34,990 bases of DNA from a virus: IMG/VR virus record IMGVR_UViG_3300033571_022641, positions 1-34,990 of that record, one strand, 5' to 3'. Shown in pieces: positions 1-34,990 of this stretch (position 1 is the stretch's first letter; every line of letters starts with the position of its first letter). The notes under the pieces were generated by a model. It was not told where the DNA came from. It ran no database searches and saw only the letters and a program-made list of their open reading frames with translations. The translations under genes and the position numbers were made by a program.

Positions 1-1653
1 CTTAACTGCGATCTTTGGTGACATTGTACCTTCAGAAATTGTCTGAATTGGTTCTGCCATCAAATAAGGCATGAATTTCAAACCTGGCTCTTCGTCTGTA
101 CCTTTGCGACCAACAAGAACGCGAGTATCTGTCCATTCCATGTTAGGATCAACATATACTGTCATACCTGCCAATGTTCCGATAGGATAAAGAGAACCAT
201 TGTTTTGATTGATTGTGTTTGCCATAGGAGCAAATGTGAATTGTGCAACATCTGCAAGTGCTGTAGCAACGTGAGCATTTGTAACAACAAAGTTTGCTGG
301 ACCACGACGGCCACGTGAAGCGATAATGTTACCAGCTGCAAGAATCTTGGAAACAACACGGCGTTGAACTGTTGACAAGTTCTCGAAACCTGTTGAGTTT
401 ACAAGGTAGAAATCGTTAACATCGATTGCAAGACCTGCAGCAGCTTTACCTGTATAAGTAACAGATGTTGTTGTTGCTGTTGAATCCAATGAGAAGTTCA
501 TAGTTTCGCCCATAACTTGCCAGAATTCATAGTTGTTTGACCAACCAAGAGCAAATGCACGACCTAAGATGTGCTTGTTGATAGATTGTGAAATCTCGTT
601 AACAAGTGCATTCTCAACCATAGCAACAACATCAATACCATACTGACGATTCAAATCTTGAATTTGCTCAGTTGTGATAGATGCTGCAACTTGGTAAGTT
701 GTTGCTTCTACGAATTTTGTATAAGCTTTCAAGCCCATAACGCGATAGTAGGTAGATTCACCAGTACCACGATCCATTGGCTGATAGCTTTGTGAAGGAC
801 TTACTAAGTCACCTTGCCAGTTATCTGCATCAGTTGGACCTGCACCTGAGAAACCATGAATATGGTTTTCAAGAGCATTCACCAAAGAAGCTGTTGCTGC
901 AGTTGCAACGAATGTTGCTGAACCACCTGTTGTATTTGTTGGAAGACCACCGCTATTTGTTGTAATAACTGCATCACCATTCAATACATCTGCTACTGTA
1001 ATAGTATCATTTGCTACTTTAGAAGCTGCTGCATCTGAAGCATATGTAACACTATATGTTGCCATAACTCTAAAAATAGGAAGACCAGAAATACGTGACT
1101 TACCGATATATTTCAATTCAATTGCATCGTATGTTCCGTTATCCATGTTTGTAGGATATGCTGCAACAGCACTTGTATCAACTGCCCAATATGTTGTACC
1201 AACAACAAGAGCACCTGCTGGAATTGTTACTGTAGCTGACAATTCAATGATTTCTGGCTTAGTTGCGCTGTCTGTTTTACCACCAGCATATACATAATCA
1301 AGATATGTAAGAACGCCAGCAGGACCTGACATAGGAACAACATTAACAATGTCAAAACCTACTGTCTTAGCAGCTACTTGAATAGCCAAAGGAAGAAGTG
1401 ATGGGAATTTATCACCAGAACCTTGGTTTGATGATGTGTAGAAACCAGATGCGCCACCACCAAAAGTTGGAGCAGCTACTGCACCCATACCTGGTGTACC
1501 ACCAAGAGTTTGGTAAGCAGATGATTCATTTAAGGTGTGATAGTGGCAATATTTAGAAAGCCAGTTGAGTTTTTCACGATCCTTAATACCAGTCTGGGAC
1601 TCAATAATAGGAGACCAGGTTTCGTGGATTTTTGCTTCATTTAAAACTTGCAT
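1..1653 (-). CDS. 23: Major capsid protein, T4 gp23-like (3' end outside window)
   Basis: Reading the minus strand from the ATG at 1653 gives 551 open codons that run off the window edge, so the C-terminus is missing. The protein builds the hexameric capsid shell. The stretch around residues 92-113 (AAKTVGFDIVNVVPMSGPAG) matches the T4 gp23 block with AFDICGVQPMNSPTG, and the region with MTVYVDPNMEWTDTRVLVG near the end matches the gp23 YRVYIDQYAKQDYFTVGYKG region. A Thr/Ala-rich segment of about 100 residues follows residue 190 and looks like a lineage-specific surface insertion. The N-terminus carries LNES at residues 41-44, where a maturation cut after Glu43 would fit (T4 gp23 is cut after residue 65). 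The upstream sequence is A/T-rich with no Shine-Dalgarno site. GC is visibly higher than in neighbouring genes. No promoter lies in the 29-bp gap, so it is probably co-transcribed with the protease gene. Confidence 0.9.
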   Translation of the reverse strand, partial: MQVLNEAKIHETWSPIIESQTGIKDREKLNWLSKYCHYHTLNESSAYQTLGGTPGMGAVAAPTFGGGASGFYTSSNQGSGDKFPSLLPLAIQVAAKTVGFDIVNVVPMSGPAGVLTYLDYVYAGGKTDSATKPEIIELSATVTIPAGALVVGTTYWAVDTSAVAAYPTNMDNGTYDAIELKYIGKSRISGLPIFRVMATYSVTYASDAAASKVANDTITVADVLNGDAVITTNSGGLPTNTTGGSATFVATAATASLVNALENHIHGFSGAGPTDADNWQGDLVSPSQSYQPMDRGTGESTYYRVMGLKAYTKFVEATTYQVAASITTEQIQDLNRQYGIDVVAMVENALVNEISQSINKHILGRAFALGWSNNYEFWQVMGETMNFSLDSTATTTSVTYTGKAAAGLAIDVNDFYLVNSTGFENLSTVQRRVVSKILAAGNIIASRGRRGPANFVVTNAHVATALADVAQFTFAPMANTINQNNGSLYPIGTLAGMTVYVDPNMEWTDTRVLVGRKGTDEEPGLKFMPYLMAEPIQTISEGTMSPKIAVK

Positions 1654-1682
1654 ATTAAAAAATTATTTTTTTTTCGTTTTTA

Positions 1683-3701
1683 TTAACGATTGAATTTGTT
1701 TGCTAATTGACTTGCTATGTTTGCAACGAAATCGCTGTTATATCCCAAGTCATTAGCGTTACCTACATCAAACTTATTATTTACTGACTCATTAAGATTT
1801 ACAGTCTTGCCTTTCATTTGATCAAGACCTCTTGTTGACCAGAAATTTTTAATTTGATATGCCGTATCCAAACGATACATTTTAGATTGTGCAACGATGC
1901 GATTCTTTTCATCTGTATTCATAGATTCCCAAATTGGAGCAAATTCTACAGGCATTTCCTGTATCCATTTTGGAGCACCATTACTAGATGTTGTCAATGC
2001 ATTATTCCAAATTCTAATAATATCGCTTTCGCCAAACCAAACACTCTCATTCAACGCTTTGACGACCTTTTGTTTTTTAGTTTCATCAAGAGCAAGGAAA
2101 TCGTTTTGTCTAGATTCACTCAAGAGTGACATGAATTGATAGTTATTCTTTTTAGCTACGGCTTCTACCTTTTGTTTTCTGACAGATTCCAATATAGCAT
2201 CAATTCTCTCATCGAGTGGTCTATCTTGATTTATATTTAAAGATGTGTTTTCATTAATTGATTCATTTACAGATTCATTTACAGATTCATTTACTGGATT
2301 TGTATTTTCAACAAAACCACCATTAATACTTTCTGCTACATATTCAGTATAACGAATAGTATTTTCTAAATGCTCAGACAAATAATCATTGTGTTGAATT
2401 GATTTATCCAATGTTTCTGCTAAGTAGTTTGAATACTTTTGTGTATTATCTACATTTTCAGCAATATAATCAGCATATTGTAAACCAATATCTAATTTCT
2501 CTGAAAGATAATTTGAATAACGGATGTTCTTATCTAAATTTTGTGCCAAATAATCTGAATAATTTTGTGATTTATTAAGATTTTCAGCCAAATAGTTTGA
2601 ATATTGAATACCTTTATCCAAGTTTTCAGCAATATATTCTGTGTAACGAATAGCTTCGTTAGTTTTCTTCGCTTGAACTTCAACTTCTTCACCAACATGT
2701 TCAGTATATTGGATACTCTTATCCAAACTTTCTGCCAAATAGTTAGTGTATTTTTGTGTTCTTTCAACATGTTCAGCAATATGCTCTGAGTAATTAATTG
2801 AATTATTTACATTTTCAGCAATATAATTACTATAATCACGAACACTTTGGGTATTTTCCGCAAGATAATTCGAGTATTCAATGACTTGATCAAGTTTTTC
2901 TGCCAAGTAATTAATATACTTAGTCATACGCTCAAACTCTGTTAAGAAATTCGCCGAAGTTTCGGATACATTTCCAGTCTTCATCTCATCGAGACGCTTT
3001 GTGATTCTCTCGAATTCTTTACGGATCTCTTTTGAGTAGTCATTCAAGACTTCCTCGGTTACATAATGATCCATTTTAGAAGGTTGATTTTTAGATTGCG
3101 GTTCTAGATTATCAATAGCATCTTCGACACTCGCATATTTTGAACTCATATCATAAATATTGATTGATTCGTTTGTAAATCCCAAAGATTCATTCAATCT
3201 TGAGAGTTGTGCATTTGCAAATCCAGGATCTGCAACAAGGTCATATGTAAAAATTCTTTTAATTTTTACAGATTTATCGGATTCAACGACACCAGCTGCT
3301 CTTGATGAAATTGACAATTGAACACCATCATCAATTAAAGCACGAGCATCTTTACCTGAACGTGTAGATAAAAGACGAACCTTACCAACAACTTGTCTTT
3401 TGCCATTATCATATTCAAGACTTTCAATAAGATGTGAAGCTTGTGATAAACGAACTTCAAAGTCTTGAGGATGATCCAATTGACCAGTAAGATTACCTAG
3501 TTTGATTTTCTCTTGTAGATAATCTAAATGTGGAAGGTATTCCTTTTCTTCATAAATTCTTCGGTTATTATTCTCAACGCCAAATTGACAGAATACACCT
3601 TCTAAGATATATCTATCATTTTCTTTGTCTTTAACCTGTAATTTATGATTGCTATTTTCAACAATCAGAACAACTTTTTGTCCATCGAGTGTCATATCCA
3701 T
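1683..3701 (-). CDS. 21: Prohead protease fused to scaffold-like repeat region (gp21 type)
   Basis: 672 residues. Residues about 28-165 form a T4 gp21-type prohead serine protease: NNNRRIY at 44-50, the His motif GQLDHP at 73-78 (His77) and the Ser motif SISSRA at 130-135. The protease cleaves scaffold and capsid precursors inside the prohead. Residues 262-464 hold fourteen tandem repeats of mostly 14 residues of the type YSNYLAENLDKSIQ, predicted helical and coiled-coil, followed by an NESV-rich linker (471-485) and a C-terminal domain (about 500-670). In T4 protease and scaffold (gp21, gp22) are separate genes; a fusion is inferred here because the repeat region looks like a core scaffold. 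LNES sites at 169-172, 550-553 and 636-639 lie at the domain borders and could be self-cleavage sites. It lies just upstream of gp23. A second ATG at 3695 is an alternative start. The protease call is strong; the scaffold role is inference. Confidence 0.85.
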   Translation of the reverse strand: MDMTLDGQKVVLIVENSNHKLQVKDKENDRYILEGVFCQFGVENNNRRIYEEKEYLPHLDYLQEKIKLGNLTGQLDHPQDFEVRLSQASHLIESLEYDNGKRQVVGKVRLLSTRSGKDARALIDDGVQLSISSRAAGVVESDKSVKIKRIFTYDLVADPGFANAQLSRLNESLGFTNESINIYDMSSKYASVEDAIDNLEPQSKNQPSKMDHYVTEEVLNDYSKEIRKEFERITKRLDEMKTGNVSETSANFLTEFERMTKYINYLAEKLDQVIEYSNYLAENTQSVRDYSNYIAENVNNSINYSEHIAEHVERTQKYTNYLAESLDKSIQYTEHVGEEVEVQAKKTNEAIRYTEYIAENLDKGIQYSNYLAENLNKSQNYSDYLAQNLDKNIRYSNYLSEKLDIGLQYADYIAENVDNTQKYSNYLAETLDKSIQHNDYLSEHLENTIRYTEYVAESINGGFVENTNPVNESVNESVNESINENTSLNINQDRPLDERIDAILESVRKQKVEAVAKKNNYQFMSLLSESRQNDFLALDETKKQKVVKALNESVWFGESDIIRIWNNALTTSSNGAPKWIQEMPVEFAPIWESMNTDEKNRIVAQSKMYRLDTAYQIKNFWSTRGLDQMKGKTVNLNESVNNKFDVGNANDLGYNSDFVANIASQLANKFNR
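2310..2918 (-). repeat. Fourteen tandem 42-bp coding repeats (14-residue coiled-coil units)
   Basis: Residues 262-464 of the protease-scaffold fusion are built of units beginning Y(S/T)xY(L/I)AE, thirteen of 14 residues and one of 21 residues (332-352). At DNA level this is an imperfect 42-bp period. Fourteen residues equal two heptads, so the array could form a long regular rod. Copies have diverged at third positions and at surface residues, so the array is old rather than a recent expansion. Confidence 0.9.
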
Positions 3702-3722
3702 ATGACCCCATATAATTTTAGA

Positions 3723-3737
3723 CCCTAAAAATTAGGG
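3723..3737 (-). other. Small hairpin in the leader of the protease-scaffold gene
   Basis: CCCTAA and TTAGGG form a six-pair stem with a three-base loop, 22 bases before the start codon and inside the leader expected from the promoter at 3777. There is no T-run, so it is not a terminator. It could stabilise the mRNA or tune translation; no function is shown. Confidence 0.35.
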
Positions 3738-3776
3738 AAAGGTTAGCCTTATACTCAAGACTCCCTTTATTTTTTA

Positions 3777-3784
3777 CTATATAT
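3777..3784 (-). promoter_or_regulatory. Putative late promoter ATATATAG for protease-scaffold and capsid genes
   Basis: On the minus strand this reads ATATATAG followed by TAAAAAA. It is one copy of an octamer that recurs before many genes in the window. It lies 76 bp before the ATG at 3701 and no other candidate is seen before gp23. Confidence 0.5.
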
Positions 3785-3871
3785 GAGTTATTTTTTACCT
3801 TTTTTTTAAAAAAAATGCGTTTTGGAGTGTATTTTGATGTTTTTTGCATATTTTTTTATGCAATTTTTTAA

Positions 3872-4756
3872 TTATGCGGTATTTTTATCTGTATTTCCCA
3901 TAAATAATGAGGACTCTCTCTCTCTTCTTCGTCTTAATCCCTTTTCATATTTTGTACCCAAATTAATCTTTTCTGTCTTCCATCGTAAAAATGCTTCTTT
4001 ATATTTCTTTTGATTAATTAAACTAGCAGTCTCAGAACTTGCAAACCCATGTCCACCAGCATTATATGCAAATGCAACACAAGCAGCGTACATATTTAAT
4101 GTCATAGGAACATGAATAGCTCCTTTAACAGCTTCCTCAAATCTTTGCAAATCACTTTTATAGAGTTCTTCTGCCTTTTCTTGAGTAATCCTTTCCCCCA
4201 TTTCGTATTGACTATTCAACATATGTCCATACCCAATAGCCCAATGTTTTACATCCCAGAACGGTTCAAGTCTTGCTCTACCCTCAAGTCCTCTTATAAA
4301 ATCTATAGCTTCATCTGTTAAATACCATTTATCCTTTTCAAGATAAACCCCCTTCATATCTTCCACAACTTCCTTTTTCTGCAAGTCTATAGACCAAGTT
4401 GATACAACTGAAAAATCTATATGTGGAAATATTTTTTCAAGTTCTTTAGCTAAAGAGTCTATTTTTACTATATCTTCTTTTCTTGTTACTATTTTTTCAG
4501 ATATTTCTATGAAATTAATAGACTGTAATGTTGCAATACCACTAGTACCCCTTAAGTTATTTACATCTAAAGTTATTCTCACCTCATCATTTGCTTCCAG
4601 TATATGAGCACCGTCTTTTAATAGCTTTTGATCGATTGCCTGTACCATTACATCTGGAAATCCCTTTTGTAATAATTCTTCTAATAAATTAAAAGGTACA
4701 AATATCTTAATACGATTAGTTACATCTGGACTATTTTCTAGAATCAAAGATTTCAT
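3872..4756 (-). CDS. GH24-type phage lysozyme with a 145-residue N-terminal extension
   Basis: 294 residues. Residues about 146-290 are a T4-lysozyme-like (GH24) muramidase that hydrolyses peptidoglycan: LEGRARLEP at 157-165 with catalytic Glu158, Asp168, the IGYGH motif at 174-178, and GLRRRRERE at 273-281, which matches the conserved GL-RRR tail of endolysins. The Thr that completes the Glu-Asp-Thr triad of T4 lysozyme is Ala173 here, and the spacing around it differs by a residue. Residues 1-145 are not recognised; they hold an FVPFNLLEELLQKGF helix and predicted beta segments, with no signal peptide. The extra domain and the short N-terminus MKSLILEN, which resembles a capsid-targeting peptide, allow a virion-associated role (baseplate or head) as well as an endolysin role. 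The gene has its own promoter-like octamer 20 bp upstream and no Shine-Dalgarno site. Confidence 0.85.
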   Translation of the reverse strand: MKSLILENSPDVTNRIKIFVPFNLLEELLQKGFPDVMVQAIDQKLLKDGAHILEANDEVRITLDVNNLRGTSGIATLQSINFIEISEKIVTRKEDIVKIDSLAKELEKIFPHIDFSVVSTWSIDLQKKEVVEDMKGVYLEKDKWYLTDEAIDFIRGLEGRARLEPFWDVKHWAIGYGHMLNSQYEMGERITQEKAEELYKSDLQRFEEAVKGAIHVPMTLNMYAACVAFAYNAGGHGFASSETASLINQKKYKEAFLRWKTEKINLGTKYEKGLRRRRERESSLFMGNTDKNTA

Positions 4757-4775
4757 GTAAGAAATTAATTTGATT

Positions 4776-4783
4776 CTATATAT
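4776..4783 (-). promoter_or_regulatory. Putative late promoter ATATATAG overlapping a stop codon
   Basis: The minus-strand octamer ATATATAG ends with the TAG stop codon of the upstream glycosyltransferase gene and lies 20 bp before the lysozyme start. The final Asn-Ile codons and stop are thus shared with the promoter-like element. Confidence 0.45.
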
Positions 4784-5507
4784 TCAGAATTTTAGTTGAA
4801 AATTGAAAATGTTTATCCCATTCTTCTTTTATTCTACAAGGATATTGATAATTATGACCCCATTTTCTTTCTTTATTGATTTGACTTAATCTTTTTTCAT
4901 ACAACTTTCGTCTTTCTTCTAATCTTTCAAGGCCGCCTATATTTTTACAATGTAGTAATTTTAATGAAGGATATTTATCATATACTATAGCCCCAGATGG
5001 AAAACATGCATGGCAACCATGTTTGAATCCGATTTCTTCTATAAGACTTGGATCAAAAATTGGTGTTTTGTCATACCATGTATCTCGCATTCCCTTTGTT
5101 ATTTCAGTCCATATTGGTTTATTTGAATCAGGTAATGTTTCAGACCACATAGAAAATCCAGTTGTCTGAGGTATACTTATTCCCTTTCTTTTACATGATA
5201 TTAAAAATGATTCTAAATCTGGGTGATAAATAAATTCATCTAGATCTAATACACAAACCCAATCATAATCTCTGAATTCTTTCCAAGCATTATTTTTAAT
5301 ATCTAAATAAACATCGTCCCTAATTTCACCGTTTGTATCATAAACTCTTCTTTCTACCAAGGGATGTTCATCACATATTTTAGCAGTTTCATCATCAGAT
5401 TGATTGTCATAGACAATAATTTTTTCGCAAAATTTTTCATAATGATTTAAAAATATTGGCATTAATGCTTGTTCATTCCAAGCAATTGTAATACATACCA
5501 TCTTCAT
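4776..5507 (-). CDS. Glycosyltransferase, GT-A fold, family 2/92-like
   Basis: 243 residues. The N-terminus has VCITIAWNE (4-12) and IIVYDNQSDDET (30-41), the nucleotide-sugar binding start of GT2/GT92 enzymes, and VLDLDEF at 86-92 supplies the Asp-x-Asp metal site. A His/Cys-containing block with FKHGCHACFPSGA in the second half is typical of GT92-like (DUF23) enzymes found in polysaccharide loci. It should transfer a sugar from an NDP-sugar to an unknown acceptor. Its start overlaps the stop of the upstream gene in an ATGA junction (5504-5507), so the two are translationally coupled. It ends a run of four glycosyltransferase genes. Enzyme class is secure; donor and acceptor are unknown. Confidence 0.8.
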   Translation of the reverse strand: MKMVCITIAWNEQALMPIFLNHYEKFCEKIIVYDNQSDDETAKICDEHPLVERRVYDTNGEIRDDVYLDIKNNAWKEFRDYDWVCVLDLDEFIYHPDLESFLISCKRKGISIPQTTGFSMWSETLPDSNKPIWTEITKGMRDTWYDKTPIFDPSLIEEIGFKHGCHACFPSGAIVYDKYPSLKLLHCKNIGGLERLEERRKLYEKRLSQINKERKWGHNYQYPCRIKEEWDKHFQFSTKILNI

Positions 5508-5998
5508 GGTAATTTACCTGTATGTTTAAGAATTATGTATTCTACATATTCTTCAGAATCTTTTTGATCTCTAATTAAATTTTCCCAGCTTTCTTTAAAA
5601 TAAAAAGGTACTGGATGAATTCCTATATTAATCCATAATCCAATACACATGTTTTCTTCTTCATCTTCTACACAATCACCGACACTATGACTTATATCTA
5701 AAGAAATAAGTGCTTCAAATATCAGTTCCATAGCTTTTGCTATTTCTTTAAATGTTGCTTCTAAATCATCTCCAGCGAAATGTATAGTATCTATCACTGA
5801 AACTACATAATCATCTGGGTCTACTCCTTCATCTATTATAGCTTGTTCAGCAGTTTTTAAGTCTAATTCAAATTCTTCAACACCTAATAGATTAATTATA
5901 AGTGTTGGATTACCATCTTCATCTTCACTTTTAATATAAACACCTGACCCCCATTTATTATTAAAAGCTTCAATTATGTAATCTGAAACATCTATCAT
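5504..5998 (-). CDS. Small acidic protein of unknown function in the glycosyltransferase cluster
   Basis: 164 residues from the ATG at 5998, which is preceded by GGAGAACATA and so has a good ribosome binding site; a longer reading would need a TTG that lies inside that site. I do not recognise the protein. It is acidic (many Asp/Glu, for example KSEDEDGNP near the N-terminus and EDEEENM in the middle) with alternating strand and helix character and no membrane segment. It overlaps the upstream glycosyltransferase by one base (TAATG) and the downstream one by four (ATGA), so all three are coupled in translation, which suggests a shared job, for example as an accessory protein. Confidence 0.7.
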   Translation of the reverse strand: MIDVSDYIIEAFNNKWGSGVYIKSEDEDGNPTLIINLLGVEEFELDLKTAEQAIIDEGVDPDDYVVSVIDTIHFAGDDLEATFKEIAKAMELIFEALISLDISHSVGDCVEDEEENMCIGLWINIGIHPVPFYFKESWENLIRDQKDSEEYVEYIILKHTGKLP

Positions 5999-6696
5999 TA
6001 TGTTCTCCAATTTAATGTATCCAAAACATTATTTCTATTATTAACATCATTTGATATGTGATAAACCCATTCAGTCTGATATTGTAAATTTTGTGGATAC
6101 ATATAGTTCCAGCATTCTTCAGAATATTCAAAAAATGTATCATTCATATCAGGCGATATACATCTTGCTGCATAATTAAACAGGGCTTGTTCATAAATTG
6201 CATTAAATCTATCATAATTCAATTCTGGCATAATACATCTTACCATATGACATAATCTTCTGAAAGTAGAAATATCAGCTAGCATAAAGCCTGTATTAAA
6301 ATACATATCTGGTCTTTCTATTATATTCAACATTTGTTGTTGTTGATTAATTCTTAAAAGATTATATGTATGTTGATTTAATGTATTTTGGTAATTACCT
6401 ATTCTCTCATTACCATTTTGAACTGCCCTCAATTTATTAGGAACAATCAAAGTAAAAGGAGTCGGTGTGTCTTGTCTAATTATGCAATCAGCATCGAAAA
6501 ATGCTACTTGATCATAATCCTTTACAATATGGTCAATATAAGCTTTTGTAAAGGTTATACCAAAAGAATCACCTAATATATTTTGATCGAATGAAATAAA
6601 ATCAGCATCCCATCTTTTAGATGCTTCAATCATCGAATCTTTAGAGTTTTGACTTTGGAAATCATTTATATCAATTGTTAAGACTACTCTTTTCAT
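5998..6696 (-). CDS. Glycosyltransferase, GT-A fold, GT8-like, paralogue of 6693-7421
   Basis: 232 residues from the ATG at 6696; this start has GGAGATC nine bases upstream, whereas the TTG twelve bases further up overlaps that site. The Asp-x-Asp motif is DAD at 68-70 in VAFFDADCIIRQDTPTPF, followed by a central segment with FNTGFMLADIS, the layout of GT8-like galactosyltransferase-type enzymes. It shares with its upstream neighbour the pattern of an N-terminal strand, RW-D at about 29-30, the DxD block followed by DTP-PF, ALFNY, an aromatic WNY and a closing H-containing segment, so the pair arose by tandem duplication. It overlaps that neighbour in an ATGA junction. Donor and acceptor are unknown. 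Confidence 0.8.
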   Translation of the reverse strand: MKRVVLTIDINDFQSQNSKDSMIEASKRWDADFISFDQNILGDSFGITFTKAYIDHIVKDYDQVAFFDADCIIRQDTPTPFTLIVPNKLRAVQNGNERIGNYQNTLNQHTYNLLRINQQQQMLNIIERPDMYFNTGFMLADISTFRRLCHMVRCIMPELNYDRFNAIYEQALFNYAARCISPDMNDTFFEYSEECWNYMYPQNLQYQTEWVYHISNDVNNRNNVLDTLNWRT

Positions 6697-7421
6697 TTTG
6701 ATCTCCAATCATAATCTTTTATGGTGTCTTTTATTTTCCAAAAGTTATATCCTGTAAAATGCCAGACATAACTATTCATTCTAGGTTCTTCAATAGGAGG
6801 CTCTAAATAATTCCAAGATTCATTTATAATAGTTAGATCATTCGGACGTATTCCCTGAACAATATAATTAAATAAAGCTTGTTCATAATGTGCAGAAAAA
6901 GAAAATATCTCTCGACCATCTGTTAAGGGAAGTGCTTGAGATATAGCTTTAAAAATAGACTTATGCCTTTTGGTAGAACATAAGAAAAATCCTGAATTGA
7001 AGAATTTATCTAAAAAGATTTCTCTAGATATATTCCATCCAAATTGTTGTTCTAGTATATTATAATAATACTCTTGATTATTATTCTTTACATTAAACCA
7101 CATCTCTTCATCCTTTTTATATCTTTGTGGATGAATGTCTAATGTAGCATAAAATTTATTTTCATCTGAAAAAACTTCAAAAGGATTAGGCGTATCAATA
7201 TGAATCAGCATATCAGAATCAAAATATACAGCCCTTTCGTAACCTTCTATTTTTTCAAATGAACATATTTTAGCAAAAGATGGATATAATCTAGTGTCAA
7301 ATATTGTTCGTATTTCTAAATAGTCACATCCCCATCTATCAGCAGCGTGAGAAATAGATTCTCTAGCATTAGATGACATGTGATTATTTATATTTACTGT
7401 CCAAACAAGATTCTTACTCAT
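6693..7421 (-). CDS. Glycosyltransferase, GT-A fold, GT8-like, paralogue of 5998-6696
   Basis: 242 residues. The metal site is DSD at 68-70 in AVYFDSDMLIHIDTPNPF. FNSGFFLCSTKRH and HYEQALFNYIVQGIRP in the middle and WNYLEPP with YVWHFTGYN near the end are the GT8-like blocks that also occur in the downstream paralogue. It probably transfers a sugar from an NDP-sugar. The stop codon of the upstream gene (7422-7424) directly abuts this start, and GGAG lies about eleven bases before the ATG, inside the upstream gene. The substrate is unknown. Confidence 0.8.
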   Translation of the reverse strand: MSKNLVWTVNINNHMSSNARESISHAADRWGCDYLEIRTIFDTRLYPSFAKICSFEKIEGYERAVYFDSDMLIHIDTPNPFEVFSDENKFYATLDIHPQRYKKDEEMWFNVKNNNQEYYYNILEQQFGWNISREIFLDKFFNSGFFLCSTKRHKSIFKAISQALPLTDGREIFSFSAHYEQALFNYIVQGIRPNDLTIINESWNYLEPPIEEPRMNSYVWHFTGYNFWKIKDTIKDYDWRSK

Positions 7422-8039
7422 TTAGATATGAACTCCAAGAACTTTTTCAACTCTTACATGTCTAAACTCTTTTGAAAGAGCTTCATATGTATAACCATCA
7501 GAATAAAACCCTTGCTCTGCTACCCAACCTATCTTTTCAATAGCTTCTCTTTTTACAACAACTTGTAATGTATCTATACCACCAACAACTATCGGCCAAC
7601 CTGTAAGAACTTGAGGCGGTTTACCTACCCACGCTTGAAGTGGACCCATATGGAGAATCTGACATACAGCAAATCCTACATCTGAATCTGTACCTTCCAA
7701 TGCACCTACCATCTCTTCAAGGAATTCTGGAAACATTACATTATCATCATCTAAGAATGCAATGTATTTCCCATTTAACATAGGCATAGCAAGTTTTCTT
7801 ACCGATGCACCATAATCAGCATGATTCTCTTCTAATTCTATAAATTGTCTTTTAGGATCATCTTTTGATTTTACTGAAAAATATTCACGCAAAACTGGAT
7901 CAGGTCCATCTGAAACAATAACATGTTCCCAATCTTGAAATGATTGCCAATTAACACAAGCCATGCAACGATTCAGCATTTTTATCCCTCTATTCCAAGT
8001 GGGAGTTAAAACGCTTATTGTTGGGTTTTTCTTTTTCAT
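7422..8039 (-). CDS. Glycosyltransferase family 2 protein
   Basis: 205 residues covering a single GT-A domain. ISVLTPTWNRG at 8-18 is the classic GT2 N-terminus, VIVSDGP at about 40-46 the donor site, and IAFLDDDNVMFPEFLEEM the DxD metal-binding block. At 205 residues it is near the minimum for a GT2 catalytic domain and lacks a long C-terminal acceptor domain. AAGAGA precedes the ATG. It is the first gene of the four-glycosyltransferase run and is separated by 36 bp from the methyltransferase-like gene, with no terminator between them. Confidence 0.85.
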   Translation of the reverse strand: MKKKNPTISVLTPTWNRGIKMLNRCMACVNWQSFQDWEHVIVSDGPDPVLREYFSVKSKDDPKRQFIELEENHADYGASVRKLAMPMLNGKYIAFLDDDNVMFPEFLEEMVGALEGTDSDVGFAVCQILHMGPLQAWVGKPPQVLTGWPIVVGGIDTLQVVVKREAIEKIGWVAEQGFYSDGYTYEALSKEFRHVRVEKVLGVHI

Positions 8040-8075
8040 ATAAATCTCTTTAGAATGTTTTTTATTATATGTTTT

Positions 8076-9386
8076 TTATTTAGTAAAGTTCAATCCGTTA
8101 TCAATAAAAATTTTAGCAGTTTTATTAACATTACTCTGTTTTATAGATTTTAAAATTTCTCTACCTATTCTTTGTGCAACATTTACATTAGTAGCTCTGC
8201 CCATTAATATCCAGCTTGTTCGCCATCCCAGTGCAACTTTATATTCTTCAGGAAATCCTTGTAATCTACATAACTCTCTGGGAGAAAGTCTTCTTAAGAA
8301 CTCATCATTTACCCTTTGTCCAGTTTCTAAAAATTCTGGAGCGTTTATTTCATCATATATTAAATTCCTATCCCATCCTTGTCCACCAAATGAAATAGAT
8401 TTAGATTCTCGTTCTGGATCTAAAATAATAGATGTATATTGATATCCCCTATCAAGATTTTTCTTATTCATTTTATTTAAATAATCTAAATGAGTCTGAG
8501 TTAAGTAAAGATTTGGATTAGGATTATTTTCTAAAATATCCTTTAGCTTCCAAACTCTTTTTTCAGGTTTTGGCCAATTGAAAGTTAAAGCAGACAGTGG
8601 ATTAGCAAATGCTACTATCCACACTCTTTTTCTTAATTGCGGTACTCCATAATCAAGTGCATTAAGAAATGATGGGTTTACTACATAGTATCCAGTTTCT
8701 TCTTTTAATGTACGACAAGCAACTGCTGTAGAAACCTCTAAAGATTCATCTCTTTGAGTTTTTCTACATTCTATCATTATTGCTTCTGGTTGTAGTTTAT
8801 TTATTAATTGTAATAAAAGATACCAGTTAGTATCTGTCATCTTATCAGCCTTAGGCTTAATACCTTTGTTCAAAGGTAAAGATTCAATATTAACTGAAGA
8901 CGTTAGTACATCTACTTTGGGGAAATTACCATGATAATTATCTATATTAGTAAAAGGTATGACACCAAAATTTGAATAGTATGATTTTATAAAACTAGTA
9001 TGCTCATATTTATCTTCAAATGCAAATGTACACGCTCCACCCTCTTTCATTAAAGCTACCGTAGCTCCACCAGAATTACAAAATATATCAGCAAACTTGA
9101 AATTAAAATGTTCAGGAGGAGGAATAGGTATATCATAATCTATTAAAGTTTTATCTTTAATACATTCATTCAATATCCTTTTGAAACTTGTACTGATTTT
9201 TGATCTTTTTATTATTTGTATAATGTCATCAAAATACAATACTTCCTCATTAGATATAGCTCTTGAAAATAAATGGGTTATTGCAGAAGCATGAGATGTG
9301 TATCTTTTACGAGTTCCTCTAGAAAATTTTTCTATATCTGGAATTTTCCATTTTAAATCTTCAAAGATTTTTTTCAAGGAATACAT
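8076..9386 (-). CDS. Cytosine-C5 DNA methyltransferase homologue lacking the catalytic Pro-Cys motif
   Basis: 436 residues. Residues about 96-415 follow the order of cytosine-C5 methyltransferases: motif I DIFCNSGG at 100-107 (usually D-L-F-A-G-x-G-G), the acidic FED at 122-125 for AdoMet, motif VIII GVPQLRKRVW at 247-256, motif IX RRLSPRELCRLQGFP at 365-379 and motif X NVNVAQRIGREI at 400-411. Where motif IV should read GGFPCQ-FS the protein has LTSSVNIESL (161-170), and no Pro-Cys pair occurs anywhere. Motif VI ENV is ECR at 206-208, keeping only the Glu. The usual Cys-attack mechanism is therefore not available. Residues 1-95 are an unrecognised extension. It could be a pseudoenzyme that binds DNA, or an enzyme with different chemistry. 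The frame is intact over 436 codons, so this is not simple decay. AAGGTGG precedes the ATG. Confidence 0.85.
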   Translation of the reverse strand: MYSLKKIFEDLKWKIPDIEKFSRGTRKRYTSHASAITHLFSRAISNEEVLYFDDIIQIIKRSKISTSFKRILNECIKDKTLIDYDIPIPPPEHFNFKFADIFCNSGGATVALMKEGGACTFAFEDKYEHTSFIKSYYSNFGVIPFTNIDNYHGNFPKVDVLTSSVNIESLPLNKGIKPKADKMTDTNWYLLLQLINKLQPEAIMIECRKTQRDESLEVSTAVACRTLKEETGYYVVNPSFLNALDYGVPQLRKRVWIVAFANPLSALTFNWPKPEKRVWKLKDILENNPNPNLYLTQTHLDYLNKMNKKNLDRGYQYTSIILDPERESKSISFGGQGWDRNLIYDEINAPEFLETGQRVNDEFLRRLSPRELCRLQGFPEEYKVALGWRTSWILMGRATNVNVAQRIGREILKSIKQSNVNKTAKIFIDNGLNFTK

Positions 9387-9665
9387 TTACCACCTTGGCT
9401 CAGATAGGGGACATTTTGTTAATGTTAATCTAGCTTTAGCTTTAATAAAACAACCACAAGCCATACAACGCTCTTTTACAGGGTCTCTATAATTACATGA
9501 TCTACAAATTTCAACTCTTTGTAAATATAATGGATCTGTATCTGATAGTATATGAGATTGATGCTTGGGTTCAGATACCGTATTAGTTACTGTCTGTGTA
9601 GTTTCTGATAATTTAGTTGTAGTCTTAATTATATTTTCTTTTGATTTATTACAACCACATCCCAT
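9387..9665 (-). CDS. Small Cys-rich, probably zinc-binding protein
   Basis: 92 residues. The N-terminus is MGCGCNKSK and the second half has ICRSCNY, ERCMACGC and TKCPLSEPRW, giving C-x2-C, C-x2-C-x-C and a late Cys-Pro, the layout of short zinc-binding proteins common in T4-like phages. Residues 10-45 are polar and Thr/Ser-rich. No enzyme motif is visible. AAGGAG lies seven bases before the ATG, one of the best ribosome binding sites in the window. The stop codon is immediately followed by the ATG of the methyltransferase-like gene, so the two are co-transcribed and probably coupled. Function unknown. Confidence 0.7.
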   Translation of the reverse strand: MGCGCNKSKENIIKTTTKLSETTQTVTNTVSEPKHQSHILSDTDPLYLQRVEICRSCNYRDPVKERCMACGCFIKAKARLTLTKCPLSEPRW

Positions 9666-9692
9666 ACTTATTCTCCTTAAAAATATTGAAAA

Positions 9693-10958
9693 TTATAAAA
9701 CTAACCAACGACCTTGAGCACCTGCGGTTGAAGACGAATATACAACTTTTACTGCTGCATATGGATTTATTTCTAGATCAGAACCACTTTGAGTCATTAT
9801 TCTTCTCGATGTTGCTCCAGCAGTTAGAGAATTATTTCTAACAAACATAGAATATGCTGTTTCATTAGAAATTATAATGTCTCGTCCATCTGTATTATCT
9901 GCAATACCAACCAGAGAAAAAGATGATGTAGGATTACCTCCAATTTTAGCAAATGATGTATCAGCATTAAGTGTCAGTTCTAAAGCAGTTGAATCATTTT
10001 TTGTTATATTTTGATTTACCTTTGGACAATCACAAGGTCCTTGAGGTCCTTGGACTCCCTGAAAACCTTGTGTACCTTGATCCCCTTGAGGTCCATCTGG
10101 CCCTTGATAACCTTGAAAACCTCTAGGTCCAGTTGGACCTTGTTCACCAGTCGCACCTTGAACTCCCTGTGTACCTTGAGGTCCTTGAGGTCCTTGTGGA
10201 CCTTGGTTTCCTTGATTACCTCCACCTTGATTACCCTGATTACCCTGTTGTCCTTGACGACCCTGATTACCTTGAGGTCCAATAATTCCTTGAACACCTT
10301 GTAATCCTTGAGATCCTTGAATTCCTTGAACACCCTGAATACCTTGATTCCCTTGAGGTCCATTCAAACCTTGAGGTCCCGTTCTACCTTGAAAACCTTG
10401 TCCTCCAGTTATACTAGCAGGGTATCCTTTTTCTCCTTCATATTTATATGCAGTAACCGCACATGGATTAGATATAGAAACGCCTTCTGGTAATCCATTA
10501 AAAAATGTAATGACACCTGAATTATAATTAAAAATCCAATCATTTTGTCCCAATGGGATAGGTAACCATGTTGATGTACCTATATCGTATTTCCAAACTT
10601 TTGCTTGATAATCTACTCCAAACAAACTAGGAGGAATACAATCTTTCAAATCACCAGTAGAATCATAAAACGCATTATCACTACCTTCATCAAATGTTAA
10701 AGCATATTTATGATATTTGGTAAATATTAGATCTCCTGAATCAGAATATGTTGTACCATCTGGGACAGCATCAGATTTATGAGGATTAGTTGCAGGTATT
10801 CTATCAGAATCTATCCAAAGCTGATTTGGATTAATTGGCATTACTTCTGAAAATGATTCTTCAAAATGCTCAAGACTTATATTTGTTGTAGCTTTATTAG
10901 CTTCAACTATATTATAGGTTACATGACTTTTTTGATTAGGGGTTAATCCAGTACTCAT
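9693..10958 (-). CDS. Collagen-like virion fibre protein
   Basis: 421 residues in three parts: an N-terminal domain (1-184), about forty Gly-x-Y triplets (185-308) rich in Gln at the Y position, and a C-terminal domain of about 110 residues opened by PCDCPK at 308-313. Collagen-like triplets form triple helices in phage tail and head fibres, and the C-terminal domain probably trimerises or binds the target. The GGGNQG interruption at 246-251 would put a kink in the helix. The N-terminal part, with segments such as HKYALTFDEG and TSTWLPIPLGQND, probably attaches the fibre to the particle. No Shine-Dalgarno site is seen. It is on the opposite strand from the second collagen-like gene at the right end of the window. 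Which fibre it forms is unknown. Confidence 0.85.
   Translation of the reverse strand: MSTGLTPNQKSHVTYNIVEANKATTNISLEHFEESFSEVMPINPNQLWIDSDRIPATNPHKSDAVPDGTTYSDSGDLIFTKYHKYALTFDEGSDNAFYDSTGDLKDCIPPSLFGVDYQAKVWKYDIGTSTWLPIPLGQNDWIFNYNSGVITFFNGLPEGVSISNPCAVTAYKYEGEKGYPASITGGQGFQGRTGPQGLNGPQGNQGIQGVQGIQGSQGLQGVQGIIGPQGNQGRQGQQGNQGNQGGGNQGNQGPQGPQGPQGTQGVQGATGEQGPTGPRGFQGYQGPDGPQGDQGTQGFQGVQGPQGPCDCPKVNQNITKNDSTALELTLNADTSFAKIGGNPTSSFSLVGIADNTDGRDIIISNETAYSMFVRNNSLTAGATSRRIMTQSGSDLEINPYAAVKVVYSSSTAGAQGRWLVL
10035..10406 (-). repeat. Gly-x-Gln collagen-like triplet array
   Basis: Nine-base units that encode Gly-x-Y, with Gln most often third, repeat across residues 185-308. The units are imperfect and use several x residues (Pro, Asn, Val, Ile, Thr). 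Such arrays readily change length by recombination. Confidence 0.9.
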
Positions 10959-10968
10959 AGTTTATTTA

Positions 10969-11397
10969 TTACTTTGTTGCCAATATTTCAAGTCTAACAT
11001 TGAACGATCTTTGATTCCTTACATAAATCAAGTTATTCTCTCCAGTCACTACCATCATTTCTCTTAGCTTATTCCAAGTAGTATTATCTAAAGACCATTC
11101 AACGTATTTTTCAGATGAAGATATACTTTCATCCACTGGATATGTTACCATGATAATCATAAATTTCATATCACTAACGCCATTCAAAAGTACATCCCCA
11201 TTCGTGAGTTCTGTGCTAGTATGTGTAAATTCAGAAATAGGTATAGATATTTTCGATAAATCTACTTTGTCCAAAGTATTTGATCCTTGAACTACACTAG
11301 CTCTACCACATAAATTAAATGTTACGAATCTTTGTGATGCATATCCTGCTTCATCGTAACAATCAAGGGGCATATTTTGAACAAATGTTATTGCCAT
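10969..11397 (-). CDS. Unknown protein, probably virion-associated
   Basis: 142 residues, not recognised. It looks like a beta-rich, soluble protein: TFVQNMPLDCYDEAG near the N-terminus, a central FMIIMVTYPVDE strand, YVEWSLDNTTWNKL and a closing LIYVRNQRSFNVRLEIL. The phrase VEWSLDNTTW resembles beta-sandwich segments of appendage proteins. It lies 10 bp upstream of the collagen-like fibre gene in the same direction, so it may form part of that fibre or its attachment. It has a TATAAATA-type element about 30 bp before its start and no Shine-Dalgarno site. Confidence 0.65.
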   Translation of the reverse strand: MAITFVQNMPLDCYDEAGYASQRFVTFNLCGRASVVQGSNTLDKVDLSKISIPISEFTHTSTELTNGDVLLNGVSDMKFMIIMVTYPVDESISSSEKYVEWSLDNTTWNKLREMMVVTGENNLIYVRNQRSFNVRLEILATK

Positions 11398-11426
11398 TTA
11401 CATTGATTAATTTTATAACCTAAACA

Positions 11427-11434
11427 TATTTATA
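11427..11434 (-). promoter_or_regulatory. T4-type late promoter element TATAAATA within an inverted repeat
   Basis: On the minus strand this reads TATAAATA, the T4 late promoter consensus, 30 bp before the ATG at 11397. It is inside a 7-bp inverted repeat (AACATAT, two bases, ATATGTT). It differs from the ATATATAG octamer found elsewhere and may be a variant of it or chance. Confidence 0.35.
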
Positions 11435-11465
11435 TGTTGTGGATGAATTTTTACTGATAGATTAT

Positions 11466-12455
11466 TTAAAGACTTTTTTTTTCATTGTCTTCATTTTCAT
11501 CATGTTCAAAATTATCATAATGTTCTTCTATTGTAGTATCATCAAAAAATGAATCTTCAGGCTCATCTTCTTTCTCTTCATATATATCTACATTTTCTTC
11601 ATTTAATTCTACTTCGGTTTCTTTATTTTCAATTTCAGTTTCTATAATTGATTCTAATTCCGAGTCTGTTTCTAAACTCAGTTCTTCTAGATTTCTTTCT
11701 ATTGGTTCAAAATGTTCTTCTGTTTCGATTATAGTTGTTTCTTCTATATGATTATCTTCTATTTCTGATTCTTTGATCTCTTGAGTTTCTTCTTGAATTT
11801 TAGATATAGTCGTTACTGAGTCTGTAATTTGACTGTTAACTTCTGAATCACCAGAAATCTTGAAAGATGTTTGATCTATAATAGCTTCTTCCTTTTTAGA
11901 TTCTTCTATAACCTCTTTATTTTCAATTACTTCTACTGATTCTTCTACCTTTTTATCAATTATTGAGGTAGTTTCTTCTTTTTCTTCGGGCTTTAAATAA
12001 TCAGAAACAGATTTCAAGAATGCTAGTGATATAACTGGAATAGGTAAACCAATCAAAAGTGATAAAATAAACTTGGTGGTTCTTTGTTCAAGCTTTTGCA
12101 TTGTCATCATTTCTACAAGATCAATGAATGAATCTATCCATTTTGGATTAGAAGCCATTGCATTTGATATGAAGTCATATGTATAATATACATTACCTAA
12201 CATTTGCATTATAACTAATACAAAGAAAATAAACCATACTGCTGCTTTGTTAATTTTATCTAAAACTGTCAAAGTCATCAAAGATGCAATAGATCCTATT
12301 TCAAAGGCAAGTGCAAGAATAATAGCCATCCATGCCATATTACCTAAACCGAAAAAGGTTATAATGTGTATAGTCGAAATCAACGAAGATAAAAATGGAA
12401 CAGCCAAAAATGAAGCTATCACAATTTTTCTAAAATCATCGGGTTTAAGTTTCAT
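11466..12455 (-). CDS. Polytopic membrane protein with a long acidic tail
   Basis: 329 residues from the ATG at 12455 (a TTG two codons upstream is less likely). Residues about 10-155 contain four hydrophobic segments: around IVIASFLAVPFLSSLIS, MAWMAIILALAFEIGS, AAVWFIFFVLVIMQMLG and FILSLLIGLPIPVISLAFL. The remaining 170 residues are almost entirely Glu, Asp, Ser, Thr and Ile, very acidic and probably disordered. I do not recognise the family. It is too large for a usual holin. The acidic tail could be cytoplasmic and bind a basic partner or cations. The gene follows a terminator and has a promoter-like element 27 bp upstream, so it is likely a separate transcription unit. Function unknown. 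Confidence 0.7.
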   Translation of the reverse strand: MKLKPDDFRKIVIASFLAVPFLSSLISTIHIITFFGLGNMAWMAIILALAFEIGSIASLMTLTVLDKINKAAVWFIFFVLVIMQMLGNVYYTYDFISNAMASNPKWIDSFIDLVEMMTMQKLEQRTTKFILSLLIGLPIPVISLAFLKSVSDYLKPEEKEETTSIIDKKVEESVEVIENKEVIEESKKEEAIIDQTSFKISGDSEVNSQITDSVTTISKIQEETQEIKESEIEDNHIEETTIIETEEHFEPIERNLEELSLETDSELESIIETEIENKETEVELNEENVDIYEEKEDEPEDSFFDDTTIEEHYDNFEHDENEDNEKKSL

Positions 12456-12481
12456 TATCAAATATGATTTAATTTGAGAGG

Positions 12482-12490
12482 TTATATATC
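12482..12490 (-). promoter_or_regulatory. Putative promoter GATATATAA
   Basis: A one-base variant of the recurrent ATATATAG element, 27 bp before the ATG at 12455 and directly after a terminator on the same strand, so it could restart transcription for the membrane protein gene. Confidence 0.4.
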
Positions 12491-12492
12491 TT

Positions 12493-12533
12493 AAAAAAAA
12501 CGAAAGCCACCATACTTTTAGGTATGATGGCTT
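12493..12533 (-). terminator. Rho-independent terminator
   Basis: On the minus strand a 12-pair stem (AAGCCATCATAC with GTATGGTGGCTT, one G-U pair) with a six-base loop is followed, after TCG, by eight T. It lies 18 bp after the stop of the gene at 12551. The stem is perfect as minus-strand RNA but has a mismatch on the plus strand, which fixes its direction. Confidence 0.85.
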
Positions 12534-12550
12534 AAATTCGTCAGTTTTTT

Positions 12551-12826
12551 TTACTTTTTGATTACTATGTAGTTAGCTTGAGATTTTTTATTTACTCCAC
12601 CATACATAGCAGAATCAATCTTCGTTTCTATTTTCTTCATTGCTTCACCGTTAGACTTAACCTGATATGAATATTCAATCATCAATGAATCAGTGAATTT
12701 TTTCTGACTTTCAACAGCAGTAACTGCATTTGATACTCTAGAACAAGTTGTACACTGTGAGAGCATTGTTGCTAAACAAAAGAAAATAGCGATTAATGGA
12801 AGATTTCCTTTGATCTTTTCTAACAT
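12551..12826 (-). CDS. Small membrane-anchored protein
   Basis: 91 residues. Residues about 8-25 (LPLIAIFFCLATMLSQC) form one hydrophobic segment ending at a Cys-rich QCTTC. It could be a signal anchor, or a lipoprotein signal with a poor lipobox; the Cys at about 24 has Ser and Gln before it, which fits a lipobox weakly. Residues 30-91 are polar and helical, rich in Lys and Ser, probably outside the membrane. The size would suit a spanin or a superinfection-exclusion protein, but nothing identifies either. It has its own promoter-like octamer 39 bp upstream and a strong terminator just downstream, so it is a single-gene transcription unit. Confidence 0.65.
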   Translation of the reverse strand: MLEKIKGNLPLIAIFFCLATMLSQCTTCSRVSNAVTAVESQKKFTDSLMIEYSYQVKSNGEAMKKIETKIDSAMYGGVNKKSQANYIVIKK

Positions 12827-12864
12827 TTTATTGTTTTTATTTTTACTAAATTAATAGTTATGTA

Positions 12865-12872
12865 CTATATAT
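12865..12872 (-). promoter_or_regulatory. Putative late promoter ATATATAG
   Basis: Exact minus-strand octamer followed by TACATAA, in the gap between two minus-strand genes, 39 bp before the ATG at 12826. It directly abuts the stop codon of the upstream gene. Confidence 0.5.
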
Positions 12873-13442
12873 TTAGTTTTCCTCTTCAGCTGGGATTTCT
12901 CCAGAAATACCATTTTCTAAAGATCCTAACTTCAGTTTTAAGTTTTGAAGAAGTTGAGCATCTTTACGATACACATTTACAGTATCGGAAATTGGAACTA
13001 AAAGTTTTTCATAAAAAGTTTTAGCTGAGTCCAAACCTACACCCTCTGCTGATTGAAGAGTCTGCAAAAGTGGTTCAATCCAAATACCTGTAATCTCAAA
13101 TACTTGCGTTTTACGGCAATCTTTAATTGCTTGTTCAACTTCATTGTTAAGATTAACTACTAGAAAAGCATCTGTAAATCTCCATTTTACACGATCTTTA
13201 ATATATTTCTTAAGTTCCATACCAGCATCTAAACCACCTTGAACCAAATATCTTTTAGTGATTGATTCATTTTCCAATCGTTGTACTTCATTTGATAGTG
13301 CTTCAATACGTTGCTCAATCGGTAAGTTCTGGTCATCCCATACTCCATTCAGGGATGCTTCTTGTGATGAGGTTTGAACAGGAACTTGTACTACATCTTC
13401 AACCATTTCGGTTGCATTTTCTAAATCGATGACTTTAGCCAT
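12873..13442 (-). CDS. Unknown protein with an N-terminal coiled coil
   Basis: 189 residues from the ATG at 13442, which has GGAGATCGTA before it; the longer TTG start at 13454 overlaps that ribosome binding site and is unlikely. Residues about 45-65 (IEQRIEALSNEVQRLENES) form a short coiled coil. The rest is soluble and helical with an acidic end (GEIPAEEEN). I do not recognise the family. The gene is first in the minus-strand run and has a promoter-like octamer 40 bp upstream. A structural or assembly role is possible because the neighbouring units have the same promoter type. Confidence 0.6.
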   Translation of the reverse strand: MAKVIDLENATEMVEDVVQVPVQTSSQEASLNGVWDDQNLPIEQRIEALSNEVQRLENESITKRYLVQGGLDAGMELKKYIKDRVKWRFTDAFLVVNLNNEVEQAIKDCRKTQVFEITGIWIEPLLQTLQSAEGVGLDSAKTFYEKLLVPISDTVNVYRKDAQLLQNLKLKLGSLENGISGEIPAEEEN

Positions 13443-13481
13443 TACGATCTCCAAAAAAAATAAAAATAATCAATTATATCA

Positions 13482-13489
13482 CTATATAT
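13482..13489 (-). promoter_or_regulatory. Putative late promoter ATATATAG
   Basis: Exact minus-strand octamer followed by TGATATAATTG, 40 bp before the ATG at 13442. It should drive the small coiled-coil gene leftward from the gene-free region. Confidence 0.5.
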
Positions 13490-13550
13490 CTGATTTTTTT
13501 AAAAAGTTCATCGGTTTCAAAAAAAATTTTTTGAGGTTTTTTTAACAAAG

Positions 13551-13559
13551 TTATCCACA
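13551..13559 (+). other. DnaA-box-like 9-mer TTATCCACA
   Basis: Exact match to the bacterial DnaA consensus TTATNCACA, alone in the gene-free AT-rich region. A single 9-mer in 35 kb of AT-rich DNA can occur by chance, and T4-type phages usually do not rely on DnaA. Confidence 0.3.
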
Positions 13560-13588
13560 TAATGTAACCTTTTGGCGTTTCGCGTGTA

Positions 13589-13596
13589 ATATATAG
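13589..13596 (+). promoter_or_regulatory. Putative late promoter ATATATAG with no gene behind it
   Basis: Exact plus-strand octamer followed by TATAGGG. There is no open reading frame until 14041, and a hairpin with a T-run lies at 13856-13924, so the transcript could be an untranslated RNA of about 320 bases. Confidence 0.4.
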
Positions 13597-13602
13597 TATA
13601 GG

Positions 13603-13924
13603 GTGATTGTAATTAACTGCAAGAAATCCTAGGATTCTTAAGCTTTCACTGAGAATCTTTAAGTTTGCTTACAACTCTCATCTTTTCTATTTTTTCTCTT
13701 ATTTTTCTTTTATTATCTATTATTTTGTATTTTTAGTTCTTAAGTTAATTCAAGAAAAAATAAAAAAGAATAATAAAGAAGTTTTAAAATATACAACTTA
13801 AGTACTTACATATTAACAATTTAAGTTACTTAAAATGTACACATTAAACATACCTGTGTTTATTGACCCCGAAGTGTGTCCACTCTGAAAGATTGGACTA
13901 ATTAATGTCAATAAGCACTTTTTT
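13603..13924 (+). ncRNA. Candidate non-coding RNA between promoter-like octamer and terminator-like hairpin
   Basis: The interval starts about 7 bp after the octamer at 13589 and ends in the T-run after the hairpin at 13856-13918. It contains a 12-bp palindrome, complementary pyrimidine- and purine-rich tracts that could pair, and the AACTTAA/TTAAGTT pair around 13800-13826. No matching RNA family is recognised. The evidence is the arrangement of signals, not homology. Confidence 0.3.
13856..13924 (+). terminator. Long-stem hairpin followed by six T
   Basis: GTGTTTATTGAC (13856-13867) pairs with GTCAATAAGCAC (13907-13918): eleven Watson-Crick pairs and one G-U. The 39-base loop can form either AGTG/CACT (13873-13884) or GTCC/GGAC (13878-13898), which exclude each other. 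TTTTTT follows directly. A loop this long is unusual for a simple terminator, so it may be the 3' domain of a structured RNA or a riboswitch-like element. Confidence 0.5.
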
Positions 13925-13990
13925 ATTTATTACTTTCTTTATTTTTTGTTTAATTAAACCATAATTAAGAATTTACGCTTGAGAAATAAA

Positions 13991-13998
13991 ATATATAG
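13991..13998 (+). promoter_or_regulatory. Putative late promoter ATATATAG
   Basis: Exact plus-strand octamer followed by AGCTAAAGG, 43 bp before the ATG at 14041. It should drive the six-gene plus-strand run that ends at 16636. Confidence 0.5.
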
Positions 13999-14040
13999 AG
14001 CTAAAGGCCTAAGTGCCTAAACATTCTACGGAAACGCTCT

Positions 14041-14451
14041 ATGAGCTATAATCTTTTTTTAGATAGTGAACAAACACCTAAAGATATCTGGAATACAAGT
14101 AAAACTCCTGAATATGCAGTTTATAATTGGTTAACAGTAACTGATTATGATTCTTTTATTCAAACTATTATTAATAAGGGATTACCTTCTAGGATTTCTT
14201 TAAGTCATAACCTATCAGAAGAACATTCAGAATATAATAATACAAAGATTATACCATACGATACATTTAAAATCAAAACAGGTTATGATTGTATAGTTTG
14301 GCTTATAGAGTATTGTATTGACTATAATTTAATTTTACCTAAATGTAAAGTGCATTCAGGTAATAATATAGGAAGAAAAAATATTGAAGATTTGGTATAT
14401 AAGTTTGAGAAATATCAAAAAACTACTTCTTCTAGTAAAAAAAACAAATAA
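14041..14451 (+). CDS. cREC-type receiver domain protein with altered acidic pocket
   Basis: 136 residues. The order of blocks matches the cyclic-phosphate processing receiver (cREC) family that is common in phages: LFLDSEQTPKD at 5-15, RISLSHNL in the middle, then TGYDCIVWLIEYCIDYNLILP and VHSGNNIGRKNI. Typical members read LFLDDxR and ISFDHDL, but here the pocket is DSEQ and SHNL, so one Asp of the first motif, the Arg and both Asp of the second are changed. The fold should be retained while the assumed metal or phosphate chemistry may be lost. It is the first gene after the gene-free region. GGAA lies about ten bases before the ATG, a weak ribosome binding site. Family assignment is by recalled motifs. 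Confidence 0.7.
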   Translation: MSYNLFLDSEQTPKDIWNTSKTPEYAVYNWLTVTDYDSFIQTIINKGLPSRISLSHNLSEEHSEYNNTKIIPYDTFKIKTGYDCIVWLIEYCIDYNLILPKCKVHSGNNIGRKNIEDLVYKFEKYQKTTSSSKKNK

Positions 14452-14452
14452 A

Positions 14453-14932
14453 ATGAGTAATGTAGAGAAAAAACAGCATTATTTAGATGTAATGAAAAGA
14501 TTGGAAAAATCACATAGTGATATTATTTCTATAAATAATTCTAATAATCCTTTTTCAGATATGTTAAAAACTAACAGCTCTGAAATTTATGATGTTATTC
14601 TCATGTATAGTAAATTCGATAAGTTGAGAAATTCTGTTAAAAACTCAGAAAAACTTCAAAACGAATTTGAAAATTATGTAGAACATACTGAAGAAATTAT
14701 ATCAAAAATTAGAGAATCAGCAAAAGAATTAGCAGAAACTGGTTTAAAATTCGGATCTATAGAAGAATCAAAAGCAGCTGAATTTGGTCAAATGATTAAA
14801 AAACAGTTCATCAAATTTAAGAATTGGATTGAACAGAAAAACAATCATATCTCTAAAATTAAAGATATGATTAAAGAAGATATGGCATTAATAGAAAGGG
14901 CTATTCAGAAAGAATTTTCAAATATTAAATAA
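14453..14932 (+). CDS. Coiled-coil protein of unknown function
   Basis: 159 residues from the ATG at 14453, one base after the stop of the upstream gene; a longer reading from 14384 would overlap that gene and is unlikely. The protein is Lys/Glu-rich and almost wholly helical, with heptad-like spacing through EKLQNEFENYVEHTEEI and ISKIKDMIKEDMALIERAI. No membrane segment or enzyme motif is seen. It resembles in general character the coiled-coil protein at 18473. A structural or internal head role is possible. Confidence 0.65.
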   Translation: MSNVEKKQHYLDVMKRLEKSHSDIISINNSNNPFSDMLKTNSSEIYDVILMYSKFDKLRNSVKNSEKLQNEFENYVEHTEEIISKIRESAKELAETGLKFGSIEESKAAEFGQMIKKQFIKFKNWIEQKNNHISKIKDMIKEDMALIERAIQKEFSNIK

Positions 14933-14939
14933 TTAAGTA

Positions 14940-15572
14940 ATGAAAAATATAAGATCATACGAATCATTGATTACAGAAAATAACACTAATCTCAATTATT
15001 TTATCGATTGGTCTTTATTTGAGGGTGAAATTGAATATGATTCATTAACTGAAAAGGTTCATGTCGTTTTTAGTGAACATGGTAAAGCGGAAAGAATGAA
15101 AGATTTTAAAATAGAACCTTGGGAAATTGAAGAAATATTAAATAAAGCATCTAGTAAGTTAATAGATATGTACAAGAATAGTACTAAGGAAGGTAGAAAA
15201 CATTATACTCTAAGAGACAGATCTGTTGAATATCCATTTGAACTTATTGTAATTTATGATAAAGATGAATATCAGACTGTTGTTAAAACGAATATAGCTA
15301 TAGTAGGAGAGCTATATGATGCTGAGAAAGTTAAAGAGTTAAAAACTAAATATGCAAGTCGTCAGATGGAACCATCTGATCCAGATAATTATTTTTTGAG
15401 AAAAATTAATAACATGGAAAGAAATCACAATTTAGTAATAAACCCTGAAGATTTCGTTTTCCAAGTTATAACTACAAGAAGAAAACGTAACTTCTTGATT
15501 GATAAGAATAAATATCCAGATATGAGAATTTTGGAAGTTTATCCAGAAGGAACGATTGAAGTTAATAAATAA
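14940..15572 (+). CDS. Unknown protein with capsid-targeting-like N-terminus
   Basis: 210 residues. The N-terminus MKNIRSYESLITENN resembles the short targeting peptides of T4 internal proteins (MKTYQEFIAE), with LITE as a possible protease site. The middle has FSEHGKAERMKDF, then GRKHYTLRDRSVEYPF and LIVIYDKDEYQ followed by VVKTNIAIVGE, an alpha-beta pattern that recalls small RelE/BrnT-like folds only in outline. The C-terminal part is basic (TTRRKRNFLIDKNKY). I do not assign a function. The gene lies 7 bp after its upstream neighbour in the same run. Confidence 0.6.
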   Translation: MKNIRSYESLITENNTNLNYFIDWSLFEGEIEYDSLTEKVHVVFSEHGKAERMKDFKIEPWEIEEILNKASSKLIDMYKNSTKEGRKHYTLRDRSVEYPFELIVIYDKDEYQTVVKTNIAIVGELYDAEKVKELKTKYASRQMEPSDPDNYFLRKINNMERNHNLVINPEDFVFQVITTRRKRNFLIDKNKYPDMRILEVYPEGTIEVNK

Positions 15573-15583
15573 ACATACGATAT

Positions 15584-16006
15584 ATGAAAGAATTTAAAGA
15601 ATATCTTAACGAATCTGTAGAAGTTATGGGTGACTCTTTTGAGTATATTCAAAATCTTCTTTCAGAAAAGAATATGCTCGGAAGACTTATGAGATTTGAA
15701 AGGGATTCCGTTGGTGATCTGACTTCAATTGCTTTCGATGTAAATGATATTTCTCCTAAAAAAAGAGAGAATATTATCAATTATATGCATAAGTATGGTT
15801 TTAAAAATGCAACTATTGAATTCCACGACTGGAATAAATTGTGGTTGATTTCTATTGACAAAATACGTATTCAAAGAAAAAGCTCTGCTAATGCTCTCAT
15901 AAATTCATTTTATACTGGGTTGATTGAATCGCCGATAAAATCTGAGGAAACCAAAGAAGAGAAAAAACTTTCAATGTTAGATAGAATTTTAGGGAAAAAT
16001 AAATAA
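15584..16006 (+). CDS. Unknown protein, candidate internal head protein
   Basis: 140 residues. MKEFKEYLNESVEV at the N-terminus is the clearest targeting-peptide look-alike in the window: it has the shape of the T4 IPIII/IPII start MKTYQEFIAE and carries the LNES motif, so the phage protease could cut after Glu10. The rest is a small alpha-beta protein with FERDSVGDLTSIAFDV and a basic, Lys-rich end (EEKKLSMLDRILGKNK). No known domain is recognised. Delivery with the DNA would fit these traits but is inference. Confidence 0.65.
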   Translation: MKEFKEYLNESVEVMGDSFEYIQNLLSEKNMLGRLMRFERDSVGDLTSIAFDVNDISPKKRENIINYMHKYGFKNATIEFHDWNKLWLISIDKIRIQRKSSANALINSFYTGLIESPIKSEETKEEKKLSMLDRILGKNK

Positions 16007-16011
16007 TAACA

Positions 16012-16212
16012 ATGGGAAATTTTTTAGCAGAAGAGGATCTTAAAGTAAAGGCAGAACACTGTTTAGATGTTATGAATACTGTAAAAAATAGTCTTTTAGA
16101 TTCACTTAAAGGGATAGACTGTTTTGAAAAGGAAAAGGATTGTTTAGAGAAATTAAATATTTTCAGTCAAAGTGCTGAAATTCTAAAAGATATATTTAAA
16201 ATTGAGGAATGA
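16012..16212 (+). CDS. Small helical protein of unknown function
   Basis: 66 residues, acidic and helical, with three Cys (CLDV, DCFEKEKDCL) and no membrane segment. Its stop overlaps the ribosome binding region (GAGGAATGAT) of the next gene, so translation is probably coupled. No family is recognised. Confidence 0.55.
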   Translation: MGNFLAEEDLKVKAEHCLDVMNTVKNSLLDSLKGIDCFEKEKDCLEKLNIFSQSAEILKDIFKIEE

Positions 16213-16216
16213 TATT

Positions 16217-16636
16217 ATGAATCATATAAAATTATATGAAGAATTTAAAAAGGAACTAGAGTTTAATACTGAAAAAGAAATAGAATTAACGTTCAGATTT
16301 GTATTAAAACAAAATATAAATCCTCAAACCCTCAAAAGAAAAATCAAAGAGAGATTTATCGAAAGAATTAAACCACCTTTCAATTTTAATGATTTAACAT
16401 TCTATTCTTTCGATATAGATTACATATCAGATGTTCCCTTCACCAAAAATATGATGGCATCTGAGTATGCTATTAAAGCTAAAGTAGATATCGATGGGGA
16501 TGCTCCTAAAAATTCAAAAGATTTAGACAAACTTATAAAAATTGGAATCGTACAATTTTTAAAATTAGAAGAAGATAAATATTTTCAAAATGAAGTTGAA
16601 GAATCTATATTGATTTCATTTGAATATCTTAATTAA
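16217..16636 (+). CDS. Unknown protein with capsid-targeting-like N-terminus
   Basis: 139 residues from the ATG at 16217, which is preceded by GAGGAATGATATT; the TTG at 16202 overlaps the previous gene and is unlikely. The N-terminus MNHIKLYEEFKKELEF is of the M-x2-IK-x-Y/F-E type shared with the genes at 19237 and 14940. The body is an alpha-beta protein with ELTFRFVLKQNINPQTLK and IDGDAPKNSKDLDKLI. Its 3' end overlaps that of the convergent terminase gene by four bases (16633-16636), which leaves no room for a terminator between the two. Confidence 0.6.
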   Translation: MNHIKLYEEFKKELEFNTEKEIELTFRFVLKQNINPQTLKRKIKERFIERIKPPFNFNDLTFYSFDIDYISDVPFTKNMMASEYAIKAKVDIDGDAPKNSKDLDKLIKIGIVQFLKLEEDKYFQNEVEESILISFEYLN

Positions 16637-18411
16637 GACATCATTTTATAGATATCTCCCATATTCTTTACTCCAAATGGATTATCAGTAGCCATAGCTT
16701 CTAGCTTTTTGTTTATCTCTTTCTTATATCTATCTTGAACACCTTCATCCCAAATTTCACTTACACAATCTGGGAGAACCGCTGATTTAAAAAATGCCAT
16801 AAGATTTACAGTACTCATAGCAAGATCATCATGACCTCTTTCATTTGAATACGTTCCAGCTTCATTAACACCAAATGTTGTAAATTCAGCTATTGTCAAA
16901 TCATGTGTTAAAATGATTCTTCTAGATCTGAAATTTGGTCTAAATTCTTCACAATAAATTCGTTTCAATTGATTATTCAGTTTAATACCAGGTTTGAATA
17001 CTTTGTCATCACTTTTATGTTTGGTTGTTACAAAGAGTTCTGAAAAATATTCTTCGTGCTGAGACATAAGTTCTAAGAAATAATTACCATTATAATTCAT
17101 TTCTAATACTATCTTTAAACGTTCTTCACCTAGTACATCATAAACAACAGCATTTACTATTTTAACAAAATCTGCTATAGATACTGTATTAGACCTAAAT
17201 ACACCTACTTGTTTTAATCCAAAAAAGTCCACTTCCCCACTGTATAGTTTATGTCTCCTTATGGCTCCCATACTTAATGGAACTAATCTAAATATATTTA
17301 ATATAGTGTAATCTCTATTAGCACCTTCTGCTAAATCTATAGACATTACAAAAAACTTTTTACCTAATCTAAATCTGCCATTGTTATCCTTATAATCAAA
17401 ATCAAACGAAGAATCCCAAACTAAATCTTTATAGTTTATATCTTGATCATGAAGGGAATCTATTTCTCTAAATTCATATTTATTTTCGCATTTCTTTGCA
17501 AATGAAATAGATTGAGTATCCAATAAGAATGAAGAACTTGCAACAAATTGATTACCGAATTCTTGATTAAAGGCTTCTTCACTACCTAGATCGTTAATCC
17601 ATTTTTGTTTCCATACTTCATCTCTTCCTGGAACTTGCCACCAATCAACTCTCAAAGGTTTAAAGTCGCTCTTATTCTTTATGGCATTATCATAAATTTC
17701 GTAAAATAGATTTAACCCGTTCGCAGTTGAGGTTATTAACATTTTAGAATCTTTCACAGACGAAAGTGTAGGCAAGATTGATTTATAGAATGACCTTGCA
17801 ATTTTCTCAGGAATATATGCAAACTCGTCAGCGAAAATAACATCAAAAGTAAAACCAATCGCTGGAGATTCTGTACAAGCTTCTGCGAACATACGACATC
17901 CGTTATCGAATGACATTTTACCCATATTATTTACCAGTGAACCAGGTTTCATGAAAAAAGGTAAATGACGTAAAATTGTTTTGGTTTTATCTAAAATTTC
18001 TTCAGATGTTGCTCTTCTATTTGCGATAACCAAAACATTTTTATCTACATGGAAACATACATACCAAGCTAAAAATATACAGGTTGTGATAGTTTTTCCT
18101 ATCTGTCTAGATGCTAAAAAGACTACTCTATCATTATCTGCATATGATTTGATAACCTGTTCTTGATAATCTCTTAATTTAATTCTTTGAACGCCATTAT
18201 CAGTTTTAGCATAACAATAATTATTAGCGAAATAAAGAATATCTCTTTGACATTTTATAATTTCTTCTAGTTCTTCTTGAGTGTATTCAAACGCAATTTT
18301 AGCAGCTCTCCAATCTGTGTCACCTTCAGCAAATGGGTTTTGTCTAGGTAAAGCTTCACCATTAGTAATTCTTTCAAATAATTCATTGACACTTTCAGTG
18401 CTCCAAGCCAT
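16633..18411 (-). CDS. 17: Terminase large subunit (gp17-like)
   Basis: 592 residues. It is the packaging motor ATPase and the headful nuclease. ATPase motifs: Walker A ASRQIGKT at 100-107 (T4 has SRQLGKT), Walker B VIFADE at 191-196, coupling motif TSTANG at 227-232. RNase H-fold nuclease: Asp359 in SIDLAEG, Glu437 in VLEMNYNG and the DD pair at 528-529 in GHDDL. All expected catalytic positions are present. The length is close to T4 gp17 (610). No small terminase or portal gene is recognised next to it. It is on the opposite strand from the genes on both sides and shares a palindromic CTATATAG promoter region with the gene at 18473. There is no Shine-Dalgarno site before the ATG. Confidence 0.95.
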   Translation of the reverse strand: MAWSTESVNELFERITNGEALPRQNPFAEGDTDWRAAKIAFEYTQEELEEIIKCQRDILYFANNYCYAKTDNGVQRIKLRDYQEQVIKSYADNDRVVFLASRQIGKTITTCIFLAWYVCFHVDKNVLVIANRRATSEEILDKTKTILRHLPFFMKPGSLVNNMGKMSFDNGCRMFAEACTESPAIGFTFDVIFADEFAYIPEKIARSFYKSILPTLSSVKDSKMLITSTANGLNLFYEIYDNAIKNKSDFKPLRVDWWQVPGRDEVWKQKWINDLGSEEAFNQEFGNQFVASSSFLLDTQSISFAKKCENKYEFREIDSLHDQDINYKDLVWDSSFDFDYKDNNGRFRLGKKFFVMSIDLAEGANRDYTILNIFRLVPLSMGAIRRHKLYSGEVDFFGLKQVGVFRSNTVSIADFVKIVNAVVYDVLGEERLKIVLEMNYNGNYFLELMSQHEEYFSELFVTTKHKSDDKVFKPGIKLNNQLKRIYCEEFRPNFRSRRIILTHDLTIAEFTTFGVNEAGTYSNERGHDDLAMSTVNLMAFFKSAVLPDCVSEIWDEGVQDRYKKEINKKLEAMATDNPFGVKNMGDIYKMMS

Positions 18412-18430
18412 AAAATCAAATTTATTTTAT

Positions 18431-18438
18431 CTATATAG
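18431..18438. promoter_or_regulatory. Palindromic CTATATAG, candidate bidirectional late promoter
   Basis: CTATATAG reads the same on both strands and lies between the divergent terminase (ATG 20 bp to the left) and coiled-coil gene (ATG 35 bp to the right). A neighbouring TATATA at 18442-18447 may be a second element. One copy could serve both directions. Confidence 0.5.
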
Positions 18439-18472
18439 CGATATATACCCAATAAATAAAATAAAAGAAAAC

Positions 18473-19237
18473 ATGGGAAAGCATATTAAACCATTTTTAT
18501 CAGGATTTTATGATTTAAACGAAGATTCATATATTGATTATGAAAAGGAAGTGGGTAATAAATCAAAAGAGGGAATGTCTATTGATCCTGAACAAATTGA
18601 GCAAATGAAGGGTATTCATAAAGATATAAACATCAAAAGTATAGAATCTCAACTAAAAATGGCTTTAGATGAATATTGGAAGAATAAAAAAGAAGCTGAA
18701 AATATAATACTTGAAGCAAGAGAACGATTAGATGTAAATTTACAGAGCATGTATAAGGCATTCGAGATTGCTGTTGAAAAATTAGATGCTTTGGGAATAG
18801 AGATTAAGAATGATGAAATACAGTTAAATGAGCTAACTGTTGTTCTTAGAATGGAAAAGAAGATGTATGAGTTGTCTGATAAAGACAAAATTGAACTTTA
18901 TGATATTTTCACAAGTCTCAATAAAAATCATGCTGATGCTTGTAAAGAATTGGCTAGAAGCATGAACTCTATTAGTGAATTTGTAAAATACACTGAATTT
19001 GGGGTATTTTATACTAAACCAGAGGGAGCAAAGAGATATAAAGAAGCGTATTTCAGAAGTGAACTTGTAGAACCAATGAAAGAATCCTCGGAATTAAATG
19101 AATCATTCTTCTCAAAAATTTCTGAATTCTTTAAAACTATGGGTGAAAAAATCAAAACTCATATTTTTAAGATCGAATCCTCTTTGGAAGAATTTGATAG
19201 TTTAATGGCAAGAGCTCAAAACATTATAAGTAAATAA
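18473..19237 (+). CDS. Coiled-coil protein, candidate internal head protein
   Basis: 254 residues from the ATG at 18473. A longer reading to 18281 would overlap the terminase gene on the other strand and is rejected. The N-terminus MGKHIKPFLSGFYDLNEDS contains a YDLNED site, and SSELNESFFS lies near the C-terminus; both fit the L-N-E motif proposed for the phage protease. Between them is a long helical region (IESQLKMALDEYWKNKKEAEN onward). The stop overlaps the next start by one base (TAATG). A head-interior role is inferred from the motifs and the shared promoter with the terminase. Confidence 0.65.
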   Translation: MGKHIKPFLSGFYDLNEDSYIDYEKEVGNKSKEGMSIDPEQIEQMKGIHKDINIKSIESQLKMALDEYWKNKKEAENIILEARERLDVNLQSMYKAFEIAVEKLDALGIEIKNDEIQLNELTVVLRMEKKMYELSDKDKIELYDIFTSLNKNHADACKELARSMNSISEFVKYTEFGVFYTKPEGAKRYKEAYFRSELVEPMKESSELNESFFSKISEFFKTMGEKIKTHIFKIESSLEEFDSLMARAQNIISK

Positions 19238-19965
19238 TGAAATATATTAAACTCTTTGAAAATTACATAAGTGGTTTAGAAAATTATCTAGTTTATAAAT
19301 ACAAACTTCACTGGGTAGCCAAAGTAAAGCGTAATCTTTTTGCTAGTAGTGTAGAACAAAAGGACATTGAAAAGGCTTTAGAGGAATGGAGATACACTGG
19401 TGATTGTGTTGTAACCAAAGATGCTGTTTGCGAATTATGTGGACAACCTTATTTACATTATCATTTTCAAATAAAAAACTTACTGAAAAGCAATGAGTTA
19501 TGGGTTGGTAGTGAATGTATAAAAAGATTTAGTGCTGAAGATACTAAATCAATTCAGTTTTTTGATAATTATGGCAATAGAATTACGGATGAAAGGTTAA
19601 TTATCAAAACAGTTAATAAACAAATGGTAGATTTAAAAAAGGATAAGAAAGTACAAGAAGTATTAGAATTACTTTCGGATCTTTATAATAAAACAATGGA
19701 ATCTGCTTTAAACGAACTATTCGATCAATATTCAAACAAGGAATATCTTACTCCACTTCAAATGTTATGGTTAGATAATTATTTTTCAGAAAACAACATT
19801 GAAGTCAATCCACATATATTTAATGTTAATTTGAGCAATAGATTTTATTTAGATCAAGTATTTACAAGAAGTGCAGATTCTATTATGAGATTAGAGAACT
19901 ACCTTACTCGCGATCAGAAAGAAATTCTTGATTATAATTTGAATAGAAAAAGAAGGTTATCATAA
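19237..19965 (+). CDS. Protein with a zinc-binding treble-clef-like module
   Basis: 242 residues. The N-terminus MKYIKLFENYIS resembles the targeting-like starts of other genes here. Residues about 65-100 contain CELCGQPYLHYHFQIKN and WVGSECIKRF, giving Cys-x2-Cys, a His-x-His and a later Cys that could bind zinc. The rest is helical and polar with a basic end (NRKRRLS). The module is reminiscent of nucleic-acid binding zinc modules, but I cannot name the family. It is translationally coupled to the previous gene through TAATG. Function unknown. Confidence 0.6.
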   Translation: MKYIKLFENYISGLENYLVYKYKLHWVAKVKRNLFASSVEQKDIEKALEEWRYTGDCVVTKDAVCELCGQPYLHYHFQIKNLLKSNELWVGSECIKRFSAEDTKSIQFFDNYGNRITDERLIIKTVNKQMVDLKKDKKVQEVLELLSDLYNKTMESALNELFDQYSNKEYLTPLQMLWLDNYFSENNIEVNPHIFNVNLSNRFYLDQVFTRSADSIMRLENYLTRDQKEILDYNLNRKRRLS

Positions 19966-20048
19966 ATATTTGGTTTTCTATAAAAAAATCTATATTTTAA
20001 TAAACAAACTATTGATATTTAATATATTTAAGAAAATGGAGTTATACC

Positions 20049-20315
20049 ATGAATAATGCTGAACATAAGGTCTGGCATGAGATTAATGAACCCCTGAGTG
20101 CTGTTCAAAATTTGATAAATGGTTGTTTAGTGGGTCAGGCGAAGGGTGCATATTCATTTGAAGAATCAAGTTTGATTTGGGAATCAATCAAATATTTAGT
20201 AACTTTGCAAGTTAAGTTAAGAGAAAGTGAAGATGATCCTAATGAATTTATTTTAAAAGAATTAGCAAAAAAGGATTCAGAAGAATCTGAAGAACCTCAA
20301 AAAGAAGTAGCATAA
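20049..20315 (+). CDS. Small acidic protein of unknown function
   Basis: 88 residues. GGAG lies about ten bases before the ATG. The N-terminal half is helical (HKVWHEINEPLSAVQNLING) and the last 25 residues are acidic (KKDSEESEEPQKE). A strong terminator follows nine bases after the stop, so it closes the transcription unit that starts at the palindromic promoter. No family is recognised. Confidence 0.6.
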   Translation: MNNAEHKVWHEINEPLSAVQNLINGCLVGQAKGAYSFEESSLIWESIKYLVTLQVKLRESEDDPNEFILKELAKKDSEESEEPQKEVA

Positions 20316-20323
20316 AGAGAAAT

Positions 20324-20346
20324 AAACCCACGCAAGTGGGTTTTTT
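20324..20346 (+). terminator. Rho-independent terminator
   Basis: AAACCCAC and GTGGGTTT form an eight-pair stem with the stable tetraloop GCAA, followed by a run of T. It separates the late-type genes on the left from the polymerase transcription unit on the right. Confidence 0.9.
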
Positions 20347-20348
20347 AA

Positions 20349-20380
20349 TTTGGTATTCTCAATTATTTTTATTATCTTTG
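20349..20380 (+). promoter_or_regulatory. Host-type promoter of Bacteroidota form before the polymerase gene
   Basis: TTTG at 20349-20352 and TATCTTTG at 20373-20380 are 20 bp apart, matching the TTTG (about -33) and TAnnTTTG (about -7) pattern of Bacteroidota housekeeping promoters. The ATG of the polymerase gene is 35 bp further on. It directly follows a terminator, so a promoter is expected here. It would suit an early gene read by the host polymerase. Confidence 0.45.
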
Positions 20381-20414
20381 AATTATTAGTGTAATTATTT
20401 TATAGAAGCTACTT

Positions 20415-21845
20415 ATGATTAATATTGAACAAAAGTCTAATAAAGTTATTATTAGTAATTTTAATGATAAAGGTATGGTAGACTTACATGAGTTCATTCT
20501 ACCTAAAAGTGAAATGTTTGAATGGCAATATTATTCAGACAAAAAGAAAGATGAAATTATTAGAAGTTGGGATAATAGACCCGTACAAAAGAAAACCGAT
20601 GTTAAAAGATTAAATCGATTCCGATTAATCGAATGGATGGAAAGTTTAAGTGAAGAAGAAAAGGAAAAAATATACGGCTTCCATCAACCAAAGAAATTCT
20701 TTTGTGATATCGAGGTTGAAATCCAGAATGAATTCCCCGATGCAAGTTTAGCAAAAACACCAGTTGTAACTATAGCGTTATCTGATGAAGATAACATTAT
20801 TACAGTTATGGGTACAAGAGAAATTGCAGCAAAGGATGTTAAGCAAACAGAACTAAAACTTCAAGAGTATTTTAAAGATTATACTCCAGATATTACATTC
20901 AAATATGTGTATTTTAATTCAGAATATGATATGCTATACACATTTTTTGTTAAGTTCTTACCTAGGATTCCATTTTTGACAGGGTGGTATTTCTTAGACT
21001 TTGACTGGAAGTATTTATTAAATAGAGCTCGGCAATTAGATATTCCTGTTGAAAAGTCTTCTTTGACCAAAAGATTATCTGGGATGCACGAAACTCCTAT
21101 GCATAAAGTTATTGTAGATTATAAAGAAATCTACGAAAAATGGGATAAGTCTCTTAAAGAAAACCTAACTTTAGATTGGACTGCGAAAAACAGATTGGGT
21201 TTAACAAAGGTTAAATACCCAGGGAGTTTAAAAGATTTATTTGTAAATGATTATTTACTTTTTGTTTTTTACAATGCAGTTGATACTCATCTAGTAAATC
21301 TTTTAGATAAGAAAACTTCAGTAGCTGATATTTTTTTTAAACTGGGTACTCTCACTAAATCTGAATACCAAAGAGCTTTTTCACCTGTACATATGACAGA
21401 AAATGTATTGTGTAGAGGTTTATTGGAAAAAAATCTAGTAATGATCCCTGAGGAAATCAAAAGAGCTAAAGATGCTAAATATAAAGGTGCACATGTTCAT
21501 AAGCCTAAAGTTGGTCTATATGAATTTGTAGGAGCATTTGACTTTGCTAGTTTGTATCCTTCAGTTATGCGCCAATTTAACATTTCTCCAGAATCATATC
21601 TTGGTCAAATAGATGATGGATCCGATGAAGAAAGTAATGATATATTCAAGACTAAAAAGGAAAAGATAGTCAATACGGAAGATAAAATAGTTTGTGCCAA
21701 TGGTGCTGTTTTTAGTAAGGAAGAAAGCGTTTTAAAAAAGGCATTGGATTATTTTTACGATAAAAGAAAAAAAGCGAAATATGAATCATATGAAGTAGAA
21801 AAGGAAATTGAAATATTGAAAAAGATATTAGAAACTAAGTCATGA
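20415..21845 (+). CDS. 43: Family B DNA polymerase, N-terminal and exonuclease part (split gp43)
   Basis: 476 residues, about half of a T4 gp43 (898). The 3'-5' exonuclease is complete: Exo I CDIE (Asp98, Glu100), Exo II TGWYFLDFD (Asp197), Exo III YNAVD (Tyr286, Asp290). Polymerase motif A follows as FDFASLYPSVM (Asp376, 375-385) with FNISPES. The protein ends in FYDKRKKAKYESYEVEKE and a Lys/Glu helix, which is the fingers domain of gp43, before motif B (K-x3-NSxYG) and motif C (DTDS). These are not found elsewhere in the window. The stop overlaps the next start as ATGA, so this is an organised gene end, not an obvious frameshift. The polymerase is probably completed by a second gene outside the window. 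Confidence 0.9.
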   Translation: MINIEQKSNKVIISNFNDKGMVDLHEFILPKSEMFEWQYYSDKKKDEIIRSWDNRPVQKKTDVKRLNRFRLIEWMESLSEEEKEKIYGFHQPKKFFCDIEVEIQNEFPDASLAKTPVVTIALSDEDNIITVMGTREIAAKDVKQTELKLQEYFKDYTPDITFKYVYFNSEYDMLYTFFVKFLPRIPFLTGWYFLDFDWKYLLNRARQLDIPVEKSSLTKRLSGMHETPMHKVIVDYKEIYEKWDKSLKENLTLDWTAKNRLGLTKVKYPGSLKDLFVNDYLLFVFYNAVDTHLVNLLDKKTSVADIFFKLGTLTKSEYQRAFSPVHMTENVLCRGLLEKNLVMIPEEIKRAKDAKYKGAHVHKPKVGLYEFVGAFDFASLYPSVMRQFNISPESYLGQIDDGSDEESNDIFKTKKEKIVNTEDKIVCANGAVFSKEESVLKKALDYFYDKRKKAKYESYEVEKEIEILKKILETKS

Positions 21846-22528
21846 AAAATTGTGTTCTTTTGACTACTACTTCTAAAAGAGAAGGTATTGAGTACTACTC
21901 ATATGAAAATAAAAATTTTGATCTTTTTATAATAGACTATACATCTGAAAAGGATGCAATAACCTTTTTAGAGGGTAATATAAAAGCTATATTTAATTGT
22001 AATGGTGGTTACAAGTATAAAAATATAAAAAAATGTATAGAAACCCTTGATATTTTAGTAAAATATGATTATATTTGGCTTCCTGATTGGGATGTAAATA
22101 TACCTATCGAAAGCCTAAATGAACTTTTTACATTGGCTGAACAATATAATCTTGATTTATGTCAGCCATCTCTCAGTTCAGACTCTCATATGTCATGGTC
22201 TATAACCGAACATAATCCAGATTCAGTTGTAAGACTAACAAATTTTGTAGAAGTTATGTGTCCTTTATTTAAATCTTCATTTTTAAAGGAGGTTTTGTGG
22301 ACATTTGATTTAAACTATTCGAGTTGGGGTTTAGACTTTTTGTGGTGCTCAATTGGAAAGGAAAAGAATATAGGAATTATTGATTCTGTTATTGTAAAAC
22401 ATGAAAGACCTATATCTTCACATGAATGGATTTTACCTAATGGTAAAAATTCTCACCAAGAACTAGAAGAATTACAAAAAAAATATAATTTATTTTTGAA
22501 TCCTACTGTTCTTAAATCCATGAATTAA
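21842..22528 (+). CDS. DUF707-like glycosyltransferase-type protein inserted after the split polymerase
   Basis: 228 residues. The blocks YIWLPDWDVNIPIE (DWD, a DxD-like metal site), LCQPSLSSDSHMSW, VRLTNFVEVMCPLF, SSWGLDFLWC and IIDSVIVKHERPI follow in the order of the DUF707 family, which has a GT-A-like fold. The role is probably transfer of a sugar or a related group, with unknown acceptor. The gene overlaps the polymerase stop by four bases (ATGA) and thus sits exactly where the second polymerase half would be expected. It is a fifth glycosyltransferase-like gene, away from the cluster at 4776-8039. Confidence 0.7.
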   Translation: MKNCVLLTTTSKREGIEYYSYENKNFDLFIIDYTSEKDAITFLEGNIKAIFNCNGGYKYKNIKKCIETLDILVKYDYIWLPDWDVNIPIESLNELFTLAEQYNLDLCQPSLSSDSHMSWSITEHNPDSVVRLTNFVEVMCPLFKSSFLKEVLWTFDLNYSSWGLDFLWCSIGKEKNIGIIDSVIVKHERPISSHEWILPNGKNSHQELEELQKKYNLFLNPTVLKSMN

Positions 22529-22613
22529 ATGAACTTACAAATAGAGAAAAATTGATTAAAAAAAATTAATCAAAAAAAAGCAGTTTAGTGAGTTTTTGTA
22601 AAATTAAAAGAAC

Positions 22614-22621
22614 CTATATAG
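22614..22621 (+). promoter_or_regulatory. Putative promoter CTATATAG before the reductase gene
   Basis: Palindromic variant of the recurrent octamer, 82 bp before the ATG at 22704, in a 175-bp gap. Its presence before a nucleotide-metabolism gene is unexpected if the octamer is strictly late. Confidence 0.35.
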
Positions 22622-22703
22622 CAACAAGAATTTTACTTATGTGTAGAATTAAGATTAAAGGATATTTAATCATTTTAATAAATTAAAAAAATAAAGAAGT
22701 ATT

Positions 22704-24884
22704 ATGGCCAAAAATCGTGATCTATCGATTGAGATACTTTCGGAGTTAACAGCATTTTCAAAATATGCTCGTTTTAACGAAGAAATAGGAAGAAGAGAAA
22801 CTTGGGAAGAAAATGTATCCAGAGTTGAGGATATGCATGTTAGAAAATTCCCTGAATTAAAAGAAGATATTAATAAAGCCTTCGAATATGTTAAACGTAA
22901 AGAAGTTGTACCTTCTATGAGATCTATGCAGTTCGGGGGTGAAGCCATCGAAAAAATGAATATAAGAATTTTCAACTGTTCATTTATTGCTATTGAACGT
23001 CCAGCAATTTTTTCTGAAATTATGGTACTTTTGATGGCTGGAACTGGTGTTGGATATTCTGTTCAATATAGACATATCAATAAATTACCAGATATTAAAA
23101 CTCCTAAAAGAAGTAGAAAATATGTAATTGAAGACACAATCGAAGGTTGGGCAAATTCTCTCAAAGCACTTTTGAAATCATATTTTTATGGTACACAGTT
23201 ACCTATATTTGATTATTCTGGAATTAGACCAAAGGGCACACCTTTGAAAACATCAGGTGGAAAGGCACCAGGTCCAGATCCTTTGAGAAAATGTTTAGAT
23301 GAAATCCAATCTATCTTTACGAGAAAGAATGTAGGTGAAAAGTTAAAGCCTATCGAAGTTCATGATATTGTTTGTCATATTGCTGATTGTATTTTAGCAG
23401 GTGGTATTCGTAGATCAGCGACTATTGCTCTTTTTGATTCATTTGATGATGAAATGCTTAACTGTAAAGGTTATTTGTCTGCTGAAATTGAATCAGACTT
23501 CATTTATAATAAGCAAACAAAGCAATTTGTTGGAGATGCGAGACATCAAGGTAAAATTGTTCAAGTTTATCTTTCTAAACAAGAATTCGATAAGTTTGAA
23601 AATGAAGGTGTCTTGGCTTGGTATTGGTTCCATCCACAAAGAGCAAGAGCGAATAATTCAGCTGTATTTTTCAGAAAGAGATTTCTTGGAAAGGAAACAA
23701 CTGAAGAAAAGATTATCGCTAAACTTAAAAAAGAATTTGGTATCAATGAATACTCTCAGGAATCATTAATTAATACCTTTACAAACTTTGTAAGTGAGTA
23801 TTTAGCTGCTCATTTTGTAGATGGTAAGTATTATGAGGATATTGTTGATGCTACAACCCAAGACGATTTTATGAAAGTTTGGAAAGCATGTGAGGCTTCT
23901 GGTTCAGGTGAACCTGGTGTATTCTGGACAAATGATCCTGACTATGGAACGAATCCATGTGGTGAAATTTCATTGAAATCTGCACAAACCTGTAATCTTT
24001 CTTCAATTAATGTTAGTACATTAAAGGATCAAAAAGATTTAGAGAACAGAGTTTGGGCTGCTACTTTGATTGGTACTTTACAAGCTACTTATGATGGTTT
24101 CGAGTATATTTCAGAAAATTGGCAAGAAAATCAACAAGATGAAAGATTGTTGGGTGTTTCTTTGACAGGAATTTGTGATATCGATTATACAAAATTTGAT
24201 TGGAATAAAGCATCCTTACATTCTGCTGAAGTAAATGCTAAATATGCTAATATTCTTGGTATAAATGAAGCAGCTAGAATTACATGTATTAAACCAGAAG
24301 GTACAGCATCATGTGTTATGGGTACTTCATCTGGCATTCATGCAAGACATTCTCAGTATTACATTAGACGTGTTCGTTATAACAAGCAAGAACCTATTGC
24401 TAAGTACTTGATGGAAAACCATCCTGAGTTAGTAGAGGAAGAAGAATTTAATCCTTTGAATATCGTTGTGGCTTTACCGCAAAAATCTCCTGCTGAGTCA
24501 GTAACAAGAGAAAATGAATCAGCGATAGATACATTAGAGAGAGTAAAATTTTTTAATGAACACTGGGTTTCACCTGGTCATAGATATGGTCCTAACCAAC
24601 ATAATGTTTCATGTACTATTTCAGTAAGAAACAATGAATGGAATAAAGTTGGTAAATGGATGTGGGAAAATAGAGATGTTTATTCAGGTATAGCAGTTCT
24701 CCCCTACTCTGATGCAATTTATAAGCAAGCTCCATTCGAAGAATGTGATGAAGAAACTTACAATACAATGATGAAAAATCTGAAATCTATAGATTTGACA
24801 AAGGTTTTGGAAGTTGAAGATAATACAAATCTCTTAGGAGAATTGGCTTGTGCAGGTGGTGCTTGTGAAGTTACATTCGGTTAA
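22704..24884 (+). CDS. nrdJ: Adenosylcobalamin-dependent ribonucleoside-triphosphate reductase (class II)
   Basis: 726 residues, close to the 739 of the Lactobacillus leichmannii enzyme. It reduces ribonucleotides to deoxyribonucleotides with a B12-generated thiyl radical and needs no oxygen or second subunit. Key residues are in place: Cys92 in FNCSF, the active-site NPCGE at 417-421 (Asn417, radical Cys419, Glu421), Cys430 eleven residues on, exactly as in the L. leichmannii enzyme (408 and 419), and the C-terminal redox pair C-A-G-G-A-C (716, 721). GTGVGYSV at 113-120 and PEGTASCVMGTSSGIHARHS are family signatures. T4 itself uses class I and class III enzymes. A promoter-like octamer lies upstream and a terminator follows, so it is a single-gene unit. 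Confidence 0.95.
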   Translation: MAKNRDLSIEILSELTAFSKYARFNEEIGRRETWEENVSRVEDMHVRKFPELKEDINKAFEYVKRKEVVPSMRSMQFGGEAIEKMNIRIFNCSFIAIERPAIFSEIMVLLMAGTGVGYSVQYRHINKLPDIKTPKRSRKYVIEDTIEGWANSLKALLKSYFYGTQLPIFDYSGIRPKGTPLKTSGGKAPGPDPLRKCLDEIQSIFTRKNVGEKLKPIEVHDIVCHIADCILAGGIRRSATIALFDSFDDEMLNCKGYLSAEIESDFIYNKQTKQFVGDARHQGKIVQVYLSKQEFDKFENEGVLAWYWFHPQRARANNSAVFFRKRFLGKETTEEKIIAKLKKEFGINEYSQESLINTFTNFVSEYLAAHFVDGKYYEDIVDATTQDDFMKVWKACEASGSGEPGVFWTNDPDYGTNPCGEISLKSAQTCNLSSINVSTLKDQKDLENRVWAATLIGTLQATYDGFEYISENWQENQQDERLLGVSLTGICDIDYTKFDWNKASLHSAEVNAKYANILGINEAARITCIKPEGTASCVMGTSSGIHARHSQYYIRRVRYNKQEPIAKYLMENHPELVEEEEFNPLNIVVALPQKSPAESVTRENESAIDTLERVKFFNEHWVSPGHRYGPNQHNVSCTISVRNNEWNKVGKWMWENRDVYSGIAVLPYSDAIYKQAPFEECDEETYNTMMKNLKSIDLTKVLEVEDNTNLLGELACAGGACEVTFG

Positions 24885-24901
24885 TCAATAAACTATTAAC
24901 G

Positions 24902-24937
24902 AAAGGGTACCTATAATAAAAATAGGTATCCTTTTTT
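24902..24937 (+). terminator. Rho-independent terminator
   Basis: A stem of about twelve pairs (AAAGGGTACCTA with TAGGTATCCTTT, one G-U pair) with a nine-base loop runs into six T. It ends the reductase transcript 18 bp after its stop codon. Confidence 0.85.
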
Positions 24938-24949
24938 ATTGAGGTAATT

Positions 24950-25384
24950 ATGGAGCTTTTTGATGTAGTAAAAGCTGTTTTTTCCAAATCTGAATGGAAA
25001 AATGTATCTCGTTATGATAAAGATAGAAATTTCTTTATGATAAATAGATTTATTTCCATAGGTTTGCCCAAACAGGCTTCTATGTTTAATAGTAAGTATA
25101 TCCCTAAAGAGCATGTTCTTGATTATTGGAATAGACAATTATCCAAACTTTATAGTACAATTCCTCAATGGATATTTACAAAAGGGCAGAAAGCATCTAA
25201 AGAAGAAAATGAAAAATTTAAAGTAGACCTAGATCTAAAAAAATTATTTTGCGAATATAATAAGTGTAGTTTTGAGGAATTTGATTTATTGGCAAATATA
25301 AATCAAAAGGATTTAGAAAAAGAACTTGAAATGTATAAGAATATGTTAAAAGCTAAAAAAGAGTCAAAGTTTTCAGAAGAATAA
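24950..25384 (+). CDS. 62: Probable clamp loader small subunit (gp62-like)
   Basis: 144 residues. The N-terminal half has KSEWKNVSRYDKDRNFFMINRFISIGLPKQA and a YWNRQLSKLYSTIPQWIF helix, a pattern I associate with the small clamp loader subunit of T4-like phages. The C-terminal half is a Lys/Glu-rich helical region. It lies 12 bp upstream of the gp44-like ATPase gene, which fits, although in T4 the order is 44 then 62. The small subunit would hold gp44 together to load the sliding clamp. Sequence conservation in gp62 is weak, so this rests on pattern and position. No sliding clamp (gp45) gene is recognised in the window. Confidence 0.55.
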   Translation: MELFDVVKAVFSKSEWKNVSRYDKDRNFFMINRFISIGLPKQASMFNSKYIPKEHVLDYWNRQLSKLYSTIPQWIFTKGQKASKEENEKFKVDLDLKKLFCEYNKCSFEEFDLLANINQKDLEKELEMYKNMLKAKKESKFSEE

Positions 25385-25396
25385 AAGGTTTATCTA

Positions 25397-26365
25397 ATGT
25401 CAGCGATACTTGAACAATTATTTACAGAAAAGTTTAGACCTAAAAAGGTCGAAGATATTATATTAGCACCTAGAATTAAAAGTGCTATAGGTCAAGGGAT
25501 AATTCAACAGCATCTTTTATTGGTAGGTTCTCAAGGTATGGGTAAAACATCTACTGCTAAAGCAATAGCAGATAGATTCCCTAATATGTATATAAATGTT
25601 TCAGATGAATCCTCTGTAGATGTAATACGTGATAAAATTAAAGGTTATTGTGAAAGAATATCAGTTTTAGATGGAGAAGATTCCATGAAAATTGTAATTC
25701 TTGATGAGATCGATGGTGCATCTGATCAATTCTATAAAGCTCTTAGGGGCGTTATGGAAGATCAGAGATATATTTCAAAAGTAAGATTTATTGGAACTGC
25801 TAATTATATTAATAAAATACCAGATCCTGTTCGCTCTAGATTTTTTATTCTTGACTTTAATCCTACAACAAAAGAAGAAGAGCTTGGTTTAATGAAAGAT
25901 CAAGCTAAACGAATTGCTTATCTTTTAAAAAGTTTAAATATAGAGTTTGAGAACGATGCAATAAAAGAATTTATTAAAAGAAATTTCCCTGACATGCGGG
26001 CAATGATTAATAAGATTCAGAACTGGCATATTTCTGGAAGAAATAAAATTACATTAAATGAAATTAAAGAACTTAATTATTCATTTAATGATTTATTTGA
26101 ACTATTAACTAAGAAAGATACTGATCCTGTTGAAAATTATAAGTACATAGTTAAGAATTGTTCAAATAAAGTCGATGATGTGTTAATGAGCTTACACAAT
26201 GATTTCCCTCTGTGGATTTCAGAAAACAAACCAGATTTAACAAATAAAATTCCAATGTCTTTAGTTTTGATTGGGAAATGGCAAGCTGACAAACAGCTTT
26301 GTATTGATCCTATTGTTGCTTTGACAGGTTGTTTTTTTGAAATACAAATGCATATGAAGTCATAA
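25397..26365 (+). CDS. 44: Clamp loader AAA+ ATPase (gp44-like)
   Basis: 322 residues. It loads the sliding clamp at primer ends using ATP. The start LFTEKFRPKKVEDIIL is typical of RFC-type loaders. Walker A GSQGMGKT is at 44-51, Walker B VILDEID at 100-106, sensor 1 GTAN at 133-136 and the SRF arginine-finger motif at 147-149 (SRC in RFC). A C-terminal helical collar follows from about 215. The length matches T4 gp44 (319). Its stop overlaps the next start by one base (TAATG). Confidence 0.95.
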   Translation: MSAILEQLFTEKFRPKKVEDIILAPRIKSAIGQGIIQQHLLLVGSQGMGKTSTAKAIADRFPNMYINVSDESSVDVIRDKIKGYCERISVLDGEDSMKIVILDEIDGASDQFYKALRGVMEDQRYISKVRFIGTANYINKIPDPVRSRFFILDFNPTTKEEELGLMKDQAKRIAYLLKSLNIEFENDAIKEFIKRNFPDMRAMINKIQNWHISGRNKITLNEIKELNYSFNDLFELLTKKDTDPVENYKYIVKNCSNKVDDVLMSLHNDFPLWISENKPDLTNKIPMSLVLIGKWQADKQLCIDPIVALTGCFFEIQMHMKS

Positions 26366-27093
26366 TGCAAACTGTTAAATTAACAAATCAAGAGATAAAA
26401 TCAGTAGTTGATTTATTATTATTTAAATACATAATAATAGATGAGTCTAATGCTGTAGTTGATGTTTTAAAAAGATTTGAAATAAGTCCAGAACATAGAA
26501 TTAAAGGTCTATGTGAACCTATGTCATATATTTCCCAGAATTTTATTGAACTTACTCAATATAAATCCTTGGGATCAAAAAATAGAATAGGTCGATTATC
26601 CGCTATTTCTGTTCTAGAAGAACAGATTGTAAAGGAATTTTGCTTTAAGGGTGTACATGCTTTAGATTTATCTATAAAGATAGATGCTCTTTCTGTTTTT
26701 CATGCACTACTAGATTATGGACATAAAGATCATTCTAGTCAAGCTGTTCATATAGCAGTTAAGTATTTACGGGTAGATATGCTCCATAGATTAGCGGAAG
26801 AAGGATTCGATTTTTGGCTAGTGCATCCTGATTGGGAAGCAAGACCTATAGATACTTTACTTACTATGATGTCTTTCCAAGAAGAACTACCTTTTTTATC
26901 AGGTGTAAATATAAATCAACAGATCGCGGATTGTTTTGATATAATTGCTAAAAATAGCGATTTATCAAAGTTTATATCAATATCTGGAGAAAACTATGGA
27001 ATATATAATGGGAACCCTATTGTTCGAAAAAGAAAGGGAATAGTACCAGAAATAGAAGAAATTTTCTATAAAGTCGTACATGGGCTAGTATAA
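26365..27093 (+). CDS. Unknown protein, weakly ankyrin-like middle
   Basis: 242 residues. The middle segment, HALLDYGHKDHSSQAVHIAV followed by HRLAEEGFDFWLVHP, reads like two degenerate ankyrin repeats, with a paired-helix pattern. N- and C-terminal parts show no known motif. In T4-like phages the clamp loader is followed by regA, but this protein is larger (T4 RegA is 122 residues) and shows no similarity that I can see. It is coupled to the clamp loader gene by TAATG. Function unknown. Confidence 0.6.
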   Translation: MQTVKLTNQEIKSVVDLLLFKYIIIDESNAVVDVLKRFEISPEHRIKGLCEPMSYISQNFIELTQYKSLGSKNRIGRLSAISVLEEQIVKEFCFKGVHALDLSIKIDALSVFHALLDYGHKDHSSQAVHIAVKYLRVDMLHRLAEEGFDFWLVHPDWEARPIDTLLTMMSFQEELPFLSGVNINQQIADCFDIIAKNSDLSKFISISGENYGIYNGNPIVRKRKGIVPEIEEIFYKVVHGLV

Positions 27094-27114
27094 TTTGATA
27101 TATACTATATCAAA
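27094..27114. repeat. Perfect 9-bp inverted repeat before the 27133 gene
   Basis: TTTGATATA, three bases TAC, TATATCAAA. It lies 18 bp before the ATG at 27133 and includes GATATATAC, close to the recurrent promoter octamer. It could be an operator overlapping a promoter, or a dimeric regulator site. Confidence 0.5.
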
Positions 27115-27132
27115 GTAAAATTTTATGAAAAT

Positions 27133-28731
27133 ATGCGTAACACAAAAGCTATTATTGAAGCCATTTGTAATTATACAAGTTTTGATCCAGTTATAAAAAC
27201 AGGATTAACTTATTTAAAAGAATCTGAAGTTGATATTGTTCACTGGAATGCTTTAAATGAGCAAGAAGAACAAAATGTCTTGAAATCAGATGAGGTTAAA
27301 GGGGCATTCAACAGATTTAGTTCATCTGTTACAGGAGAAATAGTAAAGGAAACTAAACCTGAAGGATTTGATAATTGGGTAAAAAGAACTAACTTAACAA
27401 ATAGTTCAATGTTTAGCACACCTCAAACAGATTCTCAAATGACAAAGGACGCAGTTCAAGCTGATAGGGAGAAATATAAGGCTAAACCAGGTTCATGGGA
27501 AGAAAGATTAAAGCATATAGAAAAAGAGGGAATGACAGATGCGGAGCGTATTGAAGCATCTAAAAAGTCAGCAAATAATACATATTATGAAATTCTATCT
27601 CAAACCGAAAAAAAGGTAGGTAAAGAGAATATCAAGAACTATATCGAAAAAATTTCTGATGATGTTCAAAATTTCGTTTCTTTAGTTACTTATCTAACAG
27701 ATCAAATAGTAAAAGAAGCATGGGTTAATGCTCCACAGACAATACAAAAAGTATCTGGGAACAGATTATACTTCTTGGAACAAGCTGCTATGGAGATAAG
27801 AGGTAATAATGTTAATGCTTTCATAAAAGAAGCTAAAACTCTATTGAATGTTGCATTTGATCTAAGTAATTATTTTGTTCTTCAAAATGCTAATAATGAT
27901 ATTAAAAGATCAGTAGAAGAAGTTTGGCCAGAGGTTAAAAGATTAGCAAAAGAAAAAATTGACGCTATTAAAGCACCAGAGCCTGTAAGAACTATGTTTG
28001 CTTTTAATGAGACTTTGATGGATAATTTCAAATCTCAGTTGTCAGATGCTGTTTGGGAATCTATTCCAGCGTTAATTGAGAAACATGGTGATTCATTCTT
28101 CTTAATTATAGAATCAGAGCAGATAATGCCAATTCATGATGCTTTTAATAGTAGTAGATTCCAGGCATATCATCCTATATTCGAATCAATGTATTATGAA
28201 TTAAAGGATAAAAAGCCATTCAATTGGTTATTAGAATTAGAGACATATCTTATCGATGATAAAGAAATCGACAAAAATTTGACATATTGTGCTACGACTT
28301 TAGTTAGACAACAATTAGCAAAAAATGCAGATTTTACATTCCCTACTATCGGTAAAGTAGCAGGTTTTACTGCTCATAAATTAGCACAAGACGCATATAA
28401 AGCAGATGAAGGTCTTAGTGAGATATTAGGAGTAAAAGACTCCTTATGGATTACTTCTGGCTACGTTCCAGGTACATTTGGTTTAATTCTTCTATTTTTT
28501 AATGTAGCATCAGCTGTTCTTTTTGTCGCATATGCTGAAGATGTTGTAGGCTTTGATATGGATAAATCTTATCCAGAAATGGCAAATTTACCTATTTGGA
28601 AATCTTTTAAAGAAAGTGCATTTGATCTAAAGGTTGAATATCAACAAAAGAGAAGAGAAGAAAAGAAAGATTTAAAAGTTGGCACTACTTCACCTAGAAG
28701 TGCAGCGAAGACTGGAATAAAAATCAAATAA
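27133..28731 (+). CDS. Large protein with one C-terminal membrane segment, function unknown
   Basis: 532 residues, not recognised. Residues about 1-140 are polar and Lys/Glu-rich, and the central part is helical with FLEQAAMEIRGNNVNAFIKEA. One hydrophobic segment near residues 445-465 (PGTFGLILLFFNVASAVLFVAY) may be membrane-inserted or a buried helix; the C-terminal 60 residues are basic (QQKRREEKKDLK). The start at 27133 was preferred; an ATG eight bases upstream is out of frame. Size and placement between replication genes and small unknowns give no clear role; candidates include a virion protein delivered with the DNA. An inverted repeat precedes it. Confidence 0.6.
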   Translation: MRNTKAIIEAICNYTSFDPVIKTGLTYLKESEVDIVHWNALNEQEEQNVLKSDEVKGAFNRFSSSVTGEIVKETKPEGFDNWVKRTNLTNSSMFSTPQTDSQMTKDAVQADREKYKAKPGSWEERLKHIEKEGMTDAERIEASKKSANNTYYEILSQTEKKVGKENIKNYIEKISDDVQNFVSLVTYLTDQIVKEAWVNAPQTIQKVSGNRLYFLEQAAMEIRGNNVNAFIKEAKTLLNVAFDLSNYFVLQNANNDIKRSVEEVWPEVKRLAKEKIDAIKAPEPVRTMFAFNETLMDNFKSQLSDAVWESIPALIEKHGDSFFLIIESEQIMPIHDAFNSSRFQAYHPIFESMYYELKDKKPFNWLLELETYLIDDKEIDKNLTYCATTLVRQQLAKNADFTFPTIGKVAGFTAHKLAQDAYKADEGLSEILGVKDSLWITSGYVPGTFGLILLFFNVASAVLFVAYAEDVVGFDMDKSYPEMANLPIWKSFKESAFDLKVEYQQKRREEKKDLKVGTTSPRSAAKTGIKIK

Positions 28732-28735
28732 ATAA

Positions 28736-29296
28736 ATGAGTTCTAAAATAGTTGAGCCATATAGTAAAGATGCACCTATTGTCCTTAAAACATTAGAGTG
28801 TAAAGCAATATATGATGATAAAATTCATACAATAACTATACAAGTTCCAAATGGGGATGAATTCATTTGTTCTGCGAATACTTTCAAATGGGTAGAAGGA
28901 TACCCTAAAAGTATAGGAGCATGTCATAAAAGATGTGAAAATGCTTTAAATCATCTTAAGAATGATAACTTAATTGAAGTTTTTCAAGAAATTTATAAGT
29001 TGCCATATGCTCCTTTTTTCGTATATTTGTTTGAGAAAGATAAGCCAATGCTTAAGAATTTCTCTTACATTATAGATAAAGCTAACGATTCAGAGAAAGA
29101 GAAAGTTGAACTTTTTCTAAAATCTATCCTAGAAGAAAATGAGGATATAAATAAATTGAAAAAGTCAGAAGTAGAAATTTATAATTTTTTAAAAGAGAAC
29201 TTAGAAAATCTTATTTTATATCTAAAATCTAAGTGTGAAGTATTTTATTGGTTTTATCAAGGTCTTCCTCAACTTACTCAGTTTGGAATATGGTAA
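28736..29296 (+). CDS. Unknown protein
   Basis: 186 residues. A beta-type first third (LECKAIYDDKIHTITIQVPNG) is followed by a helical region with FEKDKPMLKNFSYI and a Lys/Glu segment, ending in an aromatic CEVFYWFYQGLPQL. No motif of a known family is seen. It starts four bases after the stop of the upstream gene and the next gene follows after one base, so these genes are co-transcribed with the nuclease gene. Confidence 0.6.
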   Translation: MSSKIVEPYSKDAPIVLKTLECKAIYDDKIHTITIQVPNGDEFICSANTFKWVEGYPKSIGACHKRCENALNHLKNDNLIEVFQEIYKLPYAPFFVYLFEKDKPMLKNFSYIIDKANDSEKEKVELFLKSILEENEDINKLKKSEVEIYNFLKENLENLILYLKSKCEVFYWFYQGLPQLTQFGIW

Positions 29297-29297
29297 T

Positions 29298-29594
29298 ATG
29301 ATCGAGCATGAAAATCTTAATTTTGGTACTCCCGTAAAAGTAGAATATACTGTAGAAAATAAGGAATGTAAGAGAGTATATGCCAAAGTAATTTGTGCAA
29401 ATGTTAAAGATAAAGAAATTTATTCTTGCATAACTCCACACGGTTCTATAATAAAAACTCATTATTCTAATTTAGATATTTTAAATGATGATGAATACAA
29501 TAATTTAAAAAATATAGAACAGAAAGCTTTCGAATCTAATAATATACTTTATAATAATATCTTTTTTAACGATCAGAATACTGGAATTAAATAA
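29298..29594 (+). CDS. Small unknown protein
   Basis: 98 residues from the ATG at 29298; an earlier start at 29235 would overlap the upstream gene by some 60 bases and is less likely. The first 60 residues look like a small beta-barrel (NFGTPVKVEYTVENKEC, YAKVICANVKDKEI, CITPHGSIIKTHYSN); the end is Asn-rich. Its stop directly abuts the start of the nuclease gene. No family is recognised. Confidence 0.55.
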   Translation: MIEHENLNFGTPVKVEYTVENKECKRVYAKVICANVKDKEIYSCITPHGSIIKTHYSNLDILNDDEYNNLKNIEQKAFESNNILYNNIFFNDQNTGIK

Positions 29595-30716
29595 ATGTTA
29601 TATGTTCTTATAGATGCAAATAATTTTTTCATAAAAAATCTCTTCGCATATAAAAGTGGTATGCGTAAAAGTGAAAAATTATTTGAAAAAGAAGAACAAG
29701 TTATAGAGTATTCTCATCTCTTAAGTAATTCTTTATTTAATTTAATAGATAAATTTGAAGGTAGAGTAGGATTTGTACTTTGTTTTGATAACAAAACTTG
29801 GCGCAAATCCTATTATAATTTATATAAGGCAAATCGAGAATATGATGATAATGTGAACTGGGATGCTTATTTTAAGTTCGTTGAGGATTATTGTGAAAAA
29901 ATGACATCTATTCATAATATCAATGTTTCAAAAATTGAGGGTGGTGAAGCAGATGACTTATTATACCTATGGTCAAAAAAACTCAATAATTCTGGATATG
30001 ATTGTGTTATAGTTAGTGAAGATAAAGACTTATTACAATTAGTAAGAAACACTAAGAAGAATAATTTTACGATAGTTTATAACAATTCATTTAAGAATCC
30101 TAAGATATACAAACATCCAGAAACAAATCTTAAAGAAAATGATATTGAATTTACAATATTTAATGCTTCTGATGCTTTATTGAATTCTAGATCTCTTATA
30201 AAATGGATTATGCAGGAAGCTGAATCTTTAGAAGATGTTGACATACAACATTATCTTATTAAAAAGATATTAATAGGAGACGATGGGGATAATGTACCTT
30301 CTATTTGGATATGGCAAGATAAGAACGGTAAGAAAAAAAGAGTTACTCCCTCGGTAGCTGAAAAAATAATATCGAATTATTTAGCTATAAATGAAAATCC
30401 TATTTATTATCTTTTAAATGATTTTGAATTCTTTAAGACTTCTTTAGCTGATTCGATAAAATTTGTTTTAGGTATTAAAATTGATATCGAAGAACTAAAA
30501 GAAAATGTTGAGCGCAATTGTAAACTTATGTGTTTACATCATAATTTTATGCCAAAGGAAATTTTAAAAGAATTTCAGAAAAATTATAATGATAGTATCG
30601 CAAGTAAAATAGATAAAGATACATTTTTGAAAGGGACTAAGTATTATCAAGATCCTAGAAAAACTGTAGGTAAAACAGATAAACTAGATTCCTTTTTCAA
30701 TTCCTTTGGAGATTAA
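29595..30716 (+). CDS. rnh: 5'-3' exonuclease / RNase H (T4 Rnh-like, FEN family)
   Basis: 373 residues, somewhat longer than T4 RNase H (305). It removes RNA primers and 5' flaps on the lagging strand. Metal-binding acids are where expected: Asp7 in LIDANNF, Asp65 in VLCFDN, EGGEADDLL at 115-123, SEDKDLL with Asp143 and Asp145, and GDDGDNVPS further on, which marks the H3TH helix-turn region. The segment RKSYYNLYKANR at 70-81 holds the basic arch residues. Start follows the upstream stop with no gap and its own stop overlaps the next start (TAATG). Confidence 0.9.
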   Translation: MLYVLIDANNFFIKNLFAYKSGMRKSEKLFEKEEQVIEYSHLLSNSLFNLIDKFEGRVGFVLCFDNKTWRKSYYNLYKANREYDDNVNWDAYFKFVEDYCEKMTSIHNINVSKIEGGEADDLLYLWSKKLNNSGYDCVIVSEDKDLLQLVRNTKKNNFTIVYNNSFKNPKIYKHPETNLKENDIEFTIFNASDALLNSRSLIKWIMQEAESLEDVDIQHYLIKKILIGDDGDNVPSIWIWQDKNGKKKRVTPSVAEKIISNYLAINENPIYYLLNDFEFFKTSLADSIKFVLGIKIDIEELKENVERNCKLMCLHHNFMPKEILKEFQKNYNDSIASKIDKDTFLKGTKYYQDPRKTVGKTDKLDSFFNSFGD

Positions 30717-30940
30717 TGAAACGTTTTATAGTTTATATGGAAACTGATAAAGACTATGAAGAAACTGTTATTGGTGAAGGGATTGAGTTTAGTAATGAAA
30801 ATGTAGCAGTTTTTGAGTTCTTAACATCTACTATTTTAATTTTAGATTCAACGGAGTTTATATCTAAACATTATGAAACCGTAGGAAATGTAAAGATTAA
30901 ATGGATAGATTATGATTTATTTCAAAAAATAATTCATTAA
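30716..30940 (+). CDS. Small unknown protein
   Basis: 74 residues, acidic, predicted beta-rich (RFIVYMETD, VAVFEFLTSTILIL). It is coupled to the nuclease gene by a one-base overlap and ends the replication run before a promoter-like octamer. No family is recognised. Confidence 0.55.
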   Translation: MKRFIVYMETDKDYEETVIGEGIEFSNENVAVFEFLTSTILILDSTEFISKHYETVGNVKIKWIDYDLFQKIIH

Positions 30941-30976
30941 TTATAAAATTTATAAAAAACAAAATTTGATTTTGAT

Positions 30977-30984
30977 ATATATAG
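30977..30984 (+). promoter_or_regulatory. Putative late promoter ATATATAG
   Basis: Exact plus-strand octamer in GATATATATAGTG, 46 bp before the ATG of the S1-repeat gene. It marks the change from replication genes to late genes. Confidence 0.55.
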
Positions 30985-31030
30985 TGTAGATATAAAATTT
31001 ATTTTTTTCTCACTAGTAAGGAAAATATTT

Positions 31031-32185
31031 ATGACGAACAAAATCGTCACCGACCTTCTTCTAGGCAATTTTGATGATAATTTATTAGAAATGAGTAATG
31101 ATACTTATTTTCAAAAAATCCTAGAACAACCCACCATTACTAAAGATCTTCAAACAGGAGCGGTTTACAAAATATCTCATATTTTACCATATGGTAAGGA
31201 TAGAATTACTGTTGTTACTGAAGAATTTGGAGAAATTCCTGTACAGCTTCGTAAAGAAAAGGAATTTTTAAAGTTAATTGATTGTAGTATAGAACAATTC
31301 CTTGAAGCTCTATTAGAAGATGTACCTAGCGTTCAGCTCCCGACTCATGTAATGACTGTTAAGTATGGTTCTGAGCTTGAAGGGACCTTAATGGGTGCTT
31401 ATGTTCATGCCTTAAAACAAGAGCTATATTCAGAGATTAAAAATCCTGAAAAGGTTTATATGGCTCATGTTTTAGAGAGAAACAAAGGTGGATTTTTAGT
31501 TAATGTTAATGGACTTTATGGATTTCTACCAGGTTCATTAGCAGCTGCTAATAGAATTCTAGATTTCGATTTGTATCTTAATACTAAAATTCCAGTTATG
31601 GTAGAAGATTATTTACAAGATTCTGATATGTTTATTTTCTCTAATAAGAAATATATCAAGAATATGATTCCTATAGAAATTGAGAAATTATCGAAAACTG
31701 AAAAATATAAAGGTAATGTAACTGGAACTTCAAAATTTGGAATTTTTGTTGAGTTTAATACAATTTTGACTGGTCTTATTCATACAAGTGAAATGGACAA
31801 AGAACAAATTGAAGAATTCAAAAAAGGAAAATGGAAAGCAGGAAGCGAAATAGAGTTCTGGATTAAAGAGATTACTAATGATAATAGACTTATTTTGACA
31901 TTCGTAGATCAAAATGCTATGAATCAGAAATATGAATCTTTAGCTTCTTATGAAGCACAGATGGAAGAGAGTGGTCAAAAGCCTATTTATTTAGGTCATA
32001 TTGTTTCTGTCAAGCCTAATGTAGTTTTAGTAAAGATAGAGGATAATATTATAGGAGCTCTGGCTGAAAAAGATTTCAAGAAATTTAAAACAGCACCTAT
32101 GAAAGTATCTGATGAATTGAGAGTAAAAATCGAAAAGATTGATATTAGCAAGAGAAGAATGACATTAAATGTGGTAACTGCTTAA
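31031..32185 (+). CDS. S1-domain repeat RNA-binding protein
   Basis: 384 residues. At least three S1-type OB domains are seen: about 143-208 (AHVLERNKGGFLVNVNGLYG followed by FLPGS), 226-292 (YKGNVTGTSKFGIFVEF, then GLIHTSEMD) and 319-383 (YLGHIVSVKPNVVLVKI, then KRRMTL). Residues 42-72 may be a degenerate fourth. The tandem layout resembles ribosomal protein S1, which binds mRNA at the ribosome. It could direct ribosomes to phage mRNA, which would matter for genes without Shine-Dalgarno sites, or act in transcription control. Its late-type promoter and its position two bases upstream of the gp25 gene suggest late expression. The domain call is firm; the role is inference. Confidence 0.85.
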   Translation: MTNKIVTDLLLGNFDDNLLEMSNDTYFQKILEQPTITKDLQTGAVYKISHILPYGKDRITVVTEEFGEIPVQLRKEKEFLKLIDCSIEQFLEALLEDVPSVQLPTHVMTVKYGSELEGTLMGAYVHALKQELYSEIKNPEKVYMAHVLERNKGGFLVNVNGLYGFLPGSLAAANRILDFDLYLNTKIPVMVEDYLQDSDMFIFSNKKYIKNMIPIEIEKLSKTEKYKGNVTGTSKFGIFVEFNTILTGLIHTSEMDKEQIEEFKKGKWKAGSEIEFWIKEITNDNRLILTFVDQNAMNQKYESLASYEAQMEESGQKPIYLGHIVSVKPNVVLVKIEDNIIGALAEKDFKKFKTAPMKVSDELRVKIEKIDISKRRMTLNVVTA

Positions 32186-32186
32186 T

Positions 32187-32549
32187 ATGGCTATAAGTGA
32201 AATATATTGCAAACTGACAAATGATCCTTACTTCGAATCGGATAGATTAGAAGTAACTAATGAAATAGAAGCATTAATTGAAAAGATAAGAATGATAATG
32301 CTTACGAAGAAAGGAGATGTTTTAGGTGAACCTGAATTTGGAGTTGATCTAGAGAAATATATTTTTGAGACATTTTTTGATAGAAGGGCTATACTTTCTG
32401 AAATTAATAATCAATTCTCAAAATATATCCCAGAACAAAATAGATTTGATCTCAATACAAGAGTTGATATATCTAAAGGAGAATTTAGGGATAACATAAT
32501 TGTAGATATATTTATAAATCAAGAAAAAATACTAGGTTTTGCAATTTAA
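32187..32549 (+). CDS. 25: Baseplate wedge protein (gp25-like)
   Basis: 120 residues, near the 132 of T4 gp25. The core LTKKGDVLGEPEFGVDLEKYIFE (40-62) carries the GPW/gp25 family signature (a Gly/Glu turn before PEFG and the following L-x-FE). The protein sits at the sheath-baseplate junction and starts sheath assembly. The gene begins one base after the S1-protein stop and is followed by a terminator. No Shine-Dalgarno site is obvious. Confidence 0.88.
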   Translation: MAISEIYCKLTNDPYFESDRLEVTNEIEALIEKIRMIMLTKKGDVLGEPEFGVDLEKYIFETFFDRRAILSEINNQFSKYIPEQNRFDLNTRVDISKGEFRDNIIVDIFINQEKILGFAI

Positions 32550-32552
32550 ATT

Positions 32553-32580
32553 AAAGGGGTCTACTTAGACCCCTTTTTTT
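32553..32580 (+). terminator. Rho-independent terminator
   Basis: AAAGGGGTCT and AGACCCCTTT form a ten-pair stem with a four-base loop, followed by T. It ends the S1-gp25 transcript three bases after the gp25 stop codon. Confidence 0.92.
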
Positions 32581-32612
32581 ATGCATAATTATTGTATTGC
32601 TTTAATTATTAG

Positions 32613-32620
32613 ATATATAG
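32613..32620 (+). promoter_or_regulatory. Putative late promoter ATATATAG
   Basis: Exact plus-strand octamer in AGATATATAGAATATC, directly after a terminator and 24 bp before the ATG of the gp6-like gene. The location between a terminator and a structural gene is strong support for the motif. Confidence 0.6.
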
Positions 32621-32644
32621 AATATCTACAAAATTATATGAAAT

Positions 32645-34369
32645 ATGAAGCAATTTTTCAAGCTAAATAGAATTACATTCCAGCGTTTATATGAGGACGC
32701 TCAATCTTGGTTTCAGACTGTTTATAATTTAACTAGAGATCAATTTACACCAGCTTCTCCTTGGGGACAATTATTAGGTACACTGATAAATCTCGCACAA
32801 ATGATATTTTATTATATTGAAGATAGTATAACAGAACTTAACATTAATACTGCTTCAAGAAGAGAATCCATTATAGGCATAGCTGCGATGAACGGTCATT
32901 CAGCGACTCGTTCAACTGGTGCTAGGGGTGATATAATTTTAGAATATTCTGGTGAAAATGTTGATATGTATGGTCAAAGTATAATCATACCAAATTATAC
33001 TAAACTCTTTTGTTTAAATAATGGTCAAAGTTATATACTTGATTTAAATCAAGATGATATTAGAGTTAATATTACAAACAATGACAAAAATAAAGTAAAG
33101 ATTATACAAGGAGTATGGGAAAATCAAACATTTACAGGAACTGGAGAAATACTTCAATCATTTGAGGTGAATGTTAGAGGAAGAAAGGAAATTGATGAAA
33201 ACTATGTATTCGTTTATGTAAATGGTGAGTTATATCCAAAATATGAGTCTTTATATGATATACCTTTAGGTAAAGCTGGATGTTTAATTAGAACTGGTAT
33301 GACATCTGGTATAGATATTTTCTTTGGTACGGAATTTAATGGTAAAGTTCCTGCACTTGGTTCTACTATTAGAGTTGAATACCTAATAACTAATGGATCT
33401 TTAGGAAATATATTATCAAATATAAATGATGTTACATTACGTTGGGATGAAACTGGTTATGATATTACTGGTAAAGAAATAGATTTAAATTCAGCTCTAA
33501 GCACTAGTTTAGCTACTCCTTTAGTATTTGGAACTGACCATGAGCCAATAGAATTAACAAGACTTATAGCACCTAAAATCAGTAGATCATTTGTTCTCGC
33601 AAATGCTGAAAATTATTCAATATTTTTACAAAAGATGAATTACTTCAGTATTGTAGAATGTTTTTCTACATTTGACGATAATGTAGAAGAAGACGACAAT
33701 GTAATTTATATTTTTGCTATACCTGATATTTTAAAAAGAGTAAGAAACAATGAGGACTATTTTACAATACCTCAAGAACAATTTACTTTAACAGATACTG
33801 AAAAGAATTCAATTTACAGGCTTTTACAAGAGTCAGGTCAAATGATCGTAACGACTGCTGTGAAAGTATTAGATCCAGTTATTATAAGATATGTTTTAAA
33901 TGTTTCTATTATTGTATTTGAAGGTTATGATGTTGAAACAATCAGGGAAAAGATAGTAGAAAGAATCGCACAATATTTTCTAAACAATAAAAGAAGAGAT
34001 AGAATACCTAAATCAGATTTAGTTGCTATAATAGAAGCTATAGATGGAGTCGATTCTGTCGATTTATATTTTGTAAATGAAGGAAATGAATTGAACAAAT
34101 ATAATTGGTTAGAAGAACTAAAGACTAACCCTAGTGCTGTAGAACCTGATGATATTGGATTAGATGAACATGGTAATATAATTATTGGGAAAAGCGAATT
34201 GCCTATTTTAAGAGGCGGATGGTCAGATAGAAATGGAGTATCCTTTCAAGATAATGCAGATTTAACTATAACCAGTTCTGTAAATGTTGACATATCTAGA
34301 ATAACTCCTAGAACAGTTAATTCCGAATTACATTCGACTGGAATTAAAAATCTTAAAGGCTTAAAATAA
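32645..34369 (+). CDS. 6: Baseplate wedge protein (gp6 / baseplate J-like)
   Basis: 574 residues (T4 gp6 is 660). The N-terminus has PWGQLLGTLINLAQMIFYYIED at about 39-60, then ELNINTASRRESIIGIAAMNGH, the start pattern of gp6/J baseplate wedge proteins. A long beta-rich middle (GDIILEYSGEN, TFTGTGEILQS, FEVNVRGRKEI) is followed by a C-terminal part with VLDPVIIRYVLNVSIIVFEGY and IVERIAQYFLNNKRRDRIPKSDL, the conserved J-like end. gp6 dimers link neighbouring wedges and trigger sheath contraction. An ATG seven bases upstream opens only a ten-codon frame and was not used. It has its own late-type promoter. Confidence 0.85.
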   Translation: MKQFFKLNRITFQRLYEDAQSWFQTVYNLTRDQFTPASPWGQLLGTLINLAQMIFYYIEDSITELNINTASRRESIIGIAAMNGHSATRSTGARGDIILEYSGENVDMYGQSIIIPNYTKLFCLNNGQSYILDLNQDDIRVNITNNDKNKVKIIQGVWENQTFTGTGEILQSFEVNVRGRKEIDENYVFVYVNGELYPKYESLYDIPLGKAGCLIRTGMTSGIDIFFGTEFNGKVPALGSTIRVEYLITNGSLGNILSNINDVTLRWDETGYDITGKEIDLNSALSTSLATPLVFGTDHEPIELTRLIAPKISRSFVLANAENYSIFLQKMNYFSIVECFSTFDDNVEEDDNVIYIFAIPDILKRVRNNEDYFTIPQEQFTLTDTEKNSIYRLLQESGQMIVTTAVKVLDPVIIRYVLNVSIIVFEGYDVETIREKIVERIAQYFLNNKRRDRIPKSDLVAIIEAIDGVDSVDLYFVNEGNELNKYNWLEELKTNPSAVEPDDIGLDEHGNIIIGKSELPILRGGWSDRNGVSFQDNADLTITSSVNVDISRITPRTVNSELHSTGIKNLKGLK

Positions 34370-34381
34370 TTACCATAAACT

Positions 34382-34990
34382 GTGGCCGAGACTTCTAAAT
34401 TTAGTTATACCTGCTGTTGTGTAGATGAATTAAAATTTTGGGTAAACCAAACACAATCCCCTACCCCAGAAAGTGGTGCACAAGGTGCTCAAGGTATTGG
34501 TGTACAAGGACCTCAAGGTACTAGTGGAACGCAAGGTAGTGGTGCACAAGGCGCACAAGGTAGACAAGGTACTAATGGAACAATAGGTCAAGATGGCCTT
34601 CAAGGTGTACAAGGTACTCAAGGCGTACCTGGATTTGGTACTGGTACACAAGGTAATCAGGGTACTCAAGGTACTCAAGGCAGACAAGGTACTCAGGGTA
34701 ACCAAGGCACTCAAGGTACGCAAGGTATACAAGGTGTTCAGGGAATTCAAGGCGTTCAAGGAACTCAGGGTGATCAAGGCAACCAAGGAAATCAAGGTAA
34801 CCAAGGAAATCAAGGTTCTATAGGAATTGGTACACAGGGTAATCAAGGTGTTCAAGGATTACAGGGTGTTCAAGGTTCTGTAGGGAATGGTACACAAGGA
34901 GTTCAAGGAACTCAAGGCAACCAAGGCAACCAAGGTAACCAAGGTAACCAAGGTGCACAAGGTACACAGGGGGTTCAGGGAACTCAAGGC
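34382..34990 (+). CDS. Collagen-like virion fibre protein (3' end outside window)
   Basis: An open frame from the GTG at 34382 runs off the window edge (203 codons). In-frame TAA just upstream (34376-34378) and no in-frame ATG make GTG the best start. A 31-residue N-terminus (AETSKFSYTCCCVDELKFW, then QTQSPTPES) leads into Gly-x-Y triplets with Gln mostly in the third place. The CCC cluster may pair chains or bind metal. It probably forms a trimeric fibre at the tail or baseplate, since it follows the gp6-like gene by 12 bp on the same strand. It belongs to the same style of protein as the minus-strand gene at 9693 but has a different N-terminus. Confidence 0.8.
   Translation, partial: MAETSKFSYTCCCVDELKFWVNQTQSPTPESGAQGAQGIGVQGPQGTSGTQGSGAQGAQGRQGTNGTIGQDGLQGVQGTQGVPGFGTGTQGNQGTQGTQGRQGTQGNQGTQGTQGIQGVQGIQGVQGTQGDQGNQGNQGNQGNQGSIGIGTQGNQGVQGLQGVQGSVGNGTQGVQGTQGNQGNQGNQGNQGAQGTQGVQGTQG
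34475..34990 (+). repeat. Gly-x-Gln collagen-like triplet array, continuing beyond the window
   Basis: Nine-base units encoding Gly-x-Gln fill the rest of the window, with a few non-collagen breaks such as GIGVQG, GFGTGTQG, GSIGIGTQG and GSVGNGTQG that insert extra residues. The breaks recur and often have a G-x-GTQ shape, so the fibre may consist of triple-helix blocks with regularly placed kinks. Confidence 0.88.

Follow-up and report, generated by a model that had tools for sequence, protein, structure and literature searches.

Can a gene for a C5-cytosine methyltransferase that lacks its catalytic Cys still be a working gene and, if so, what does its product do? The locus that raises this question lies on the minus strand at positions 8076-9386 of a 34,990-base stretch of viral DNA (the window, meaning the whole stretch that was analysed), which is contained in a 199,927-bp IMG/VR record (G001) with no mismatch and one gap. 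An earlier note, made from the letters alone, had described an intact frame of 436 codons with a ribosome binding site, apparently under selection and adjoining glycosyltransferase genes, and had offered three roles for the product: a DNA-binding pseudoenzyme, a decoy for host restriction, or a different pyrimidine chemistry tied to the sugar-transfer genes. The frame is intact over all 436 codons from an ATG, to which we add the strand, not given before. The sequence AGGTGG stands just 5´ of this ATG, as part of a putative ribosome-binding site AAGGTGG at 9390-9396, and its GGTGG is kept in five of five orthologues (the 436-aa protein studied here, P0001, and those of four other phage records). 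All coordinates of the window given below are on the minus strand unless stated otherwise.

The predicted protein has the C5-methyltransferase fold that had been claimed for it. In a profile search, it matches PF00145 with an E value of 5.5e-35 over 324 of the 324 profile positions, and among proteins of solved structure it is closest in sequence to M.HhaI. An AF2 model built from a 63-row alignment reaches a pLDDT of 88 and a pTM of 0.90 (an input of five sequences gave a pLDDT of 54), and its top PDB match is again M.HhaI (Z 29.0, 2.6 Å, 289 residues). The profile match and the model agree on the Rossmann plus target recognition domain (TRD) fold of the PF00145 family, and M.HhaI (PDB 5lod, 1hmy) and the phage protein have the two-domain architecture in common.

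Orthologues that are 44-56% identical and lie in the same gene order were found in four other IMG/VR phage records. We scanned viral and genome contigs with a profile of the family, with the DNA pattern GG[QK]GWD[RK]N, and with the neighbouring GT2 glycosyltransferase gene. The profile and the recognition-loop pattern gave no member beyond the five records, apart from one chance match (L034), the GT2 gene led to the same five, and none of these scans found a member with a normal motif IV. Two other sequences without the dipeptide PC were set aside. L044 lacks it because its frame is broken in two, and the upstream piece has it. L103 also lacks PC, yet carries Pro-Glu-Cys and belongs to an unrelated subgroup; this C5-methylase relative (L103:2992-4242) has a motif IV that reads SPECVGHS, another spelling of the catalytic motif.

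Both the catalytic site and the cofactor site have been lost. Motif IV and the catalytic loop span residues 159-179 (DVLTSSVNIESLPLNKGIKPK; 8850-8912), and alignment places Asn166-Ile167 of the pseudoenzyme on Pro80-Cys81 of M.HhaI, within the motif IV sequence TSSVNIES, just as had been proposed. The Ile167 codon, at 8886-8888, thus occupies the place of the nucleophilic Cys (C81 of M.HhaI). This position is Ile in five of five orthologues and the preceding one is Asp or Asn in all of them, while Pro-Cys is present in all 85 aligned HpaII-type relatives. The dipeptide is absent from the entire 436-aa protein, so that no Pro-Cys loop is found elsewhere, and a loss common to all five orthologues is not chance. 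To express retention, we took the positions that are invariant in the 85 HpaII-type enzymes and counted those kept in five of five orthologues. None is kept in motif IV (0/7), in motifs II, III and V (0/3 each) or in motif X (0/5), which for II, III, V and X together is 0/14; the catalytic loop retains 1/11 and motif I 2/5.

The changes in the individual motifs are specific. In motif I (residues 96-108, FKFADIFCNSGGA; 9063-9101), which is partly kept, the first Gly has become Asn104, and N104 together with C103 is found in five of five orthologues, where every canonical relative has G and A. Motif VI (residues 202-214; 8745-8783) retains only its Glu, E206, as the earlier note had read it; the Asn-Val that should follow is lost, and T210, R212 and E214 are invariant in the family. 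Motif X (residues 396-404, GRATNVNVA; 8175-8201) no longer has the AdoMet-contacting Asn-Ser-Val, the canonical GNSV having become G[R/M]AT across the family, and motifs II, III and V, which complete the AdoMet site, are gone as well. In terms of M.HhaI residues, Cys81 corresponds to Ile, Gly20 to Asn, Asp60 to Asn or His, and Asn304 to Met or Arg. An active enzyme of this type would need the Pro-Cys nucleophile, the ENV of motif VI and, in motifs I, II, III, V and X, the residues that contact AdoMet; the phage proteins do not have this set. Alignment also brought up no convincing replacement nucleophile: the only invariant Cys are C75, C103 and C119, and C103 and C119 match Cys positions in canonical enzymes too. 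Methylation has almost certainly been lost, to judge from these residues, and in the most likely model AdoMet would no longer be bound in the usual way and the Cys-cytosine adduct would no longer be formed.

The other half of the protein tells a different story. Motif VIII (residues 247-256, GVPQLRKRVW; 8619-8648), which contains the counterparts of R163 and R165 of M.HhaI, is kept at three of three canonical-invariant positions in five of five orthologues, so that the QxRxR of an active C5-methyltransferase is in place. Motif IX (residues 364-380; 8247-8297) is largely kept, with 6/13 such positions. The core of the TRD (residues 314-346; 8349-8447), recognized by its TRD profile scores, contains ISFGGQGWDRNL, the counterpart of VGGMGRERNL in M.HpaII-type enzymes, with the GG.G..N of the recognition loop retained. 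Thus, where motifs I, VIII, IX and X had all been described as well kept, this holds fully for VIII, largely for IX and only partly for I, and fails for X. In M.HhaI, Glu119, Arg163 and Arg165 hold the flipped cytosine, and the equivalents of these residues and of Gln161 are present as E206, R252, R254 and Q250. Within the family, motifs I, VIII and IX have a column identity of 0.77-0.79, with 0.78 for IX, and the TRD core one of 0.73, against 0.55 overall; across AdoMet motifs II-III it is 0.40, and the pocket for the cofactor adenosine is not conserved. Four of the five orthologues have a core with a net charge of +5 to +8, whereas L006, at +1, is near neutral (canonical median +9). The pattern is one of cofactor and catalysis gone, with DNA and base contacts under constraint. 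On these grounds, we lean towards a pseudoenzyme that retains DNA binding. Its specificity may be altered or gone, since only 6/26 canonical TRD positions are unchanged in five of five orthologues.

Could this simply be a gene on its way out? The five orthologues have diverged with dN of 0.21-0.51 and saturated dS (about 1.1-1.7), without a broken frame. The gene does evolve faster than the neighbouring GT2 gene, whose orthologues are 82-87% identical, as would be seen in a gene being lost; the lysozyme-like and DUF6171 neighbours change at a similar rate, so we do not regard the gene as unusually fast-evolving. Five full-length intact frames at saturated synonymous divergence, the conserved ribosome-binding site and gene order, and a conserved set of non-catalytic residues make decay exceedingly improbable, and we reject it on the strength of the five intact orthologous frames. 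Nor did a related phage with the normal motif turn up that would make this a decaying copy; the four orthologues lack Pro-Cys as well, each having Ile in place of the Cys. The Cys-less state is an old one that purifying selection maintains, and the suspicion that the gene is selected was correct.

The gene order around it is likewise kept. Directly upstream, and ending immediately before the pseudoenzyme gene, is a 92-aa Cys-rich DUF6171-like gene (9387-9665; PF19668, E 1.3e-6), in the same order in L002, L006 and L008. Directly downstream, in line with the glycosyltransferase neighbours that had been noted, is a GT2 glycosyltransferase of 205 aa (7422-8039; PF00535, E 2.1e-16) in conserved order, followed by the remainder of the glycosyltransferase cluster (two GT8-like genes, a gene for a 168-aa protein and one GT2-like gene; 4776-7421), whose order is kept in the orthologous loci. 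In every carrier, the pseudoenzyme gene sits among late structural and glycosyltransferase genes. Beside the GT2/GT8 cluster, 9693-10958 encodes a collagen-like Gly-X-Y protein with a tail-fibre profile match, and further collagen-like Gly-X-Y proteins are found at L023:1329-2945, L024:11307-17747 and L025:1-3677; the GT2/GT8 enzymes may glycosylate the neighbouring collagen-like proteins. Other genes of the window include a head maturation protease (1683-3701; phrog_207, E 4e-33), whose middle part has many tandem repeats of the YSNYLAENLDK type that make up a long heptad-like stretch, and, on the plus strand, a 476-aa DNA polymerase frame (20415-21845) that matches about the first 500 of the 856 phrog_262 positions; this polymerase is split, with its second part elsewhere. 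Elsewhere in the record (G001), L011:8206-9798 and L011:11998-12831 encode a CTP-synthase-like protein (phrog_28378, a family with no assigned name) and a thymidylate synthase, read as a flavin-dependent ThyX type.

Where did the family come from? Its best-scoring canonical relatives are mostly methylases of Bacteroidota (24-29% identity), homologous including the N-terminal extension. One shared gene follows 59 of about 86 HpaII-type relatives, and the members tested are HpaII endonucleases (PF09561, E 1e-94 to 1e-142); another, weakly BsaWI-like, follows 14 of about 86. Because their neighbouring genes are HpaII endonucleases, the nearest relatives are taken to read CCGG. On the HpaII-type TRD profile, the TRDs of the pseudoenzyme family reach 35-41 bits, where HpaII-type members reach 148-182; on the Dcm-type profile the family TRDs reach 6-20, and M.HhaI scores -0.3 against the profile of the pseudoenzyme family. 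M.HpaII-type enzymes share full-length homology with the pseudoenzyme and have the recognition-loop signature GG.G..RNL; the pseudoenzyme differs from them by the absence of Pro-Cys, of AdoMet motifs II, III, V and X, and of ENV. The family forms a single clade on a very long stem (3.5), and since the tree gives it no firm placement inside the HpaII group, derivation from an M.HpaII-type (CCGG) enzyme of Bacteroidota is likely, not proven. In the most likely model, the protein diverged long ago from an orphan C5-cytosine methyltransferase, and the chance that CCGG specificity was retained along the way may be put at slightly under even. No HpaII endonuclease (PF09561) was found in the five carrier records, in a search with a control match in Bacteroides ihuae. 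The named phages nearest by terminase and polymerase infect Tenacibaculum, Chryseobacterium and Prevotella, which points to Bacteroidota as hosts; the carriers are probably large phages infecting these bacteria, among which HpaII-type systems are frequent.

The specificity of the relatives led us to choose CCGG before any counting. The 199,927-bp record contains no CCGG where 59.6 would be expected from its CCG, CGG and CG, and this is the only palindromic tetramer that it lacks. The four other carriers (G002-G005, records L186-L194) likewise have none against 36 expected, or 0 against about 96 for the five records together, and CCGG is the only palindrome absent from all carriers. For comparison, viral contigs whose HpaII-type methylase is intact have 46 of 67 expected. 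Which other palindromes are avoided varies: GATC (2/90) and CTAG (0/55) in G005, GCGC (0/10) in G002, and CGCG in G003 (0/7) and G004 (0/4). We do not take the absence of CCGG as proof of function. Thirteen control phages were picked because their terminase or polymerase is related or because their hosts are Bacteroidota. Five of them (Cellulophaga phage phi14:2, LR756504, PTm1, FCL-2 and RAP44) show strong avoidance of CCGG, and none of these five has a PF00145 gene. Avoidance is thus common, also without the gene, and the CCGG-free carrier genomes may reflect only HpaII-type restriction in their hosts. Provided that CCGG specificity is kept, the target is absent from the phage's own genome, so that neither the shielding of sites nor the regulation of promoters at CCGG would take place there.

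These observations bear on what the protein might do. The position of the gene among late structural genes makes its reuse as a scaffold without DNA binding, for instance as a component of the virion or for binding other proteins, the main rival explanation. An active CCGG methylase would have served against HpaII-type restriction until CCGG was purged from the genome, whereupon methylation became superfluous, catalysis needless, and the fold free for other use. The low number of unchanged canonical TRD positions fits with this history. Against it, the TRD core and E206, Q250, R252 and R254 are among the best-kept parts of the protein while the cofactor side has relaxed, and we consider a pure scaffold rather unlikely. 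As a rule, the endonuclease and the methylase of a type II system work separately, which speaks against another reading, that of an anti-restriction factor that disables host HpaII-type enzymes, by a hetero-complex or by competition for CCGG, without acting on phage DNA. That the relatives are HpaII-type methylases adjoining an HpaII endonuclease, in systems frequent in Bacteroidota, is in its favour, yet phages without CCGG gain nothing from disabling such an endonuclease, and the idea seems quite improbable. The earlier suggestion of a decoy for host restriction suffers for the same reason: if CCGG specificity is kept, a decoy or shield has no sites in the phage genomes to protect.

A different chemistry on a flipped pyrimidine would need a rebuilt pocket. 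The residues N104, T210, R212, E214, T399 and N400, newly fixed in five of five orthologues, do line the former active and cofactor site, and neither Glu206 nor the two Arg of motif VIII have been lost; the products might even feed the glycosyltransferases, as the earlier note had imagined. The lost nucleophile has no new Cys in its stead, the adenosine pocket lacks conservation, and there is no gene for a thymidylate-synthase-type or dCMP-hydroxymethylase protein (PF00303) in the 199,927-bp and 44,781-bp records, in a search whose control matched in nine genomes. Searches with PF12851 and PF11440 (TET/JBP oxygenase, T4-type DNA glucosyltransferase) gave no match, and their positive control matched nowhere either. 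With a collagen-like fibre gene next door as a more natural substrate for the GT2/GT8 enzymes, and with no second C5 methylase in the record, we regard pyrimidine modification as very unlikely.

The best explanation overall, which we hold tentatively, is a pseudomethylase that binds DNA independently of a cofactor and has its targets outside the phage's own DNA. Of the three roles proposed in the earlier note, this one has the best support, now strengthened by the pattern of residue loss and retention, although DNA binding itself is inferred. Such a protein would keep the fold, the base-holding residues and the DNA-recognition core, and would work by binding DNA; if CCGG is still read, its targets would be host or other foreign DNA. 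Action on host DNA is a doubtful further step. By analogy with engineered Cys-to-Ala methylases, tight binding there could block replication and transcription. In vivo, the Cys-less M.EcoRII-C186A is a tight binder that blocks replication forks, and expressing it at a high level is lethal (PMC4437897); catalytically inactive M.EcoRII still represses transcription with Dcm-methylated sites (PMC12707154). M.EcoRII-C186A shares the fold and the missing nucleophilic Cys with the phage protein and may serve as a model for tight binding and fork block, although it is an engineered single mutant with its cofactor site, whereas the phage proteins occur in nature and, besides the Cys, lack the cofactor motifs.

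A natural C5-methylase pseudoenzyme kept by selection has a precedent in DNMT3L, the catalytically inactive homologue of mammalian DNMT3. DNMT3L stimulates a catalytic partner, whereas the profile search found no second PF00145 protein in the 199,927-bp record that could be the partner of the phage pseudoenzyme. The fold and the pseudoenzyme state are thus known in principle; for phages, the open-access papers searched gave no example of a C5-methylase pseudoenzyme, and in this sense the case is without a precedent that we could find.

These phages thus encode a protein in which the nucleophile and the cofactor motifs are lost and the DNA-reading half is kept. If it binds CCGG, a CCGG-free phage could separate host from self without modifying a base. 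In the full form of this idea, a genome purged of CCGG is paired with a dead CCGG methylase that binds tightly, and to host or rival DNA alone, and blocks replication and transcription there, so that self and non-self are distinguished by the absence of sites; this is unlikely as a whole. Hydroxymethylcytosine in T4 is one of the known phage strategies, and a route based on site absence would complement such strategies. If true, it would also provide a tool in the form of a methylase from nature that binds tightly and does not catalyse.
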